DNA of 64,000 nt from Alcanivorax sp. (GTDB lineage Bacteria; Pseudomonadota; Gammaproteobacteria; Pseudomonadales; Alcanivoracaceae): NCBI GenBank assembly GCA_022449455.1, contig JAKUPL010000007.1, positions 123,368 to 187,367 on the forward strand, read 5' to 3'. This document shows, piece after piece, positions 1 to 64,000 of the stretch. The notes beneath the pieces were generated by a model. It searched no databases. It had not been told where the DNA came from and saw only the letters and a program-made list of their open reading frames with translations. Each line of letters opens with the position of its first letter. Position 1 is the stretch's first letter. The position numbers and the translations under genes are program-made.

Positions 1-538
1 CCAGTTTATTTCCACGGAGTTGTTCCACCGTTTCCCGGACGCCGCCGAAGGGCAGCTGACGCGCATGCGTGCCTTTCTGGTGCGTGGCCAGACACTGGCG
101 GAAGTGGCCCGGGAACTGGGCGTGGGGGAATACCTGATTCTTGGCGGCGGCGAGCTGAAAAGCGGCGGCAACCGCCGGGACTCGATTCTGGCCGACGCCC
201 TGGAGGCACTGATCGGTGCCATCGTCATTGATGGCGGTGAGGACACCTGCCGTCAAGTGGTGCTGGGCTGGTTCGCCGAGCGCCTGGAGCAGATCTCGCC
301 GCAGTCCGTGCGCAAGGACGGCAAAACCCGCTTGCAGGAATGGCTGCAGGCGCGCAAGCATGAGCTTCCCGCCTACGAAGTGCTGTCGGTGACCGGCCAG
401 GCGCCGCGCCAGACCTTCGAGGTGGAATGCACGCTGCCCGATCTCGATCGGCGCTTCGTGGCCGCCGGCGCCAGCCGCCGGCGCGCGGAGCAGCAGGCGG
501 CGGAACAGGCACTGAGCTGGCTGGAGCAGTCCTCATGA
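1..538 (+). CDS. rnc: Ribonuclease III, C-terminal part (5' end outside window)
   Basis: Double-strand-specific endoribonuclease that processes rRNA precursors and some mRNAs. The frame is open from base 2 and reads QFISTELFHRFP, matching internal RNase III sequence, so the true start lies upstream; the TTG at 20 is not a start. The catalytic helix RDSILADALEALIGA, with the acidic residues of the active site, is at about 190-235 bp. It is followed by KTRLQEWLQ and a C-terminal dsRNA-binding domain ending in the conserved SRRRAEQQAAEQALSWLE. The stop TGA overlaps the era ATG (ATGA), the classical translationally coupled rnc-era pair. Identification is secure; only the N-terminal part is missing. 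Confidence 0.97.
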   Translation, partial: QFISTELFHRFPDAAEGQLTRMRAFLVRGQTLAEVARELGVGEYLILGGGELKSGGNRRDSILADALEALIGAIVIDGGEDTCRQVVLGWFAERLEQISPQSVRKDGKTRLQEWLQARKHELPAYEVLSVTGQAPRQTFEVECTLPDLDRRFVAAGASRRRAEQQAAEQALSWLEQSS

Positions 539-1434
539 GCAGTACCCGTTGCGGTCTGGTGGCCATTGTTGGACGGCCCAATGTGGGCAAGTCCACCCTG
601 ATGAACCATCTGATCGGCCAGAAGGTGAGCATTACCTCGCGCAAGCCGCAGACCACCCGGCATCGTATTCACGGCATTCTCAGCCGCGACGATTATCAGA
701 TCGTGTTCGCCGACACCCCGGGCATCCACACCGGCGAGGGCAAGGCGCTCAACCGGGCCATGAACGAGGCGGCGATCTCGGCGCTCAGCGGCGTCGACGT
801 GATCTGCTTCATGGTCGACGGCATGAAGTGGACCGAGGGCGACGAGCACGTGCTCAAGCTGCTGCAGCGCGCCGGCGATACCCCGGTGCTTTTGCTGGTC
901 AACAAGGTCGACAACCTGGACGACAAGAACAAGCTGCTGCCGCATCTGCAGGACCTGGCCGGGCGCTTTCCGTTCGCCGAGATCGTGCCGGTGTCGGCGC
1001 TGCGCGGCCATAACCTGGACGCGCTGGAACAGGCGCTGGCCACGCGCCTGCCGGAAGGGGACTTCTGGTTCGAGGACGACCAGCTCACCGACCGCAGCCT
1101 GCGCTTCATGGTCGCCGAGATCATCCGCGAAAAAGTGGTACGCCAGCTCGGTCAGGAAGTGCCGCACCAGATGGCCGTGGAAATCGATCTCTGGGAAGAC
1201 GGTCCCAAACTCACCGACATCGCCGCCACCATTCTGGTGGAGCGGCGCGGCCAGAAAAAAATTCTGATCGGCGACCAGGGCGCGCGCATCAAGCAGATCG
1301 GCACCCAGGCCCGCCAGGACATCGAGCGCCTGATCGAGCGCAAGGTGATGCTCAACCTGTGGGTCAAGATCAAGGCAGGCTGGTCCGACGACGAGCGCGC
1401 CCTGCGTTCCCTGGGCTATGACCGCGACCAATGA
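535..1434 (+). CDS. era: GTPase Era
   Basis: Essential GTPase that binds the 3' end of 16S rRNA during 30S subunit maturation, at the inner face of the membrane. The 299-residue protein has the P-loop GRPNVGKST near residue 13, the G3 motif DTPGIH, the G4 motif NKVD, and a C-terminal KH RNA-binding domain with KKILIGDQGARIKQIG. The ATG at 535 overlaps the rnc stop and the next gene recO starts 17 bp before the era stop, so rnc-era-recO is one tightly coupled operon. The ATG at 535 gives the standard N-terminus (MSSTRCGLVAIVGRPN); an upstream in-frame extension to 427 would lie inside rnc and is not credible. Confidence 0.98.
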   Translation: MSSTRCGLVAIVGRPNVGKSTLMNHLIGQKVSITSRKPQTTRHRIHGILSRDDYQIVFADTPGIHTGEGKALNRAMNEAAISALSGVDVICFMVDGMKWTEGDEHVLKLLQRAGDTPVLLLVNKVDNLDDKNKLLPHLQDLAGRFPFAEIVPVSALRGHNLDALEQALATRLPEGDFWFEDDQLTDRSLRFMVAEIIREKVVRQLGQEVPHQMAVEIDLWEDGPKLTDIAATILVERRGQKKILIGDQGARIKQIGTQARQDIERLIERKVMLNLWVKIKAGWSDDERALRSLGYDRDQ

Positions 1435-2080
1435 TCTGGCGCCGGCCTGGCTGCTGCATCGCCGCCCCTTCCGCAATACCAGCCTGATCACCGATTTGTT
1501 TCTGCCCGGGCAGGGCCGCGTCGGCGCGGTGGCCCGGGGCGGGCGCCGCAATCCGGCGCTGGCGCCCTTCGTGCCCCTGTGGGTTAACCTGAAAGCCGGC
1601 GGTGAGCTGTTCACCCTGCGGGACAGCGAGCCGCGTGGCGCCGCGCTGTCGCTGGCCGGCCGCGCCCTGTTCTGCGGTTTCTATGTCAACGAACTGATGA
1701 TGCGCCTGCTGCATCGGGATGATGCCCACCCGGATCTGTGGCCGGTCTATGAGGGCACGCTCGCCGCGCTGGGCGGCGAGGTACCCCTGGACGTCACCCT
1801 GCGCCGCTTCGAGCGGATGCTGCTGGAGGAGGTGGGTTACGGTCTGACCCTGGAGTGGGACGCCGAGGGCCGGCCGCTGGAAGCGGGCGTGCACTACCGA
1901 TGGGTGCCGGAGCAGGGCTTCGTGGCCAGCGCCGGCGGTTACCCCGGTGAACTGCTCATCGCCCTGGGCGAGGACCGCTGGAACGACGACGTGCGGCGGC
2001 TGGCCAAGGCGCTGCTGCGCGAGGCGCTGGCGCCGCATCTGGGTGACCGGCCCCTGCGCAGCCGGGAGTTGTTCCGGTAA
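1418..2080 (+). CDS. recO: DNA repair protein RecO
   Basis: RecF-pathway mediator that helps load RecA on SSB-coated single-stranded DNA at gaps. The 220-residue product starts with the typical RecO N-terminal OB-fold pattern (AWLLHRRPFRNTSL, then LFLPGQGRVGAVARGGR). A helical C-terminal part contains FCGFYVNELMMRLL and the region around LRRFERMLLEEVGYG. It overlaps era by 17 bp and uses the same strand, consistent with cotranscription. Unlike the common gammaproteobacterial order, the next gene, pdxJ, is on the opposite strand and converges on recO with only 4 bp between the stop codons. Confidence 0.94.
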   Translation: MTATNDLAPAWLLHRRPFRNTSLITDLFLPGQGRVGAVARGGRRNPALAPFVPLWVNLKAGGELFTLRDSEPRGAALSLAGRALFCGFYVNELMMRLLHRDDAHPDLWPVYEGTLAALGGEVPLDVTLRRFERMLLEEVGYGLTLEWDAEGRPLEAGVHYRWVPEQGFVASAGGYPGELLIALGEDRWNDDVRRLAKALLREALAPHLGDRPLRSRELFR

Positions 2081-2084
2081 CGTT

Positions 2085-2825
2085 TTATTGACGGGCGTCG
2101 CGGGCGGCCTCGTCGATCAGCACGCGCATGGCGCGCACCGCTTCGTCCAGGCCGGTGAGCACCGCCCGGGCGACGATGCCGTGGCCGATGTTCAGTTCGT
2201 TCATGCCGGGCAGGGCGGCGATCTCGCGGGTGTTGTGATAATGCAGGCCGTGGCCGGCGTTGACGATCAGGCCGGCGTCGCGGGCCAGCGCCACCGCGTC
2301 GCGGATGCGCCCGAGCTCGCGGTCGGCGGTGTCCGCGTCGCTGGCCTCGGCGTAATGACCGGTGTGGATCTCGATGGCCGGCGCCCGGCAGCGCACCGCC
2401 GCCTCGATCTGCGCCGGGTCCGCGTCGATGAACAGCGACACCTGAATGCCGGCCTCGCTCAGCTCGCCGGTGCAGCGCTTGATCCATTCCTCGTTGCCGG
2501 CCACGTCCAGCCCGCCCTCGGTGGTCAGTTCCTCACGCTTTTCCGGCACCAGGCAGCTGTGCGGCGGGCGGATGCGCCGGGCGATGCCGACCATTTCCTT
2601 GGTGGCCGCCATTTCCAGATTCATGCGCGTTTGCAGGGTCTGGGCGAGCAGCTCCACGTCCCGGTCCTGAATGTGCCGGCGGTCTTCGCGCAGGTGCACG
2701 GTAATGCCGTCGGCGCCGGCCTGTTCCGCCACCAGCGCCGCCTGCACCGGCTCCGGATAGCGGGTGCCACGGGCCTGACGAAGGGTGGCGATGTGGTCGA
2801 TGTTGACGCCGAGCAGAACGGGCAT
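2085..2825 (-). CDS. pdxJ: Pyridoxine 5'-phosphate synthase PdxJ
   Basis: Cytosolic TIM-barrel enzyme that condenses 1-deoxy-D-xylulose 5-phosphate with 3-amino-2-oxopropyl phosphate to give pyridoxine 5'-phosphate, the last ring-closing step of DXP-dependent vitamin B6 synthesis. The 246-residue protein opens with the signature [17 protein letters not shown]. It contains [13 protein letters not shown], then [21 protein letters not shown] and the C-terminal phosphate-binding region [21 protein letters not shown]. Length matches the family. It is transcribed towards recO, whereas in Escherichia coli and pseudomonads pdxJ follows recO in the same direction. The gene is presumably expressed with, or downstream of, the gacS-like gene on the same strand, although a long hairpin repeat separates them. 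Confidence 0.97.
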
Positions 2826-2891
2826 GGGGGCTCCGGGAGTGGGTGGGTAACGGGGGTTATGGTAGCAGAGGATCGGGGAGGGGATGAGAGC

Positions 2892-3066
2892 AGTTAAAAG
2901 TTGAAAGTTAAAAGTTAAAAGGGCCCGTCCATCCGGTGGGCTTTCCCGCGGCCTGCGGCCGGGATGCCTCCGTGCGGCGTGGGCGCCCGTTGAACGCGGG
3001 CACGGGCGTTCCGCCGCACCGGGCCCGGTCCGCGTTTCGACTTTTAACTTTTAACTTTCAACTGTT

Positions 3067-3070
<4 letters not shown>
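2892..3070. repeat. Long inverted repeat built of AAAGTTN heptads (family A, copy 1)
   Basis: Arms at 2899-2921 and 3041-3063 are perfectly complementary over 23 bp. Each arm is a run of 7-bp units: CTTTTAA, CTTTTAA, CTTTCAA on the right. The AT-rich arms enclose about 119 bp of very GC-rich sequence with smaller palindromes. The right arm touches the gacS stop codon, so the element forms the end of that transcript and may act as a terminator or mRNA-end stabiliser. A second member lies at 34291-34358. The 2826-3066 gap contains nothing else recognisable. Confidence 0.85.
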
Positions 3071-5775
<2,705 letters not shown>

Positions 5776-5870
5776 GATCCCCCGGTTCCGTTGCTGTTCT
5801 TTTGATCCGGCATTATGACCGACTTGAGCGTCACTGCCAGGGGTCCGATTGTTGAGCTACAATGCCGGCC

Positions 5871-6785
5871 ATGACCTACAAGACCATTGAGTCCACGGTC
5901 GGGCGCACGCCGCTGGTGCGGCTGCAGCGCCTGCCGGGGAACACGACCAACACCCTTCTGGTGAAGCTGGAAGGCAATAATCCCGCCGGTTCCGTCAAGG
6001 ACCGGCCGGCGCTCAACATGATCCGCAAGGCCGAGGAACGGGGCGAGATCCGCCCCGGCGACACCCTGATCGAGGCCACCAGCGGCAACACCGGCATCGC
6101 CCTGGCGATGGCGGCGGCCATGCGCGGTTACCGCATGAAGCTGATCATGCCGGCCAACCAGAGCCAGGAGCGCCGAGACGCCATGGCCGCCTACGGCGCC
6201 GAGCTGATCTCGGTGACCAAGGAGGAGGGCATGGAAGGCGCCCGGGATCTGGCCCAGGCCATGCAGGCCCGGGGCGAGGGCAGGGTGCTCGATCAGTTCG
6301 CCAACCCGGACAATCCCATGGCGCATTACGAAAGCACCGCCCCGGAAATCTGGGACGCCACCGGCGGCGCCATGACCCACTTCGTCAGTTCCATGGGCAC
6401 CACCGGTACCATCATGGGCTGCAGCATGTTCTTCAAGGAGCAGAACCCGGACGTGCAGATCGTCGGCCTGCAGCCCACCGACGGCGCCTCGATCCCCGGT
6501 ATCCGCCGCTGGCCCAAGGAATACCTGCCGAGCATCTACGACGAGTCCCGGGTCGACCGGGTCATCGACATGGATCAGGACGTGGCCGAGCACACCATGC
6601 GACGCCTGGCCCGGGAAGAGGGCATCTTCTGCGGGGTCTCCTCCGGCGGCGCCGTGGCCGGCGCCCTGCGGTTGTCCGAGGAGCTGGAGAACGCGGTGAT
6701 CGTGGCGATCGTCTGCGACCGGGGCGACCGCTACCTGTCCACCGGCGTGTTCAGGTCGGAGAAGGACGCGGAGCCCGGCCGATGA
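5871..6785 (+). CDS. cysM: Cysteine synthase B (O-acetylserine sulfhydrylase)
   Basis: Pyridoxal-phosphate enzyme that makes cysteine from O-acetylserine and sulfide or thiosulfate. The PLP lysine lies in NNPAGSVKDRPA, the phosphate-binding loop in EATSGNTGIAL, and a second glycine-rich loop in SSMGTTGTIMG. EGIFCGVSSGGAVAG and the short C-terminus fit CysM rather than CysK. I chose the ATG at 5871, giving MTYKTIESTVGRTPLVRLQ; an in-frame ATG at 5862 would add three residues. A perfect-looking -10 hexamer TACAAT covers 5858-5863, which argues against the upstream ATG and would put the transcript start almost on the 5871 ATG. The gene overlaps the next by 4 bp (ATGA). Confidence 0.95.
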   Translation: MTYKTIESTVGRTPLVRLQRLPGNTTNTLLVKLEGNNPAGSVKDRPALNMIRKAEERGEIRPGDTLIEATSGNTGIALAMAAAMRGYRMKLIMPANQSQERRDAMAAYGAELISVTKEEGMEGARDLAQAMQARGEGRVLDQFANPDNPMAHYESTAPEIWDATGGAMTHFVSSMGTTGTIMGCSMFFKEQNPDVQIVGLQPTDGASIPGIRRWPKEYLPSIYDESRVDRVIDMDQDVAEHTMRRLAREEGIFCGVSSGGAVAGALRLSEELENAVIVAIVCDRGDRYLSTGVFRSEKDAEPGR

Positions 6786-7567
6786 ACGTACTGGTGTTCG
6801 ATATCGAGACCATTCCCGACCTGGACGGTGGCCGCCGGCTTTATGATCTGGACGGCCTGGACGACAAGGACACCGCCAGCGCCCTGTTCAACCTGCGCCG
6901 TCAGGAAAACGGCTCCGAGTTTCTGCGTCTGCACCTGCACCGGGTGGTGGCGATCTCGGTGGTGCTGCGCTCCGCCCAGGGCGTAAAGGTGTGGTCCCTG
7001 GGCGACGAGAGCGCCGATGAGAAGGAGCTGATCGAGCGGTTCTACGACGGCATCGACCGCTTCACCCCGCAGATCGTCAGTTGGAACGGCGGCGGCTTTG
7101 ACCTGCCGGTGCTCAACTACCGGGCCCTCAAGCACGGCGTGGTGGCGCGCCGCTTCTGGGAAACCGGCAACGAGGACACCAGCTTCCGCTTCAACAACTA
7201 CATCAGCCGCTTCCACCAGCGTCATCTGGACCTGATGGAACAGCTGGCCATGTTCAACAACCGCGCCAACGCGCCCCTGGACCAGATCGCCACCCTGCTG
7301 GGTTTCCCTGGCAAGATGGGCATGAGCGGCGGCAAGGTGTTCGACGCCTTCCAGGACGGTGACCTGAAGGGCATCCGCGATTACTGCGAGACCGATGTGC
7401 TCAACACCTGGCTGGTGTTCCTGCGCTTCCAGCTGATGCGTGGCGAGATCGACGCCACCGGCTACCAGGCGGAGCTGGACCTGCTGCGCGATTATTTGCA
7501 GCAGGAGGGTCATCCCCACTTCCTGGCCTTTCTTGAGGCCTGGCAAAAGGGCGCCGCCGACGTCTGA
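6782..7567 (+). CDS. PolB-type 3'-5' exonuclease (predicted polysaccharide-locus-free DnaQ-like nuclease)
   Basis: A 261-residue DEDD-superfamily nuclease of the PolB-associated exonuclease type (DNA_pol_B_exo2). ExoI motif FDIETIPD is at residues 5-12, ExoII motif SWNGGGFDLPVL near residue 101, and ExoIII near DYCETDVLNTWLVF at about 203. It has no polymerase domain. Stand-alone proteins of this family are common in gammaproteobacteria, very often beside cysM and the RNA methyltransferase gene as here, but a precise cellular role has not been set by sequence alone. The start ATG overlaps the cysM stop, so the two are translationally coupled. Confidence 0.9.
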   Translation: MNVLVFDIETIPDLDGGRRLYDLDGLDDKDTASALFNLRRQENGSEFLRLHLHRVVAISVVLRSAQGVKVWSLGDESADEKELIERFYDGIDRFTPQIVSWNGGGFDLPVLNYRALKHGVVARRFWETGNEDTSFRFNNYISRFHQRHLDLMEQLAMFNNRANAPLDQIATLLGFPGKMGMSGGKVFDAFQDGDLKGIRDYCETDVLNTWLVFLRFQLMRGEIDATGYQAELDLLRDYLQQEGHPHFLAFLEAWQKGAADV

Positions 7568-7592
7568 CGGCGGGCCCTCGACTCTATACAAT
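7564..7592 (+). promoter_or_regulatory. Sigma70-like promoter for rlmD
   Basis: CTGACG at 7564-7569 and TACAAT at 7587-7592 are separated by 17 bp. The -10 overlaps the first possible in-frame start at 7591, which supports the downstream ATG at 7654 for rlmD. Confidence 0.5.
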
Positions 7593-7653
7593 GCGCCGCA
7601 TCGCGCCGCCGGGGGAATTCCGGCGGCCCGCATTCAGCTATCCGAGAATCCCC

Positions 7654-9003
7654 ATGGCCCGAAGAAGCCGCAAGAAAAGACTGCCGGAAACGCCGGTGGC
7701 CGCCACCATCGAGAGCCTCAGTCACGACGGTCGCGGCATCGCCCGCCTGGACGGCAAGACCACCTTCGTCGACAACGCCCTGCCCGGCGAACAGGTGCTG
7801 TTCCAGTACACCTATATGCGTCGCAAGTTCGACGAGGGCCGGGCGGTGGAGATCCTGTCGCCGTCCCCGGAGCGGGTCGAGCCGCCCTGCGCCCATGCTC
7901 TGATCTGCGGCGGCTGCAGCCTGCAGCACCTGGCGCCGGCCAGTCAGATCGCCCGCAAGCAGGCGGTGCTGGCGGAGCAGCTGGAGCATTTCGGCGGCCT
8001 GACCCCGGACACCTGGCTGGATCCGTTGACCGGGCCGGTCACTGGCTACCGGGGCAAGGCCCGTCTCGGGGTCAAGTACGTGGAGGCCCGCGGCGAGGCG
8101 CTGGTGGGCTTCCGCGAGAAGCGCAACAGCTTTATCGCCGACCTGCGACGGTGCGAGGTGCTGATTCCGGAGGTAGGGCACCGCCTGGACGAGCTGCGCG
8201 CCCTGGTCAGTGACCTGGCCTTGCGCGCTCGCGTTCCGCAGATCGAGGTGGCTCGGGGCGACGACGCGGTGGCGCTGGTGATCCGCCATATGGACCCGCT
8301 GCCCGCCGGCGACCTGGAACGGCTGCTGGCGTTTTGCCGGGCGGCGGATTTTCAGCTTTATCTGCAACCGGGCAACGAGGCCACCGTGCACCGGGTGTGG
8401 CCGGAGCAGGGCGAGGAGCGGCTGTACTACCGGCACGCCCCCCATGGCGCGGACACCGAGGGCGCGGAACTGGCCTTCCACCCCACGGATTTCACCCAGG
8501 TAAACGCCGACATCAACCGCCGCATGGTGCCGTTGGCATTGGATTTGCTGGAGGTGGAGGCGCATCATCAGGTGCTCGATCTGTTTTGCGGCTTGGGCAA
8601 CTTCACGATTCCGGCGGCGCGCCGCGCGGCGCGGGTGGTGGGTGTGGAGGGCAGCCAGGCCATGGTCGAGCGCGGTTACGAGAACGCCCGCCGCAATGGC
8701 CTGGACAATCTGGCCTTCCACGCCTGGGATTTGAGCCAGGCGCCGGACGGCCAGCCCTGGGCCCGGGAGGCCTATCACCGGGTGCTGCTGGACCCGCCCC
8801 GCAGCGGTGCGCTTGAAATGGTGCGGCTGATGCCCCATTTCGGTGCGGATCGTCTGGTGTACGTCTCCTGCAACCCGGCCACGCTGGCCCGGGATGCCGG
8901 GGAACTGGTGGAGCGGGGTTACCGTCTGAAGGCGGCGGGTGTCATGGATATGTTCCCACACACCGCCCATGTGGAATCGATCGCCGTCTTCGACCGACGC
9001 TAG
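7654..9003 (+). CDS. rlmD: 23S rRNA (uracil-1939-C5)-methyltransferase RlmD
   Basis: SAM-dependent enzyme that makes m5U1939 in 23S rRNA. The 449-residue protein has an N-terminal TRAM domain (PVAATIESLSHDGRGIARLDGKTTFV), then an iron-sulfur cysteine cluster (CAHALICGGC plus a later Cys in LRRCEV). The C-terminal methyltransferase domain has the SAM motif VLDLFCGLGNFT, DPPRSG, and the catalytic-cysteine motif YVSCNPATLARD. The ATG at 7654 gives a basic N-terminus (MARRSRKKR) like known RlmD; the ORF extension to 7591 overlaps the promoter. It lies between the exonuclease gene and relA, matching the usual order in pseudomonads. Confidence 0.97.
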   Translation: MARRSRKKRLPETPVAATIESLSHDGRGIARLDGKTTFVDNALPGEQVLFQYTYMRRKFDEGRAVEILSPSPERVEPPCAHALICGGCSLQHLAPASQIARKQAVLAEQLEHFGGLTPDTWLDPLTGPVTGYRGKARLGVKYVEARGEALVGFREKRNSFIADLRRCEVLIPEVGHRLDELRALVSDLALRARVPQIEVARGDDAVALVIRHMDPLPAGDLERLLAFCRAADFQLYLQPGNEATVHRVWPEQGEERLYYRHAPHGADTEGAELAFHPTDFTQVNADINRRMVPLALDLLEVEAHHQVLDLFCGLGNFTIPAARRAARVVGVEGSQAMVERGYENARRNGLDNLAFHAWDLSQAPDGQPWAREAYHRVLLDPPRSGALEMVRLMPHFGADRLVYVSCNPATLARDAGELVERGYRLKAAGVMDMFPHTAHVESIAVFDRR

Positions 9004-9027
9004 ACGCAGTAAACAATAGGAATCGAA

Positions 9028-11271
9028 ATGGTAACCGTACGCCGGCAATCGTCCGACGAGGTCCAGGCCAGGGACTGGCAGGGATGGCTGGAACAACTCA
9101 CCGCCCGGGTCCCGGTGCGTGATCCCCACGCCCTGGAGCGTGCCTGTGCTCGCGCCGAGCAGTGCGAACGGGCCGGCGAGGCGGCCGGCCGCCACTGGCC
9201 CTACGGCAAGGGCTGCCTGACCATTGGCCTGGAAATGGCGGATGTGCTCGCCGACCTGGGCGCCGACGCGGAAGCGCTGCCGGCGGCGGTGCTGTACCGG
9301 GCGGTGCGCGAGGGCCAGCTGTCCTTGCTGGACGTGCAGCGGGAATTCGGCTCCTCGGTGTCCACGCTGATCGAAGGCGTGCTGCGCATGGCCGCCATCA
9401 GTACCTCCCTCAATCCCACCCGCAAGGCGGTGCTCGGCCAGCAGGACGGCCAGCTCGACAATGTCCGCAAGATGCTGCTGGCGATGGTCGACGACGTGCG
9501 CGTGGCGCTGGTCAAGCTGGCGGAACGGACGGTGATCATCCGCGCCGTGAAGGAGTCCGACCCGGAGCGCCAGCAGAAGGTGGCGCGGGAAATCTTCGAC
9601 ATCTACGCGCCGCTGGCCCACCGCCTCGGCGTCGGCCAGCTCAAGTGGGAGCTGGAAGACCTGTCGTTCCGTTACCTGCAGCCCGGCGCCTACAAGAAAG
9701 TCGCGCGGCTGCTGGACGAGAAGCGCCTGGACCGCGAGCACTACATCGACGAAGTGATTCAGAGCCTGCGCGGGCACCTGGAACGCAACGGCATCAAGGG
9801 CGCCCAGGTGTACGGCCGCGCCAAGCACATCTACAGCATCTGGCGGAAGATGCAGAAGAAGCATCTGGATTTCGGCGAGGTGTATGACGTGCGCGCGGTG
9901 CGGGTGCTGGTCAACGAGGTGCGCGACTGCTACGCCGCTCTGGGCATCGTGCACTCGCTGTGGAAGCACGTGCCCAAGGAGTTCGACGACTACATCGCCA
10001 GCCCCAAGGAAAACGGCTACCAGAGCCTGCACACCGCGGTGGTGGGCCCCGGCCGCAAGATGCTGGAGGTGCAGATCCGCACCTTCGATATGCACGAAGA
10101 GGCGGAGCTGGGCGTGTGCGCCCACTGGCGTTACAAGGAAGGCAGCAAGGCCGGCCGGCGCAGCCAGTCCTACGAACAGCGCATCGCCTGGCTGCGGCAG
10201 GTGCTGGAATGGCACGAGGAGCTGGGCGACAACGACAATTCCAATACCATGATGGAAGAGTTGCAGCACGGCCTGGTCAGCGACCGGGTCTATGTGTTCA
10301 CCCCGGACGGTCATGTGGTCGACCTGGAAGCCGGTGCCACGCCGGTGGACTTCGCCTACCACATCCACACCGAGGTGGGGCACCGCTGCCGGGGCGCCAA
10401 GGTCAACGGCCACATCGTGCCGCTCAGCTACAACCTGCAGACCGGCGAGCAGGTGGAAATTCTCACCGCCAAGGAGGGCGGGCCAAGCCGCGACTGGCTG
10501 ACTCCGTCGCTGGGCTACGTGGCCACCTCCTCGGCGCGGGCGCGCATCCAGCAGTGGTTCAAGCGCCAGGACCGGGACGTGCACGTGGCCCAGGGGCGCG
10601 CCATCCTGGAGCGCGAGATGTCGCGGCTGGCGCTGGACCGCATCGATCTGGACCAATTGGCGCCGCAGCTCAATCTGAAGACCGGCAACGACGTGCTGGC
10701 GGCGCTGGGCGCCGGTGACCTGCGCCCCGGCCACGTGGTCAACCAGGCCCAGGCGTTGCTGCCCGACGACCCGCAGCAACAGCTGGAATTCGTGCCGGCC
10801 CGCTCCAAGGCATCGGAAAGCGGCGACGTCACCATCCAGGGGGTAGGCAACCTGCTCACCCATATGGCGGCCTGCTGCAAGCCGGTGCCCGGCGACCCGG
10901 TGATGGGCTTCATCACCCAGGGCCGTGGCGTCACCGTGCACCGCGCCGACTGCCACAACCTGCTGGCGATGCAGGGCGAGGACCCGAACCGGGTGATCGA
11001 GGTGAGCTGGGGCGAGGCGGACCGTATCCTCTACCCGGTGGACATCTTCCTGCGCGCCTGGGACCGCCAGGGCCTGCTGCGCGACGTGATCGCCGTGCTC
11101 GCCAACGAGAAAGTCAACGTCACCGCCGTGCACACCCAATCGCACACCGAGGACAACACCGCCACCATGCTGCTAACCCTGGAAATCGCTTCCCTGGGCG
11201 GCCTTGGCAAGGTGCTGGCGAAGATGGATCAGATCAAGGGTGTGTTGGAAGTGCGGCGCTACAAAAAATAG
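9028..11271 (+). CDS. relA: (p)ppGpp synthetase I RelA
   Basis: Ribosome-associated synthetase of the alarmone (p)ppGpp, active when uncharged tRNA accumulates. The 747-residue protein has an N-terminal pseudo-hydrolase domain in which the HD catalytic residues are missing (LPAAVLYRAVREG), as in monofunctional RelA. The synthetase domain carries the RelA-type acidic EFDD motif in VPKEFDDYIASPKENGYQSLH, where SpoT has RxKD. A TGS domain (DRVYVFTPDGHVVDL), a zinc-finger/RIS region containing HMAACCKPVPGD, and a C-terminal ACT domain follow. It starts 24 bp after rlmD and ends just before a heptad-type palindromic repeat. Monofunctional synthetase identity is well supported by the EXDD motif. 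Confidence 0.97.
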   Translation: MVTVRRQSSDEVQARDWQGWLEQLTARVPVRDPHALERACARAEQCERAGEAAGRHWPYGKGCLTIGLEMADVLADLGADAEALPAAVLYRAVREGQLSLLDVQREFGSSVSTLIEGVLRMAAISTSLNPTRKAVLGQQDGQLDNVRKMLLAMVDDVRVALVKLAERTVIIRAVKESDPERQQKVAREIFDIYAPLAHRLGVGQLKWELEDLSFRYLQPGAYKKVARLLDEKRLDREHYIDEVIQSLRGHLERNGIKGAQVYGRAKHIYSIWRKMQKKHLDFGEVYDVRAVRVLVNEVRDCYAALGIVHSLWKHVPKEFDDYIASPKENGYQSLHTAVVGPGRKMLEVQIRTFDMHEEAELGVCAHWRYKEGSKAGRRSQSYEQRIAWLRQVLEWHEELGDNDNSNTMMEELQHGLVSDRVYVFTPDGHVVDLEAGATPVDFAYHIHTEVGHRCRGAKVNGHIVPLSYNLQTGEQVEILTAKEGGPSRDWLTPSLGYVATSSARARIQQWFKRQDRDVHVAQGRAILEREMSRLALDRIDLDQLAPQLNLKTGNDVLAALGAGDLRPGHVVNQAQALLPDDPQQQLEFVPARSKASESGDVTIQGVGNLLTHMAACCKPVPGDPVMGFITQGRGVTVHRADCHNLLAMQGEDPNRVIEVSWGEADRILYPVDIFLRAWDRQGLLRDVIAVLANEKVNVTAVHTQSHTEDNTATMLLTLEIASLGGLGKVLAKMDQIKGVLEVRRYKK

Positions 11272-11362
11272 CGGCCTTTCGGCCGCGATACAGGTTGCAG
11301 GATACAGGATGAAGGGAAGGCGTCGTGCCAGCCCCTGTATCCTTCATCCTGTATCCTGAATC
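11270..11362. repeat. Inverted repeat of GATACAG heptads with leading hairpin (family B, copy 1)
   Basis: Starts at the relA stop with a small hairpin GCGGCC-TTTC-GGCCGC. Four 7-bp units follow (GATACAG, GTTGCAG, GATACAG, GATGAAG; 11287-11314), and after a spacer, four complementary units (CTGTATC, CTTCATC, CTGTATC, CTGAATC; 11335-11362). Positions 11301-11315 pair perfectly with 11341-11355. It separates relA from mazG. A second member with the same build is at 55067-55166. Confidence 0.85.
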
Positions 11363-11385
11363 GTCCTTTCACCCGGAGCGTTCCC

Positions 11386-12186
11386 ATGCCCGATAACCCC
11401 CAACCGTCCCCCGAGTCCGTCATCGCCGAACTGCTGTCGATCATGGCCCGGCTGCGGGATCCGGACGGCGGTTGCCCCTGGGACCTGAAGCAGACCTTCG
11501 ACACCGTGGTGCCCTATACCATCGAGGAGGCCTTCGAGGTGGCCGAGGCGGTGGCGCGTCGGGATTATCCGGAGCTGCGCGAGGAACTGGGCGACCTGCT
11601 GCTGCAGGTGGTGTTCCACTCGCAGATGGCCCGCGAGCAGGGGCTGTTCGACTTCGCCGAGGTGGTGGCGGTGCTCAATGAAAAGATGGTGCGCCGCCAT
11701 CCTCATGTGTTCGGTGAGGCGAGCGCCGCCGATGAGGCGGCGGTGAAGGTCAACTGGGAGGCCATCAAGGCCGACGAGCGGGCCCGCAAGGGCCGCGAAC
11801 ACCACAGCGCGGTGGACGGCGTGCCGGACGGGCTGCCGGCCCTGCAGCGCGCGTACAAGCTGCAAAAGAAAGCGTCCAAAGTGGGCTTCGATTGGCGCCA
11901 GGCCGGCCCGGTCCGCGAGCAGGTGGGCCTGGAACTGGCGGAGCTGGATCAGGCCCTGGCGGCGGGGGACCGGGACGCCATCGAGGACGAGCTGGGGGAC
12001 GTGTTCTTCACCCTGGTGAACCTGGCCCGGCATCTGAAACTGGACCCGGATCTGGCCCTGCGGCGCGCCTCCGACAAGTTCGAACAACGCTTCCGTCGGG
12101 TGGAGGATCTGGCCGACGCACCGCTCTCCGATTACGACGAAGCGGCCCTGGACGAGCTCTGGCGGGAGGCCAAGAAACGCCTCTGA
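11386..12186 (+). CDS. mazG: Nucleoside triphosphate pyrophosphohydrolase MazG
   Basis: House-cleaning enzyme that hydrolyses NTPs/dNTPs to monophosphates and pyrophosphate, and that modulates ppGpp levels in E. coli, where it sits beside relA-mazEF. The 266-residue product has the two tandem MazG folds of the full-length family. The first carries TIEEAFEVAEAV and REELGDLLLQVVFHSQMA; the second carries EVGLELAELDQAL-like sequence and EDELGDVFFTLVNLARHL, with metal-binding EExxE and ExxD residues visible in both. GGCPWDLKQT near the N-terminus is a family signature. It follows relA in the same direction across the heptad repeat. No mazEF toxin pair is present. Confidence 0.96.
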   Translation: MPDNPQPSPESVIAELLSIMARLRDPDGGCPWDLKQTFDTVVPYTIEEAFEVAEAVARRDYPELREELGDLLLQVVFHSQMAREQGLFDFAEVVAVLNEKMVRRHPHVFGEASAADEAAVKVNWEAIKADERARKGREHHSAVDGVPDGLPALQRAYKLQKKASKVGFDWRQAGPVREQVGLELAELDQALAAGDRDAIEDELGDVFFTLVNLARHLKLDPDLALRRASDKFEQRFRRVEDLADAPLSDYDEAALDELWREAKKRL

Positions 12187-12331
12187 TCCGCTGCCACAAA
12201 ATCTTCACATTACAGAAACTTTTCGGTCATCCCCCCTCCCCATACTCCGCTCCCAAGCACTCAGGATGCTTCGGGAGTCACCCGGCGCATCCCCTGCTTT
12301 TCAATATTGCCTGATTGAAGGAGATGCTCCG

Positions 12332-13363
12332 ATGAAAAAGAACCTGCTCGCGGTCGCTGTGGGGGCGGCACTCGCTACGCCGATGATGATGCCGGCCATG
12401 GCTCAGGCCGACGGCCCCAAGGTGTACGGTAAGGTAAACATTTCCCTGGAAAACCAGAACTACGACCCGGCGCCGTCAGCACCGAACAATGACGACGAGT
12501 GGGAGCTGAACAGCAATGCTTCCCGCCTGGGCGTGAAAGGGGACTTCGATCTGGACGTGGCCGGCCTCAAGGCAATCTACCAGGCCGAGTTCGAAATCAG
12601 CGTGGACGATGGCGACAAGGATGGCCAGACGTTCTCCCAGCGCAACATCTTCGGTGGTCTGGCCGGCGGCTTCGGTACTCTGAAAGCCGGTAAATTCGAC
12701 ACCCCCACCAAACTCGCGCAAATGGACGTGGATCAGTTCAACGACCTGAGCGGTGACATCAAGAACATCGCCGCCGGTGAAAACCGCGTCTCCAACATCA
12801 TCCAGTACAGCACCCCGAAACTGGCTGACATGGTCACCCTGAACCTGGCTTTCATCCCCAACGAAGACAGCGACGACTTCGACGGTGACGGCGAAAACGA
12901 AAACGGCCTGGCCGACAGCACCTCCATCTCCCTGGTGCTGGAAAAAGACGCCTTCTACGCCGCCCTGTCCCACGACACCGACATCGAAGACGAGCTGATC
13001 GTCGACGAGACCGGCGCTTCCCCGGTGATCGATATCACCCGTGTGGCCGCCGGCCTGGCCATGGACCAGTTCGAACTGGGCGCTCTGTACCAGCTCGCCG
13101 AAGAGTCCGAGGGCGACGGTGAAGAAACCAGCTACGTGCTGAGCGGCGCCTTCAAGATCGACCGCGTCAAGCTGAAAGCCCAGTACGGTTACGTGGAAGG
13201 CGACCAAAGCGACGACGAAGGCACTCAGTACGCCCTCGGCGCCGACTACAAACTGGCCAAGAACAGCAAGGTCTACGCCTACTACAACAACCTGAAGTAC
13301 GAGCTGGCCGGTGGCGACGACGAAACCCGCACCCTGGGCGTGGGCATGGAACACAAATTCTAA
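12332..13363 (+). CDS. Outer-membrane general porin (Gram-negative porin, Porin_4 type), acidic
   Basis: A 343-residue precursor with a signal peptide (MKKNLLAVAVGAALATPMMM, cleavage after AMAQA near residue 24). The mature part looks like a 16-strand trimeric porin with alternating beta segments, early KVYGKVNISLE and SNASRLGVKGD, and a C-terminal strand ending in phenylalanine (VGMEHKF), the assembly signal for outer-membrane barrels. GAGAT-type start context is good: GAAGGAGA lies 8 bp upstream of ATG 12332. Surface loops are very acidic (for example around residue 190, rich in Asp/Glu/Asn). The next gene is a paralogue with the same N- and C-terminal motifs. Substrate specificity cannot be read from the sequence. 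Confidence 0.93.
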   Translation: MKKNLLAVAVGAALATPMMMPAMAQADGPKVYGKVNISLENQNYDPAPSAPNNDDEWELNSNASRLGVKGDFDLDVAGLKAIYQAEFEISVDDGDKDGQTFSQRNIFGGLAGGFGTLKAGKFDTPTKLAQMDVDQFNDLSGDIKNIAAGENRVSNIIQYSTPKLADMVTLNLAFIPNEDSDDFDGDGENENGLADSTSISLVLEKDAFYAALSHDTDIEDELIVDETGASPVIDITRVAAGLAMDQFELGALYQLAEESEGDGEETSYVLSGAFKIDRVKLKAQYGYVEGDQSDDEGTQYALGADYKLAKNSKVYAYYNNLKYELAGGDDETRTLGVGMEHKF

Positions 13364-13429
13364 GCTTCCTTTGAGCAACCTTGCCGGGCGGTCATCGCCC
13401 GGCGTTTCCTCGACGCAAGTGACAGCGTG

Positions 13430-13456
13430 GCCCGCCCTCTCGGCGGGCTTTTTTTG
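13430..13456 (+). terminator. Rho-independent terminator after the first porin
   Basis: Seven-base-pair GC stem (CCCGCC / GGCGGG with a flanking G-C pair), 5-nt loop, followed by a run of T residues at 13449-13455. Confidence 0.85.
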
Positions 13457-13485
13457 TCTGTTATTTTCTTATGTCGGTTCCGTCT

Positions 13486-13514
13486 TTGGCTTTGTCACCA
13501 AACGGTCATATAGT
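13486..13514 (+). promoter_or_regulatory. Sigma70-like promoter for the second porin
   Basis: TTGGCT (13486-13491) and TATAGT (13509-13514) separated by 17 bp, about 35 bp upstream of the porin ATG. It lies just after the first porin's terminator, so the two porins are separately transcribed. Confidence 0.55.
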
Positions 13515-13549
13515 GCCCCGCTTGAAATCCAGTAAAGAGGGAGGGGCGC

Positions 13550-14620
13550 ATGCGTTCCATGATCTGGCTGGGGGCTTCCACCCTGGCACTGAGTTTGCCG
13601 TTGTCCGCCGGCGCCGCCGCGCCGGAATTCTACGGTCGCATCAACATCAGCCTGGACCGGCTGTCCGACTACCAGGACGGCGGCCTGCCGGGTGCCCTGA
13701 ACGGGGTGGGCGCCGGCAATTCACCGCTGGAAGACGGCTGGTTCGTGGAGAGCAACGCCTCGCGGCTGGGCGTGCGTGGCCGCGCGCCGTTGGATGTGAC
13801 GCCGCTGAGCGTGATCTACCAGTTGGAAGTGGGCTACGACGTGGACGGTGACAGCGACACCTTTTCCACCCGTAACAGCTTTCTGGGACTGGGCACGCCG
13901 TTCGGCGACGTGTTCGCCGGCCGCTACGACAGCCCGGTGAAACTGGCCGAGGGCCGGGTGGACCAGTTCAACAATACCGCCGCCGACATCGGCCATTATT
14001 TTTACGGCCAGCGCCGCAACGACGACACCCTGAACTGGGAAAGCCCGCAATGGGGCGACCTGGTGCTGCGCGCCCAGATCGGCCCCGGTGAAGCCGAGGA
14101 CGTGGCCGGTGAGGAGAAAGACGGCCTGGCGGACACCTGGGGCCTGTCGGCCACCTGGAATCCCGACAAGCTGTACGCCGCCGTGGCCTACGAAAGCAGC
14201 TACCTGGAACTGGACAACCCGGCGTTGACGCCGGTGGCGGTGGCCGCCGATCTGGAGCTGCTGCGGGGCGTGCTGGGCATCACCGTGGGCCCGTTGGACC
14301 TGGGCGCCCTGGTGGAACGCACCCGCATCGACCCGGACCAGCCGGGCCAGGACCGCGCCGATTCCACCTCCTACCTGGTCAGCGCCGGCTGGCGGCTGCC
14401 GCCGCGCCTGACGCTCAAGGCCCAGGCGGGTCGCGTGGACGGCGACGACTTCGGCTACGAGAACGACATCCTGGTGGCCGGCGCCGACTATCAGCTGGCC
14501 AAGGGCACCAAGGTCTACGGCCTGGTCGCCGCCTCCGACGCCACCCTGGATTACCCCGGTGGCCTGCGTCAGGACGACAGCGGCAATCTGTTCTCGGTGG
14601 GCATGGAGCACAAGTTCTGA
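13550..14620 (+). CDS. Outer-membrane porin, paralogue of the preceding porin
   Basis: A 356-residue precursor with signal peptide (cleavage near SAGAAA, residues 20-24) and a Gram-negative porin barrel. It shares the start FYGRINISL, the motif SNASRLGVRG, the segment STRNSFLGLGTPFGDVFAGRYDSPVKLAEGRVDQFNN, written here only as residues about 104-140, and the C-terminal VGMEHKF with the first porin. This shows a tandem duplication followed by divergence, mainly in loops. [12 protein letters not shown] ribosome-binding sequence lies just upstream of ATG 13550. It has its own promoter and ends at a bidirectional terminator shared with fabB. Function is presumably passive solute uptake; the physiological substrate is unknown. 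Confidence 0.92.
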   Translation: MRSMIWLGASTLALSLPLSAGAAAPEFYGRINISLDRLSDYQDGGLPGALNGVGAGNSPLEDGWFVESNASRLGVRGRAPLDVTPLSVIYQLEVGYDVDGDSDTFSTRNSFLGLGTPFGDVFAGRYDSPVKLAEGRVDQFNNTAADIGHYFYGQRRNDDTLNWESPQWGDLVLRAQIGPGEAEDVAGEEKDGLADTWGLSATWNPDKLYAAVAYESSYLELDNPALTPVAVAADLELLRGVLGITVGPLDLGALVERTRIDPDQPGQDRADSTSYLVSAGWRLPPRLTLKAQAGRVDGDDFGYENDILVAGADYQLAKGTKVYGLVAASDATLDYPGGLRQDDSGNLFSVGMEHKF

Positions 14621-14665
14621 GGCTCGGAGTAGATCGCGGCTGCGGCCGCGATCAGCCACCGGAAA

Positions 14666-14696
14666 GCAAAAAGCCCGCCATTGGCGGGCTTTTTGC
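14666..14696. terminator. Bidirectional rho-independent terminator between porin and fabB
   Basis: Stem AGCCCGCC / GGCGGGCT with an A-run on the left and a T-run on the right (GCAAAA...TTTTGC), so it can end transcripts from both convergent genes. Confidence 0.88.
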
Positions 14697-14716
14697 GTTC
14701 GAGGCGAGGCTCGGCG

Positions 14717-15934
14717 TCAGTCCCAGCGCTGCAGCACCAGGGAGGCGTTGGTGCCGCCGAAGCCGAAGCTGTTGCTGAGCACCCGCTGCGGACGCTGCGC
14801 CACGGTCTCGCGCAGAATCGGCAGGCCTTCGGCGTTCTCGTCCAGCTCGCTGATGTTGGCGGAGCCGGCCTGGAAGCCGTCGCGCATCATCAGCAGGCAA
14901 TAGATCGCCTCCTGCACGCCGGCGGCGCCCAGACTGTGGCCGGTGAGGCTCTTGGTGGAGCTGATCGACGGAATCCGCTCGCCACCGCCGAACACCTCGC
15001 GGATTGCCTTCAGTTCGGCGATGTCGCCCACCGGGGTGCTGGTGCCGTGGGCGTTGATGTAGTCGATGTCGCCGTCCACCGTGGCCAGCGCCTGGCGCAT
15101 GCAGCGGGCCGCGCCTTCACCGTTGGGGGCCACCATGTCGTGACCGTCGCTGGTGGCGCCGTAGCCGACGATCTCGGCGAGGATGTTGGCGCCGCGTGCC
15201 TTGGCGTGCTCCAGTTCCTCGACCACCACCATGCCGCCGCCGCCGGCGATCACGAAGCCGTCGCGGTGGGCGTCATAGGCGCGGGAGGCGGTGTCCGGGG
15301 TGTCGTTGTACTTGGTGGAGAGGGCGCCCATGCCGTCGAACAGGCAGCTCAGGGTCCAGTGCTCCTCCTCGCCGCCGCCGGCGAAGATCATGTCCTGCTT
15401 GCCGAGCTGGATCTGCTCCACGGCGTTGCCGATGCAATGGGCACTGGTGGCGCAGGCGCTGGCGATGGAATAGTTGACGCCTTTGATTTTGAACGGAGTG
15501 GCGAGGCAGGCGGACACGGTGCTGGCCATCACCCGCGGCACCATGTAGGGGCCGACGCGCTTGACGCCACGGCTGCGGGCGATGTCGGCGGCTTCCACCT
15601 GATTCTGCGAGGAATGGCCACCGGAACCGGCGATCAGGCCGACCCGCTCGTGGCTGATCTGATCCGCGTCCAGGCCGGCGTCGGCGATGGCTTTTTGCAT
15701 CGCCACGTAGGCGTAGGCGGCCGCGTCGCCCATGAAGCGCCGGGACTTGCGGTCGATGTGCTCTTCCAGGTCGATCTCCGGCGTGCCGGCCACCTGGCTG
15801 CGCATGCCGATTTCCTTGTAGGCTTCCTTGAAGCGAATGCCCGGGCGGCTTTCCCGCAGGGCCCGGGATACGGTATCGGCATCGTTGCCCAGGCAGGAAA
15901 CAATGCCCATGCCGGTAATCACAACGCGTCGCAT
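14717..15934 (-). CDS. fabB: Beta-ketoacyl-ACP synthase I FabB
   Basis: Condensing enzyme of type II fatty acid synthesis, required to elongate the cis-3-decenoyl-ACP made by FabA and hence for unsaturated fatty acids. The 405-residue thiolase-fold protein has the catalytic triad Cys161 ([11 protein letters not shown]), His296 ([12 protein letters not shown]) and His333 ([13 protein letters not shown]), and ends with the conserved [14 protein letters not shown]. Length and the KS I-type GHSLGAAG context fit FabB rather than FabF. It follows fabA on the same strand with 47 bp between them, the standard fabAB operon of Pseudomonas-type bacteria. Confidence 0.97.
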
Positions 15935-15981
15935 ACTAGTGCTCCATCAAGATAATAGGGTCGTCTTCAACGCGGGCGCGC

Positions 15982-16539
15982 TCAGAAACCTTCCGTCGAA
16001 GTAAACAGGCCCACCCGCAGGTCGTCGGCCTGGTAGATGTCGTTGCCGTCCACGGACACGGTGGCGTCGGCGATGCCCATGGTCAGCTTGCGGGCGATCA
16101 CCCGCTTGATATCGATCCGGTAGGTGAGCTTCTTGGCGGTGGGCAGCACCTGACCGGAAAACTTCACCTGGCCCACGCCCAGGGCGCGGCCGCGACCGGG
16201 ATTGCCCAGCCAGCCCAGGAAAAAGCCCAGCAACTGCCAGGTGGCGTCCAGCCCCAGGCAGCCCGGCATCACCGGGTCGCTTTCGAAGTGGCACTGGAAG
16301 AACCAAAGGTCCGGGTTGATGTCCAATTCGGCCACGATCTCACCCTTGCCGTAGCGGCCGCCGGTTTCAGCGATATGGACGATGCGGTCCATCATCAGCA
16401 TGTTGGGCAGGGGCAGGCGGGCGTTGCCGGGGCCGAACAGCTCCCCGTGAGCGCAGGCGAGCAGATCCTCGTAGGAATAAGAGGGCTTTCTCTCGGCCTT
16501 GATGGCGTTTGTGTTGCTGTCGTTATCGTTCGGGCTCAA
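15982..16539 (-). CDS. fabA: 3-hydroxydecanoyl-ACP dehydratase/isomerase FabA
   Basis: Dehydrates 3-hydroxydecanoyl-ACP and isomerises the trans-2 product to cis-3-decenoyl-ACP, the branch point to unsaturated fatty acids. The 185-residue hot-dog protein has catalytic His84 and Asp98 in [20 protein letters not shown], equivalent to E. coli His70 and Asp84, and NMLMMDRI, typical of FabA. The N-terminus is about 14 residues longer than in E. coli; no other in-frame ATG exists before the conserved SYEDLL, so the longer start is kept. It is the first gene of fabA-fabB and is divergent from ccmF. No clear FabR or DesT palindrome is visible upstream. Confidence 0.97.
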
Positions 16540-16859
16540 ACCGTTGACTCCAGATAGATCGGGTCGGCAGCGGATGGCCCCCGGCGGGACCCTCGCGAAC
16601 CGGGTGATAAGTATAGATAAGCCGGATGACTCTTAGTTTACACCGTGTCGACCTTTCACGAATTTGACATGGTATCAGAGCGCTTTCTCCCCGTACGAAC
16701 GGCAAGCGTCTCAAAATATGTCCATATCCCCGGTCTGGATCAAAGGTCTGTCCGTTTCGGACAAAGGCCGGTCATTGGCGGACTTTCCGGGGGTGTCTGA
16801 ACACTTGCAAAGCGGCCATCATCTGCGATGATGCGCGCGCACATGAGCCGGAGGTACAA
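16540..16859. other. Divergent intergenic region between fabA and ccmF
   Basis: 320 bp without a gene. The fabA-proximal half has an AT-richer stretch (about 16600-16690), which fits promoter DNA. On the minus strand TATACT near 16610 could be a fabA -10, but I see no matching -35. A perfect palindrome TGTCCG-TTT-CGGACA is at 16749-16763. TTGCAA (16805-16810) and GATGAT (16827-16832) are a weak ccmF promoter candidate. ccmF has a clear GGAGG ribosome-binding site at about 16850. Confidence 0.5.
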
Positions 16860-18821
16860 GTGGCGGCGGAAATCGGACATCTCTCCCTGTGGGTGGCCAT
16901 GGCGACGGCCCTGGTGCTGGCGGTGTTTCCCCTGATCGGCGTTTATCGCCGGGTGGAAGCCTGGCAGCGCTACGCGCGCCCGTTGGCCTGGCTGCAATGG
17001 CTGGCGCTGACGGTGTCCATCGTCGCCCTGGGCTATTGCTTCTATATCGATGACTTCTCGATCACCTATGTGGCCAACCACAGCAATTCCGAATTGCCGC
17101 TGGGCTATCGGCTGTCGGCGATCTGGGGCGGCCATGAGGGTTCGTTGCTGCTGTGGGCCTGGATGCTGGGCGGCTGGAGCGCCCTGGTCGGTCTGTTCAG
17201 CCGGCGCGTGCCGCTGGACATGGTGGTGCGGGTGCTGTCGGTGATGGGCATGATCGCGGTGGGCTTCCTGGCCTTCATGCTGTTCACCTCCAACCCTTTC
17301 GACCGCACGCTGCCCTGGTTCCCCATCGACGGCGTGGACCTCAATCCGCTGTTGCAGGACCCGGGCCTGATCGTGCACCCGCCCATGCTGTACATGGGCT
17401 ACGTGGGCTTCTCGGTGGCCTTCGCGTTCGCCGTGGCCGGCCTGCTGGCCGGCAATCTGGACCCGGCCTGGGCGCGCTGGGCACGGCCCTGGACCACGGT
17501 GGCCTGGTGCTTTCTCACCGTCGGCATCGCCCTGGGCTCCTGGTGGGCCTACTACGAGCTGGGCTGGGGCGGCTGGTGGTTCTGGGACCCGGTGGAGAAC
17601 GCCTCGCTGATGCCGTGGCTGGCGGGCACCGCCCTGATCCATTCCCTGGCGGTGAGTGAAAAGCGCAACCTGTTCCGCGCCTGGACCGTGCTGCTCGCCA
17701 TCATCGCTTTCTCGCTGAGTCTGCTGGGTACCTTCCTGGTGCGTTCCGGGGTGCTCACCTCGGTGCACGCCTTCGCCAACGATCCCAGCCGGGGTGCCTT
17801 TATTCTCGGCTTCCTGGTAGTGGTGGCCGGCGGCGCGCTGACCCTGTTCGCCCTGCGCGCCGGGCAGCTGGAAGGGAAGGGCGGCTTCAAGGGCCTGTCC
17901 CGGGAGACCTTTCTGCTGGGCAACAATTTGCTGCTGCTGATCGCCGCCTCGGCGGTGCTGATGGGCACCCTCTATCCGTTGCTGGGGGAGGCCCTGGATA
18001 TGAAGGTGTCGATCCGCAGCCCCTACTTCAACAGCTTCTTCGTGCCCCTGGCCATGCTGCTGATGGTGCTGCTGGTGCCCGGGGTGATGAGCAACTGGAA
18101 ACGCCAGGATGGCGCGCCGCTGCTGCGCCGGCTGGTGTGGCTGGCGCCGGCGGCCCTGGTGGCCGGCTGGCTGGCCGCGCGGCTGCCCGGCCCGACCCCC
18201 TGGGTGGGCGTGCTGGCGATCATGTTGTGTCTGTTCGTGGTGTTCTCCCATGTCGAGGACCTGGTGCGCCGGGCGCGGGCTTACGACCGTGGTCTGACGG
18301 CCGGCCTGGGCAAGCTGGGCCGGGGCTATTACGGCATGGTGCTGGCCCACTGCGGCCTGGCGGTGCTGGTGGCCGGGGTCACCGTGGTCAGCTACCACGA
18401 GGTGGAACGGGACGTGCGCATGGCGCCCGGCGACGTGGCCGAGGTGGGGGGTTACCGGTTCGAGTTCGATCAGATGAGCGCCTACCGGGGCCCCAACTTC
18501 GATTCCCGCAAAGGGCACTTCGTGGTCAGCCGGGACGGCGACACCGTTACCGAGATGAACCCGGAGAAACGGACCTACCGGGCCAGCGGTCAGGTGATGA
18601 CCGAAGCGGCCATCGACGGCCGGGTCATGCGCGACCTCTACGTGGCCCTGGGCGAACCCCTGGAGGGCGACGCCTGGGCAGTGCGCATCTATTACAAGCC
18701 GATGGTGCGCTGGATCTGGCTGGGTGCGTTGATCATGGCCCTGGGCGGCGCCCTGGCGCTCACCGATGCGCGCTATCGCAAGAAGATCGGTCGCCGTGAC
18801 CAGGAGCCGGCCTATGAGTAA
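16860..18821 (+). CDS. ccmF: Cytochrome c heme lyase subunit CcmF
   Basis: Large inner-membrane subunit of the System I holocytochrome c synthetase, which takes heme from holo-CcmE and, with CcmH/I, attaches it to apocytochrome c. The 653-residue protein has about 14-15 membrane segments, the conserved WWD heme-handling motif (GWGGWWFWDPVENASLMPWL) at about residue 235, and conserved histidines such as in IVHPPMLYMGY. A large periplasmic domain lies before the last membrane segment. Translation begins with GTG at 16860, supported by GGAGG about 7 bp upstream. The ccmG ATG overlaps the end of this gene by 8 bp. First gene of a ccmFGHI operon. Confidence 0.97.
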   Translation: MAAEIGHLSLWVAMATALVLAVFPLIGVYRRVEAWQRYARPLAWLQWLALTVSIVALGYCFYIDDFSITYVANHSNSELPLGYRLSAIWGGHEGSLLLWAWMLGGWSALVGLFSRRVPLDMVVRVLSVMGMIAVGFLAFMLFTSNPFDRTLPWFPIDGVDLNPLLQDPGLIVHPPMLYMGYVGFSVAFAFAVAGLLAGNLDPAWARWARPWTTVAWCFLTVGIALGSWWAYYELGWGGWWFWDPVENASLMPWLAGTALIHSLAVSEKRNLFRAWTVLLAIIAFSLSLLGTFLVRSGVLTSVHAFANDPSRGAFILGFLVVVAGGALTLFALRAGQLEGKGGFKGLSRETFLLGNNLLLLIAASAVLMGTLYPLLGEALDMKVSIRSPYFNSFFVPLAMLLMVLLVPGVMSNWKRQDGAPLLRRLVWLAPAALVAGWLAARLPGPTPWVGVLAIMLCLFVVFSHVEDLVRRARAYDRGLTAGLGKLGRGYYGMVLAHCGLAVLVAGVTVVSYHEVERDVRMAPGDVAEVGGYRFEFDQMSAYRGPNFDSRKGHFVVSRDGDTVTEMNPEKRTYRASGQVMTEAAIDGRVMRDLYVALGEPLEGDAWAVRIYYKPMVRWIWLGALIMALGGALALTDARYRKKIGRRDQEPAYE

Positions 18822-19368
18822 CAAGAACACGGGCCTGTGGGTGTTCGTGCCGCTGGTCGGTTTCGTGGCGTTGGCGATCCTGCTGGCCAGCGGCCTGGGT
18901 CGCAATCCGGAGGAGCTGCCGTCGGCGCTGGCCGGCAAACCGGTGCCGGCGTTTTCCAAGCCGTCGCTGATTTCCGGCGAGACCCTCACCGAGGAACGGC
19001 TCACCGGCCAATGGCAATTGCTCAACGTGTGGGGCACCTGGTGCCCGACCTGCTACGTGGAGCATCCCTATCTGCTGGAACTGGCCCAGCGCGGCGTGCC
19101 CATCGTCGGCATGGACTACAAGGACGAGGACGACAAGGCCCGGGACTATCTGGCCCGTTACGGCAATCCATTCACCGAGGTGATCGTCGACGCCGACGGG
19201 CAACTGGGCCTGGATCTGGGCGTGTACGGTGCCCCGGAAACCTTCCTGATCAACCCCCGTGGCGAGATCGTGCTGCGCCATGTGGGCGAGATGAACCCGC
19301 GCGCCTGGGACGAGAAGTTCGCCCCGGTGCTGCGCCAGGCGGGCAACCCCCTCGGGGGGCCGCAATGA
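18814..19368 (+). CDS. ccmG: Thiol:disulfide interchange protein CcmG/DsbE
   Basis: Membrane-anchored periplasmic thioredoxin-like protein that keeps apocytochrome c and CcmH cysteines reduced for heme attachment. The 184-residue product has an N-terminal membrane anchor (about 8-28), the redox motif WCPTC with Cys77 and Cys80 after LLNVWGTW, and the CcmG-type acidic active-site region (GVPIVGMDYKDEDDKA), plus cis-Pro-type loop GVYGAPETFLI. The start ATG at 18814 overlaps the ccmF 3' end; upstream in-frame residues from 18766 belong to ccmF sequence and are not used. The stop overlaps the ccmH ATG. Confidence 0.96.
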   Translation: MSNKNTGLWVFVPLVGFVALAILLASGLGRNPEELPSALAGKPVPAFSKPSLISGETLTEERLTGQWQLLNVWGTWCPTCYVEHPYLLELAQRGVPIVGMDYKDEDDKARDYLARYGNPFTEVIVDADGQLGLDLGVYGAPETFLINPRGEIVLRHVGEMNPRAWDEKFAPVLRQAGNPLGGPQ

Positions 19369-19801
19369 ATCGCCTGTTTCCTCTGTTCCCTGCTCTGGCA
19401 CTGACGCTGTGCGCGCTGCTGCTGGCCTCGCCGTTGCGGGCCGCCATCGATATCTACCAGTTCGACAACACCGATCAGCAGGACCGCTTCCACCGGCTCA
19501 CCGAGGAGCTGCGCTGCCCCAAGTGTCAGAACCAGAGCATCGCCGACTCCGACGCGGAGATCGCCCGGGACATGCGCGAGCGCACCGCCCGGATGATCCG
19601 CGACGGGCACAGCGACCAGGAAGTGGTGAACTTCTTCGTCGACCGTTACGGCGATTTCGTCAGTTATCGGCCGCCGGTCAATGAACGCACCGCCATTCTC
19701 TGGATGGGGCCGCTGGGGCTGCTGCTGCTTGGTGTCCTTGCCATTGTCCTGCTGGTGCGCCGCGCCAGCCGCCGTGCCGAGCTGGAGGAGGACGACCACC
19801 C

Positions 19802-19805
<4 letters not shown>
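19365..19805 (+). CDS. ccmH: Cytochrome c-type biogenesis protein CcmH (CcmL/CcmH N-terminal type)
   Basis: Membrane-anchored thioredox protein that receives or reduces apocytochrome c and works with CcmF and CcmI. The 146-residue precursor has a signal peptide (residues 1-26), the family motif LRCPKCQNQSIADS with Cys51 and Cys54, and one C-terminal membrane segment (about 110-130). It has only the short CcmH domain; the TPR part found fused in E. coli CcmH is encoded separately as ccmI here, as in pseudomonads. The ATG overlaps the ccmG stop (ATGA) and its own stop overlaps ccmI. Confidence 0.96.
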
Positions 19806-21582
<1,777 letters not shown>

Positions 21583-21616
21583 CGCCGGCCCACCCGGGGT
21601 GGCGACGCAACCAAAG

Positions 21617-21646
21617 AAAGGGGAAGCGGAAGCTTCCCCTTTTTTT
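21617..21646 (+). terminator. Rho-independent terminator of adk
   Basis: Stem GGGGAAGC / GCTTCCCC with GGAA tetraloop, followed by seven T residues. Confidence 0.92.
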
Positions 21647-21688
21647 ATGGCTTCTCCGGCCCGTTCCCGCCGAAGCTTGACCCTGGTC

Positions 21689-21717
21689 TTGGGGCCCGAT
21701 TTTTTAGCCGCTAAAAT
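21689..21717 (+). promoter_or_regulatory. Candidate promoter for hemH
   Basis: TTGGGG (21689-21694), 17-bp spacer, TAAAAT (21712-21717), 60 bp before the hemH ATG. Confidence 0.5.
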
Positions 21718-21776
21718 GCCGCTCACTCTCCGTTGACCCGGGCTCGGGTTTGATCCACGCGCCGAGGAGGAAAGCT

Positions 21777-22736
21777 ATGACCGCACCGAAGACCGCCATC
21801 GTTCTGATCAACCTGGGCACCCCGGATGCCCCGACGACGGGTGCCGTGCGCGCCTACCTGAAGGAATTTCTGTCCGACCCGAGGGTGGTGGAGGCGCCGC
21901 GCTGGCTGTGGTTCTGGGTGCTGCGTCTGTTCGTGCTGCCGTTCCGGCCACGCCGGGTAGCCCGCCTGTACGCCTCGGTGTGGAACCAGGACTCGCCGAT
22001 TCGTGAGATCACCGAACAGCAAACCCGGGCGCTGGAGGAACGGTTGGGCATGCCGGTTCGTTACGCCATGCGCTACGGCCGTCCGGCGATGCGCCCGCTG
22101 CTTGATGAGCTGGCCGACGACGGCTATGACCAACTGGTGATCCTGCCGCTCTATCCGCATTACTCCGGCACCACCACCGGCGCCGTGGCCGACGTGATCG
22201 CGAATTGGATGCACGGTCGCCGGGAGCTGCCCGGTCTGACGCTGATCCGCGATTACTGGGAACACCCTGCCTGGCTGGAAGCCATGGCCACCAGCATCCG
22301 TACCTTCCGCGAACAACACGGTGGCGCCGACAAGCTGGTGTTTTCCTTCCATGGCATCCCCAAGGAGTACGAAGACAAGGGCGACCTTTACGGCGAACGT
22401 TGCCGGCGCTCGGCGCACTTGATCGCGGAGCGGCTGTCGCTGGCCGATGATGAATGGGCGATTACCTTCCAGTCACGGTTCGGGCCCAAGGAATGGCTGC
22501 AGCCCTACACCGACAAAAGTCTGGAAGCCTGGGCCGGGCAGGGCGTCCGTTCGGTGCAGCTGGTATGCCCGGGCTTCTCCGCCGATTGCCTGGAAACCCT
22601 GGAAGAAATCGACGCGGAAAATCGCGAAGTGTTTCTGGCCGCCGGCGGTGAACGCTTCCAATACATTCCGGCGCTGAACGCCAACGCGGAACACATCGAC
22701 GGGCTGGCGCGCATCGTTCGGGACGTACTGCCGTAA
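21777..22736 (+). CDS. hemH: Ferrochelatase
   Basis: Inserts Fe2+ into protoporphyrin IX to make heme, the last step of the pathway. The 319-residue protein has the N-terminal signature LINLGTPDAP, the metal-binding histidine in LVFSFHGIPKEYEDKGDLYG, FQSRFGPKEWLQPYT, and the C-terminal active-site region LVCPGFSADCLETLEEI. No C-terminal membrane extension is seen. GAGGAGGAA lies just upstream of the ATG at 21777. The product sits between the two ccm blocks, so heme synthesis and heme export/attachment genes are near neighbours. Confidence 0.97.
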   Translation: MTAPKTAIVLINLGTPDAPTTGAVRAYLKEFLSDPRVVEAPRWLWFWVLRLFVLPFRPRRVARLYASVWNQDSPIREITEQQTRALEERLGMPVRYAMRYGRPAMRPLLDELADDGYDQLVILPLYPHYSGTTTGAVADVIANWMHGRRELPGLTLIRDYWEHPAWLEAMATSIRTFREQHGGADKLVFSFHGIPKEYEDKGDLYGERCRRSAHLIAERLSLADDEWAITFQSRFGPKEWLQPYTDKSLEAWAGQGVRSVQLVCPGFSADCLETLEEIDAENREVFLAAGGERFQYIPALNANAEHIDGLARIVRDVLP

Positions 22737-22903
22737 TCGTTTCGGTGTCGGAAAAACACAAAGGAAAACCGAAAAGCCCGCGGACTTTTTTATTTTTTAC
22801 TTTGCTGGCCCGTCTCCTGGTCAAATAATGTACCAACGTAATTTTTTTTGTGCTACTTTCCGACTGTCGCAGAAAAACGACGTCATAGATTAGGAGATCG
22901 ATC

Positions 22904-23764
22904 ATGGCCCGAGCAGCAAAAAAAGCCGCGAGCAAACGCGCCACGCGTAAGAAAGCCACCGCTCGCAAAACCCCCGCCGCCAAGACCGCGGCAAAGAAAA
23001 GCACCGCCAAGGCACCGGCTGTTCCCAAGTCGGTCAGTAACGCCGAATCCAAGTTCAAGCTTCAGGAGAAGGCGGTAACCCAGGCGGAGAAAAAAGTCGC
23101 CCAGGCGGAAGCCCGACTGGACCGCCAGAAGAAGAAGGTCGACACCGAAGACGGCAAGCTGGGCAAGCTGCGTACCGACCTGGCCGCTCGCCGTGACAAA
23201 GCCAAGAAAAACGCCACCGCCGCCGCCAAGCGCGCCGTCGACACCGCCCGTGGAAAAATGAACACCCAGCGGCTCAAGCTGCAGGACCTTCGTGGCGAAA
23301 CCAAAGTGATCCGCGCCGAGATCCAGGCCGCCAAGAAAGTGGTCACCCGGGAGAAGAAAAAGCTGCGTACCGCCCAGCGGAATCTCTCCACCAAGATGCG
23401 TGACTACGAGCGCAAGCTGGCCAAGAAAGCCAAGGTAGCGCAGAAGAAAGCCGAGCAGAAAGCCAAGACCGCCGCTCGCAAGGCCGCCGCCAAGAAGAAG
23501 AGCGCGGCGAAGAAGAGCACCGCCTCCAAGAGCGCGGCGAAGAAAAGCGCGGCCAAGAGCACCGCCAGGAAAAGCGCCGCTAAGAAAAGCACGGCCAGAA
23601 AGAGCGCCGCGAAGAAGACCGCCGCTCGCAAGACCACGGCCCGCAAGACCACCGCGCGCAAAACGCCGGCCCGCAAAACCGCGGCCCGTAAGCGCCCGGC
23701 GGCCAAGAAGAGCACCGCCAGCAGCACCGCCGGCAGCACCGGCAACACCGGCACGCAAAGCTGA
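22904..23764 (+). CDS. Histone H1-like, Lys/Ala-rich nucleoid protein (AlgP-like tail)
   Basis: A 286-residue, extremely basic protein in three parts: an N-terminal Ala/Lys/Arg tail (about 1-45), a central helical, heptad-rich coiled coil (about 48-190, for example KLQEKAVTQAEKKVAQAEARL), and a C-terminal tail (about 195-270) of degenerate short repeats of the AAKKS, ARKS and ARKT kind, then a Ser/Thr/Gly-rich end. The tail resembles eukaryotic H1 C-termini and the KPAA-type tail of Pseudomonas AlgP. DNA binding and condensation is the likely role; this is inference from composition. GGAGAT precedes the ATG. Such repeats vary in copy number between strains. Confidence 0.8.
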   Translation: MARAAKKAASKRATRKKATARKTPAAKTAAKKSTAKAPAVPKSVSNAESKFKLQEKAVTQAEKKVAQAEARLDRQKKKVDTEDGKLGKLRTDLAARRDKAKKNATAAAKRAVDTARGKMNTQRLKLQDLRGETKVIRAEIQAAKKVVTREKKKLRTAQRNLSTKMRDYERKLAKKAKVAQKKAEQKAKTAARKAAAKKKSAAKKSTASKSAAKKSAAKSTARKSAAKKSTARKSAAKKTAARKTTARKTTARKTPARKTAARKRPAAKKSTASSTAGSTGNTGTQS

Positions 23765-23788
23765 ACGGTCCGCGTGACCGGTCCCGCC

Positions 23789-23825
23789 GCCACCGCCCCC
23801 GCAGCCCGGGGGCGGTGGCGTTTGT
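23789..23825 (+). terminator. Terminator-like hairpin after the H1-like gene
   Basis: 12-bp very GC-rich stem (GCCACCGCCCCC paired with GGGGGCGGTGGC) with a short loop, then only a weak T tract. Confidence 0.6.
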
Positions 23826-23853
23826 GGGGTGCGAAACCGGTCAATAAAAGGTG

Positions 23854-23882
23854 TTGATAATAATTCGCATTAGGGTTAGCCT
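23854..23882 (+). promoter_or_regulatory. bfd promoter with overlapping Fur-box-like sequence
   Basis: TTGATA (23854-23859) and TAGCCT (23877-23882) are 17 bp apart. The 19 bp at 23857-23875, starting GATAATAATTCGCATTA, match the Fur consensus GATAATGATAATCATTATC at 13 of 19 positions by hand count and cover the spacer, so Fur-Fe2+ would block this promoter. Confidence 0.6.
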
Positions 23883-23912
23883 GTTTTTCGAGATTGAGGA
23901 GTAGGCGTAGCC

Positions 23913-24146
23913 ATGTACGTATGTCTCTGCAACGGCATCACTGACAGCCAAATACGGGAAGCAGCCGAAAGCGGTTGCGACAGCCTGCGTGATCTTCGTC
24001 GGGAACTTGGGGTTGGCAGTCAGTGTGCTAAATGTGCAAGGCACGCCCGTCAGGTATTGCGTGAGACCCGTAGCGCTCTGCCGGCGGCCTCTTCTCTCTC
24101 CGCCGGCCTGGGTGAAGTCGTACAGTTCTGGCCAAGGACCGCCTGA
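23913..24146 (+). CDS. bfd: Bacterioferritin-associated ferredoxin Bfd
   Basis: Small [2Fe-2S] protein that docks on bacterioferritin and passes electrons to mobilise stored iron. The 77-residue protein has the Bfd cluster-ligand pattern: Cys4 and Cys6 in MYVCLCNGIT, and Cys38 and Cys41 in GSQCAKCARHA. The BFD-like [2Fe-2S] domain fills residues 1-55; the last 20 residues are an unconserved extension. A Fur-box-like promoter lies upstream, which agrees with the known iron-starvation induction of bfd. It is followed 227 bp later by bfr. Confidence 0.95.
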   Translation: MYVCLCNGITDSQIREAAESGCDSLRDLRRELGVGSQCAKCARHARQVLRETRSALPAASSLSAGLGEVVQFWPRTA

Positions 24147-24253
24147 CCGTATCGTACTTCGGAACCACCCGGGCCCCCGGCCGCCCAGCCAGGCAATGTT
24201 CCTTAACGGGGACCGCGCCAAGCCAGGGACGGGACCGCGGCGGATCGTTTAAA

Positions 24254-24273
24254 GACTGATTATCATTTCCATA
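24254..24273 (+). promoter_or_regulatory. Fur-box-like sequence upstream of bfr
   Basis: TGATTATCATTT core within 24257-24268 matches the centre of the Fur consensus (TGATTATCATTA) except the last base. It lies about 100 bp before bfr and 110 bp after bfd. Confidence 0.5.
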
Positions 24274-24310
24274 ACTACTTGTATTCACTGAACTTTTTTG
24301 CCGACGACCC

Positions 24311-24339
24311 TTGTCGGGGGTAGTCTATTGCACAACAAT
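24311..24339 (+). promoter_or_regulatory. Candidate promoter for bfr
   Basis: TTGTCG (24311-24316), 17-bp spacer, AACAAT (24334-24339), 34 bp before the bfr ATG. A short stem CCGAC/GTCGG overlaps its -35. Confidence 0.45.
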
Positions 24340-24373
24340 AGGCGCCATCGCACCCCGGCACCGGAGACACGGC

Positions 24374-24853
24374 ATGAAAGGCGACAAGAAAGTCATCGAA
24401 CACCTCAACCGCGCCTTGAGCAACGAGCTCATCGCCATCAATCAGTATTTCCTTCACGCCAAGATGTACAAGGACTGGGGCCTTCACGCCCTCCATGAGA
24501 AGGAATACCACGAGTCCATCGACGAAATGAAACACGCCGACTGGCTGGTGGAGCGCATTCTGTTCCTGGAAGGCATCCCCAACCTGCAGGACCTGGGCAA
24601 GCTGATGATCGGTGAAAACGCCCGTGAGATGATCGAATGTGACCTCAAACTCGAGCACATGGCGCTGCCCGACCTGCGCGACGGCATGGAATACTGCGAA
24701 TCCGTCCGCGACTACGTCTCCCGCGACTTGCTGCGCCGCATCCTCGAATCCGAGGAAGAGCACATCGACTGGCTGGAAACCCAGATCGAGCTGATCGACA
24801 AGGTGGGCATCGAGAATTACCTGCAAAAACAAATGGAAACCGCCGACGACTGA
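24374..24853 (+). CDS. bfr: Bacterioferritin
   Basis: Heme-containing 24-mer iron-storage ferritin. The 159-residue four-helix protein has all six ferroxidase ligands: Glu18, Glu51, His54, Glu94, Glu127 and His130, and the heme ligand Met52 ([11 protein letters not shown]), which separates it from non-heme FtnA. The ATG at 24374 gives [19 protein letters not shown], the standard Bfr start; upstream in-frame residues from 24311 overlap the promoter. The 227-bp gap to bfd holds a Fur-like site and a promoter, so the two are separately regulated neighbours. A single complete Bfr (FtnB-type) subunit is expected to form active homopolymers. Confidence 0.97.
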
Positions 24854-24896
24854 ACGGAAATTCCGACTGTTTGCGCAAGAATTCACCGCCCCCGGC

Positions 24897-24925
24897 TTGA
24901 CTCCCTCCGGCCCATTGGGAATAAT
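24897..24925 (+). promoter_or_regulatory. tRNA-Arg promoter
   Basis: TTGACT (24897-24902), 17 bp, AATAAT (24920-24925), followed by a GC-rich discriminator (GCGCGCC) typical of stringently controlled stable-RNA promoters. Confidence 0.75.
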
Positions 24926-24958
24926 GCGCGCCTCTTGACGGCCAACGCCGACAAGCCC

Positions 24959-25035
24959 GCACCGGTAGCTCAGTTGGATAGAGCATCTGGCTACGAACCA
25001 GGAGGTCGGGGGTTCGAATCCTCCCCGGTGCGCCA
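24959..25035 (+). tRNA. tRNA-Arg (anticodon ACG)
   Basis: 77-nt cloverleaf: acceptor GCACCGG pairs with CCGGTGC, D-loop AGCTCAGTTGGATAGAGC, anticodon loop CTACGAA with ACG, T-loop GGTTCGAATCC, and encoded CCA. The A34 would be edited to inosine to read CGU/CGC/CGA. Confidence 0.97.
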
Positions 25036-25041
25036 CACATG

Positions 25042-25072
25042 AAAAGCCCACTCATTCGAGTGGGCTTTTTTT
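25042..25072 (+). terminator. Rho-independent terminator of tRNA-Arg
   Basis: Stem AAGCCCACTC / GAGTGGGCTT with ATTC loop and eight or more T residues. It lies inside a larger perfect 20-bp inverted repeat made of the tRNA 3' end (25020-25039) and its reverse complement (25073-25092). Confidence 0.93.
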
Positions 25073-25223
25073 TGTGTGGCGCACCGGGGAGGTATTCAGA
25101 GAACCCCCCAGGGTTCGACAAGCCGGCCCCCCGGGCCGGCGCAGGACGCCGCCGCCACGCGGCGGCGCCCCGAAGGGGTGAGCCCGGGCCCAAAGGCCCG
25201 GGCGAATCAATCCTCCCCGGTGC
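25073..25223. repeat. tRNA-Arg-associated palindromic element (family D, copy 1)
   Basis: Starts with the reverse complement of the tRNA-Arg 3' end. It continues through GGTTCGACAAGCCGGCC and a series of GC-rich hairpins, including GCCGCC/GGCGGC and the core CCCCGAAGGGGTGAG (25168-25182 region), and ends CGAATCAATCC followed by a 14-bp copy (25210-25223) of the tRNA-Arg 3' end. The related element at tRNA-Ser (59791-59928) has the same core but carries tRNA-Ser ends. No protein gene is present; the rest of the gap to 25386 shows nothing recognisable. Confidence 0.8.
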
Positions 25224-25386
25224 CCCTCTACCTCGAACCACTCCCATCTCAGCCCAAGACTCCCCATCTACCCAACCCAGGCGAGCGAAGCAAAGCCTGG
25301 CGCCCCCGAATTTTACAAGCCGCCAAAGAAACCATCCGCTACCCTGTGCCCTCGAACCCAAAGCCCCACCACAGGACCGGACCACA

Positions 25387-26391
25387 ATGCACCCCCAATG
25401 GCTCCCCCGCCTCAACGCGCTCCTTTACCGCCTGCGCCACCTCTGGGCGGTGGGCAGTTTCTCCCTGGGCCTGGCGAGCTATTTCCTGGTTGAACGCAAA
25501 CCCTGGCTGGCGGCGGTGCTCACCGCCATCCTGGTGGGCACCTGGCTGGTGCTGCTCACCGAGAACTTCTGGTTGCGGCGGTTCCGGGGCACCGGCATGG
25601 AACCGCTGGCGCAGGGCGCCCTCAAGCTGATGCTGCAGGGCGTGCACCAGGAGGCGTTCTTTTTCAGCCTGCCGTTCGTGATCCTGCAGTGGTCCGGCGG
25701 CGCCGAATACTTTCTGTTCACCGGACTGGTGGCCGCCGCCGCCCTGGTCAGCATCGTCGATCCGTTGTACTTCCGGCTGGCGGCGCATCGGGCGGTGTAC
25801 TTCGGCTTTCACGCCTGGGCGCTGTTCGTGGCGCTGCTGGTGTTGTTGCCGCTGATCTTCAAATGGCCCACCAACTTCGCTCTGGACGGCGCCGCCTTGC
25901 TCACCGCCCTGTTCGCGCTGCCCAGCTTCTGGCGGGTGGGCGGCCCGCGCCCGGCCTACCGCTGGGCGATGCTGGTGGGCGTGTCCGTGGCGATCGCCAC
26001 GGTGCCGGTGTGGGGCGCCCGGCTGGTGCCGCCACTGACCCTGTCGCTGGAAGAGCGCGCCATGGCGGTGAGCATCAACCGCAGCAGCCGCGAGCCGCTG
26101 GTCACCGGGCGCACCTTCCGGGCCTCGGAGCTGGGCGACGGGCTGTACGCCTACACCGCCATCCGCGCGCCCCTGGGGCTGGGTCAGGAAGTCCGCCATT
26201 ACTGGTTCCACGACGGCAAGCTGGTGGACCGCATCGGCCTGCATCTCACCGGCGGCCGCCGGGAGGGTTACCGCACCTGGTCCCACAAGGCCCATCTGCC
26301 GGCGCCGGCGGCGGGGGACTGGCGGGTGGAGGTGCGCACCGACAAGAACCAGATCGTCGGCGTGCTGCGCTTCACGGTGATCCCGGACTAA
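25387..26391 (+). CDS. DUF5924/DUF2914 membrane protein
   Basis: A 334-residue inner-membrane protein of unknown function. About seven to eight membrane segments occupy residues 17-225, with a DUF5924-type N-terminal half. The C-terminal soluble part (about 235-334) is a DUF2914 domain: SELGDGLYAYTAIRAPLGLGQEVRHYWFHDG (residues about 255-285), DRIGLHLTGGRREGYRTWS, then WRVEVRTDKNQIVGVLRF. The extracytoplasmic beta-rich domain suggests envelope function. ATG 25387 is chosen because the sequence before it back to the tRNA element is low in coding character. It precedes the ctaG and SCO1 genes in the same direction, which may link it to respiratory assembly; that is only context. Confidence 0.75.
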   Translation: MHPQWLPRLNALLYRLRHLWAVGSFSLGLASYFLVERKPWLAAVLTAILVGTWLVLLTENFWLRRFRGTGMEPLAQGALKLMLQGVHQEAFFFSLPFVILQWSGGAEYFLFTGLVAAAALVSIVDPLYFRLAAHRAVYFGFHAWALFVALLVLLPLIFKWPTNFALDGAALLTALFALPSFWRVGGPRPAYRWAMLVGVSVAIATVPVWGARLVPPLTLSLEERAMAVSINRSSREPLVTGRTFRASELGDGLYAYTAIRAPLGLGQEVRHYWFHDGKLVDRIGLHLTGGRREGYRTWSHKAHLPAPAAGDWRVEVRTDKNQIVGVLRFTVIPD

Positions 26392-26520
26392 CCCCGCTTC
26401 CGGGGTGTGACAAATCGCCTCACCCGCCCGCTTGCGCCTTGACGGCGGCGGGGTGGCGGCGCAACCTTGGCGCCGCGATCCGGGCCGGCGCGGGCCGGCC
26501 GCTCCCGGAAAGGCTCCTTG

Positions 26521-27336
26521 ATGCTGCACACCCTGTCCGGCGCGTTGACGCCCTACATTTTTTCGCCGATCACCGTACTGCTGTTTCTGTTGGCGGTGAC
26601 CGCTTACCTGGTCGGCTGGCGCCGGCTCGCGGTCGGTGGCCGGTCGCCGTCCGCCTGGCGCACCCTGTCGTTTTTCCTCGGCGTGCTGCTGTGCTACACG
26701 GTGATGCACACCCAGTTCGACTACTACTCCCGCTACATGTTTTTCGTGCATCGGGGCCAGCATCTGGTGCTGCATCATCTGGGCGCCTTTCTGATCGCCC
26801 TGGCCAATCCGCTGCCGGTGCTGGCCGCCTGCGCCGGTGAACGGCGATTCCCCGGGCTGTCGGCGGCGTTCCGTCCGGTGCGCCGGGTGCTGTTCGATCC
26901 GCTGGTGGCGACGGTGCTGTTCGTGGGGCTGATCTTTTTCTGGCTGACGCCCTCGATTCACTTCGACGCCATGCTCAGCCTGCGACTCTACGAGCTGATG
27001 AACTGGTCGATGTTGGTGGACGGGGTGATCTTCTGGCTGGTGATCCTGGATCCCCGCGATCCGGACCTGGCTGGCACGTCCCGCTTCGGGGTGCGTTTCG
27101 TGATGCTGGTGGCGGCATTGTTTCCGCAGATTCTGCTGGGCGCCTACATCACTTTCGCCGACGCCGGGTTGTACGACGTGTACGCCATCTGTGGGCGGGC
27201 GTTCGCCATCGAGCCGGCCACCGATCAAGTGCTGGGCGGCATCCTCACCTGGATCCCCGCCGCCATGATGACCATCATCGGCGCCCTGGTGGTGCTGCGT
27301 TTGTATCTGCGTTACGACAGTGAAAAAGGAGGCTGA
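26521..27336 (+). CDS. ctaG: CtaG-type (caa3) cytochrome c oxidase assembly factor
   Basis: A 271-residue polytopic membrane protein of the caa3_CtaG family, implicated in copper delivery to, and assembly of, heme-copper oxidases. About seven membrane segments are visible. Conserved histidines and aromatic residues include the MHTQFDYYSRYMFFVHRGQHLVLHH stretch (residues about 62-86) and LTPSIHFDAML. The ATG at 26521 has GGAAAGG about 10 bp upstream. It is followed after 1 bp by the SCO1 gene, fitting a copper-insertion operon, but the oxidase structural genes are not in this window. Confidence 0.88.
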   Translation: MLHTLSGALTPYIFSPITVLLFLLAVTAYLVGWRRLAVGGRSPSAWRTLSFFLGVLLCYTVMHTQFDYYSRYMFFVHRGQHLVLHHLGAFLIALANPLPVLAACAGERRFPGLSAAFRPVRRVLFDPLVATVLFVGLIFFWLTPSIHFDAMLSLRLYELMNWSMLVDGVIFWLVILDPRDPDLAGTSRFGVRFVMLVAALFPQILLGAYITFADAGLYDVYAICGRAFAIEPATDQVLGGILTWIPAAMMTIIGALVVLRLYLRYDSEKGG

Positions 27337-27337
27337 C

Positions 27338-27931
27338 ATGGTGCGAACTCTGGGTGCGGCGCTGCTGGCCGCCGGTCTGATGTGGCTGGCCGGTTGCGGC
27401 TCCTCGGACGTGAGTTTCAATGGCAAGGACATCACCGGGCTGATGCCGGACCTGGCGTTTTCGCTGACCGGCACCGAGGGCGAGACGGTGACCGAGGCAC
27501 GTTATCAGGACGAGGCGGTGGTGCTGTTTTTCGGCTATACCCATTGTCCGGATTTCTGCCCGACCACGCTGACGGCGCTGGCCCAGGCGCTCAACAAGCT
27601 GTCCGATCAGGAGCGCGAGCAGCTGCGGGTGCTGTTCGTGAGCGTGGACCCGGAGCGGGACACGCCGGAGTTGCTGGCGAAGTACACCGCTTACTTCAGT
27701 CCCCGGGTGGACGGGCTGACCGGTGATCAGGAGGCGTTGCGGGAGCTGACCAAGCGATACCGCACCACCTACAGCTATGAGGAGCCGGACAAGAACGGCA
27801 ATTATCTGGTGAACCACGGGCTGGCCATGTACGGGTTTGATCGGCACGGGAAGGTGCGGCTGTTCATGCGTAATGATCAGCCGATGGATCAGATTGCCGA
27901 GGATTTGCGGGCGCTGGTCTCGATTCAATGA
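27338..27931 (+). CDS. SCO1/SenC copper-insertion lipoprotein
   Basis: Thioredoxin-fold metallochaperone that delivers copper to the CuA/CuB centres of cytochrome oxidase. The 197-residue protein has a lipobox (LAGC, lipidated Cys20), the copper-binding CxxxC with Cys70 and Cys74 in GYTHCPDFCPTT, and the third ligand His160 in NYLVNHGLAMYG. GGAGG lies 6 bp before ATG 27338; the earlier ATG at 27320 overlaps ctaG and would place residues before the signal peptide. Located directly after ctaG, consistent with joint function in oxidase assembly. Confidence 0.95.
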   Translation: MVRTLGAALLAAGLMWLAGCGSSDVSFNGKDITGLMPDLAFSLTGTEGETVTEARYQDEAVVLFFGYTHCPDFCPTTLTALAQALNKLSDQEREQLRVLFVSVDPERDTPELLAKYTAYFSPRVDGLTGDQEALRELTKRYRTTYSYEEPDKNGNYLVNHGLAMYGFDRHGKVRLFMRNDQPMDQIAEDLRALVSIQ

Positions 27932-27956
27932 CGGGCAGGCTCTCCAGCCGGGGCGC

Positions 27957-28142
27957 GACTCCGCCTGGAGGCCTTTCCGGGAACGCTGTGAACCCCCGCA
28001 AGCGGGCCCGGCCACCCATCACAGATGGGCGGCGTTCGGCGGCGCGCGAAGCGGTGCTTCGCAACACGCTTGCCTCACCCCTGGGGGCTCCCTTTCGAAC
28101 GTCCTGTTCTCAAGGGTCCCGGAAGGGCCTCCAGGCGGAGCC
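27957..28142. repeat. About 186-bp MITE-like element with 26-bp terminal inverted repeats
   Basis: Left end at 27959-27984 and right end at 28114-28140 are inverted repeats matching at about 25 of 27 positions (CTCCGCCTGGAGGCC core). The roughly 130-bp interior is palindrome-rich, with a perfect GCGAAGC-GGT-GCTTCGC hairpin and a CTCACCCC...GGGG stretch that loosely recalls the family D core. No coding potential is evident. It lies between the convergent SCO1 and metE genes, where it could end both transcripts. Confidence 0.75.
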
Positions 28143-28181
28143 GCTCGGAGCGGGGCTCCGCGCGTTGGGGGGTTAGGAAGG

Positions 28182-30467
28182 TTAGCCGGCGCGGAGGCGT
28201 TTGGCGGCTTGCACCATGTTCGCCAGGGCGCCTTCGGTTTCTTCCCATTTGCGGGTTTTCAGGCCGCAGTCCGGGTTCACCCAGAGCCGTTCCTTGGGCA
28301 GGCGGTGGGCGGCTTTTTCCATCAGTTGCACCATCCAGTTCACGTCCGGCTGGTTGGGGGAGTGGATGTCGTAGACCCCCGGGCCGATGTCGTTGGGGTA
28401 CTGGAAGGTCTCGAAGGCTTCCAGCAGCTCCATGTTCGAGCGTGACGTCTCGATGGTGATCACGTCCGCGTCCATGGCGGCGATCGCTTCGATGATGTCG
28501 TTGAACTCCGAATAGCACATGTGGGTGTGGATCTGGGTTTCGTCGGCGACCCCCACGGTGGCCAGGCGGAAGCAGTCCACCGCCCAGTCCAGATAGGCGC
28601 GCCAGTCGTTTTGCCGCAGGGGCAGGCCCTCGCGGAACGCCGGTTCGTCGATCTGGATCACGCCGATGCCGGCGGCTTCCAGGTCCTGAACCTCGTCACG
28701 CAGGGCCAGGGCTATCTGGCGGCAGGTGGTTTCACGCGGCTGGTCGTCGCGCACGAAGGACCACTGCAGAATCGTCACCGGGCCGGTGAGCATGCCTTTC
28801 ACCGGCTTGTCGGTGAGCGATTGGGCGAACGTCGCCCAGTCCACGGTCATCGGCGTGGGGCGGCTGACGTCGCCGAAGATCACCGGTGGCTTCACGCAGC
28901 GTGAGCCATAGCTCTGCACCCAGCCGAAGCGGGTGAAGGCGAAACCTTCCAGCAGCTCACCGAAGTATTCCACCATGTCGTTGCGTTCCGCTTCGCCGTG
29001 CACCAGCACGTCCAGGTCCACCTGTTCCTGATAGCGGATGGCGCGGGTGATTTCCTGTTTCATCTGATCCAGGTAATCCGCGTCATTGAGCTTGCCGGCT
29101 TTCCAGTCGCGGCGGGCGCCACGGATTTCCGGAGTCTGCGGAAAAGAGCCGATGGTGGTGGTGGGGAACGCCGGCAGCTTCAGGGCCGCCTGCTGCTTGC
29201 CAATGCGCTCGGCGAACGGGCTCAGACGGTCGCGGGAAACCTGGCCGGCGGCGGCCATGCGCTCGCCCACCGCTTTGTTATGAATGCGCGGGGAGGCGGC
29301 ACGGGCGGCCAGCGCCTCGCGTTGCGCGGCCAGGGCGGCGTCGTCCGGGTTGCCATCCAGGGCATCGCGGAGCAGTTTCAGTTCGTCCAGTTTCTGCTTG
29401 GCGAAGCTCAGCCAGCTTTTCAGCTCGGCGTCGAGCTTGTCTTCCTGGTCCAGGTCCACCGGGCTGTGCATCAGGGAACAGGAGGGCGCCAGCCACAACC
29501 GGTCATCGAGTTGCTCTTTCAGCGGCTTGAGCGTCTCCAGCAGGGCATCCAGGTCGGCGCGCCAGATGTTGCGGCCGTTGATCACGCCCAGTGACAGCAC
29601 TTTATCGCCCAGGCGCGGCAGCACCTGCGCCAGGTCGTCCCGACCGCGCACCCGGTCCAGGTGCAGGCCGGCCACCGGCAGTTCCAGGGCGGTGAACAGG
29701 TTGTCGCTCAGGCTTTCGAAGTAGGTGGCCAGCAGCAACTTCACGTTGGCGGCGCTGGCCAGCCGGTCATACACCCGCAGGTAGGCGCGCTGCCAGGCGT
29801 CGGGCAGGTCCAGACACAGAATCGGCTCGTCGATCTGCACCCAGGTCACGCCCTGCTCGGCGAAGCGCTGCAGGATCTGCTTATAGACCGGGATCAGCGC
29901 ATCCAGCAGGTCGAGCTTTTTCAGATCCCCGTTGGCCTCGAAGGCGTCGCCCTTGGACAGCCACAGATAGGTGAGGGGACCGGGGATCACCGGCTTGGCG
30001 TCGTGGCCCAGGGCGCGGGCCTCATCGATCTGCTCGAACAGGGTGTGCCGGGCGATGCGGAAGGTCTGGTCGGCGCTCAGTTCCGGCACGATGTAGTGGT
30101 AGTTGGTATCGAACCACTTGGTCATCTCGCAGGCGGCCGCCGGCGTGCCGGTGGGCGCGCGACCGCGGGCCATGCGGAACAGGGTGTCCAGGTCCACCGG
30201 TTGGTCGTCGCCGTGTTCGAAGCGCGCCGGCACCACGCCCAGCAGGCAGGAGAACTCCAGAATCTGGTCGTACCAGGCGAAGTCGCCCACCGCTACCGGC
30301 GACACGCCGGCCTCGGCCTGCAGGGCCCAGTGGCGTTCACGCAGGCTGCGGCCCACATGTTCCAGTTCGCTTTGTTGCAGGGTGCCGGCCCAGTAGGCCT
30401 CCTGCGCCTGTTTCAACTCCCGGCGGGCGCCGATGCGGGGGAAGCCGAGATTGTGCAAGGTGGTCAT
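28182..30467 (-). CDS. metE: Cobalamin-independent methionine synthase MetE
   Basis: Transfers a methyl group from 5-methyltetrahydropteroyl-triglutamate to homocysteine to form methionine, without B12. The 761-residue protein has the two (beta/alpha)8 barrels of the family: the N-terminal half starts [18 protein letters not shown]. The C-terminal catalytic half has [15 protein letters not shown] and the zinc ligands around [10 protein letters not shown] (His and Cys), the conserved Glu in [14 protein letters not shown] and Cys in [11 protein letters not shown]. Length is typical. It is divergent from a MetR-type regulator gene, the classical arrangement. Confidence 0.98.
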
Positions 30468-30530
30468 GGTGTGTCCTTTCCGTCGCCGTGGCGTTCAGTG
30501 CAAAGACCGCTATTGTGGAGACGGTGTGAC

Positions 30531-30545
30531 TTGAGACAAAATCAA
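30531..30545. promoter_or_regulatory. Candidate MetR operator in the metE-metR divergent region
   Basis: TTGA-N7-TCAA inverted repeat, the T-N11-A shape of LysR-type boxes and close to the MetR half-sites TGAA/TTCA. It lies 63 bp from the metE ATG and 29 bp from the metR ATG. Confidence 0.5.
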
Positions 30546-30574
30546 ATATCTAATCCTGACTATGAGGGTTTCTC

Positions 30575-31495
30575 ATGTTTCTGGAGTTGCGCCATCTCAA
30601 CACCCTGCTGGCCATCGACGAGGCGGGCAGCCTGGTGGAGGCGGCGGAGCGGCTGCACGTGACCCAGTCGGCCCTGTCCCATCAGCTCAAGGATCTGGAG
30701 CATCGCTTGGGGGTGTCGTTGATCGTGCGCCGCACCCGTCCGATCCGTTTCACGCCCGCCGGCGCCCGGCTGCTGGCGCTGGCCCGTGACATCCTGCCGC
30801 GGGTGAGGCGTACGGAAACCGAGCTGCGACGGCTGGCGGCAGGACGCAGCGGCCGGCTGCACATCGCCATCGAGTGCCATTCGTGTTTTCAGTGGTTGAT
30901 GCCGGCGTTGGACCGATTCCGGGAGGCCTGGCCGGAGGTGGAACTGGACCTGTCCGCGGCGTTCAGCTTCACGCCGCAAAGCGCGCTGGTGCGCGGAGAT
31001 CTGGACATGGTGATCACCTCCGACCCGGTGGACAACGAGGCGGTGCGCTATCTGCCGCTGTTCCGTTACGAGCTGGTGCTGGCGGTGGCGCGGGGCTCGG
31101 CGCTGGCCAAGCGACGCTTCGTGGCGGCGTCGGCGTTGAGCGACCAGCGGCTGATCACCTATCCGGTGGAGCATGAACGGTTGGACGTGTTCACCGCCTT
31201 TCTCGATCCCGCCGGCGTGGCGCCGGCCTCGGTGCGCACCGCCGAGCTGACGCCGATGATGGTGCAGCTGGTGGCCGCCGGTCGTGGCGTGGCGGCCTTG
31301 CCCAACTGGGCGCTGACCGAGTATCTGGATCTGAAGCTGGTGGACGCGGTGCGGTTGGGCGAGGCGGGGGTCTGGCGGACGCTTTACGCGGCCGTGCGTG
31401 ACGGTGACGAATCGGTGCCGTACGTCCAGGAGTTCATGGACACCGCCCGGGATCTTTGCTTCCAGAACCTGTCCGGAATCCGCCGGGCGGACTGA
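30575..31495 (+). CDS. metR: LysR-family transcriptional regulator MetR
   Basis: Homocysteine-responsive activator of metE and other methionine genes. The 306-residue protein has the N-terminal winged HTH (LNTLLAIDEAGSLVEAAERLHVTQSALSHQLKDLE, residues about 8-42) with the MetR-specific TQSALSHQ. The effector domain starts with GRLHIAIECHSCFQWLMPAL, which is nearly the diagnostic MetR sequence, and includes LITYPVEHERLDVFTAFLDPAGV. Divergent from metE with 107 bp between starts. Assignment to MetR rather than a general LysR protein rests on both motif and position. Confidence 0.95.
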   Translation: MFLELRHLNTLLAIDEAGSLVEAAERLHVTQSALSHQLKDLEHRLGVSLIVRRTRPIRFTPAGARLLALARDILPRVRRTETELRRLAAGRSGRLHIAIECHSCFQWLMPALDRFREAWPEVELDLSAAFSFTPQSALVRGDLDMVITSDPVDNEAVRYLPLFRYELVLAVARGSALAKRRFVAASALSDQRLITYPVEHERLDVFTAFLDPAGVAPASVRTAELTPMMVQLVAAGRGVAALPNWALTEYLDLKLVDAVRLGEAGVWRTLYAAVRDGDESVPYVQEFMDTARDLCFQNLSGIRRAD

Positions 31496-31504
31496 CGGCG
31501 CCGC

Positions 31505-31690
31505 TCAGGGCGAGGGCTGGCGGGGTTGCAGCGGCGCCACCCAGTAGTGCTGCTTGTGGCCGCGCCGCTGGTAACGCTGACACACGCGGTCGGCCTGTTG
31601 CCGCGAGTGAAAACGGTTCACCACGAACACATTGCCGTGGTCGTCCTGCCGCCACAGCACGTACTGGCTGTTACCCGCGGCCATGTTCAC
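31505..31690 (-). CDS. Small hypothetical protein
   Basis: A 61-residue product I do not recognise. The sequence (QYVLWRQDDHGNVFVVNRF then HSRQQADRVCQRYQRRGHKQHYWVAPL) looks like a compact alpha-beta fold in which a short strand pair is followed by an Ala/Arg-rich helix and a final strand, somewhat like SPOR-type or other small domains, but this is only a resemblance. Translation could begin with GTG at 31690 or with ATG two codons later; neither has a clear ribosome-binding site. It lies 12 bp downstream of the CYTH gene on the same strand, so it may be the last gene of a Blc-CYTH-small-ORF unit. Confidence 0.55.
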   Translation of the reverse strand: MNMAAGNSQYVLWRQDDHGNVFVVNRFHSRQQADRVCQRYQRRGHKQHYWVAPLQPRQPSP

Positions 31691-31702
31691 CAGCGGTCAT
31701 GG

Positions 31703-32185
31703 TTACCACTGACCGAAGGGCGTGCGGCTGAGCGCGCTGTTGTAGAAGCGCGCATCGTCGGTGACTTCCTCGCCCAGCCAGTCCGGACGCGGCACGCTCT
31801 GGTCCTCGTGGCTCAGTTCGATTTCCGCCACCACCAGGCCCTGGTTGTCGCCGTGGAAGACGTCCACCTCCCATTCCAGATCCGCGCCGTCCACCTCGGA
31901 CCCGGCCGGCAGCCGGTAGCGGGTTTTGTCGATCACCCCCTCGGCGCACATCTCCGCCAGAATGGCGCGGGCGTCGTCCACCGGGATCGGGTATTCGAAC
32001 TCGCTGCGACGGGCGCCCCGGGTCTCGCCCTTGAGGGTGAGCCAGGCCTGCTGATCGCGGATGCGTACCCGTACCGTGGCCCGCCGATCGTGGCTCAGAT
32101 AGCCCTGGATCAGCCGCTCACCGCGCCGGCCCTCGAGAAAGCCGGTGTCGGTGACGCGGAATTTGCGCTCGATTTCCACGCCCAT
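31703..32185 (-). CDS. CYTH domain protein (inorganic triphosphatase-like)
   Basis: A 160-residue single-domain CYTH/triphosphate tunnel protein. The signature ExExK is present at the N-terminus (GVEIERKF), followed by basic and acidic strands of the tunnel: RLIQGYLS, VRVRIRDQQAWLTLKGE, FEYPIPVDDAR, DKTRYRLP, LEWEVDVFHGDNQGLVVAEIELS. Members hydrolyse inorganic triphosphate or thiamine triphosphate, or make cAMP (CyaB type); the short form here most resembles bacterial inorganic triphosphatases, but the substrate cannot be fixed from sequence. It is downstream of the blc lipocalin gene with a 22-bp gap. Confidence 0.88.
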   Translation of the reverse strand: MGVEIERKFRVTDTGFLEGRRGERLIQGYLSHDRRATVRVRIRDQQAWLTLKGETRGARRSEFEYPIPVDDARAILAEMCAEGVIDKTRYRLPAGSEVDGADLEWEVDVFHGDNQGLVVAEIELSHEDQSVPRPDWLGEEVTDDARFYNSALSRTPFGQW

Positions 32186-32207
32186 CAGGTTCTCTCCCGG
32201 TGTTTGA

Positions 32208-32792
32208 TCAGCCTTCCGCCGGCGCCGGGGCGTCGGGCACCAGATCCCGGTTGCGCTGGAGCTCGTCCACCGGGAAGCCTTTTTCGCGAGCCACGTCCAC
32301 CAGGGCCTGATACTGGTCTTCCGGCAGGCGCGGCTGGCGCGCCAGAATCCACAGATAGTCGCGGCTGGGGCCGCCCACCACCACGGTTTCGTAGTTGTCG
32401 TCCAGGGCCAGCACCCAATAGTTGCCCTCGGCCAGCCACGGCAGCAGGTTGGAGAACCAGTTGTCGAAGCGCACTTTCAATTTGGCGTCGTTGCTGCCCT
32501 CGATGGCGCGGGCGCTGCCGGTGGCTTCGCTGGGGCCGTCCTCGCGCTGGCAGCGATTGACCACGCCGATGCGATGCGGCGATTCCACGGTGTAGGTGGC
32601 GGTGGAGTTGTAGCAGCCGCGCTGGAACCATTGCGGCAGACGGGCGATCTCGTACCAGGTGCCGCTGTAGCGCTCCAGATCGACCCGATCCACGGTGGTC
32701 AGGGGCGGTTCTCCGACGCCGCTGGCGCAGCCGGCCAGAGCGGTGGCGGCCAGCAGGGGCAGGGCGGCGAGCTTGAGAGTCCGAAGGGGCAT
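32208..32792 (-). CDS. blc: Outer-membrane lipoprotein lipocalin Blc
   Basis: Bacterial lipocalin anchored in the outer membrane, thought to bind lysophospholipids or fatty acids during envelope stress. The 194-residue precursor has a lipobox ending at Cys22 (TALAGC). The lipocalin signature is in LERYSGTWYEIARLPQWFQRG, followed by YNSTATYTVE and DNYETVVVGGPSRDYLWILARQP (residues about 130-152), the usual Blc C-terminal block. Ser/Ala after the lipidated Cys favours outer-membrane sorting. First gene of a minus-strand group with the CYTH gene. Divergent from ccmA. Confidence 0.93.
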   Translation of the reverse strand: MPLRTLKLAALPLLAATALAGCASGVGEPPLTTVDRVDLERYSGTWYEIARLPQWFQRGCYNSTATYTVESPHRIGVVNRCQREDGPSEATGSARAIEGSNDAKLKVRFDNWFSNLLPWLAEGNYWVLALDDNYETVVVGGPSRDYLWILARQPRLPEDQYQALVDVAREKGFPVDELQRNRDLVPDAPAPAEG

Positions 32793-32917
32793 GTCGTTTC
32801 CTTGCGACGTTGGGAAAAAAGGGGGCGCCCAGTCTAGCCCAATTCCACCGCCGCCGTCCGGTCCCGGCGCGCCGCACCGGTGTTCGGTACGGTCGTCCCC
32901 CGTGGTTTTCGCCGTGC

Positions 32918-32974
32918 TACAATGCCGCGCGAATTGAAAGGCCGCCCGAATTGAAGGGCCGCGCGAATTGAGAG
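32918..32974 (+). repeat. -10 element followed by three 17-bp tandem repeats upstream of ccmA
   Basis: TACAAT at 32918-32923 is followed directly by three 17-bp direct repeats at 32924-32940, 32941-32957 and 32958-32974, each of the form GCCGCSCGAATTGARRG. They would lie at or just after a transcript start and form most of the 5' leader of the ccmA operon. No good -35 is visible. Confidence 0.7.
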
Positions 32975-33001
32975 CCCCGGGCGGATCCGGGGCCGCGCCG
33001 A

Positions 33002-33622
33002 TTGCCGGAGGTTGGGATTATCACTGGGCCATGTCTCACAGTGCGCGGTTTAAGCTGCGAGCGCGACGACCGGATGCTGTTCCGGGAGTTGGCGTTTTCC
33101 GCCGCCGACGGCGAGGTCTGGCAGATCACCGGCGCCAACGGCGCCGGCAAGACCACCTTGCTGCGCATTCTGGTGGGCCTGCACGGGTTCTTCGAGGGGG
33201 AGGTGCACTGGCGCCAGCCGCTGGCTCCCTCGCTGCTCTACCTGGGCCATCAGCCGGGCGTCCGGGAGGAACTCTCCGCCCGCGAAAACCTCCGATACAG
33301 TCAGGCGCTGAGCGGCCAGGGCGGTGATCCGGACGCGGCCCTGGACGCGGTGGGCCTGTACGGTTTCGAGGATGTGCCCGCCGGGCGCCTGTCCGCCGGG
33401 CAGAAGCGGCGCATCGCCCTGGCCCGGCTGTGGCTGGACCCCAAGCCGGTGTGGGTGTTGGACGAACCCTTCACCGCCATCGACCAGGACGGGGTGACGC
33501 GCCTGGACGCGCGCCTGCGCCAGGCCGCCGCCGCCGGCACCCTGGTGCTGTACACCTCCCACCACCGGGTGGGGGACGACGTGCGCCGGCTGCATCTGGG
33601 TGGCGCCGGAGGCGCCCGATGA
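33002..33622 (+). CDS. ccmA: Heme exporter ATP-binding protein CcmA
   Basis: ATPase of the CcmABCD complex that releases holo-CcmE for cytochrome c maturation. The protein (206 residues from the TTG at 33002) has Walker A GANGAGKTT, the ABC signature LSAGQKRR, Walker B WVLDEPF, and the CcmA-type RGLSCERDDRMLF start. No in-frame ATG exists before the conserved part. Options are TTG 33002 with no ribosome-binding site, ATT 33017 with GGAGG 5 bp upstream (33007-33011), or GTG 33041 with none. The ATT start would give a family-typical N-terminus. An ATG at 33031 is in another frame. It overlaps ccmB by 4 bp and begins ccmABCDE. Confidence 0.93.
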   Translation: MPEVGIITGPCLTVRGLSCERDDRMLFRELAFSAADGEVWQITGANGAGKTTLLRILVGLHGFFEGEVHWRQPLAPSLLYLGHQPGVREELSARENLRYSQALSGQGGDPDAALDAVGLYGFEDVPAGRLSAGQKRRIALARLWLDPKPVWVLDEPFTAIDQDGVTRLDARLRQAAAAGTLVLYTSHHRVGDDVRRLHLGGAGGAR

Positions 33623-34290
33623 GCCGCGTCTGGTGGGCGGCGCTGCGCCGCGAGCTGACGCTGATCTGGCGGGCGCCGGCGGACATGGTGCAGCCGCTGT
33701 TCTTCTTCGTGGTGGTGGTCAGCCTGTTCCCCCTGGGTCTGTCGCCGAAACCGGAATTGCTGGCCCTGGTGGCCCCCGGGGCGGTCTGGGTGGCGGCGCT
33801 GCTGGCGGTGATGCTGTCCCTGGACGGCCTGTTCCGCCGGGACCAGGAAAGCGGCGCCCTGGACCAGATGCTCACGGCCCCCGTGCTATCGGTGGTGCCG
33901 GTGTCCGCCAAACTGCTGGCCCACTGGCTGCTCACCGGCCTGCCGCTGGCCCTGGTGGCGCCGCTGCTGGGCTACATGATGCAACTGCCGGTGGCGGTGC
34001 TGGGCACGCTGATGATGAGCGTGCTGCTGGGCACCCCCACGCTCACCGTGGTGGGCGCCATCGGCGCCGCGCTCACGGTGGGGCTCAACCGCGGCGGTAT
34101 TCTGCTGGCGGTGCTGGTGCTGCCGCTGTACATCCCGGTGCTGGTGTTCGGCGCCGGCGTGGTGCGCACCGCCCAGGACGGCCTGCCCACGGACGGCTTG
34201 CTGGCGGTGCTGGGCGCGATTCTGGCCCTGGCGCTGAGCCTCGGGCCGCTGGCGGTGGCGCTGGGTCTGCGCATCAGCGCCGGGGATTAG
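33619..34290 (+). CDS. ccmB: Heme exporter membrane subunit CcmB
   Basis: Integral membrane subunit of the CcmABCD complex. The 223-residue protein has six predicted membrane segments (about 25-45, 48-70, 100-120, 128-155, 158-185, 198-220). It carries the family signatures FFFVVVVSLFPLG, SLDGLFRRDQESGALDQML and LPLYIPVLVFGAG. It starts at ATG 33619, overlapping the ccmA stop. Its stop codon is followed at once by a heptad-type inverted repeat that separates it from ccmC. Confidence 0.96.
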   Translation: MSRVWWAALRRELTLIWRAPADMVQPLFFFVVVVSLFPLGLSPKPELLALVAPGAVWVAALLAVMLSLDGLFRRDQESGALDQMLTAPVLSVVPVSAKLLAHWLLTGLPLALVAPLLGYMMQLPVAVLGTLMMSVLLGTPTLTVVGAIGAALTVGLNRGGILLAVLVLPLYIPVLVFGAGVVRTAQDGLPTDGLLAVLGAILALALSLGPLAVALGLRISAGD

Positions 34291-34358
34291 AAAAGTTGAA
34301 AGTGAAAAGTTGAAAGGGCGGGTTCCTTTTTACTTTGAACTTTCAACTTTGAACTTTG
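34291..34358. repeat. Inverted repeat of AAAGTTG heptads between ccmB and ccmC (family A, copy 2)
   Basis: Left arm 34291-34316 (units AAAGTTG, AAAGTGA, AAAGTTG) and right arm 34325-34357 (CTTTTTA, CTTTGAA, CTTTCAA, CTTTGAA) are inverted and have a strict 7-bp period. The loop is 8 bp. It lies between two genes of one operon, so if it formed a terminator it would be expected to lower ccmC expression. Related to the copy at 2892-3070. Confidence 0.83.
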
Positions 34359-34368
34359 GGTCTGTTTT

Positions 34369-35118
34369 ATGTGGAAAACAATTAAACGCTGGTACCACCA
34401 ATTGGGCTCGCCGGTGTATTTCTACCGATTCAGCAGCGCGGTGCTGCCGTGGCTGCTGCCGATTTCGCTGGTGCTGCTGGCGGTGGGTCTGGCCTGGGGA
34501 CTGGCCTGGGCGCCGGTGGAGCGCTACCAGGGCGACAGCTACCGCATCATCTATATTCACGTGCCGGCCTCCAGCGGCGCTTTGATGGGCTACATCGCCA
34601 TGGGCGTGGCCGGGCTGGTGGCGCTGGTCTGGCGCATGAAAATGGCCGAGGTGATGCTCAAGGCCCTGGCGCCGTTCGGCGCGGTGCTGGCGGCGGTGTC
34701 GCTGGTCACCGGCGCGCTCTGGGGCAAACCCACCTGGGGTACCTACTGGCAGTGGGACGCGCGCATGACCTCCATGCTGATCCTGCTGTTTCTGTACCTG
34801 GGCATCATTGCCCTGCAAAGCGCCATCCGTGACCCCCGCCAGGCGGCCCGGGCCGCCTCCTTGCTGGCCATGGTGGGGGTGATCAACGTGGTGATCGTCA
34901 AGTATTCGGTGGAGTGGCTGCAGACCCTGCACCAGGGCTCCACCCTCAAGGTGATCGGCGAGTCGTCCATCGATGACGCCATGAAGTGGCCGCTGCTGAT
35001 CAGCATGCTGGGGCTGTGGCTGCTGTACGCGGCCAACGTGCTGATGCGCGCCCGCACCGAGGTGCTCAATCGCGAACGGCGCGCCGGCTGGGTGCGCAAA
35101 CTCGTGAACCGGCCCTGA
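34369..35118 (+). CDS. ccmC: Heme transporter/handling protein CcmC
   Basis: Inner-membrane protein that presents heme and attaches it to CcmE. The 249-residue protein has six membrane segments and the WWD-type heme-binding region (ALWGKPTWGTYWQWDARMTSML, residues about 115-136), flanked by conserved histidines such as IYIHVPASSGALMGY. It begins with an in-frame ATG 10 bp after the AT-rich heptad repeat, with no strong Shine-Dalgarno sequence visible, which might make translation weak or coupled. It precedes ccmD with a 13-bp gap. Confidence 0.96.
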   Translation: MWKTIKRWYHQLGSPVYFYRFSSAVLPWLLPISLVLLAVGLAWGLAWAPVERYQGDSYRIIYIHVPASSGALMGYIAMGVAGLVALVWRMKMAEVMLKALAPFGAVLAAVSLVTGALWGKPTWGTYWQWDARMTSMLILLFLYLGIIALQSAIRDPRQAARAASLLAMVGVINVVIVKYSVEWLQTLHQGSTLKVIGESSIDDAMKWPLLISMLGLWLLYAANVLMRARTEVLNRERRAGWVRKLVNRP

Positions 35119-35131
35119 GGAGTCCGAACCG

Positions 35132-35347
35132 ATGTACTTCGACAGCTTCGCCGACTTTCTGGCCATGGGTGACCACGGCTTTTTCGTTTGGAGCGCCTAC
35201 GGCATCAGCGCGCTTCTGATCATTGGCAATATGTTGCTGGCCTGGCGCCAACAGGGACGGGTGCGCGCCGAACTGGCCCGGCGCGCGCGGCGCGAGGCCC
35301 GCGATGCCACCACCGTTTCGGGGAGTCCTGATGAATCCGGTTCGTAA
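35132..35347 (+). CDS. ccmD: Heme exporter protein CcmD
   Basis: Small membrane protein that binds CcmC and holds the CcmABCD complex with CcmE. The 71-residue product has the CcmD pattern: an N-terminal [22 protein letters not shown] stretch (about residues 2-23, with the conserved Tyr/Trp), one membrane segment (about 24-38), and a basic cytoplasmic tail (RRARREARD). GAGGAGTC-type ribosome-binding sequence precedes it. Its 3' end overlaps the ccmE start by 17 bp. Length is typical for CcmD. Confidence 0.93.
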
Positions 35348-35843
35348 ACAACGTCTGATCCTGGTGCTGGCGATTCTGGCCGGCCTGGCCGTGGCCGTGG
35401 GCCTGGCGGTGTACGCCCTGCGCCAGAACATCAACCTGTTCTACACGCCCCAGCAGGTGGTCTCCGGGGAAGCGCCGGTGGACACCAAGATGCGTGTGGG
35501 CGGCCTGGTGGTGGACGGGTCGGTGCGCCGTAATCCGGAGACCCTGGATGTGACCTTCGCGGTCACCGACGGCAAGGGCACTTTCGACATTCATTACCAG
35601 GGCATCCTGCCGGACCTGTTCCGGGAAGGGCAGGGCATCGTCGCCAATGGCACTCTGATCAGCCGCGACCGCTTCGAGGCCGAGGAAGTGCTGGCCAAGC
35701 ACGATGAAACCTACATGCCACCGGAAGTGCAGGACGCCCTGGAGAAGGCCGGGCACCCCGGCGGCGCCGGCAAGACCGGGTCCGATTCCGGCTATTCCGG
35801 CGGTTATTCCGAGAGCGATTCCGGCGACCGTCCGGCGGACTGA
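35331..35843 (+). CDS. ccmE: Heme chaperone CcmE
   Basis: Periplasmic, membrane-anchored chaperone that binds heme covalently through a histidine and hands it to CcmF. The 170-residue protein has an N-terminal membrane segment (about 9-29), a beta-barrel OB-fold, and the heme-binding site His124 and Tyr128 in [12 protein letters not shown]. The C-terminal tail (about 150-170) is Gly/Ser-rich and disordered. The ATG at 35331 lies inside the end of ccmD. Last gene of ccmABCDE; ccmFGHI is 13 kb upstream, so the two halves of the pathway are separate transcription units. Confidence 0.97.
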
Positions 35844-35887
35844 AGGCGGCTGGCCGCCGGGCCCCGGCGGCCCGGCGCGAAAAAGAT

Positions 35888-35917
35888 TGTCCGCCGTGGC
35901 GGGGCTGGCATACAGTG
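35888..35917 (+). promoter_or_regulatory. Candidate promoter for the ATP-grasp gene
   Basis: TTGTCC (35888-35893), 18-bp spacer, TACAGT (35912-35917), 38 bp before the ATG. Confidence 0.5.
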
Positions 35918-35954
35918 CGCCGATAGCCATCCACTCTTGACCGTTCGGGGCCCC

Positions 35955-37448
35955 ATGAGTCAGGTCATCATTCTCGTCGACGATCCGGCCGACTGGGCCG
36001 CCTACTACCCCACCCGCCATCTGCTGTCCGCCCGCGATTACCTGCAGGCCGCGTTGCCGGTGTGCACCGATAAAAAAGTGCAGGTGATCAACCTGTGCCG
36101 GGCCTACAAATATCTGTCGCCGGGCTATTACTGCTCGCTGCTGGCGGAGGCCCGCGGCCAGCGCGTGATGCCGTCGGTGCGCACGGTCAACGACCTCAGC
36201 CGCAAGGCCCTCTACGGCCTGCATTTCGGCAGCTTCGAGCAGGCCCTGGACCGGGCCATGAAGAAGCAGGGCGACGACGCCATCCGCCTCACCCTGACCC
36301 TGTACTTCGGGCACACCGAGCAGGAAGGGCTGGCGGAGCTGGGCCGGCAAATCTTCGATCAGCTGCCGTGCCCGATCCTGCGCGTGGCGTTTCGGCGCCG
36401 CGACGACGAGTGGACCCTGGAGTCGATCCGCACCGTCAGCCTCAAGCAGCTCAAGAACAGCGAAGAGGACCTGTTCGCCCGCGCTCTGGAGCAGTTCAAC
36501 GCCCGGGTCTGGCGCAATCCGCGCCGCCGCCGTGGCGACCGCTACGAATTGGCCATGCTGGTGGACGAGCAGGAAGCGCTGCCGCCCAGCAACCGCACCG
36601 CGCTGAAGCGCTTTATCAAGGCCGGCCGCGAGCTCGGCATCAAGGTGGACCCCATTGGCCGCGACGACTACGCCCGGCTCGGCGAATACGACGGCCTGTT
36701 CATCCGCGAAACCACCGGCATTGATCACCACACCTATCAGTTCGCCCGCAAGGCCGAACAGGAGGGCATGGTGGTGATCGACGACCCGGGGTCGATCCTG
36801 CGCTGCACCAACAAGATCTATCTGGCCGAACTGATGCAGGCCAACAAAGTGCCGGTGCCGCCCACTGCCTTCGTGTTCGACGACTCCGACGCCCAGGTGG
36901 ACCGGCTGATCGAGGAGCTGGGCCTGCCCATGGTGCTGAAGATTCCGGACGGCAGTTTCTCCCGTGGCATCAGCAAGGTGGCCGACCGGGATGGCCTGCG
37001 GCAGGCGCTGGGCGAGCATCTCAAACAATCGTCGGTGGTGCTGGCCCAGGCGTTCATGTACACCGACTACGACTGGCGCATCGGCGTGCTCAACCATCGG
37101 CCGCTGTTCGCCTGCCAGTATTTCATGAGCAAGGGCCACTGGCAGATTTACCACCACAAGGCCGGCGGCAAGACCACCTCCGGCGGCTTCCGCAGCCTGG
37201 CGGTGCGCGATGTGCCGCCCAAGGTGCTGCGTACCGCCCTGAAAGCGGCGCGCATGATGGGCAACGGCCTGTACGGCGTGGACCTGAAACAATCCGGCGA
37301 CGAGGTGGTGGTGATCGAGGTCAACGACAATCCGAACGTGGACGCCGGCGTCGAGGACCTGTGGCTGGGCGAGGATCTGTACCGGCAGATCATGCTCGAA
37401 TTTCTGCGCCGGCTGGAAGCCAAACGGCTGGGGCTGCCGCTGTTCTGA
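35955..37448 (+). CDS. RimK-family ATP-grasp ligase with N-terminal RLAN domain
   Basis: A 497-residue protein: the N-terminal RimK-like ATP-grasp N-terminal domain (RLAN, about residues 1-150, starting SQVIILVDDPADWAAYYP), then a pre-ATP-grasp and ATP-grasp ligase core. Core motifs include DDPGSILRCTNKIYLAELM, GLPMVLKIPDGSFSRGISKV, the metal-binding VVVIEVNDNPNVDAGVED and QAFMYTDYDWRIGVLN. The family ligates amino acids (mostly glutamate) to protein or small-molecule carboxylates; the acceptor here is unknown. In many gammaproteobacteria it lies near a GNAT and a peptidase gene, but neither is present here. ATG 35955 follows a promoter-like sequence. Confidence 0.85.
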   Translation: MSQVIILVDDPADWAAYYPTRHLLSARDYLQAALPVCTDKKVQVINLCRAYKYLSPGYYCSLLAEARGQRVMPSVRTVNDLSRKALYGLHFGSFEQALDRAMKKQGDDAIRLTLTLYFGHTEQEGLAELGRQIFDQLPCPILRVAFRRRDDEWTLESIRTVSLKQLKNSEEDLFARALEQFNARVWRNPRRRRGDRYELAMLVDEQEALPPSNRTALKRFIKAGRELGIKVDPIGRDDYARLGEYDGLFIRETTGIDHHTYQFARKAEQEGMVVIDDPGSILRCTNKIYLAELMQANKVPVPPTAFVFDDSDAQVDRLIEELGLPMVLKIPDGSFSRGISKVADRDGLRQALGEHLKQSSVVLAQAFMYTDYDWRIGVLNHRPLFACQYFMSKGHWQIYHHKAGGKTTSGGFRSLAVRDVPPKVLRTALKAARMMGNGLYGVDLKQSGDEVVVIEVNDNPNVDAGVEDLWLGEDLYRQIMLEFLRRLEAKRLGLPLF

Positions 37449-37471
37449 CCCGACCGTCATCGAGGGATGTG

Positions 37472-38698
37472 ATGCGACGTTTTCTGCTCCGTCGGGCGAT
37501 CCGCGCCTGGTTCGCCGACGGTGACATCGATCGGGCCACCGCCGAGCGGTTGCTGGCCCGTTACGGAGCCAGCCTGGACGACCCGGCGCCCTCGGCGCTG
37601 GGGCTGGTGGTGGCGCTGGCCGGGCTGTTTCTGGGTCTGGCCCTGCTGCTGGTGGTGTCGGCCAACTGGCAGAATCTGCCCCGGGAGCTGCGGCTGGCCG
37701 GTTTGATGCTGCTTACCGCCACGCTCAATGGCGTGGGCGTGGCGCGCTATCTGCGCCAGGGCGCCGGCGCCTTCTGGCTGCTGCTGGGCGGCTTCGCCTA
37801 TGGGGCCTCGATCATGCTGATCGGCCAGATGTACCACCTGGGCGAGCATTACGCCGGCGGCCTGCTGCTGTGGGCGCTGGGCCTGCTGGCGCCGGCGCTG
37901 CTCACCCGCGGCCGGTTGCTGGCGCTGTTGATGCTGGTGGTGGCCGGCTTCTGGATGGTGACTCATAACCGCTACGGCTGGCCGCTGTGGATGCCCCTGT
38001 TCCTGGCCGCCGCCTTCCTGGTGGCCCGTTACCGCGACAGCGCGGTGCTGACCCTGGCCAGCCTGGCCGCCACCGCCCTGTGGCTCAACCTGATGCTGAC
38101 CTGGGTGTACGCCACCGACTTCGGCCCGGAGGCCGCCGAGGGGCTGCTCAGCTTCAATCTGGCGCTGCTGGTGCTGGCCCTGGCGCTGGCCGGCCGACCG
38201 GGATGGTTCGGCGCCGCCGGGCACGGGCTGTCGGTGTGGGTGCCCCGGCTCACCCTCGCCATGCTGATGCCGTTCACCTTCGTGGACGTGTGGCGCCGTT
38301 ATCTGGCGCTGGCCTGGACCTGGATGGACCCGGGCCTGTGGGCGGGCCTGGCGGTGCTGGTGGTGGCCGCCTTGATGGGGCGGCCGCTGCTGGCCACGGT
38401 CACCGCCGTGGCGCTGGTGGTGGTGCACACCGGCGGCCTGCCGGACCAGGCCTGGCTGTGGGCGGTGGCTGTCAATCTGCTGGTCCTGGTGCTGGCCCTG
38501 TGGTGGCTGCGCCGTGGCCTGCGGGAGGGTGAGGCCGGGCTGTTCTTTACCGGTCTGGGCGCGATTCTGCTGGTGGCGCTGCTGCGTTATCTGGATCTGA
38601 TCGGCGGTTACCTGGGCGCGGCGGCGCTGTTCGCCGGGATGGCCGTGCTGCTGTTGCTGGCCGCTTTTTACTGGCGCCGCCGGGAGGTCACGCCATGA
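37472..38698 (+). CDS. DUF2157 membrane protein
   Basis: A 408-residue polytopic inner-membrane protein with about 12 hydrophobic segments, starting with the DUF2157 soluble N-terminus (RAIRAWFADGDIDRATAERLLARYG). It is followed by membrane segments and the conserved WLLLGGFAYGASIMLIGQMYHLG (residues about 100-122). Function is unknown. It is coupled by 4-bp overlap to the next gene, encoding a GDYXXLXY protein; these two families are commonly neighbours, which suggests joint membrane function. GGGATG upstream is a modest ribosome-binding site. Confidence 0.82.
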   Translation: MRRFLLRRAIRAWFADGDIDRATAERLLARYGASLDDPAPSALGLVVALAGLFLGLALLLVVSANWQNLPRELRLAGLMLLTATLNGVGVARYLRQGAGAFWLLLGGFAYGASIMLIGQMYHLGEHYAGGLLLWALGLLAPALLTRGRLLALLMLVVAGFWMVTHNRYGWPLWMPLFLAAAFLVARYRDSAVLTLASLAATALWLNLMLTWVYATDFGPEAAEGLLSFNLALLVLALALAGRPGWFGAAGHGLSVWVPRLTLAMLMPFTFVDVWRRYLALAWTWMDPGLWAGLAVLVVAALMGRPLLATVTAVALVVVHTGGLPDQAWLWAVAVNLLVLVLALWWLRRGLREGEAGLFFTGLGAILLVALLRYLDLIGGYLGAAALFAGMAVLLLLAAFYWRRREVTP

Positions 38699-39204
38699 GA
38701 CACCGGTTGAACCGTTCACTGCTCAGGACTGGGCTGATCGCCGCCGTGCTGGCGCAGCTGGCGGTGCTGGGTGGCCTGTTCGTTCACAGCCAGTACCCGC
38801 TGTGGGTGGGGCGCGAGGTGCGCGTGGCGACCCTGCCGGTGGATCCCCGGGACCTGTTCCGCGGGCAGTACGTGCGGCTCAACTATGGCTTCAGCCGGTT
38901 GCCGATTCCGGATATGGAGCTGCCACGGGGCGGCGACGACGTCTATGTGCCGCTGGAGCGAGAGGGGGACCTGTGGCGGGCCGGTCGGGCGCAATTGCGG
39001 CCCCCGACGCGACCGCCGTTTCTGCACGGCACCATCCTGAGGGTGGCCGGCGGCGAAATGGTGGTGCGCTATGGCATCGAGGCCTGGTTCGCGCCGCCGG
39101 ACGACGCCCTGCGGTTGGAAGCCGACCTGCGCGACGGCGGCGTGGCGCGTCTCAAGGTGACGGCGGACGGCCGCGCCGCGCTGGTGGCGGTGGAAGCGCC
39201 CTGA
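38695..39204 (+). CDS. GDYXXLXY domain protein
   Basis: A 169-residue protein with an N-terminal membrane anchor (about 10-30) and a periplasmic domain carrying the family motif in DLFRGQYVRLNYGFSRL, where Gly-Gln-Tyr-Val-Arg-Leu-Asn-Tyr matches GDYXXLXY closely. VATLPVDPRDLFRG just before it is also typical. It has YGIEAWFAPP and a C-terminal VTADGRAALVAVE. Function is unknown. It overlaps the DUF2157 gene by 4 bp and the unit ends against the convergent GST gene. Confidence 0.85.
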   Translation: MRHRLNRSLLRTGLIAAVLAQLAVLGGLFVHSQYPLWVGREVRVATLPVDPRDLFRGQYVRLNYGFSRLPIPDMELPRGGDDVYVPLEREGDLWRAGRAQLRPPTRPPFLHGTILRVAGGEMVVRYGIEAWFAPPDDALRLEADLRDGGVARLKVTADGRAALVAVEAP

Positions 39205-39210
39205 GGGCGG

Positions 39211-39864
39211 TCAGCCCAGCACTTTCTTCAGGAAGCCGCTTTCCTTTTCGATGGTGTGCTTGAACGGTTCCAGGCCGTGGATGCGATCGGTGTGCGCGGC
39301 CAGATTCGGATGCCGTCCGGCGTCCGGGCGCTCGCCGCCATGGGCGAAGTTCACCAACTGGCTGGCCACCGCGATGTCGGCGATGGTGAGCCGGTCACCG
39401 GCCAGGTATTCCTTGCCGTCCAGTTCTCGCTCCAGGTAATCGAGCAGCGGCGGGATGGCGCTGTCCAGGGCCTGCTGGCACTCCTGTTCGTTGCAGGCCT
39501 GGCCGATCAGGCGCTTGACCACCCGATTGCGGAACACCTTGAAGGTGCACTGGGGGCCCATTTCGTAATCCGCGTATTTCTCGAACCAGAGGGCGCGGGC
39601 GTACTGGTAGGGATCGTCCGGGTACAGGGCGGGTTCCGGCTGGATACGTTCCAGATAGGCGCAGATCACGGCGGAATCCGCCAGAAAGCGGCCGTCCACT
39701 TCCAGCGCGGGAATGCGGCCCAGGGGGCTGATCTTTTCGTAGTCTTCCGGTTTGTTGTTCGGGTCCACCATCACCGATTCATAGTCCAGCCCCTTCAGGG
39801 CCAGCACCATGCGGGTTTTGCGGACATAGGGCGACAGAATGGCGCCGTAGAGTTTCATGGTCAT
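39211..39864 (-). CDS. Glutathione S-transferase family protein
   Basis: A 217-residue two-domain GST. The thioredoxin-like N-terminal domain (MTMKLYGAILSPYVRKTRM) has the cis-Pro region GRIPALEVDGRFLADSAVICAYLE, with the SNAIL/TRAIL-like DSAVI that binds glutathione. The C-terminal helical domain includes YLAGDRLTIADIAVASQLVNF, the N-capping box and hydrophobic staple of GSTs. The active-site residue is probably Ser11 in LSPYVRK, by analogy. It converges on the GDYXXLXY gene. Substrate unknown. Confidence 0.93.
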   Translation of the reverse strand: MTMKLYGAILSPYVRKTRMVLALKGLDYESVMVDPNNKPEDYEKISPLGRIPALEVDGRFLADSAVICAYLERIQPEPALYPDDPYQYARALWFEKYADYEMGPQCTFKVFRNRVVKRLIGQACNEQECQQALDSAIPPLLDYLERELDGKEYLAGDRLTIADIAVASQLVNFAHGGERPDAGRHPNLAAHTDRIHGLEPFKHTIEKESGFLKKVLG

Positions 39865-40004
39865 GCGCGGCTCTCTCCACGAAGGGTGCGACAGGGAGCC
39901 TCAGGGATATAGCACCGACCGGGATGGGTCAATGACCGGATCGGGCCGGACGCACCGGGATTGGCGAAAGATTGCGCGGACGCGCGCCAGGGGCGAATTT
40001 CCTC

Positions 40005-40033
40005 TTGACGATGGGGGCCCCGATTCCTATTCT
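40005..40033 (+). promoter_or_regulatory. tRNA-Glu/tRNA-Gly promoter
   Basis: TTGACG (40005-40010), 17 bp, TATTCT (40028-40033), followed by a GC-rich discriminator (ACGCGCCGC), the usual form of growth-rate and stringently regulated stable-RNA promoters. The rest of the 39865-40054 gap shows nothing notable. Confidence 0.8.
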
Positions 40034-40054
40034 ACGCGCCGCTTGAGAGCACGG

Positions 40055-40130
40055 GTCCCCTTCGTCTAGTGGCCCAGGACACCGCCCTTTCACGGCGGTA
40101 ACAGGGGTTCGACTCCCCTAGGGGACGCCA
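40055..40130 (+). tRNA. tRNA-Glu (anticodon TTC)
   Basis: 76 nt with acceptor GTCCCCT paired to AGGGGAC, anticodon loop CTTTCAC (TTC), T-arm GGGGTTCGACTCCCC and encoded CCA. Confidence 0.97.
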
Positions 40131-40153
40131 CTCAGCCCGTTCACAAGCGCCAA

Positions 40154-40229
40154 GCGGGAATAGCTCAGTTGGTAGAGCACAACCTTGCCAAGGTTGGGGT
40201 CGCGAGTTCGAATCTCGTTTCCCGCTCCA
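40154..40229 (+). tRNA. tRNA-Gly (anticodon GCC)
   Basis: 76 nt with acceptor GCGGGAA paired to TTCCCGC, D-loop AGCTCAGTTGGTAGAGC, anticodon loop TTGCCAA (GCC), T-loop GAGTTCGAATCTC and encoded CCA. It is 23 bp after tRNA-Glu, so they are cotranscribed. Confidence 0.97.
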
Positions 40230-40234
40230 ATTTG

Positions 40235-40266
40235 AAAAAGGGAGTCCATGCGGACTCCCTTTTTTT
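40235..40266 (+). terminator. Rho-independent terminator after tRNA-Gly
   Basis: Stem AAAGGGAGTCC / GGACTCCCTTT with a 4-nt loop followed by a T run. Confidence 0.93.
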
Positions 40267-40629
40267 GTGCTTTTTTCCCTCCGGTTTCATCCTCTGAACC
40301 CCCGCGCGGAAAGTCTGTTGCAAAGGGCAGGCGATTCGTTTAGCGTTGATTATAGTCAGTGTACTGATAAAAAATCGTGGTACGGAATCTGGCGAATAAA
40401 AAGAAAACGCATTCAAAACAATGGTTTAAAAATTATGCAGCAGGATCGACCGCACCGGGTGAGAAGAAAAACAGGTGCTACCCATCCTAATTTGGCGCTC
40501 CAGCGAGCCAGTCCTATCGACGCCATCGAGTCACGGTGGACCAGGGAAACCGATCAACGTATTCCGCCTTTCGGCGACGGGATCCGCGACGGGTCCGGCC
40601 GGCCGGGCGTTGGGTAGGAGACAAGCAGT
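40267..40629 (+). other. AT-rich leader region upstream of the TRAP operon, with an operator-like palindrome
   Basis: 363 bp without a gene. About 40320-40445 is much lower in GC than the flanking DNA, which fits a promoter region. A near-palindrome TCAGT-GT-ACTGA (40356-40367) could be a GntR/FCD-type or similar operator. The last 150 bp return to high GC, ending with GTAGGAG, a ribosome-binding site for the TRAP gene. I cannot pick a clear -35/-10 pair. Confidence 0.5.
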
Positions 40630-41163
40630 ATGGAAAGGTTGGCGGATCTGATTGATCGCCTCAACGACGGTATCGGCGAAGTGCTCAAGTGGGCGATGCC
40701 GGTGATCGCGCTGATCTGCGCGGTGGTGGCGGTGCTTCGCTATGGTTTCGGGGTTGGCTTCCCGTGGTTGTCCGAGAGCTACATTTGGCTCAACGGTGCC
40801 TTGTTCACTCTGGGCGCCGCCTATGTGCTGCGCCACGAGGGCCATGTGCGGGTGGATGTGTTCTACAACCTGCTGTCCGTGCGCGGTCGCGCCTGGATCA
40901 ATCTGCTCGGTACCCTGGTGTTCCTCTACCCGATGCTCTACTTCCTGGCGGTCAAGGGCTGGCCGGGCATTCAGCGTTCCTGGGCCCGTCTGGAAACCTC
41001 GCCCACCATCGGCGGCCTGCCGTTCATGTACCTGCTCAAGAGCTGTCTGCTGGGGTTCTGTCTGCTGCTGGCGTTGCAGGGGCTGAGCCTGATGATCCGT
41101 TCCGTGCAGGCGATTCGCGACCCGGCCGGCGCCGCTTCCGCCGAGGAGAACGACCGTGGCTGA
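40630..41163 (+). CDS. dctQ: TRAP transporter small membrane subunit (DctQ-type)
   Basis: A 177-residue four-helix integral membrane subunit of a tripartite ATP-independent periplasmic transporter. The membrane segments are about 20-38, 48-70, 91-110 and 136-158. The DctQ signature WLSESYIWLNGALFTLGAAYVLRHEGHVRVDV (residues about 45-77) is present; the pattern of conserved Arg/His and acidic residues is that of the QM-type TRAP family. It overlaps the next gene (DctM) by 8 bp and is the first of six same-strand genes. AGGAG lies about 8 bp before ATG 40630. Confidence 0.93.
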   Translation: MERLADLIDRLNDGIGEVLKWAMPVIALICAVVAVLRYGFGVGFPWLSESYIWLNGALFTLGAAYVLRHEGHVRVDVFYNLLSVRGRAWINLLGTLVFLYPMLYFLAVKGWPGIQRSWARLETSPTIGGLPFMYLLKSCLLGFCLLLALQGLSLMIRSVQAIRDPAGAASAEENDRG

Positions 41164-42529
41164 GTGGTTCCTGCTGATTCTTCTCGTGGTTCTGATTCTG
41201 GCTTTGCTGAGCGGTTTTCCGGTGGCCTTCGCCATTGGCGGCGCGTCCATTCTGGTGGGCCTGGTGGCGTCCTGCTTCGGTGCCTTCGACATGCTGATGC
41301 TGGGCGCCTTGCCGGGCCGGGTATTTTCCATCATGACCAACGAAACGCTGCTGGCGGTGCCGTTGTTCGTGTTCATGGGCGCCATTCTGGAACGCTCGCG
41401 CATCGCCGAGAACCTGCTCACCACCATGGGGCAGCTGTTCGGCCGGGTGCCCGGCGGCCTGGGCGTGGCGGTGATCATCGTCGGCGCGTTGCTGGCCGCG
41501 TCCACCGGCGTGGTCGGCGCCACCGTGGTGGCGATGGGGCTGATCAGCCTGCCGGCCATGCGCCGCGCCGGCTATGACGAGCCCCTGGCCAGCGGTTTGA
41601 TCTGCGCCGCCGGCTCCACCGCCCAGATCATTCCGCCGTCCACGGTGCTGATTCTGCTCGGCGTCATGCTGCAGGACGCCAACACCCAGGCGATGCTCAG
41701 CCAGGGTGGTTTCAACAGCCACCAGATCGGCGTCACCGATCTGTTCACCGCCGCCCTGGTGCCGGGCCTGCTGCTGGTGCTGTTCTACCTGCTGACCATG
41801 GCGGCGCGGGCTCTGTTCAACAGCAAGTCCTGCCCGCCGCTGGTGATGAGCGATGAGGAGCGCCGTACCCTGTCCAAGCGGGTCGTGTTCACCATGCTGC
41901 CGCCCCTGGTGCTGATCATTCTGGTGCTGGGCTCGATTCTGTCCGGCATCGCCACCGCCACCGAGTCGGCGGCGCTGGGCGGCGTGGGCGCCTGCATCCT
42001 GGCGGTGCTGGGTCGCCAGATGTCGTTCAAGGTGCTCAAGGACGCCAGCCGCTCGGCCATGTCCATGAGCCTGATGATCTACGCCATCCTGATCGGTGCC
42101 GCCATTCTGTCCCTGGTGTTTCGCGCCCTGGGCGGCGAGGAAGTGATCGCCGAGCTGCTCGATTCGGTGCCCGGCGGTCTCACCGGCGCGATCCTGTTCG
42201 TGCTGCTGATGATGTTCGTGCTCGGTTTCATTCTCGATACCTTCGAAATCATCTTTATCGTCATGCCGATCTTCGCGCCGCCGCTGATCATGATGGGCGC
42301 GGACCCGCTGTGGCTCGGCGTGGCGTCCGCCATCGTGCTGCAAACCAGCTATCTGACACCGCCGTTCGGCTACGCCATTTTCTTCCTCAAAGGCGCGGTG
42401 GCCGATCTGAAACTGGTCACCGTGTACCGCGGGGTCATTCCATTCGTGGTGCTGCAACTGCTCGGCGTGGCGGCGATCTGGGAATGGCCGCAGCTGGTGC
42501 TGTGGCTGCCCGGTGTACTGGCCAACTGA
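41156..42529 (+). CDS. dctM: TRAP transporter large permease subunit (DctM-type)
   Basis: A 457-residue polytopic subunit, with about 12 membrane segments, that forms the Na+-coupled transport path of the TRAP system. Motifs include PVAFAIGGASILVGL, VPLFVFMGAILERSRIAENLL, GGLGVAVIIVGALLAASTGVVGATVVAMGLISLPAM (residues about 104-139), and AAGSTAQIIPPSTVLILLG. Translation starts at GTG 41156 after GAGGAGAA, inside the end of dctQ. It is followed by an 80-bp gap with a good ribosome-binding site before dctP. Confidence 0.95.
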   Translation: MAEWFLLILLVVLILALLSGFPVAFAIGGASILVGLVASCFGAFDMLMLGALPGRVFSIMTNETLLAVPLFVFMGAILERSRIAENLLTTMGQLFGRVPGGLGVAVIIVGALLAASTGVVGATVVAMGLISLPAMRRAGYDEPLASGLICAAGSTAQIIPPSTVLILLGVMLQDANTQAMLSQGGFNSHQIGVTDLFTAALVPGLLLVLFYLLTMAARALFNSKSCPPLVMSDEERRTLSKRVVFTMLPPLVLIILVLGSILSGIATATESAALGGVGACILAVLGRQMSFKVLKDASRSAMSMSLMIYAILIGAAILSLVFRALGGEEVIAELLDSVPGGLTGAILFVLLMMFVLGFILDTFEIIFIVMPIFAPPLIMMGADPLWLGVASAIVLQTSYLTPPFGYAIFFLKGAVADLKLVTVYRGVIPFVVLQLLGVAAIWEWPQLVLWLPGVLAN

Positions 42530-42609
42530 TTACCGGAGGCGCCCGGCGGGGTCCGCGCCGCCGGTGTCGGCATTACCCCTTTCACCGCGGAGATCGAGGA
42601 GTAATTTTC

Positions 42610-43692
42610 ATGAAAAGACGTGACTTTCTACTCAAAGCGGGCGTCGCCGGCACGGTCGGCGCCGCCGCCGCCGGTGTGGGCTTCCCGGCCATCGCCAAGG
42701 GCGCCGTGGAATGGCGCATGCAAAGCACCTGGCGCCGTAACTCACCACTGCTGTCCACCGGCCCGGATCTGGTGGCGGACTATGTGAACAAGGCCTCCGG
42801 CGGCCGCATGAAGCTCAAGGTCTACACCGCCGGTGAAGTGGTCGGCCCGCTGGAAGTGTTCGACGCGGTGGCCGACGGCACCCTGCACATGGGCCACGGT
42901 TACCCGGCGTTTTGGTCCGGCAAGCACCCCGGCTTTCAGTTCCTGGCGCCGCTGCCTTACGGCATGACCTCCCAGGAACAGAATGCCTGGTTCGCCTACG
43001 GCGGCGGCCAGGCCCTGATCGACGAGCTGTACGGCGAGTTCGGCCTCAAGTTCTTCCCCAGCGGCAACACGTCGGTGCAGGGCATCTGGTTGAACAAGGA
43101 CATCAGCGCCGCCGCCGACTTCAAGGGCATGAAGATCCGCACCGGCGCCCTGGCCGGCAGTGTGCTGCAGGAGTTCGGCGCGGTGCCGGTGCAACTGCCC
43201 CTGGGCGAAGTCACCCAGGCGCTGCAGAACGGCACCATCGACGGCGCCGACTACGTGGGCCCGTTCAACGACATGGCGTTCGGCCTGCCGCAGGTGGCGC
43301 GTAACTATTACTGGCCCGGCTGGATGGAGCCCAACGGCGTGCTCGACTGCTTCGTTAACCAGTCCGCCTGGGACAAGCTGGACGCCGACCTCAAGCAGGT
43401 GCTGGTGGGCGCCAACGCCTACGCCAACCAGATGGTGCTCAGTGAATTCGTGGCCAAGAACGCCCAGGCCCTGCAGCAGATCAAGAAGGACTATCCCAAG
43501 GTCAACGTGACCACCTTCAACGCGGAAACCCTCAAGGACCTGAAGAAAGTGTCCAATGACGTGGTCGCCGGCGTTGCCAAGAAGGATGCCCTGGCCGGCA
43601 AGATCTACCAATCCATGACCGATTTCATGACGGTGGTACGGCCCTATTCCGAAATCACCGAAATGGAATACATGAACGCGCGGGCCAACTGA
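42610..43692 (+). CDS. dctP: TRAP transporter substrate-binding protein (DctP family, TakP-like)
   Basis: A 360-residue periplasmic receptor. The N-terminus carries a twin-arginine-like signal (MKRRDFLLKAGVAG) ending near residue 33. The receptor core resembles the TakP subfamily (2-oxoacid and related carboxylates): WRMQSTWRRNSPLLSTGP, LKVYTAGEVVGPLEVFDAV, FFPSGNTSVQGIWLNKDI, MKIRTGALAGSVLQEFGAVPVQLPLGEV, written as residues about 178-205, and GTIDGADYVGPFNDM. The conserved Arg that contacts the substrate carboxylate is present in KIRTG. The ligand is unknown. The next three genes encode a molybdenum hydroxylase, so uptake and oxidation of one substrate is likely. Confidence 0.92.
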   Translation: MKRRDFLLKAGVAGTVGAAAAGVGFPAIAKGAVEWRMQSTWRRNSPLLSTGPDLVADYVNKASGGRMKLKVYTAGEVVGPLEVFDAVADGTLHMGHGYPAFWSGKHPGFQFLAPLPYGMTSQEQNAWFAYGGGQALIDELYGEFGLKFFPSGNTSVQGIWLNKDISAAADFKGMKIRTGALAGSVLQEFGAVPVQLPLGEVTQALQNGTIDGADYVGPFNDMAFGLPQVARNYYWPGWMEPNGVLDCFVNQSAWDKLDADLKQVLVGANAYANQMVLSEFVAKNAQALQQIKKDYPKVNVTTFNAETLKDLKKVSNDVVAGVAKKDALAGKIYQSMTDFMTVVRPYSEITEMEYMNARAN

Positions 43693-43705
43693 TCCGACGC
43701 GCAGG

Positions 43706-43736
43706 AAGGCGGGTGCTCCGGTGGGGCATCCGCCTT
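43706..43736 (+). other. Hairpin between dctP and the coxL-like gene
   Basis: An 11-bp stem (AAGGCGGGTGC / GCATCCGCCTT with one G-U pair), 9-nt loop and only a weak T tract downstream. This is more like an mRNA-stabilising or attenuating hairpin than a full terminator. Confidence 0.55.
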
Positions 43737-43778
43737 CGCCGTTTGTTCTTTGAAGATTGAAAGGGTGCGAGGTAAAGG

Positions 43779-46127
43779 ATGAATAAGACCGGTATTGGTG
43801 CCCGTGTACGTCGGTTGGAAGACGACCGTCTTGTTCATGGCCGCAGCCGTTACGTGGGCGACATCAAGATGCCGGGGATGTGCGACGTGGCGTTTTTGCG
43901 CAGTCCCCTGGCCCATGCCCGGATCAAGGCGGTCAATAAACCGGACGGTCTGGAAAGCCGGATTCTGTGCGCCGCCGACCTGGACGGCGTGCGGCCGATC
44001 GTCGCCGAGTCCACGCTGCCCAGCTATCGAACCTCGGAACACTGGCCGCTGGCCCGCGACAAGGTGCGCTTCGTCGGTGAACCGGTGGCCATGGCCATTG
44101 GCCGCAACCGCGCCGAGGCCGAGGATCTGCTGGAGGAGATCGACCTGCAGCTGGAGGCGCTGCCGCCGGTGATCAACGGCGCGGTATCGATGGCCGAGGA
44201 CGCGCCGCGCCTGCACGAGGAATGGGACGACAACATGTTCCTCAAGCTGGCGGTGGGCCAGGACCCGGCGGGCGCCCGGGAAAACGCGGAGGTGGTGGTG
44301 ACCCGCCAGTTCCGTACCGCGCGCCAGGTGATGAACCCGATGGAAGGCAAGGGCGTGGTGGCCTGGTGGGATTACCGCGACGGCCAGCTGGTGGTGACCA
44401 CCTCCACCCAGGTGCCCCATGTGATCCGTAACGGCCTGTCCCGTTGCCTGGGCATCGACGAATCGCTGATCCGCGTGATCGCCCCGGAAGTGGGCGGCGG
44501 CTTCGGCTACAAGTGCATTCTGCAGCCCGAGGAGATCGCCGTGGCCTGGCTGGCCTGGACCCGGCGCAAACCGTTCCGCTGGCTGGAGGATCGCCGCGAA
44601 CATCTGACCGCCGGCGCCAACACCCGCGAGCACCAGTATTCGGTGACCGCCTATGCGGACCGGCGCGGCCGGCTGCTGGGCATGGACGCGGAAGTCACCG
44701 TGGACGTGGGCGCCTACTCGGTGTGGCCGTTCACCGCCGGGCTGGAAGCGGCCCAGGCCGGCGGCAACCTGCCCGGCCCCTACGATTTCCGCGAGTACCG
44801 CTGCCAGGTGAACGCGCCGGCCACCAACAAACCGCCGTTCACCCCTTACCGGGGCGTGGCCCGGCCCGGCGTGTGCTTCGCCATGGAGCTGACCATCGAC
44901 GCCATCGCCCGGGAAGTCGGTCGCGAGCCCTGGGAAGTGCGCGCCGAGAACCTGGTGCCGGCGGACGCCATGCCCTATGTGAACGTCACCAACAAGCATT
45001 ACGACACCGGCGATTACCCCGGCTCGCTGATGCGCGCCAAGGACGCGATCGGCTTCGACCAGGTACGGGAGCGGCAGAAGACCCCGGAAGCGGACGGCCG
45101 GCTGATCGGCGTCGGCTTCGCCACCTACACCGAGCAGTCCGCCCACGGCAGCAAGGTCTTCGCCCAGTGGGGCCTGGCGCTGGTGCCCGGCTACGACGAG
45201 GCGCGCATCAAACTGACCCCGGACGGCGGCGTGGAAGTGCGGGTGGGCATCCAGAGCATTGGCCAGGGCCTGCAGACCACCCTGGCCCAGGTGGCGTCCG
45301 AGATCCTGTCCATCCCGGTGGACCGCATTCGCGTGCTGATGGGCGACACCGGCACCACGCCGTATTCCTACGGCGCCTTCGCCTCGCGGGGCATCGTCAT
45401 GGCCGGCGGCGCCGTGTCGCGGGCCGCGGAAGCCCTGGCGGAACGCATCCGCGTGATGGCGGCCCGGGCGCTCGACTGCACACCCGAGCAGGTGCGCCTG
45501 GAGGACGATCGGGTGCACGGCCCCAACGGCAGCCTGAGCTTCGCCGAGGTGGGCCACATCTGGTACCTGCGCCCGGACGAACTGCCCGAGGGCGACCGTC
45601 ACGGCGGCCTGGAAGTCACCGAAGCCTATCGACCGAAAACCGACCACGGCGTGTTTTCCTACGCCTCCCACGCGGTGGTGGTGGCGGTGGACCCGCAGAC
45701 CGGCAAGGTGGAACTGCTCGATTACGTGATCGTGGAAGACGCCGGCAAGGTGGTGAACCCGATGATCGTGGAAGGCCAGACCATCGGCGGCGCGGTGCAG
45801 GGCATCGGCACCGCGCTGTTCGAGGAAGTGACCTACGACGACCAGGGCCAGCCGCTCAGCTCCACCCTGGCGGACTACCACCTGCCCGGCGCGGCGGAAG
45901 CGCCGCACATTCGCATCCAGCACACCGAGAGCCCGTCACCGCACACCGCCCATGGCATCAAGGGCGTGGGCGAGGGCGGCGCCATCGCCCCCGGCGGCGC
46001 CATCGTCAACGCCATCAACGATGCGCTGGCCGGCCACGGCGTGGAAATCAATCAGATCCCCGCCACGCCGGAACGCATTCTGGGCGCGCTGTTAAAAGCC
46101 GGTGCCGGCAAGGAGAACGCATCATGA
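43779..46127 (+). CDS. Molybdopterin-binding large subunit of an XDH/CoxL-family hydroxylase (form II type)
   Basis: A 782-residue molybdenum cofactor subunit that carries out hydroxylation or oxidation of an organic substrate. The N-terminal domain starts TGIGARVRRLEDDRLVHG. Molybdopterin-binding segments include PEVGGGFGYKCILQPEE, the active-site loop PYRGVARP (residues 356-363), IGQGLQTTLAQVASE and PYSYGAFASRG. The catalytic glutamate Glu732 is in GIKGVGEGGAIAPGG. Form I CO dehydrogenase has AYXCSFR at the loop; here it is PYRGVAR without cysteine, so CO oxidation is unlikely. The substrate is unknown. Coupled by 4 bp to the FAD subunit gene and preceded by the TRAP genes. Confidence 0.92.
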   Translation: MNKTGIGARVRRLEDDRLVHGRSRYVGDIKMPGMCDVAFLRSPLAHARIKAVNKPDGLESRILCAADLDGVRPIVAESTLPSYRTSEHWPLARDKVRFVGEPVAMAIGRNRAEAEDLLEEIDLQLEALPPVINGAVSMAEDAPRLHEEWDDNMFLKLAVGQDPAGARENAEVVVTRQFRTARQVMNPMEGKGVVAWWDYRDGQLVVTTSTQVPHVIRNGLSRCLGIDESLIRVIAPEVGGGFGYKCILQPEEIAVAWLAWTRRKPFRWLEDRREHLTAGANTREHQYSVTAYADRRGRLLGMDAEVTVDVGAYSVWPFTAGLEAAQAGGNLPGPYDFREYRCQVNAPATNKPPFTPYRGVARPGVCFAMELTIDAIAREVGREPWEVRAENLVPADAMPYVNVTNKHYDTGDYPGSLMRAKDAIGFDQVRERQKTPEADGRLIGVGFATYTEQSAHGSKVFAQWGLALVPGYDEARIKLTPDGGVEVRVGIQSIGQGLQTTLAQVASEILSIPVDRIRVLMGDTGTTPYSYGAFASRGIVMAGGAVSRAAEALAERIRVMAARALDCTPEQVRLEDDRVHGPNGSLSFAEVGHIWYLRPDELPEGDRHGGLEVTEAYRPKTDHGVFSYASHAVVVAVDPQTGKVELLDYVIVEDAGKVVNPMIVEGQTIGGAVQGIGTALFEEVTYDDQGQPLSSTLADYHLPGAAEAPHIRIQHTESPSPHTAHGIKGVGEGGAIAPGGAIVNAINDALAGHGVEINQIPATPERILGALLKAGAGKENAS

Positions 46128-46954
46128 AACCCGTGAAGTTTGATTACCTGCCGGCCCGGGACGGCGCCGAGGCGGTGCGCCTGCTTACCGAGCACGGCGA
46201 CGAGGCCAAGTGCATCGCCGGCGGCCAGTCCCTGGGGCCGATGCTCAACCTGCGTCTGGCGCGGCCGGCGGTGCTGGTGGACCTGCACCGCGCCGAGGAC
46301 CTGACCGGCGTGGAGGAAAGCCGCGACGCCATCGTCTACGGCGGCGCCGTGCGCCATGCGGATTTCGAGGACGGCCGGGTGCCCGACGCCGCCCGTGGCA
46401 TGTTGCCGTTGGTGGCTTCGCGCATTGCCTACCGGGCGGTGCGCAACCGGGGCACGTTGGGCGGCAGCCTGTCGCACGCCGATCCGGCCGCCGACTGGGT
46501 GTGCGTGATGACCGGTCTGGGCGCCACCTACCTGCTGCGCGGCAAGAAGGGCGTGCGTGAAGTGGCGGCGGAAAACTTTATCCAGGCGGCCTTCATGACC
46601 GAACTGGCCCCCAACGAGATTCTGGCTGGCGTGCGCGTACCGAAACTCAGCGACAGCGCTCGCTGGGGCTACTACAAGTTCTGCAAGAAAGTGGGCGAAT
46701 TCTCCCAGGCCACCGGCGTGGTGGTGGTGGACCCGGAACGGGGCTACTGCCGGGTGCTGGTGGGCGCCCTGGACAGCCCGCCGGTGCCGTTGGAACCGGT
46801 GGCCGAGGCACTCGCCGCCGACGGCCCGGACGGCGCCGTGGCGGTGCTGGACGCGGCGGTGGACACCGCCCTGGGCGATTACCCACAGGTCAACCGTCAG
46901 CTGTACAAGGTCGCGGTGCGACGCGCGCTGGCACAGATTGGAGCGACTCGATGA
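46124..46954 (+). CDS. FAD-binding medium subunit (CoxM-type) of the same hydroxylase
   Basis: A 276-residue FAD subunit that passes electrons from the [2Fe-2S] clusters to an acceptor. It has the VAO-type FAD motifs AGGQSLGPMLNLRLARP near residue 33 and RNRGTLGGSLSHADPAAD near residue 108, and the C-terminal CO dehydrogenase flavoprotein domain (about 175-275). The ATG at 46124 overlaps the large-subunit stop and its own stop overlaps the next gene, so all three are translationally coupled and should be made in fixed ratio. Confidence 0.93.
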   Translation: MKPVKFDYLPARDGAEAVRLLTEHGDEAKCIAGGQSLGPMLNLRLARPAVLVDLHRAEDLTGVEESRDAIVYGGAVRHADFEDGRVPDAARGMLPLVASRIAYRAVRNRGTLGGSLSHADPAADWVCVMTGLGATYLLRGKKGVREVAAENFIQAAFMTELAPNEILAGVRVPKLSDSARWGYYKFCKKVGEFSQATGVVVVDPERGYCRVLVGALDSPPVPLEPVAEALAADGPDGAVAVLDAAVDTALGDYPQVNRQLYKVAVRRALAQIGATR

Positions 46955-48114
46955 CCACCAAATTGTCCCTGTCCGAAGTGACCCTGAACGTCAACGGCGA
47001 GGCCGTCAGCGGGCACGTGGAAGCGCGCACCAGCCTGGCGGATTTCCTGCGCGATGACCTGGATCTCACCGGCACCCACCTGGGCTGCGAACACGGCGTG
47101 TGCGGCGCCTGCACGGTGGAAATGGACGGCCAGCCGGTGCGTGCCTGCATCACCCTGGCGCGGGCCTGCGAAGGGCGCAGCGTGCGCACCATCGAAGGCG
47201 GCGACGACGACCCGCTGATGGGCGCGCTGCAAGACGCCTTCATGCAGTTCCACGGCCTGCAGTGCGGTTTCTGTACACCGGGCATGCTGGTCGCCTGCCG
47301 CGACATCATCCTGCGTCACCGCGCGCTGACCGACGAACAGATCCGCATCGCCCTGGGCGGCAACATCTGCCGCTGCACCGGCTACCTGGGCATCGTCAAC
47401 GCGGTGCGCTCGGTGTTCGAGCGGCGGGATGAACTGCTGGCCGGTGACCAGACCCTGGTCACGCCGCCGACCCAGCCGGACTGGGGCGGCGCCAAGCTGG
47501 TGACGTTCAAACGCACCGCCGGCCATATGGAAGCGGTGGAAGCGACGCCGTCCGACGGCGCCGGCGGTGATGACCAGACCCTGCGCGAAACCATCACCGT
47601 GGACAAGCCGGTGGACGAGGTGTGGGCCTTCCTCAGCGACGTGGAACGGGTGGTGCCCTGTGTGCCCGGCGCCCGCCTGCTGTCGGTGAACGGCAACGAG
47701 CTGGAAGTGGAGATGGAAATTTCCCTGGGCGCGATCCGCGCGCGCTTTCGCGGCACCGGCCGTTACCACTTCGACGACGACAACCGCAAAGGTCGCATGG
47801 AAGGCGAGGGCCGGGACGCGCGCAGCGGCTCCAGCGCCAGCGGCGGCCTGGACTTCGCGGTGATCGGCGATGAGTCCGGCAAGCGCTGTCGCATCGAGTT
47901 CGTGGCGTCCTACAGCGTCACCGGGCCGCTTTCCCAGTTCAGCCGGGGCGGCCTGGTGAAAAGCTTTGTCGGCGCCATGGCCCGCATGTTCGCCGACAAC
48001 GTGCAGCGCGTGCTGTCCGGCGGCCAGGTCTCCGACAAGGGCAGCCGGCTCAGCGTGGTGCAACTGACGCTCAATGTGGTCAAGTCCTGGTTCCGGGCCC
48101 TGTTCGGCAAGTAG
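46951..48114 (+). CDS. [2Fe-2S] small subunit fused to a CoxG/SRPBCC domain
   Basis: A 387-residue fusion. Residues 1-160 form a CoxS-type [2Fe-2S] subunit with ligands Cys46, Cys51, Cys54 and Cys66 (plant-type cluster) and Cys105, Cys108, Cys140 and Cys142 (C-terminal cluster, CGFCTPGM and CRCTGY). A linker follows (about 165-205), then a CoxG-like SRPBCC domain (about 205-355; VDKPVDEVWAFLSDVERVVPCVPG, RCRIEFVASYSVTGPL). The C-terminus has a hydrophobic, amphipathic tail. In CO dehydrogenase clusters CoxG is usually a separate membrane-tethering protein, so this fusion would attach the iron-sulfur subunit to the membrane. The exact role is inferred, not shown. Confidence 0.9.
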   Translation: MTTKLSLSEVTLNVNGEAVSGHVEARTSLADFLRDDLDLTGTHLGCEHGVCGACTVEMDGQPVRACITLARACEGRSVRTIEGGDDDPLMGALQDAFMQFHGLQCGFCTPGMLVACRDIILRHRALTDEQIRIALGGNICRCTGYLGIVNAVRSVFERRDELLAGDQTLVTPPTQPDWGGAKLVTFKRTAGHMEAVEATPSDGAGGDDQTLRETITVDKPVDEVWAFLSDVERVVPCVPGARLLSVNGNELEVEMEISLGAIRARFRGTGRYHFDDDNRKGRMEGEGRDARSGSSASGGLDFAVIGDESGKRCRIEFVASYSVTGPLSQFSRGGLVKSFVGAMARMFADNVQRVLSGGQVSDKGSRLSVVQLTLNVVKSWFRALFGK

Positions 48115-48132
48115 CGCCCCCCGGCCCGGGAC

Positions 48133-50979
48133 TCAGAACCGCCAGTCGAAGCGGGCGCCGAGGCCGTGTTCGCGGCGCTCGCCGGACAGCTCGCCCTGGT
48201 AGCTCAGGCCGACCCGGGCGGTGCCGCTGAGCGCCACCGACAGGCCCGCTTCCAGCAGGGCGCTGTCCTCGGTCACTGGCAGGCCGCTGACGGTGAACGC
48301 TTGCCCGCCGGCGAAGCGCTGGCGGACGCGCGGCTCGGTATCGCCGAACGCATGGCGCCAGCCCAGGCCACCCTGGGCACGGGCCGGCAGACCCGCCAGC
48401 CGGGTGTCGATGGCCAGGCGCAGCCCCAGGGTGGAGAAGCTGGTGTCGGCGTCGTCGCCGCCGCCGCTCAGCGCGGCGGCGGCGCCGGTTTCTTCGTGAT
48501 CCTCGTCGCGCAGTCGCACCCGGGCCAGCCCCACGAACGGCTCCATGGTGAGCGCCCCCAGGCGCACCGCGTAACCGGCCTCGCCGAACAGTTGCAGGGT
48601 GCGCGCGTCGTACTCCCCGCGCAGTGCGTCGTTGAAGCCGTCGAAGGCGACCCGTCGGGTGGTTTCGAGCCGGTGCCAGCTGTGCCCGAGACCGGCGCTG
48701 AAGCGCCAGGCGCCCTGGCGGCCACCGGCGAACACGCCCAGATGATAGGCGTCGTCGCGGGCGTCGGCGGCCTGGTCGTTCTCATCCAGGGTCAGACGGC
48801 CACGGCCGGCCAGCGCGCCGGCGCGCCAGTCCGGGCCCACCGGCAGGTCGGCGCCGATAAACAGCCCGCGGCTGTCCCGGTCGGCGCCGCTTGCGCCGTG
48901 GGCGCCCTCGATCTCGCCCCAGGCCCCGTAGGCGTGCGTCCAGACCACCGCGCCGCTGCGCCCGTCGCGGCCCAGCACGGTGCCGCCGCTGGCGGACAGC
49001 GCCCCGTCCGCGTTCCGCAGGCGCTGGTTCACCGCGTCGCGCAAAAAGCGGCTGTCGTCGATCAGGGCGGCGCGGGTCGAGGCGTGCAGGGCGCCGGCCA
49101 GCTGGTCGAAGGCGGCGGGCACGTCACCGCCGTCGGCGGCCTGCATCAGCACGGCATCGTACACCGGGTCGCCGGCGCCCCGTTGCTCAACGGCATTGGC
49201 GGTGGCCGCCTGGTTGGCGCTGCGCGCCAGGTCGGTGAAGAGAACGTCGTTGCGCACCAGCCGCAGGATGACGCTGTTGCTGTCGTAATCCAGCAGCGGT
49301 TGCAGGAACGCCAGGTTGGTGCTGACCTGATCAAAGCGGCCGGTGATACCCTGGTCCGCGTCGATCAGCGTATAGCGGGTAAACGGCTGATAATCGCCGC
49401 CGGCGTCGATGTGCGCCACGCTGCCCCCGTTCAGGGTGGCGGTGCCGGTGACCCGGACCCGGTCCGCGTCGCCGTCGCCGGCGCCCTCCACCTGAAACAC
49501 CGAGCCGGATTCGAACAGCAGATCGCCGTCCACGGTCAGGGTGCCGATGGAATTGCCCGGTGCCAGGGTGGCGCCGTTGGTCAGCCGCGCGCCGCCCAGG
49601 GTGCCGGTGCCGCCGAGCAGGGCGCCGTGGTTCACGGTCACCGTGGAACCGGCCAGCCTGCCGTTGACGATCAGGGCGCCGTTCGCCACCCGGGTGGCGC
49701 CGGTGAAGCCGTTATCGCCGTTCAGGGTCAGGGTGCCGGCGCCGTCCTTGGTGAGGCCGCCGTCGCCGTCCAGGCCGGTGTGCACGGTCAGGTCGTGGCC
49801 GTTGCTGTCGATGATGGCGCCACCGGCCTGGATCACCACGTCGCCGTCGTTGAAGTTCAGGAACAGTTGGTCCTGGTCACTGGCGGCGAGCAAGCGGCCG
49901 CCGTTGAAATAGAACGCGGCGCTGCCCGCGCCCCGGTCCACCCAGAGGATTTCCAGGGTGCCCCCCTGGTCCAGCGTCAGCGAGCCATTGCCGGAAGCGT
50001 TCGACCCGAGCACCACGCCGTTGGCGCGCACCGTGCCGCCGTCGGCGATGGTCACCTGGCCGGTGCCGTTATTGCCCACCAGAATGGCGGCGTTGCTGAC
50101 CCAGAGGGCGTCATCGCCGCGCACCCGGACGGTGCCCGACGCGCCGGCCTCGGCGCCCAGGAAGGCGAACTCATTGGTTAGCCTGCCGCCGGCGTTGACG
50201 GTGATCTCGCCACTGCCGTTGCTGCCCACCACCAGGTTGGAGCCCATTTCCCAGCGTGCGCCGGCGCCGTCCAGGGTGACCCGCCCCTGGCCGCCGGCGC
50301 CGCTGCCGACAAAGCCGACGTTGCTGATCACGGTGCCGCCGGCGGTCACGGTCAGCTCGCCGTCGCCAAGGTTGCCCACCACCAGATCGCCGTTATTCTC
50401 CCAACGGCCGCCCCGCACCTGAACGTGGCCCTGGCTGCCCTGGAAGGCGCCCACGTAGCCGATGCCGTTGGTGACCGTGGTGCCGGCGTTGAGGGTCAGG
50501 GTGCCGACGCCGTACTGGCCCACCGACAGGGTGTCGCCGGCCTCCAGGCGGCTGCCCGCGCCGCTGAGCGCCAGCTGGCCTTGGCCCCGGTCGCTGCCAA
50601 TGTAGGTTTGCAGGGCGGTGACCCGGCCGCCGTCCTCGATGTTCAGGACGCCCTCGCTGAGGTCGCCGACGAACAGCACGCCGTGGTTGGTCCACAAGGC
50701 ATCGGCACCGGTGACGGTGGCGGTACCGGGGGCGGCGTTAAGAGAGTCGCTGCCGATGTAGCCGGTGTCATTGTCCACGGTGCCGCCGGCGCCCACGATC
50801 AGCTCGCCGCCGATTTCCAGAAAAGCTCCGGCCTGCCAGGGGCTGGGTTGGGTGCCGCCGGCGGCGGCCACGGTTTCCTGGTTCCCCACATCGATACGGG
50901 CCGCCCACCCTGGCGTAGCCAGCGGCGCCAGCAGCCCGGCCCCCACCAGCAGGCGCGTGGTCACGGAAGTGATTGTCAT
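48133..50979 (-). CDS. Type Va autotransporter with a repeat-rich passenger
   Basis: A 948-residue secreted adhesin-like protein. A signal peptide (residues 1-26, ending GWA) is followed by a beta-helical passenger. At residues 60-345 it holds about five degenerate repeats of near 49 residues, each beginning LxVGxxGxG and containing LTVxAGGTVxN and GYVGS/GxG. PATR-type autotransporter repeats follow at about 395-520 (GGLTKDGAGTLTLNGDNGFTGAT-like pattern). The C-terminal 12-strand translocator (about 680-948) includes VWTHAYGAWGE and ends with FDWRF, an outer-membrane barrel signal. Ribosome-binding AGGAG precedes ATG 50979. It converges on the hydroxylase operon with an 18-bp gap. Ligand or function is unknown. 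Confidence 0.92.
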   Translation of the reverse strand: MTITSVTTRLLVGAGLLAPLATPGWAARIDVGNQETVAAAGGTQPSPWQAGAFLEIGGELIVGAGGTVDNDTGYIGSDSLNAAPGTATVTGADALWTNHGVLFVGDLSEGVLNIEDGGRVTALQTYIGSDRGQGQLALSGAGSRLEAGDTLSVGQYGVGTLTLNAGTTVTNGIGYVGAFQGSQGHVQVRGGRWENNGDLVVGNLGDGELTVTAGGTVISNVGFVGSGAGGQGRVTLDGAGARWEMGSNLVVGSNGSGEITVNAGGRLTNEFAFLGAEAGASGTVRVRGDDALWVSNAAILVGNNGTGQVTIADGGTVRANGVVLGSNASGNGSLTLDQGGTLEILWVDRGAGSAAFYFNGGRLLAASDQDQLFLNFNDGDVVIQAGGAIIDSNGHDLTVHTGLDGDGGLTKDGAGTLTLNGDNGFTGATRVANGALIVNGRLAGSTVTVNHGALLGGTGTLGGARLTNGATLAPGNSIGTLTVDGDLLFESGSVFQVEGAGDGDADRVRVTGTATLNGGSVAHIDAGGDYQPFTRYTLIDADQGITGRFDQVSTNLAFLQPLLDYDSNSVILRLVRNDVLFTDLARSANQAATANAVEQRGAGDPVYDAVLMQAADGGDVPAAFDQLAGALHASTRAALIDDSRFLRDAVNQRLRNADGALSASGGTVLGRDGRSGAVVWTHAYGAWGEIEGAHGASGADRDSRGLFIGADLPVGPDWRAGALAGRGRLTLDENDQAADARDDAYHLGVFAGGRQGAWRFSAGLGHSWHRLETTRRVAFDGFNDALRGEYDARTLQLFGEAGYAVRLGALTMEPFVGLARVRLRDEDHEETGAAAALSGGGDDADTSFSTLGLRLAIDTRLAGLPARAQGGLGWRHAFGDTEPRVRQRFAGGQAFTVSGLPVTEDSALLEAGLSVALSGTARVGLSYQGELSGERREHGLGARFDWRF

Positions 50980-51056
50980 GTCGTTCGCTCCTGTTCAAGG
51001 AACGAATCGGACCACAGCGAAGGCGGTGGCCGCAGTCCCCTAAACAGGGGAAAGCG

Positions 51057-51440
51057 TCAGGCGGCGGACACCGCGATCAGGGTCAGGTGCAAGGTTTTGC
51101 CCTTGCTCGGCCATTCGATGGTGGCGCCCACGCTGAGGCCGAGCAGAGCGGCGCCCACCGGGCTGAGGATCGACAGCCGGTCTTCTTCCCCGGCGCCGGT
51201 CTCGCCGGGCATGGCGAGCACCAGCTCATGGGTCTTGCCGCTTTCTTCGTGCAGGAAGCGGGCGCGGCTGTTGAGGCGCACCACATCGTCGGGCATGGCC
51301 TCCGGTTCCAGAAAGCGGGCCCGGTCCAGCTCATCGTAGAGGCGGTCCACCACCTCCTGGTCGCCGGGGTGTTTTTCCAGCAGCGCGTAGAGGCGTTCGC
51401 GGTCCAGGGTGGAAACGGTAATCGGGGGCAGGGCGGTCAT
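51057..51440 (-). CDS. rnk: Nucleoside diphosphate kinase regulator Rnk (GreA/GreB-like)
   Basis: A 127-residue Rnk-type transcription factor. It has a short N-terminal helical hairpin (ITVSTLDRERLYALLEKH) and a C-terminal FKBP-like domain shared with Gre factors (LVLAMPGETGAGEEDRLSILSPVGAALLGLSVGATIEWP, residues about 73-111). It binds RNA polymerase at the secondary channel but, with a shortened coiled coil, does not stimulate transcript cleavage. The coiled coil here is short, in line with Rnk. Single gene between the autotransporter and a phosphatase gene. Confidence 0.92.
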   Translation of the reverse strand: MTALPPITVSTLDRERLYALLEKHPGDQEVVDRLYDELDRARFLEPEAMPDDVVRLNSRARFLHEESGKTHELVLAMPGETGAGEEDRLSILSPVGAALLGLSVGATIEWPSKGKTLHLTLIAVSAA

Positions 51441-51749
51441 GGCGCGCTCCGGTCAGTGATCGATTGAGTAAAGGGGCGAATCGGGTGTTCGGGTCGCCGG
51501 ACCCCCGGGACGATACTGAACGGGATCCGGCGCTAGGCGAGGAAGGCGCGCGGGCGCGCACCGGCGCGCAGGGCGCGGGCCGGAACCGGAAGACGGGCGG
51601 GGTCGCCGGATCGGCGACGCGTGAAGGTGGTGTCAAACATGCTCTCACCATAGCAGGCCGCGCGGCTTTTGCCAGCGCTTTCCGGCGCCCGGCGGTTGGC
51701 ATCGGCGCCCCCGCTCCGTAAGATAACCGGGCACTCGAGAAGAGTAGAC
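51441..51749. other. Gene-poor gap between rnk and the histidine phosphatase
   Basis: 309 bp. A minus-strand ORF of 35 codons (51533-51640, MFDTTFTRRRSGDP start, Arg-rich) has only a weak GGTGAGAG leader and I do not call it a gene. A good promoter for the plus strand (TTGGCA 51696-51701, 17 bp, TAAGAT 51719-51724) lies at its right end. Confidence 0.5.
51696..51724 (+). promoter_or_regulatory. Sigma70-like promoter for the histidine phosphatase gene
   Basis: TTGGCA (51696-51701) and TAAGAT (51719-51724) with a 17-bp spacer, 25 bp before the ATG. Confidence 0.65.
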
Positions 51750-52424
51750 ATGGCCCGATTACATCCCCGCCTTCACGACGCACTGCAATTGCTTCCGGCC
51801 GACCGGCCGGCCCATCTGCTGACCCGCCATTCGGTGCGCGAGCTGGCCAAGAACGGTTTCGCCGATTATCGCCTGCCGCTGACGCCGGAAGGCATCACCA
51901 TGGCGCGGGAGTGGGGCGCGCGGCTGGAGCGGCCGGTGTCCGCTTTCTATTCCAGCCCGGTGGGGCGCTGTGTGGACACCGCCCGGGCCATGGCCGAGGG
52001 CGCCCGCGAGGCCGGCCTGATCGACCATCAGCCGGAGGTCATCACCGACGGCACCCTGGTGGAACCGGGCTGCTACGTGGAAGACCTGAACCGGGTCGGC
52101 CCCACCTTTCTCAAGATGGGCGCGCTGCGTTTTCTCAACGCCCATCTGCGTGAGCCGTTCGACGGCATGCTGACCCCGGCGGCGGGCCGCGCCAAACTGG
52201 CCGGCTATTTGCGCGATCGGGAGCCGGCGCCGGGGGCGCTGGCGGTGCACGTCACCCACGACACCATTCTGGCGGTGCTGGTGGCGGAGCTGGAAGGCCG
52301 CGACGCCATCGACGAGGAGCACTGGCCCTGGATGATGGAGGGGCTGTGGCTGTGGTTCGATGAGCGGCATCTCAACTGGGTATGGCGCGGCGAACATGGC
52401 CGGCGCCCGTTCTCCGGGGCTTGA
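51750..52424 (+). CDS. Histidine phosphatase superfamily protein
   Basis: A 224-residue member of the RHG (branch 1) superfamily. The phosphohistidine site is in AHLLTRHSVRELAKNG, with Arg-His where Arg-His-Gly is usual. SSPVGRCVDTARAMAEGA gives the second arginine, and the second catalytic His is in LAVHVTHDTILAVLVAEL. The arrangement suits a SixA-like or phosphoglycerate mutase-like phosphatase, but the substrate is unknown. Good promoter and GAGAAGAG ribosome-binding region upstream of ATG 51750. Confidence 0.85.
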   Translation: MARLHPRLHDALQLLPADRPAHLLTRHSVRELAKNGFADYRLPLTPEGITMAREWGARLERPVSAFYSSPVGRCVDTARAMAEGAREAGLIDHQPEVITDGTLVEPGCYVEDLNRVGPTFLKMGALRFLNAHLREPFDGMLTPAAGRAKLAGYLRDREPAPGALAVHVTHDTILAVLVAELEGRDAIDEEHWPWMMEGLWLWFDERHLNWVWRGEHGRRPFSGA

Positions 52425-52488
52425 AAGCGGGCCTCGCGACCCCATCTGGGTCGTTTTCTTGACCCTTTTTCCGACGGCGAGGTGACTT

Positions 52489-53436
52489 TTGTCCGCCCTG
52501 ACCATTCGTAATCTGAAAAAAACCTACGGCAACGGCGTGGAAGCCCTGAAGGGCATCGAACTGACGGTGGAGAAGGGCGACTTCTTCGCCCTGTTGGGCC
52601 CCAATGGCGCCGGCAAGTCCACCACCATCGGCATCATCAGCTCGCTGGTCAACAAAAGCAGCGGCCAGGTGTCGATTCTCGGCCACGACCTGGACACCGA
52701 GCGCGCCCTGGCCAAGCAGAAGATCGGCGTGGTGCCCCAGGAGTTCAACTTCGGCCAGTTCGAGAAGGTGTTCGACATCGTCGTTACCCAGGCCGGCTTC
52801 TACGGCATCCCGGCCTCGCTGGCCCGGCAGCGGGCGGAGAAATACCTGCGCCAGCTGGGGCTGTGGGACAAGCGGAGCAATCAGGCCCGCACCCTGTCCG
52901 GCGGCATGAAGCGGCGGCTGATGATCGCCCGTGCCCTGGTCCACGAGCCGGATCTGCTGATCCTGGACGAGCCCACCGCCGGCGTCGACATCGAGCTGCG
53001 CCGCTCCATGTGGGACTTCCTGATCGGCCTGAACGAAGAGGGCCGCACCATTATTCTCACCACCCACTATCTGGAAGAAGCGGAATCCCTGTGCCGCAAT
53101 ATCGCGATCATTGATCACGGCCAGATCGTCGAGAACACGGACATGAAATCGCTGCTCGAGACACTCCAGGTGGAGACCTTCATTCTTGATCTGGCGCGGC
53201 CGGTGACGGCGCCGCCGTCGCTGTCCGGCTTCCAGGTGCGGCTGCGTGACGCCACCACCCTGGAGGTGGAGGTGCCCAAGACCGAGCACCTCAACCGGTT
53301 GTTCACGGAACTGGCCGAGCAGAATTTTCAGGTGATGAGCATGCGCAACAAGTCCAACCGTCTCGAGGAGCTGTTCGTGCGGCTGGTGGAACAGAATCTG
53401 CCCGGCCAGGCGCAGCCGGCGGAGGCCACCTCATGA
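52489..53436 (+). CDS. yadG: ABC transporter ATP-binding protein (YadG-type)
   Basis: A 315-residue ABC-2 type exporter ATPase. Walker A GPNGAGKSTTIG, Q-loop VVPQEFNF, signature LSGGMKRRLMIARAL, Walker B LLILDEPTAGVD and H-loop TTHYLEEAE are all present. The last 90 residues form the C-terminal regulatory domain. Translation starts at TTG 52489, preceded by GAGGTGAC, because no ATG precedes the conserved LTIRNLKKTYG. It overlaps the permease gene by 4 bp. Together they form an ABC-2 exporter similar to E. coli YadGH; the substrate is unknown. Confidence 0.95.
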   Translation: MSALTIRNLKKTYGNGVEALKGIELTVEKGDFFALLGPNGAGKSTTIGIISSLVNKSSGQVSILGHDLDTERALAKQKIGVVPQEFNFGQFEKVFDIVVTQAGFYGIPASLARQRAEKYLRQLGLWDKRSNQARTLSGGMKRRLMIARALVHEPDLLILDEPTAGVDIELRRSMWDFLIGLNEEGRTIILTTHYLEEAESLCRNIAIIDHGQIVENTDMKSLLETLQVETFILDLARPVTAPPSLSGFQVRLRDATTLEVEVPKTEHLNRLFTELAEQNFQVMSMRNKSNRLEELFVRLVEQNLPGQAQPAEATS

Positions 53437-54206
53437 GCGGTTATCAGCAATGGGTGGCGTTCTGCACCATCGTGATCAAGGAAATCCGCCGCTTCACGCG
53501 CATCTGGCCGCAAACCCTGCTGCCGCCGGCGATCACCATGACCCTGTATTTCGTGATCTTCGGCAATCTGGTGGGCCAGCGCATCGGCGATATGGGCGGC
53601 TTCGATTACATGCAGTACATCGTGCCCGGCCTGATCATGATGAGCGTGATCACCAACAGCTACGGCAACGTGGTCAGTTCGTTCTTCTCCACCAAGTTCC
53701 AGCACTCCATCGAGGAGATGCTGGTCTCGCCGATGCCCAACTATGTGATCCTCACCGGCTTCGTGGTGGGGGGCATGGCGCGCGGCATGGCGGTGGGGCT
53801 GATCGTCAGCCTGCTCAGCCTGTTTTTCACCCACCTGAGCATGCAGCACCTTTGGATCACCGTGTCGGTGGTGGTGATGACCTCGGCGCTGTTTTCCCTG
53901 GGCGGCTTTCTCAATGCGCTGTTCGCCCGCAACTTCGATGACATCAGCATCATCCCCAACTTCGTGCTGACGCCGCTGACCTACCTGGGCGGGGTGTTCT
54001 ATTCCCTGGACCTGCTGCCGGACTTCTGGCGGGCGGTGACCCTGGTGAACCCCATCGTCTATATGGTCAACGCCTTCCGCTATGGCGTACTGGGGGTCAG
54101 TGACGTCAATGTGTACGCCTCCCTGGCCGCGATTCTGGCGTTCGTGGTGGTGTTCTTCGCGCTGTCGCTGTGGCTGCTCAACCGCGGCACCGGTATCCGC
54201 AGTTGA
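53433..54206 (+). CDS. yadH: ABC-2 type transporter permease (YadH-type)
   Basis: A 257-residue integral membrane permease with six membrane segments. It contains the ABC-2 signature: LYFVIFGNLVGQRIGDMGGFDYMQYIVPGLIMMSVI (residues about 38-73), SIEEMLVSPMPNYVILTGF, and VLTPLTYLGGVFYSLDLLPDFW. The last gives the conserved loop of the family. The ATG overlaps the yadG stop. QueF follows 20 bp downstream on the same strand, so yadGH-queF may be one transcript. Confidence 0.95.
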   Translation: MSGYQQWVAFCTIVIKEIRRFTRIWPQTLLPPAITMTLYFVIFGNLVGQRIGDMGGFDYMQYIVPGLIMMSVITNSYGNVVSSFFSTKFQHSIEEMLVSPMPNYVILTGFVVGGMARGMAVGLIVSLLSLFFTHLSMQHLWITVSVVVMTSALFSLGGFLNALFARNFDDISIIPNFVLTPLTYLGGVFYSLDLLPDFWRAVTLVNPIVYMVNAFRYGVLGVSDVNVYASLAAILAFVVVFFALSLWLLNRGTGIRS

Positions 54207-54226
54207 GCTGAGAGGAGAGTCGCGCC

Positions 54227-55066
54227 ATGAGTTATCTGAAGGACACGCCGCTGGGTCGCAACAGCGCGTTCATCGACCAGTACACGCCGTCGCTGCTGTG
54301 CCCGGTGCCGCGCTGGGACGCCCGCGAATCCCTGGAGTTGGATGACACCGCGCTGCCGTTCCACGGCCAGGACATCTGGAACGCCTACGAACTGTCCTGG
54401 CTCAATGAGAAGGGCAAGCCGGAGGTGGCGCTGGCGGAACTGGTGGTGCCCTGCACCTCGCCGAACATCATCGAGTCCAAGTCGCTGAAGCTGTATCTGA
54501 ACAGCTTCGCCAACAGCCGCTTCCCCGGCCGCGACCGGGTGGTGGAAACGATAGCCCGGGATCTCGGGCAGGTGGCCGGGGCGCCGGTGGACGTGCGCGT
54601 CATGAGCCTGCGCGAAGCCCGCCAGCAGCCGCTCTGGGAAGAGCACGTTCGGGAAGAACAGGGCGAGCTGGTGGACACCCTGGACGTCGCCTTCGAGCAC
54701 TTCGAATACCGGCCGGAGCTGCTGCTCGCGGACCAGGGCCCGGAGCGCACCGGGGTGCTGGTCTCCCATCTGCTGCGCAGTCACTGCCCGGTGACCAACC
54801 AGCCGGACTGGGGCACCGTGCAGGTGCGTTACACCGGCCGGCCGATCAGCCCGGCCAGTTTTCTGCGCTACGTGGTGTCACTGCGCAACCACCAGGGTTT
54901 TCATGAGCAGATCGTCGAGCAGATGTTCGTGGATCTGCGCCGCCACTGCGGCCCCCGCCAGTTGTCCGTGTACGGGCGCTTTACCCGCCGTGGCGGGCTC
55001 GACATCAATCCGTTCCGTTCCAACTACGAGGACGCGCCGCTCAACGCCCGCACCGTGCGCCAGTAA
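54227..55066 (+). CDS. queF: 7-cyano-7-deazaguanine reductase QueF (bimodular type)
   Basis: NADPH-dependent reductase that makes preQ1 from preQ0 for queuosine. The 279-residue two-domain QueF has the type motif [16 protein letters not shown] near residue 84, catalytic Cys187 and Asp194 in [16 protein letters not shown], and the C-terminal [18 protein letters not shown]. Length fits the E. coli-type bimodular form rather than the short Bacillus form. It ends at a symmetrical heptad repeat shared with the convergent abgT gene. GAGAGGAG is a clear ribosome-binding site. Confidence 0.97.
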
Positions 55067-55166
55067 CGGCGGTCGTTCGACCGCGATACAGGATGCAGGA
55101 TACAGGGTGAAGAGTTGGCACGGTGCCTACTCCTGTATCCTGCATCCTGTACCGCGGCCAAAGGCC
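55067..55166. repeat. Symmetric palindromic element of GATACAG heptads flanked by GC hairpins (family B, copy 2)
   Basis: Layout: hairpin GCGGTC-GTTC-GACCGC, heptads GATACAG, GATGCAG, GATACAG (55085-55105), a spacer, then CTGTATC, CTGCATC, CTGTACC (55133-55153), then hairpin GCGGCC-AAA-GGCCGC. The arms differ at one position over 24 bp. It lies between the convergent queF and abgT genes, so it could terminate both transcripts. Same build as 11270-11362. Confidence 0.87.
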
Positions 55167-55170
55167 GCCA

Positions 55171-56649
55171 TCACGCCCCCAGCGGCCAGCCGAAGCCGAT
55201 CCACACCGCCAGCAGGATCGACCAGCCGAGCAGCAGCGCCAGGCTGTAGGGCAGCATCAGCGCGATCAGGGTGCCGATGCCGGTGTCCGCCCGGTAGCGG
55301 CGCGCGAAGCCCAGCACCAGCGCGAAGTAGGGCATCAGCGGCGTGATGATGTTGGTGCTGGAATCGCCCACCCGATAGGCGGCCTGGGTCGCTTCCGGCG
55401 CGATGCCCACCAGCATCAGCATGGGTACGAACACCGGCGCCAGGATCGACCACTTGGCCGAGGCACTGCCGATCATCAGGTTGATGGACGCGCTCAGCAC
55501 CACGAACAGCAGCAGCAACAGCACCGTGGGCAGCTCCAGCCCGCCCAGCCAGGCGGCGCCCTTCACCGCCAGCACCAGACCCAGCTGGCTGTAGCCGAAC
55601 CAGGCCACGAACTGGGCGGCGAAGAACATCAGCACCAGATAGCCGGACATGGACGCCATGGTGGTTTCCATCGCCTCGATGATGCCGGCGGCGGAGCGGA
55701 AGCCGCCGCTGAGCCGCCCGTAGACGGCGCCGCAGGCCGCCGCGAGCAGCGCGATCAGCACCACCAGCGAACTCATGAACGGCGACTGCAGCACGGCGCC
55801 GTCGTCGCCGCGCAGGGGCGCGCCGGCGGGCACCACCAGGGCGGCGATGGCGAGCAGACCCACCACCAGGGTGACCAGCGTCCAGCGGGCCGCCCGGCGG
55901 TCCAGATGGGGCGCCTGGTCCTCGCCGGCGGCGTCCTGGTCCGCGGCCGCTACCCGCCGTTCGGTGATCCTCAATGTGATCAGCGATACCAGGGTGGTGA
56001 CCAGCAGGGTGGAAACGATGATGAACCAGTAGTTGCCCGCCGCCGACACGGTGCGCTCGGCGTCCACCAGCCGCGCCGCCTCGCTGGACAGGCCGGCCAG
56101 CACCGCGTCCACCGGCCCGAGCAGCAGATTGGCGCTGTAGCCGCCGGAGACGGCGGCGAAGGCGGTGGCGATACCCGCCAGCGGCGAGCGCCCGGCCAGC
56201 TGAAACAGAAAGCCGGCCAGCGGAATCAGCACCACATAGCCGGCGTCGAAGGCGATGCTCGACATCACCCCGGCAAACGCCACCGCCACCACCAGGGTAC
56301 GGTGGGAGGCGCGGCGCACCAGCGCCGCCAGGCTGGCGCCCAGCAGCCCGGAATGCTCGGCGATGCCCAGCCCCAGCATCGCCACCAGCACCACGCCCAG
56401 CGGCGCGAAGCCGGTGAAGTTGCCGACCATATGGGTGAACACATAGCGCAGCCCTTCACCGTCCAGCAACGAGCGCACCGCCACGGTACGATCTTCCAGG
56501 GGATGCTCGGCGGTGACGCCCAGCAAGGCCAGCACCGCGCTCAGTGGCAGCATCAGCACACACAGCCAGACGAACAGCAGGGTGGGGTGGGGCAGGCGGT
56601 TGCCGGCGCGCTCCAGCCGGCCCAGCCAGCCGGAAGAGGTTTCGTTCAT
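55171..56649 (-). CDS. AbgT family transporter
   Basis: A 492-residue polytopic membrane protein of the AbgT family (p-aminobenzoyl-glutamate transporters and MtrF-like drug exporters). About nine to ten membrane segments with two re-entrant regions are expected. Visible motifs include MVGNFTGFAPLGVVLVAMLGLGIAEHSG (residues about 74-101), VMSSIAFDAGYVVLIPLAG, SINLMIGSASAKWSILAPVFVPM and VGDSSTNIITPLMPYF. The last two are strongly conserved. Substrates could be folate breakdown products or sulfonamides; not determined. Converges on queF, and 16 bp separate it from the upstream cyclase gene on the same strand. Confidence 0.93.
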   Translation of the reverse strand: MNETSSGWLGRLERAGNRLPHPTLLFVWLCVLMLPLSAVLALLGVTAEHPLEDRTVAVRSLLDGEGLRYVFTHMVGNFTGFAPLGVVLVAMLGLGIAEHSGLLGASLAALVRRASHRTLVVAVAFAGVMSSIAFDAGYVVLIPLAGFLFQLAGRSPLAGIATAFAAVSGGYSANLLLGPVDAVLAGLSSEAARLVDAERTVSAAGNYWFIIVSTLLVTTLVSLITLRITERRVAAADQDAAGEDQAPHLDRRAARWTLVTLVVGLLAIAALVVPAGAPLRGDDGAVLQSPFMSSLVVLIALLAAACGAVYGRLSGGFRSAAGIIEAMETTMASMSGYLVLMFFAAQFVAWFGYSQLGLVLAVKGAAWLGGLELPTVLLLLLFVVLSASINLMIGSASAKWSILAPVFVPMLMLVGIAPEATQAAYRVGDSSTNIITPLMPYFALVLGFARRYRADTGIGTLIALMLPYSLALLLGWSILLAVWIGFGWPLGA

Positions 56650-56665
56650 AAGCGTTCCTTCCCGA

Positions 56666-58213
56666 TCACATTCGCACCCGGTCCTGAATCTGCCGCGCCG
56701 CCTGGCCCAGCATCTCCACCACCTTTTCCCGGTCGCGCTCGCGCAGACGCTTGTCGTCCATATACAGCGCGAACCCTTCGGTCTCGTACTCCACCGCCCC
56801 CGGTTTGTCCTTCTTCAGCTCGGTGGCGCAGCGCGCCAGGGCCTTGAGGATCGCTTTCTTGTCGTAGTTGTGGATGCGCTCCAGATCCACGTGCAGTCCC
56901 AGGCCGGGGCTGTCGACGGTGACGAAGCGCCGCTTGCTGCCGGCGTTGCGTTTCAGTTCGTGGGCTTCATAGACGGTGATCGGGCGATGGAAGCCCTTGA
57001 CCTGAATCTCGCCCACGCTTCGGCAGCGCACCCGATCCTTGACCAGGCCGTAGGTGCTTTCCGAGATCAGCACCTGGCCTGGCCGGCAGGCGGATTCCAG
57101 CCGGCTGGCCAGGTTCACGTCGGTGCCGAGGATGGTGTAGTCCATGCGGCTGTCGGTGCCGAAATTGCCCACCGTGACGAAGCCGGTGTTGATGCCGATG
57201 CGAATTTCCAGCTTCTGGTCGATGCCCTCGCGGCGCCAGCGCAGCCGCAGGAAACGCATGTATTCCTGCATCTCCACGGCCATCGCCACGCAGCGGAAGG
57301 CGTCTTCCTGGGCGCCGGCGCTTTTCGGATCGCCGAAGAACACCATCACCGCGTCGCCGATGAACTTGTCGATGGTGCCGCCGTAGCGTAGCGCGATGCG
57401 TGTCATCTCGCTCAGGTAGGTGTTGAGCATGCTGGTCAGCGTGTCCAGGGGCAGCTCCTCGGACACGGTGCTGAAGCCGCGGATGTCCGAGAAAAAAATG
57501 GTCAGGCGCTTGCGGCGGGTTTCCAGCTTGGCGTCGCGCTGGCCGGAAAACAGCGAGCCCCACACCTGGGGCGGCAGGTATTTGGCCAGCTTGCGCGACA
57601 GCTCCACCGCCTGGCGCTGCTGTTCGCGCACCCGTTCCTGAGTTTGCTGCAGAAAGCGGGTCTGGCGGTTGGTGAAGAAGGAGCTGGCGCCCACGTGCAG
57701 TCCCAACCCCACCAGGGACAGCACCGACAGCGACAGCGGCACGGTGGTGACCTGCAAGGGCACCGGCAACAGCCACAGCGCCACGCCGGCGCCGGCGGCG
57801 GTGCTCAGCAGATTCAACAGCCAGGCGCGCAGACCACCGTGGCTCACCGAATTGGTGTGCACGATGATCAGCAGCACCAGGCTCGGGATCACCGCGAAAT
57901 GCAGCAGGGCGCAGGCCACCCCGATCACCGCCGCGTCCAGCTGCACCAGCACCCGGGCGGCACGCTCGGTGCGCCGGTCGCGGCGCTCGGCGATCACCAG
58001 CAGGGTCTGTACCAGCAGCGGGTAGGCGAGCAGTCCGGCCACGCCGAGCAGGTAGGTTTGCGGAAACAGGGACAGGCCGATGCCCGCCAGCAAAATGCCG
58101 GCCGCCACCGCGAAGGCGAGGAGGCGAATGGAATTGCTCAGCCGGCGGGCCCGTTCCCTGGGATCCAGGTAGGGGCGCCGGGGGCGGTGCTTGGTGGCGG
58201 TCATCAACGGCAA
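56666..58213 (-). CDS. cyaB: MASE2-type membrane adenylate cyclase (CyaB-like)
   Basis: A 515-residue class III cyclase. An N-terminal MASE2 membrane domain with six segments (about 28-175) precedes a short coiled linker and the catalytic domain. The domain has the metal-binding residues Asp243 (FFSDIRGFSTV) and Asp287 (FIGDAVMVFFGDP), then RIGINTGFVTVGNFG and the substrate-binding NLASRLES region. This is the architecture of Pseudomonas aeruginosa CyaB, which supplies cAMP to Vfr. Start codons ATG 58213 or ATG 58204 are both possible. The gene lies upstream of abgT on the same strand and is divergent from a nitroreductase. Confidence 0.88.
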   Translation of the reverse strand: MPLMTATKHRPRRPYLDPRERARRLSNSIRLLAFAVAAGILLAGIGLSLFPQTYLLGVAGLLAYPLLVQTLLVIAERRDRRTERAARVLVQLDAAVIGVACALLHFAVIPSLVLLIIVHTNSVSHGGLRAWLLNLLSTAAGAGVALWLLPVPLQVTTVPLSLSVLSLVGLGLHVGASSFFTNRQTRFLQQTQERVREQQRQAVELSRKLAKYLPPQVWGSLFSGQRDAKLETRRKRLTIFFSDIRGFSTVSEELPLDTLTSMLNTYLSEMTRIALRYGGTIDKFIGDAVMVFFGDPKSAGAQEDAFRCVAMAVEMQEYMRFLRLRWRREGIDQKLEIRIGINTGFVTVGNFGTDSRMDYTILGTDVNLASRLESACRPGQVLISESTYGLVKDRVRCRSVGEIQVKGFHRPITVYEAHELKRNAGSKRRFVTVDSPGLGLHVDLERIHNYDKKAILKALARCATELKKDKPGAVEYETEGFALYMDDKRLRERDREKVVEMLGQAARQIQDRVRM

Positions 58214-58357
58214 TCTGGACGTGGTGTTCGAGGGAGCTTACCCAGTTGTGCGTTCAGAAAAAAGACTGATTCGACTTTCGTCGGCGGCGTGTCGGAGCCG
58301 GGGTTCGTCCGTGCTCGGGCAAGCGGTTACACTGGCGATCCCGAAACAGGAGCCACC

Positions 58358-58921
58358 ATGGACACCCTTGCCGCCCTGACCCAACGCGTTTCCGTGCCCC
58401 GCCTCACCGAACCCGGCCCCACGCCGGAGCAAGTGCGCCAGTTGCTGGCCGCGGCGATCCGCGCGCCGGACCACGGCATGCTGCGGCCCTGGCGGTTCAT
58501 CGTGCTGGAAGGCGCGGACCGCGAGCGGCTCGGCGACATCATGGAATGGCGGCTGTTGAAACGGCAGCCGGACGCCGACCGCAAGGCCCGCGACAAACTG
58601 CGTGCCAAGGCGCTGCGCGCGCCGACTCTGATCGTGGCGGTGGCGGAGATCAACGAGCACCACAAGGTGCCGGCCTGGGAACAGGTGCTGGCGGTGGGCG
58701 CGGCGGTGCAGAACATCATGGTGGCCGCCCATGCTCTCGGGCTGGGCGCCATGTGGCGCACCGGCGATCTGGCCAACGACCCCAGCGTCAAGGCGAAGCT
58801 TGGCTTCGCCGACAAGGATCAGGTGGTGGGCTTTATTTACCTGGGCACGCCGGCGGTGGAACCCAAGGCGCTGCCCGACGAAACCCCGGAACAGTTTCTC
58901 CGCGAGCTGCCCGATGACTGA
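58358..58921 (+). CDS. Nitroreductase family protein (YdjA-like)
   Basis: A 187-residue FMN-dependent oxidoreductase of the small YdjA type. It has TQRVSVPRLTEPGP at the N-terminus, the phosphate-binding AAIRAPDHGMLRPWRFIVLEG, LAVGAAVQNIMVAAHALGLGAMWRTG, and the C-terminal VGFIYLGTPA. These are the FMN-contacting regions. Ribosome-binding CAGGAG lies 7 bp upstream of ATG 58358; in-frame sequence before it is not conserved. The stop overlaps the next gene by 8 bp. Electron acceptor is unknown. Confidence 0.92.
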   Translation: MDTLAALTQRVSVPRLTEPGPTPEQVRQLLAAAIRAPDHGMLRPWRFIVLEGADRERLGDIMEWRLLKRQPDADRKARDKLRAKALRAPTLIVAVAEINEHHKVPAWEQVLAVGAAVQNIMVAAHALGLGAMWRTGDLANDPSVKAKLGFADKDQVVGFIYLGTPAVEPKALPDETPEQFLRELPDD

Positions 58922-59384
58922 GCTGGACCATCTGGCCGAACGGGTGCGTGCCGCCATCCCCCTCACCGGGCACCTGGCGTTCCGCTTCACCGGCTTCGAC
59001 GGCGCCACTCTGACCCTGACGGCGCCGCTGGCTCCCAACCACAACGACAAGGGCACCTTCTTCGCCGGCAGCCAGGTAGCGCTGCTGACCCTGGCCGGCT
59101 GGGCCTGCACCACCCTGCTGGCGGAAGCGCTGATCGCGGAAACCGCGGATATCGATGGCCCGGTGGATGTGGTGGCGGTGGAGGGGAGCCAGAACTACCG
59201 CCTGCCGCTGGACCAGGACCTGACCGTTACCGCCACCGTGGGCGACGAAGCGCGCCGGCGGTTTCAGGCGCGCCTGGAGCGGCGCGGCAAGGCGACCCTC
59301 TCCGTGGACGCCCTGGCCTCCAATCCGGCCGGCGACACCGTGTGCGAGTATCAAGGTCTCTATCTGGCCCGCCTGGGCGGCTAG
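58914..59384 (+). CDS. YiiD C-terminal domain-type thioesterase
   Basis: A 156-residue hot-dog-fold protein of the YiiD_C putative thioesterase family, here without the acetyltransferase domain of E. coli YiiD. Residues LTGHLAFRFTGFDGATLTLTAPLAPNHNDKGTFFAGSQ (about 17-54) hold the acyl-CoA-binding core, and VVAVEGSQNYRLPLDQDL follows. Catalytic function and substrate are inferred from family only. It overlaps the nitroreductase gene by 8 bp, so they are cotranscribed. It ends before a tRNA-Ser repeat region. Confidence 0.85.
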   Translation: MTELDHLAERVRAAIPLTGHLAFRFTGFDGATLTLTAPLAPNHNDKGTFFAGSQVALLTLAGWACTTLLAEALIAETADIDGPVDVVAVEGSQNYRLPLDQDLTVTATVGDEARRRFQARLERRGKATLSVDALASNPAGDTVCEYQGLYLARLGG

Positions 59385-59504
59385 GGCGCCCGGTTGTACA
59401 AACCGTGGCCACTCGACCGGTCTCCTGCTTGCCTCCGAAGCGACCCTCGGGTACCCTACGCGCCCTCTGCACCTGGTCTCAGCCGACCATTAAAAGTGTG
59501 GAGC

Positions 59505-59659
59505 ACAATCAGTTTTGGTGAGGTGTCCGAGTAGCTGACGCCTTGCCGCAGGCAAGCGAACGTTGCTGCGCAGCAGCGACGGCCCCGAAAGGGGTGAGGG
59601 CCGCAGGCCCGAATAGCGAGCACGCTTGCGTGCGACTGGCAGAGCAGTCGCAACTGGTA
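59505..59659. repeat. tRNA-Ser 5'-fragment duplicate interrupted by a palindromic element (family D, copy 0)
   Basis: 59505-59538 repeats 59663-59696 (the leader and first 22 nt of tRNA-Ser) at 32 of 34 positions. It is interrupted after GCTGA by about 79 bp of GC hairpins with the core CCCCGAAAGGGGTGAG (59583-59598), then resumes with GAGCACGC (59618-59625), which is tRNA-Ser nt 25-32. The rest of the tRNA copy is absent. It ends in a CGACTG/CAGTCG palindrome. The 59385-59504 stretch before it holds nothing clear. Confidence 0.75.
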
Positions 59660-59674
59660 GTGACAATGAGTTTT

Positions 59675-59762
59675 GGTGAGGTGTCCGAGTGGCTGAAGGA
59701 GCACGCCTGGAAAGTGTGTATACGGCAACGTATCGAGGGTTCGAATCCCTCCCTCACCGCCA
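59675..59762 (+). tRNA. tRNA-Ser (anticodon GGA)
   Basis: 88-nt class II tRNA: acceptor GGTGAGG paired to CCTCACC, anticodon loop CTGGAAA (GGA), a long variable arm TATACGGCAACGTA, T-arm GGGTTCGAATCCC and encoded CCA. GACAAT at 59662-59667 is a possible -10. Confidence 0.97.
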
Positions 59763-59765
59763 AAT

Positions 59766-59795
59766 AAAGAACCCCGCGCAAGCGGGGTTTTTTAT
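59766..59795 (+). terminator. Rho-independent terminator of tRNA-Ser
   Basis: Stem AACCCCGC / GCGGGGTT with GCAA loop and T tract. It sits inside a larger 17-bp perfect inverted repeat of the tRNA 3' end (59752-59768 and 59791-59807). Confidence 0.93.
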
Positions 59796-59928
59796 TTGGC
59801 GGTGAGGCAGGCCTTGATAAGAACCCTCCGGTTCGACAAGCCGGCCGCAGGCCGGCGCAGGACGCCGCCGTAAGGCGGCGCCCCGAAGGGGTGAGACGGC
59901 GGAGCCGGCGAATCAATCCCTCCCTCAC
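59791..59928. repeat. tRNA-Ser-associated palindromic element (family D, copy 2)
   Basis: Begins with the reverse complement of the tRNA-Ser 3' end, then GGTTCGACAAGCCGGCC, GCCGCC/GGCGGC and CCCCGAAGGGGTGAG hairpins. It ends CGAATCA followed by a 13-bp copy (59916-59928) of the tRNA-Ser 3' end. It shares its interior with the tRNA-Arg element at 25073-25223. Confidence 0.82.
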
Positions 59929-59967
59929 GACGCTGCCGCACAGCAAAGCCCCGGATCCTGGACTGGC

Positions 59968-60017
59968 CGGTGAGGCAGGCCTTGATAAGAACCCTCCAGT
60001 TCGACAAGCCGGCCGCA
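59968..60017. repeat. Truncated copy of the tRNA-Ser element (family D, copy 3)
   Basis: 59969-60016 repeats 59801-59848 with one difference, then stops next to the antitoxin stop codon. The toxin-antitoxin module therefore adjoins a partial tRNA-associated element. Confidence 0.8.
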
Positions 60018-60025
60018 GGACACGC

Positions 60026-60376
60026 CTACTCCGTCAACTGCGCCACCTCACACTCCAGCGCCCGCGCCCAGGCGCGCAGGGTTTCGATGTGGGGCTTGTT
60101 GCCGCGCTTCTCCGCCTGGGCCACGGCGCCCTGGGTGACGCCCAGCTGTTCGGCCAGGCGCGCCTGGGACAGGCCCCGGTACTTGCGCCACGCCGCCATC
60201 GGGCTCAGGTCTTTTTCGATCATCAGGGCCACCACGTCATGGGGAAGCGTGACGCGGCTATCGGCATCCAGCAGCGCCTGATACTCCTCGAACGGTACCA
60301 CCGCATACAGAGGGTTGCCCTGGTTATCCCGAATAATCTGCGCGTTGTCGGCGTCAGCCTTGGTATGTCCGCTCAT
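60026..60376 (-). CDS. Xre-family antitoxin
   Basis: A 116-residue antitoxin with an N-terminal Phd/YefM-like segment (NAQIIRDNQGNPLYAVVPFEEYQALL, residues about 11-36) and a C-terminal Xre helix-turn-helix (LSQARLAEQLGVTQGAVAQAEKRGNKPHIETL, residues about 69-100). It would neutralise the adjacent RelE-like toxin and repress the operon. Its ATG lies 23 bp inside the end of the toxin gene, a toxin-first order like higBA. Its stop is 9 bp after the partial tRNA element copy (60017). Confidence 0.88.
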   Translation of the reverse strand: MSGHTKADADNAQIIRDNQGNPLYAVVPFEEYQALLDADSRVTLPHDVVALMIEKDLSPMAAWRKYRGLSQARLAEQLGVTQGAVAQAEKRGNKPHIETLRAWARALECEVAQLTE

Positions 60377-60590
60377 CTCGTTTTTTCACCTCTTGCACGG
60401 TGAGAATCCGTACACCGTCGTCCACATCGAACAACACCCGGTAGCGACCTACCCGCAGCCGGTAGCCCGCCCGGTGCCCGCGCAGGGCCCTGACACTGGC
60501 GGCCCGGGTCGGGCAACGGGCCAGCGCCTTGACTGCGTCAAGAATCGCCGTCCGTTGTTTCGGAGGCTGAATTCCGCGCATCTGCTTCAC
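60354..60590 (-). CDS. RelE/ParE-family toxin, lacking a normal start codon
   Basis: mRNA-interferase-type fold. From GTG 60590 the product is 78 residues: VKQMRGIQPPKQRTAILDAVKALARC, ALRGHRAGYRLRVGRYRVLFDVDDG and VQEVKKRDERTYQG, with the basic RELE core (Arg-Val-Gly-Arg-Tyr). Codons immediately upstream read RRTYEIEWTKTA, exactly the RelE N-terminal strand and helix, but the frame has no ATG, GTG or TTG before the stop TAA at 60639-60641. An AGG codon at 60624-60626 sits where MRTYEIEW would begin, so a start-codon change is likely. The toxin may be silent or use a weak start. Confidence 0.75.
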   Translation of the reverse strand: MKQMRGIQPPKQRTAILDAVKALARCPTRAASVRALRGHRAGYRLRVGRYRVLFDVDDGVRILTVQEVKKRDERTYQG

Positions 60591-60643
60591 CGCCGTTTTC
60601 GTCCATTCGATCTCGTACGTACGCCTTCCGCTGGCGAATTACT

Positions 60644-60693
60644 AATGAATCCATCATTAATATTAGCTTTATAATGTTTTTGCTAATAAAAAA
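60644..60693 (-). promoter_or_regulatory. AT-rich promoter and operator palindromes of the toxin-antitoxin module
   Basis: Two inverted repeats: AATGA-ATCCA-TCATT (60644-60658) and TATTAGC-N14-GCTAATA (60661-60688). A minus-strand TATAAA (60668-60673) is a -10 candidate between them. Much lower GC than the surroundings. Autoregulation by the Xre antitoxin is likely. Confidence 0.55.
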
Positions 60694-60773
60694 CAAGCAA
60701 TGGCTGACGAGCGGAAAGCAAAGTGCCGCCCTGGGGGCGGCACCGGAGCAGACTCAGGCGAGCCGCCGTGGCA

Positions 60774-63164
60774 TCAGAAATCCACCTCGTAGCCCAGGGT
60801 GTACACGCGCCCGCGACCGGTGAAGTAGAAATCGTCGCTGGCGCGGCCGGCCTGGGAGTAGTAGCTCACGTAGTCCTTGTCGAACAGGTTCTCCACGCCG
60901 GCCTTGAGGCGGCCCACCGGCAGACGCTGTACCAGGGAGGCGTCCACCAGGGTGTAGCCGTCGAAGTCCAGGTCGGGCTGGTCGAAGCTGCGATCAAAGT
61001 AGTGGTTGAGCTGCACCAGGGAGCGCAGACCGTCGTTCCAGCGCGCGCCCCAGCGGGCGCCGAGCCGGTTGGGGGCCAGGCTGATGCCGCTCAGGGTGGT
61101 GTCCACGGTGCCGTCGCCGTCGGTGTCGGATTTGCCCTTCTGATGGGTGTAGGTGAGCCCCAGTTGGTGGGTCTCGGTGGCGCGCCAGTCCAGGGAGGCC
61201 TCCACGCCCTTGATCTCCACCTTCTCACGGTTGACCACGTAGACGCCGTTCTCCTCGCTGAGCCGCTCGCCGTAATCGGAATCGGATTCGAAGTAGCTGA
61301 TCTCGAAGCGGGCCCGTTCACCGTTGAAGCGCAGGCCGGCTTCGCGGTTGTCGGTGACCACCGGCTCCAGCGCCAGCAGGGTGTCCACGTCCTGGCCGGC
61401 GGTGTCGATGCCGCGCAGCACGCGGCCCACGTCCGGCATGCCGAAGCCCTCGGAATAGTTGGCGAACAGCTGCACGTCGTCGGCGACCTGATAGGTGGCG
61501 CCGATGTTGTAGAGGGTTTCCTCGAAGTCCGGGTCGCCGCCGTCCACCAGCACGGCGCCGTTGGCGGCCACGGTGCGGTAATCGTCCACGTTCAGTTTGG
61601 CGTATTCGTGGCGGGCGCCGCCGGAGAGGGCCAGCCGCTCGGTGGGGCGCAGGTCCAGCTGCAGGAAGCCGGCGTAGTTGCGGTACTCGGTTTCCGGCAC
61701 ATAGACCCGGTCGGTAAGCACCAGGCTTTGGCGGGTTTCGTCGCTGAGGGCGTCGAAGCCGGCGGCCAGATCCAGATGGTCATCGAACAGGCCGCGTCGC
61801 TTCAGGGTGAACTGGCTGCCCAGTTTCTCGGACTCGTTGCGGGTCTGATCCAGCAGCGTGCCCGCCGGCGCCAGGGCCGGGTCCTGGAAGGAGCCGGAGC
61901 GCAGCGCCCCGAACTGGCCCTCGAAGTCCTGATGATAAATCTGGGCGTCGATCTGGTTACCCAGCCAGTCGCCGTGGCTGTAGCTGGCGCGCAGGGTGGT
62001 GACCTTGTTGAACATGGGGTCGCCCTCGGCGCCGCCCTTGGTGGCGGTGGTGGGGATGCCGGCGTCCCGGTCGCCGGGCACCGCCCGGTAGTCGTGGTTG
62101 CCTTCCAGCTCGAAGCGGTTGGCGCTGACCGTGATGTTCTGGTTGTCGTCCAGCCAGTAGCCGGCTTTCAGAAACAGGTCGTGGCTGGTGGAGTCCTGGA
62201 TCTCGCCGGGGTAGGCGAAGCCGATGATGCGGTCGCGGCCGTCGTAGAACAGGCCGCGTTCCTGGCGGCTGGCGGCGGCGACGATGTCCCAGCGTTCGGT
62301 CTGGCCGGTGAAGCGGTAGTCCAGCTTATGGCCCAGGCCATTGCTCTGCACATCGTCGTCGGTGGTCAGGCTGACGCCCACATGCTGCTGGAAGCCGGGC
62401 TGTTCCGGCCGGCGGGTGACGAAGTTGATGATGCCGCCGGTGGCGCCCAGGCCGTACTCGGCGCTGGCGCCGTGGATCACCTCGATGCGCTCGACCATGC
62501 TCAGGTCGATGGTGTAGCTGGCGCGGCCGCCGTTGCGCAGCGGATTGGACTGCGGCACCCCGTCGATCAGGAACTGCGGCGTGCGCCCGCGGAAGGTCTC
62601 GCCGGTATTGGACAGTTTCTGGCGGCTGGGTGAGTAGGAGGGAATCAGGTTGGCCAGCACCGCCCCCGGGTCGTCGCTGATCGCCATCTGCTCCTCGATC
62701 TGCTGGCGGGAGATCATGGTGATCTTGCGCGGCGATTTGCCGGCCACGGTGTAGCTGCGGGCGGCGGACACCACCACGTCATCCAACTGGTGCGGTTCGG
62801 CGCTGGCGGCGGGGGCATTGATCAGCCGCACCGTGAGGCGGCCGCCGTCGCGGCGCTCGGCCCGGTAATCCAGACCGCTGCCGGCCAGCAACGCGTCCAG
62901 GCCGGCGCGCACCGAATAGCGCCCGCGCAGCGGCGGGCTCTGGCGGCCCCGCAGGTCCGCGTCGCCGACGATCAGGTCGATGCCGGCCTGTTCGGCGAAG
63001 CCCAGCAGGGCGGCGCGCAGGGGCTGGGCGGGCAGGTCATAGGCGCGCTCGGCGACACTGGCCGGCGGCGTGGCCGGGGTCGGGCTCTGGGCCTGCACGG
63101 CGGGAGAAATGAGCATCAGGGCAAGCCAGGCACCGCCCAGACGGCGCGAAAAGGTCGGGGACAT
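60774..63164 (-). CDS. TonB-dependent receptor with STN signalling domain (FecA-like)
   Basis: A 796-residue outer-membrane receptor for a ferric siderophore or similar. A signal peptide (residues 1-25, SPAVQAQ) is followed by an STN signalling domain (about 40-115, RAYDLPAQPLRAALLGFAEQAG). A plug with the TonB-box-like segment and QSNPLRNGGRASY region follows (about 130-240), and then the 22-strand barrel ends in YTLGYEVDF. The STN domain, absent in plain receptors, signals to FecR and an ECF sigma factor. A FecR gene lies just upstream on the same strand, supporting cell-surface signalling. A Fur-like box precedes the gene. Ligand unknown. Confidence 0.95.
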   Translation of the reverse strand: MSPTFSRRLGGAWLALMLISPAVQAQSPTPATPPASVAERAYDLPAQPLRAALLGFAEQAGIDLIVGDADLRGRQSPPLRGRYSVRAGLDALLAGSGLDYRAERRDGGRLTVRLINAPAASAEPHQLDDVVVSAARSYTVAGKSPRKITMISRQQIEEQMAISDDPGAVLANLIPSYSPSRQKLSNTGETFRGRTPQFLIDGVPQSNPLRNGGRASYTIDLSMVERIEVIHGASAEYGLGATGGIINFVTRRPEQPGFQQHVGVSLTTDDDVQSNGLGHKLDYRFTGQTERWDIVAAASRQERGLFYDGRDRIIGFAYPGEIQDSTSHDLFLKAGYWLDDNQNITVSANRFELEGNHDYRAVPGDRDAGIPTTATKGGAEGDPMFNKVTTLRASYSHGDWLGNQIDAQIYHQDFEGQFGALRSGSFQDPALAPAGTLLDQTRNESEKLGSQFTLKRRGLFDDHLDLAAGFDALSDETRQSLVLTDRVYVPETEYRNYAGFLQLDLRPTERLALSGGARHEYAKLNVDDYRTVAANGAVLVDGGDPDFEETLYNIGATYQVADDVQLFANYSEGFGMPDVGRVLRGIDTAGQDVDTLLALEPVVTDNREAGLRFNGERARFEISYFESDSDYGERLSEENGVYVVNREKVEIKGVEASLDWRATETHQLGLTYTHQKGKSDTDGDGTVDTTLSGISLAPNRLGARWGARWNDGLRSLVQLNHYFDRSFDQPDLDFDGYTLVDASLVQRLPVGRLKAGVENLFDKDYVSYYSQAGRASDDFYFTGRGRVYTLGYEVDF

Positions 63165-63193
63165 AACCGTTCAATCCTTAGTCCGGGAAAGCG

Positions 63194-63212
63194 GACAATG
63201 AAAATGAGAAGC
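63194..63212 (-). promoter_or_regulatory. Fur-box-like sequence upstream of the TonB receptor
   Basis: GACAATGAAAATGAGAAGC (plus-strand reading) matches the Fur consensus GATAATGATAATCATTATC at 13 of 19 positions by hand, 30 bp upstream of the receptor ATG. Confidence 0.5.
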
Positions 63213-63291
63213 GTTGTGTTTGACGGCTATGACGTATGGGGCGGGAAAGCGAGTAAATTTTTTTTAGTACGGCGGCATCAGCGCGCCGGCA

Positions 63292-64000
63292 TCAGTACAG
63301 CAGCGTCAGGCCGGGTACTTCCAGGGTGCGCAGGCCCAGCCCGTCGGCCAGCGCCGGCACACCCTGGTCCAGGCTGTCCAGGTGCAGCACGGCGCGCACC
63401 GGCGCCTCGGCGCGGGCACGGTCGAGCAGCACCACCGGCCGTTCGCGGAAGGCATTGATGCGGCTCAGTGCCTGGCCCAGCGGGACCGCGTCGAACACCA
63501 GCACGCCGCGGGCCCAGCCGGCGGCGCGGGCCGGGTCCAGGGCCAGCGGGCGAATTCCCGCGCGCTCGCTGAGGCGGGCGCTGTCGCCGCTGGCCAGCAG
63601 CCGCTCGCGGCCATCCGCCAGGCGCGCCAGCACCCGGTGTTCCAGCACGCCCACGCGTTGCTCTTGCGCGCTCAGACGCCGTACCCAGAACCGCGTGCCC
63701 CGGGCGGTCAGCCGGGCGTCGCCGGCGCGCACCGTGAAGGGCCGCGGCTCCGCGTCGGTCACCGGCGCCGGCTGGAACAAGGCTTCACCGCGCAGCAGGG
63801 TGACGGTGCGCGTGCGGTCGTCGTAGTTCAGACGCAACGCCGAGTGGCCGGCCAGGGTGACACGGCTGCCGTCGCTCAGGGTCAGGGTCTCCACCGCCGC
63901 GCCGGTGACCCGGTCCGCCCGGACCTGCCACCACCAGTGCGGCCCCCGCCAGACCAGCACCGCCAGCAGCACGCTGGCGGCGGCCAGCCACGGGGCCACC
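63292..64000 (-). CDS. fecR: FecR-type anti-sigma factor/regulator, C-terminal part (5' end outside window)
   Basis: At least 235 residues of a FecR protein. A membrane segment (about WLAAASVLLAVLVW) is followed by the periplasmic FecR domain: VETLTLSDGSRVTLAGHSALRLNYDDRTRTVTLLRGEALF (about residues 36-75) and a C-terminal STN-binding region (VFDAVPLGQALSRINAFRERPVVL). Its N-terminal cytoplasmic anti-sigma part, and the sigma gene, lie beyond the window end. FecR relays the signal from the FecA-like receptor to an ECF sigma. The ATG within the visible sequence is probably internal. About 127 bp separate it from the receptor gene. Confidence 0.92.
   Translation of the reverse strand, partial: VAPWLAAASVLLAVLVWRGPHWWWQVRADRVTGAAVETLTLSDGSRVTLAGHSALRLNYDDRTRTVTLLRGEALFQPAPVTDAEPRPFTVRAGDARLTARGTRFWVRRLSAQEQRVGVLEHRVLARLADGRERLLASGDSARLSERAGIRPLALDPARAAGWARGVLVFDAVPLGQALSRINAFRERPVVLLDRARAEAPVRAVLHLDSLDQGVPALADGLGLRTLEVPGLTLLY

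Follow-up and report, generated by a model that had tools for sequence, protein, structure and literature searches.

Picolinate is a chelating pyridine acid that people, animals and microbes are described as making, and the pic clusters of Alcaligenes faecalis JQ135 and Bordetella bronchiseptica RB50, as outlined in the same account, combine a three-subunit molybdenum dehydrogenase with PicB, PicC, PicD, PicE, PicF and PicG functions and a MarR regulator gene (PMC10142695). In that work, pic clusters were called at more than 60% identity to RB50 PicC (PMC10142695). Another pyridine hydroxylase, the 3-hydroxypyridine dehydrogenase HpdA of Ensifer adhaerens HP1, is cited as having a CoxG homologue for which membrane anchoring was proposed (PMC11962113, citing the HpdA work). 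Among TRAP receptors, the residues forming the cation-pyruvate site were described for TakP of Rhodobacter sphaeroides (PMC1839085).

Here, we analyzed a stretch of 64,000 nucleotides (the window) from an Alloalcanivorax genome, in which six open reading frames on the forward strand (40630-48114) follow the order dctQ-dctM-dctP-coxL-coxM-coxS/G. We estimate a probability of about 0.74, judging from the sequence, that this block imports picolinate through a TakP-like TRAP transporter and hydroxylates it at position 6 with a PicA-type enzyme, whose electrons are likely to reach quinone through a fused CoxG domain.

Gene Organization and Conservation of the Block

The small and large TRAP membrane subunits are encoded by dctQ (40630..41163; PF04290, E 2.2e-18) and dctM (41156..42529; PF06808, E 6.9e-75, with TIGR00786 above its cut-off), followed by dctP (42610..43692; PF03480), which encodes a TakP-like solute receptor predicted to bind picolinate. 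The hydroxylase genes comprise coxL, for a molybdenum subunit assigned to the putative PicA type by tree placement (43779..46127; PF01315, PF02738 and PF20256), coxM for the FAD subunit (46124..46954; PF00941, E 2.4e-38) and the coxS-coxG fusion (46951..48114). All the reading frames and overlaps claimed in an earlier note on this DNA were found, with 8, 4 and 4 nt shared by dctQ/dctM, coxL/coxM and coxM/coxS, respectively, while gaps of 80 nt and 86 nt lie between dctM and dctP and between dctP and coxL. As that note also stated, no maturation gene occurs among the six, and the single XdhC_C match of the genome lies on contig C23.

The left border is formed by a tRNA-Glu (40055-40130) and a tRNA-Gly (40154-40229), both on the forward strand, and the same tRNA pair flanks a short block-free site in the relatives L087 and L089. 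These two tRNAs were the only features reaching Rfam gathering scores between 40000 and 48300. The block and its flanks were kept in 4/4 of the other Alloalcanivorax loci fetched, thus indicating more than a chance association. Matching coordinates identify the genomes of these loci (L007-L010) with G769, G766, G193 and G767, and each was counted once. The same block, at 62-74% identity, was also present in G945 (locus L048), a genome of another family, so that TRAP and PicA-type genes adjoin in six genomes from two families. The pairing of a TRAP transporter with PicA was not found in the literature searched.

A Molybdenum Hydroxylase Probably Related to Pic Enzymes

The active-site loop of form I CO dehydrogenases reads AYXCSFR. 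The corresponding CoxL loop, PYRGVARP, has no cysteine, and the protein scored 437.9 and 543.6 bits against the two matching NCBIfam models of CO dehydrogenase large subunits, far below their cut-offs of 991.15 and 950. CO oxidation was rejected on these grounds, in agreement with the earlier note, and 'form II' is a family label for this CoxL that says nothing about CO. The alternative of an orphan form II enzyme resembling CO dehydrogenase, next to which an unrelated TRAP transporter happens to lie, is hardly credible, given also the conservation of the block and a palindrome common to the loci; what speaks for it is that homologues are often automatically named 'carbon-monoxide dehydrogenase'.

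The phylogenetic placement of the large subunit, which the earlier note had proposed as a check, grouped it with enzymes encoded beside pyridine and pic genes. In a tree of 34 CoxL rows, from which L049 was excluded as the same genome as L010, the window sequence fell within a 15-row clade that includes 10 members from outside Alloalcanivorax. All 10 adjoin pyridine-type genes: eight have PicC- and Rieske-like genes, L037 has Rieske alpha and beta subunits only, and L078 has PicD-, PicE-, PicF- and PicG-like genes without PicC. Among the in-group rows outside the clade, a PicC or Rieske gene was present in 0/18 of the stretches read. The support of the clade is modest (89/53), with inner branches at 97/99 and 98/93. 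The CoxL of Pacificitalea (L077), whose plasmid also carries a PicC-like gene (54%) at a distance of about 37 kb, falls outside the pic clade and was kept as a non-pic row. A ureide-type substrate, suggested by the first plasmid neighborhoods, was dropped because the tree places those loci outside the clade of the window.

These data suggest that CoxL is probably PicA-type, as it groups with hydroxylases encoded beside pic genes. Quinoline 2-oxidoreductase (PDB 1t3q) is the best solved sequence relative of the large subunit (E 2.6e-138), and its small-subunit chain of 168 residues covers the iron-sulfur portion of the fusion and no more; the substrates of the two enzymes differ.

Pic-Like Genes Elsewhere in the Genome

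PicB-, PicC-, PicD-, PicE-, PicF- and PicG-like genes were all detected in the genome of the window, using a search in which G945 served as the positive control, and together with the block they occupy at least three places. By homology, PicE-, PicG-, PicF- and PicC-like genes and a Rieske gene lie at C56:76905-86171, and a PicD-like gene lies at C3:41185. We take PicB to be a Rieske-type enzyme, and here a single protein of 953-955 amino acids unites its ferredoxin, reductase and alpha components. PicC of the window's genome shares 68% identity with its counterparts in Alcaligenes faecalis NCIB 8687 and Bordetella bronchialis, which places it above the 60% threshold when judged against these two proteins, while the published criterion uses RB50 PicC. 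The C56 set, together with a MarR gene and the receptor of a second TRAP transporter, was present in all five carriers, and in each of them the MarR-like gene adjoins picE; the copy in the window's genome is 71% identical to that of G945. Downstream of the block in G945, and in the same orientation, come genes for a Rieske fusion and a beta subunit; XdhC-, MarR-, PicC-, PicE-, PicF- and PicG-like genes are nearby, and a PicD-like gene lies about 2.3 kb past dctQ.

Close homologues of PicB-alpha, PicC and PicD occurred in exactly the five of 46 family genomes that carry the block, although the five carriers belong to one genus and their co-occurrence does not represent five independent events. 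This distribution bears on whether the substrate could be another pyridine or N-heterocyclic acid, such as quinolinate, that is hydroxylated and then enters the same lower pathway. Two enzymes that in the published route act on picolinate-derived acids, the PicC-like decarboxylase and the Rieske oxygenase, track the block exactly within the family, and no further decarboxylase was seen beside them in the gene lists of L065 and L048, scanned by eye. Relatives in the wider family do adjoin quite different genes (liv transporters and a metallohydrolase, or HpxZ, DUF1116 and an amidase), and the L078 set without PicC would also fit such a substrate. On balance, we regard another heterocyclic acid as improbable and picolinate as the likely substrate, in line with the heterocyclic carboxylate proposed earlier.

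The TRAP Receptor and Its Predicted Ligand

The best PDB relatives of DctP were 5cm6, 4pet, 7ug8 (a ketoacid-binding protein) and 2hzk (TakP), which bears out its earlier description as TakP-like. When ligand residues were read off the alignment with TakP, three of the six ligand- and cation-contact residues were identical (Gln156, Arg177 and Glu240); Glu214 is conservatively replaced by Asp, Trp215, a main-chain ligand, by Tyr, and Tyr100 by Phe, while Met157 has no counterpart. The corresponding residues of G945 are Tyr at position 100 and Phe at position 215. Some of these contacts are changed in all six block genomes, and Glu214 and Trp215 are changed throughout.

A second TRAP transporter sits between picC and picB on C56, behind the same palindrome as the block. 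Its receptor, DctP2, is 51% identical to PDB 4nn3, an orotate-bound TRAP receptor (ligand according to PMC11668362) that is a relative of DctP2 and not of the window's DctP. A DctP2-type receptor also occurs within a Paracoccus pic-like cluster. The presence of this second receptor in the C56 pic loci implies that DctP need not be the sole or main picolinate importer.

These observations, together with the keto-acid and TakP-type receptors among the relatives of DctP, are what would be expected if the hydroxylase were PicA-type and the TRAP transporter of the block imported a 2-oxoacid such as pyruvate, with picolinate entering via the second TRAP transporter or another carrier. The altered TakP contacts and the joining of the TRAP genes to PicA-type genes in all six genomes speak against this arrangement, which we consider unlikely; picolinate is the predicted ligand of DctP. 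A TRAP receptor for picolinate was not found in the literature searched.

Leader Sequences and Putative Regulation

The operator-like palindrome TCAGTGTACTGA lies upstream of dctQ (40356..40367, forward strand) and was recognized by matrix score and conservation. It is identical in 5/5 Alloalcanivorax loci and is the sole exact TCAGN4CTGA in the window, where 0.77 would be expected. Scored with a matrix derived from the pic promoters of other genera, it reached 30.9 bits, against 16.4 for the next best site of the window, thus matching the promoter sites of pic clusters in those genera. A strict palindrome pattern, defined only after the sites were already known, had ten sites in 13 genomes, with two in each carrier (5/5) and none in the eight congeners without the block; one site of each carrier precedes dctQ and the other lies between picC and dctP2. 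The reversed pattern, used as a control, was found in 0/13 genomes. In G945, the palindrome before dctQ is weak (15.2 bits) and the two best-scoring sites are elsewhere. We take the published site rule of PicR to be TCAG-N4-CTNN, and TCAGTGTACTGA is a probable candidate binding site for a PicR-type MarR repressor.

The dctQ leader also contains a conserved 25-nt element (40473..40497, forward strand) that matched at 25/25 positions in L007, L009 and L010 and at no more than 16/25 in L065, L066, L067, L048 and L051. A fold search revealed a terminator-like hairpin of 15 pairs between dctP and coxL (43705..43737, forward strand), and a structured gap at this place recurs in the six distinct block genomes read, being weaker in one. 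Because this hairpin separates the TRAP genes from the hydroxylase genes, a single operon of all six genes is plausible and we grade it no higher. Scanning 40000-48300 for sigma-70 promoters yielded a single match, at 40005-40033 ahead of the tRNAs, and none adjoining dctQ.

The CoxS-CoxG Fusion

Pfam confirmed the fusion of the iron-sulfur subunit to CoxG that the earlier note had reported: the Fer2 and Fer2_2 modules, for two [2Fe-2S] clusters, are followed by a linker, the COXG domain and a short C-terminal helix. COXG matched residues 215-355 with 64.7 bits (cut-off 22.2), and the domain spans about 207-355. All 120 homologues listed, of 7973, carry PF06240; among the matches listed, the metagenomic homologues P0005-P0008 are 59-64% identical. 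CoxS-CoxG fusions also occur beside unrelated gene sets. Because such fusions are common, the fusion alone is not new, and its novelty was rejected.

In an AlphaFold2 model of the fusion (mean pLDDT 81.5, pTM 0.52), the C-terminal domain has the same fold as CoxG of the Mycobacterium smegmatis CO dehydrogenase (PDB 8uds), with a TM-score of 0.90 by target, 1.9 Å over 149 columns and 23% identity; unlike the M. smegmatis CoxG, it is fused to the iron-sulfur subunit. The short helix at residues 369-385 was modeled with low confidence (pLDDT <60). At 0.71, the hydrophobic moment of residues 374-384 ranks third when every 11-residue stretch of the protein is compared, and the net charge across residues 368-387 is +3. 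The 'hydrophobic tail' described earlier corresponds to this helix, which reads as amphipathic and not as a membrane span.

By analogy, the fused domain is likely to pass electrons to quinone, since a survey citing the original work describes CoxG as quinone-binding and the domain matches the M. smegmatis structure. A role as membrane anchor only, compatible with picolinate as the substrate, would agree with a paper on an archaeal glycerol-3-phosphate dehydrogenase that reports CoxG-like proteins of Sulfolobus as anchors without electron transfer, and with the anchoring proposed for Oligotropha CoxG, whose mutant is described as growing slowly with an enzyme that stays active. We consider such a purely anchoring role somewhat unlikely and retain quinone transfer as the preferred reading.

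Proposed Function and Comparison with Known Systems

Altogether, the proposal made earlier that one substrate is imported and directly oxidized is supported as the likely reading, with picolinate as the predicted substrate. In the periplasm, DctP would bind picolinate in the form of a cation chelate, its ring nitrogen and carboxylate standing where a 2-oxoacid has its keto and carboxylate oxygens. DctQM would carry it inward using an ion gradient. The molybdenum center of CoxL would then add a water-derived hydroxyl at C6 to yield 6-hydroxypicolinate, and the electrons would pass through the two [2Fe-2S] clusters to the FAD of CoxM, as is expected for this family. Tethered CoxG may allow the enzyme to meet the membrane and exchange quinone, delivering electrons to the respiratory chain. 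The picB-, picC-, picD-, picE-, picF- and picG-like genes observed on C56 and C3 would convert 6-hydroxypicolinate to fumarate, while the PicR-like MarR repressor from C56 may keep the loci off through the shared palindrome. The ligand of the JQ135 MarR repressor is presumably 6-hydroxypicolinate.

A more tentative possibility, to which we give somewhat less than an even chance, is a two-TRAP picolinate regulon under one MarR repressor that would sense 6-hydroxypicolinate, with a dedicated enzyme for the ligand of each transporter: the TakP-like TRAP would take up the picolinate chelate for a PicA-type enzyme wired to quinone by CoxG, and the second TRAP would recover leaked 6-hydroxypicolinate for PicB. 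The second pairing is suggested because the receptor is related to an orotate-bound one and 6-hydroxypicolinate closely resembles orotate in shape. No second TRAP of this orotate-receptor-like kind within the same apparent regulon turned up in the literature searched.

For a molybdenum hydroxylase with relatives that commonly bear the label carbon monoxide dehydrogenase, these results point to a likely substrate and a likely pathway, and for a TRAP receptor that would pass for a 2-oxoacid binder by its sequence, they point to a different likely ligand. Besides, the fusion offers a simple test of CoxG as the quinone exit for hydroxylases beyond CO dehydrogenase, because its CoxG domain cannot separate from the enzyme.

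The earlier note knew of no described system with exactly this make-up, but the class of system is recognizable as pic-like: CoxL groups with hydroxylases encoded beside pic genes, pic-like genes occur in the genome and the palindrome is common to the loci. Likened by description alone, the HpdA system is, according to its title, a four-component gene cluster, whereas CoxG is fused here. The pic clusters of JQ135 and RB50, as outlined in PMC10142695, have the same gene content as the genome of the window; unlike them, the genes are dispersed here, with picA adjoining TRAP transporter genes and a fusion of the Rieske parts.

Results and Discussion

The six genes of the block (40630-48114, plus strand), dctQ, dctM, dctP, coxL, coxM and coxS/G, encoding a TRAP transporter and a molybdenum hydroxylase, were recovered as the earlier note had described them, with all ORFs on one strand and each product in the claimed Pfam family. 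The overlaps reported there were borne out as well (8 nt for dctQ/dctM, 4 nt for coxL/coxM and 4 nt for coxM/coxS), and gaps of 80 and 86 nt flank dctP. The window belongs to an Alloalcanivorax genome, its nearest named loci being those of A. marinus, A. profundimaris and A. gelatiniphagus. The six-gene set with identical flanking genes was present in four of four loci fetched from other Alloalcanivorax genomes. The fused CoxS-CoxG subunit occurred in 5 of the 46 genomes of the family, all Alloalcanivorax. Strong matches to it were obtained in 12 of 398 genomes of the phylum, 2 of 369 of the class and 5 of 390 of the order, each set being an even sample from a larger group, and included one further full block, in a genome from a different family of the order (G945). 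A TakP-like dctP gene beside the hydroxylase was absent from the 11 other stretches of the phylum and class searches and from 16 plasmid stretches. Homologues of the fused subunit were numerous (7973 of 8000 candidates matched), with the CoxG domain found in all of the 120 matches listed. The fusion in itself is common. Homologues of 613-654 residues (P0016, P0020, P0021, P0022 and P0033) carry the fusion as part of a longer protein.

Phylogenetic analysis of 34 large-subunit (CoxL) sequences grouped the window, the four congeners and G945 with full support; support was 98/93 with the addition of a Paracoccus locus (L023), 97/99 with L037 and L078, and 89/53 for the whole clade of 15 sequences. 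Eight of its 10 members from outside Alloalcanivorax adjoin a Rieske alpha gene as well as a gene for a PicC-like decarboxylase; L037 has adjacent Rieske alpha and beta genes, and the only pic-type neighbours of L078 are PicD-, PicE-, PicF- and PicG-like genes. Neither PicC nor that Rieske gene was found, within the stretch read, at any of the 18 in-group sequences outside the clade, which mostly adjoin liv transporter, metallohydrolase, HpxZ or DUF1116 genes. The Burkholderia and Caballeronia stretches hold homologues of PicB alpha, PicB beta and PicC to PicG, and three Variovorax stretches hold those of PicB alpha and beta and PicC to PicF, PicG having no match. Judged by the tree and the adjacent genes, the window's hydroxylase groups with the enzymes of picolinate-type clusters.

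Two other gene settings recurred among the loci compared. In nine (L025, L028, L038-L042, L044 and L045), a CoxG-fused hydroxylase was always accompanied by an amidohydrolase/deacetylase and a liv-type transporter, with a MarR gene in eight and a small Rieske protein in seven. In L026, L027 and L031, related hydroxylases have separate CoxS and CoxG genes, and the adjacent HpxZ, DUF1116 and amidase genes suggest a ureide-like substrate.

PicB, the second enzyme of picolinate degradation, is a four-component Rieske oxygenase. According to PMC10142695, picolinate is converted to 6-hydroxypicolinate by PicA, to 3,6-dihydroxypicolinate by PicB and to 2,5-dihydroxypyridine by PicC, which PicD, PicE, PicF and PicG then take to fumarate. 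In G945, dctQ, dctM, dctP, coxL, coxM and coxS/G are followed on the same strand by a gene for a 955-residue Rieske ferredoxin-reductase-alpha fusion, in which the part before the Rieske alpha was assigned by eye, and by a beta subunit gene. Beyond these lie MarR- and XdhC-like genes and, in divergent orientation, PicE-, PicG-, PicF- and PicC-like genes together with one for an MFS-like carrier. A PicD-like gene shares the strand of dctQ and lies about 2.3 kb past it; the XdhC-, MFS- and PicD-like names come from reading of the sequence, MarR from similarity and the others from Pfam and similarity.

A single joined-query search of the window's own genome located PicE-, PicG-, PicF- and PicC-like genes and a Rieske gene (76% to that of G945) on another contig, at C56:76905-86171, and a PicD-like gene (82%) at C3:41185-42237. 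Close homologues of PicB alpha, PicC and PicD occurred in exactly the five block genomes among the 46 of the family, a sixth (G765) giving only a 43% PicD-like match; since the five carriers are one genus, this co-occurrence represents one or few events, not five. All five share the order MarR, picE, picG, picF, picC, dctP2 (the receptor gene of a second TRAP system), picB alpha and picB beta, an order interrupted by one contig break in G766. PicC of the window's genome shares 68% identity with homologues in A. faecalis NCIB 8687 and Bordetella bronchialis, above the >60% used in PMC10142695, where the reference is PicC of strain RB50. Extra PicE-, PicD- and PicF-like copies lie at C53:4715-5518 and C25:42141-44655, one adjoining an apparent FAD monooxygenase, and perhaps represent a nicotinate pathway.

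The PicR regulator of strain JQ135 reportedly recognises TCAG-N4-CTNN, with 6-hydroxypicolinate releasing it from the DNA. Upstream of dctQ lies a candidate shared control site: the stretch with TCAGTGTACTGA shows no difference between five genomes, although its flanks diverge. Its palindrome is the sole exact TCAGN4CTGA in the 64-kb window, but with 0.77 copies expected and at least one in 52 of 100 shuffles, mere presence says little, and the evidence lies in where the palindrome sits and in its conservation. Using a matrix from 14 pic promoter sites of Burkholderia, Caballeronia and Variovorax, themselves chosen as exact TCAGN4CTGA near pic genes, the dctQ site scored 30.9 bits, against 16.4 for the next in the window and a maximum of 17.1 over 100 single-base shuffles. 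The top matches of the C56 locus precede dctP2 (25.1), picB (22.8) and picE (18.2), and at the C3 locus a match of 22.4 lies 46 nt ahead of the longest ORF of the PicD-like gene. G945 scored lower, at 19.6 ahead of the Rieske gene, 18.6 ahead of picE and 15.2 ahead of dctQ, and its top scores (23.9 and 20.8) were elsewhere. Searching 13 congeneric genomes in full for the strict pattern TCAGYRTRCTGAYWA gave exactly two copies in each of the five carriers and none in the eight non-carriers, and the reversed pattern was absent from all 13. One copy precedes dctQ in every carrier and the other lies between picC and dctP2 (at a contig end in G766); the pattern was chosen post hoc, so the informative part is its absence elsewhere and in non-carriers. 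A separate 25-nt element in the dctQ leader (40473-40497) is identical across the Alloalcanivorax loci compared and was not well matched at any other pic locus scanned.

The nearest solved relatives of DctP are keto-acid and TakP-type receptors. As described in PMC1839085, TakP holds pyruvate through a cation bound by Gln156, Glu214, Glu240 and the Trp215 carbonyl, while Arg177 and Tyr100 bind the carboxylate. The window's DctP keeps Gln156, Arg177 and Glu240, has Asp for Glu214, Tyr for Trp215 and Phe for Tyr100, and is without Met157; that of G945 differs from it in keeping Tyr100 and having Phe at 215. Such a cation site, retained but with an altered, aromatic rim, would suit an aromatic acid able to chelate, for example picolinate, though the ligand may instead be a 2-oxoacid. 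The second TRAP system, between the picC- and picB-like genes in all five carriers (L065:10399-13252, corresponding to C56:80399-83252), has a receptor, DctP2, 51% identical to PDB 4nn3, which was solved with orotic acid (PMC11668362). A receptor in the pic-like cluster of Paracoccus is 50% identical to 4nn3. By this resemblance, the second system may be a 6-hydroxypicolinate importer.

In the predicted structure of the fused subunit, the CoxS half resembles known small subunits and the CoxG half resembles M. smegmatis CoxG, with low model confidence for the C-terminal helix. CoxG is quinone-binding according to a survey citing the original work, and older work proposes membrane recruitment; an archaeal study argues for anchoring only. 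Whichever role applies, the fusion makes it permanent.

The dctP-coxL gap contains a hairpin of 15 pairs with a weak T tract. The hairpin may terminate a share of transcripts or shield the dctP mRNA, and the block may be one operon or two. The gap is structured in all six distinct block genomes read, with altered sequence and a shorter stem in A. gelatiniphagus (L009).

The spot of the block, beside a tRNA-Glu/tRNA-Gly pair, was read in eight block-less congeners. It held a short gap to a PGAM gene in two (L087 and L089), an autotransporter in one (L088) and about 7 kb of other genes in three (L091, L092 and L093); in the remaining two it reached a contig end (L090) or the stretch had no PGAM gene (L094). 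The spot thus looks like an exchange point and may be a hotspot. Directly behind the block, the window has an autotransporter gene (48133-50979, minus strand), present also in L007 and L010 and not found at that place in L008 and L009.

A literature search joining TRAP transporters with picolinate or dihydroxypyridine found no paper describing this arrangement; the single paper matched deals, in the part available, with another transporter family and its binding of quinolinate, picolinic acid serving as the control. Overall, the observation in the earlier note stands and its broad idea of import followed by oxidation is likely right, but the block is recognisable as a putative picA-type part of a pic regulon split between loci, one that includes its own TRAP importer. 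To a specialist, the surprises would be the pairing with TRAP, the second TRAP system with its orotate-like receptor, and a pyridine hydroxylase bearing a CoxG domain.
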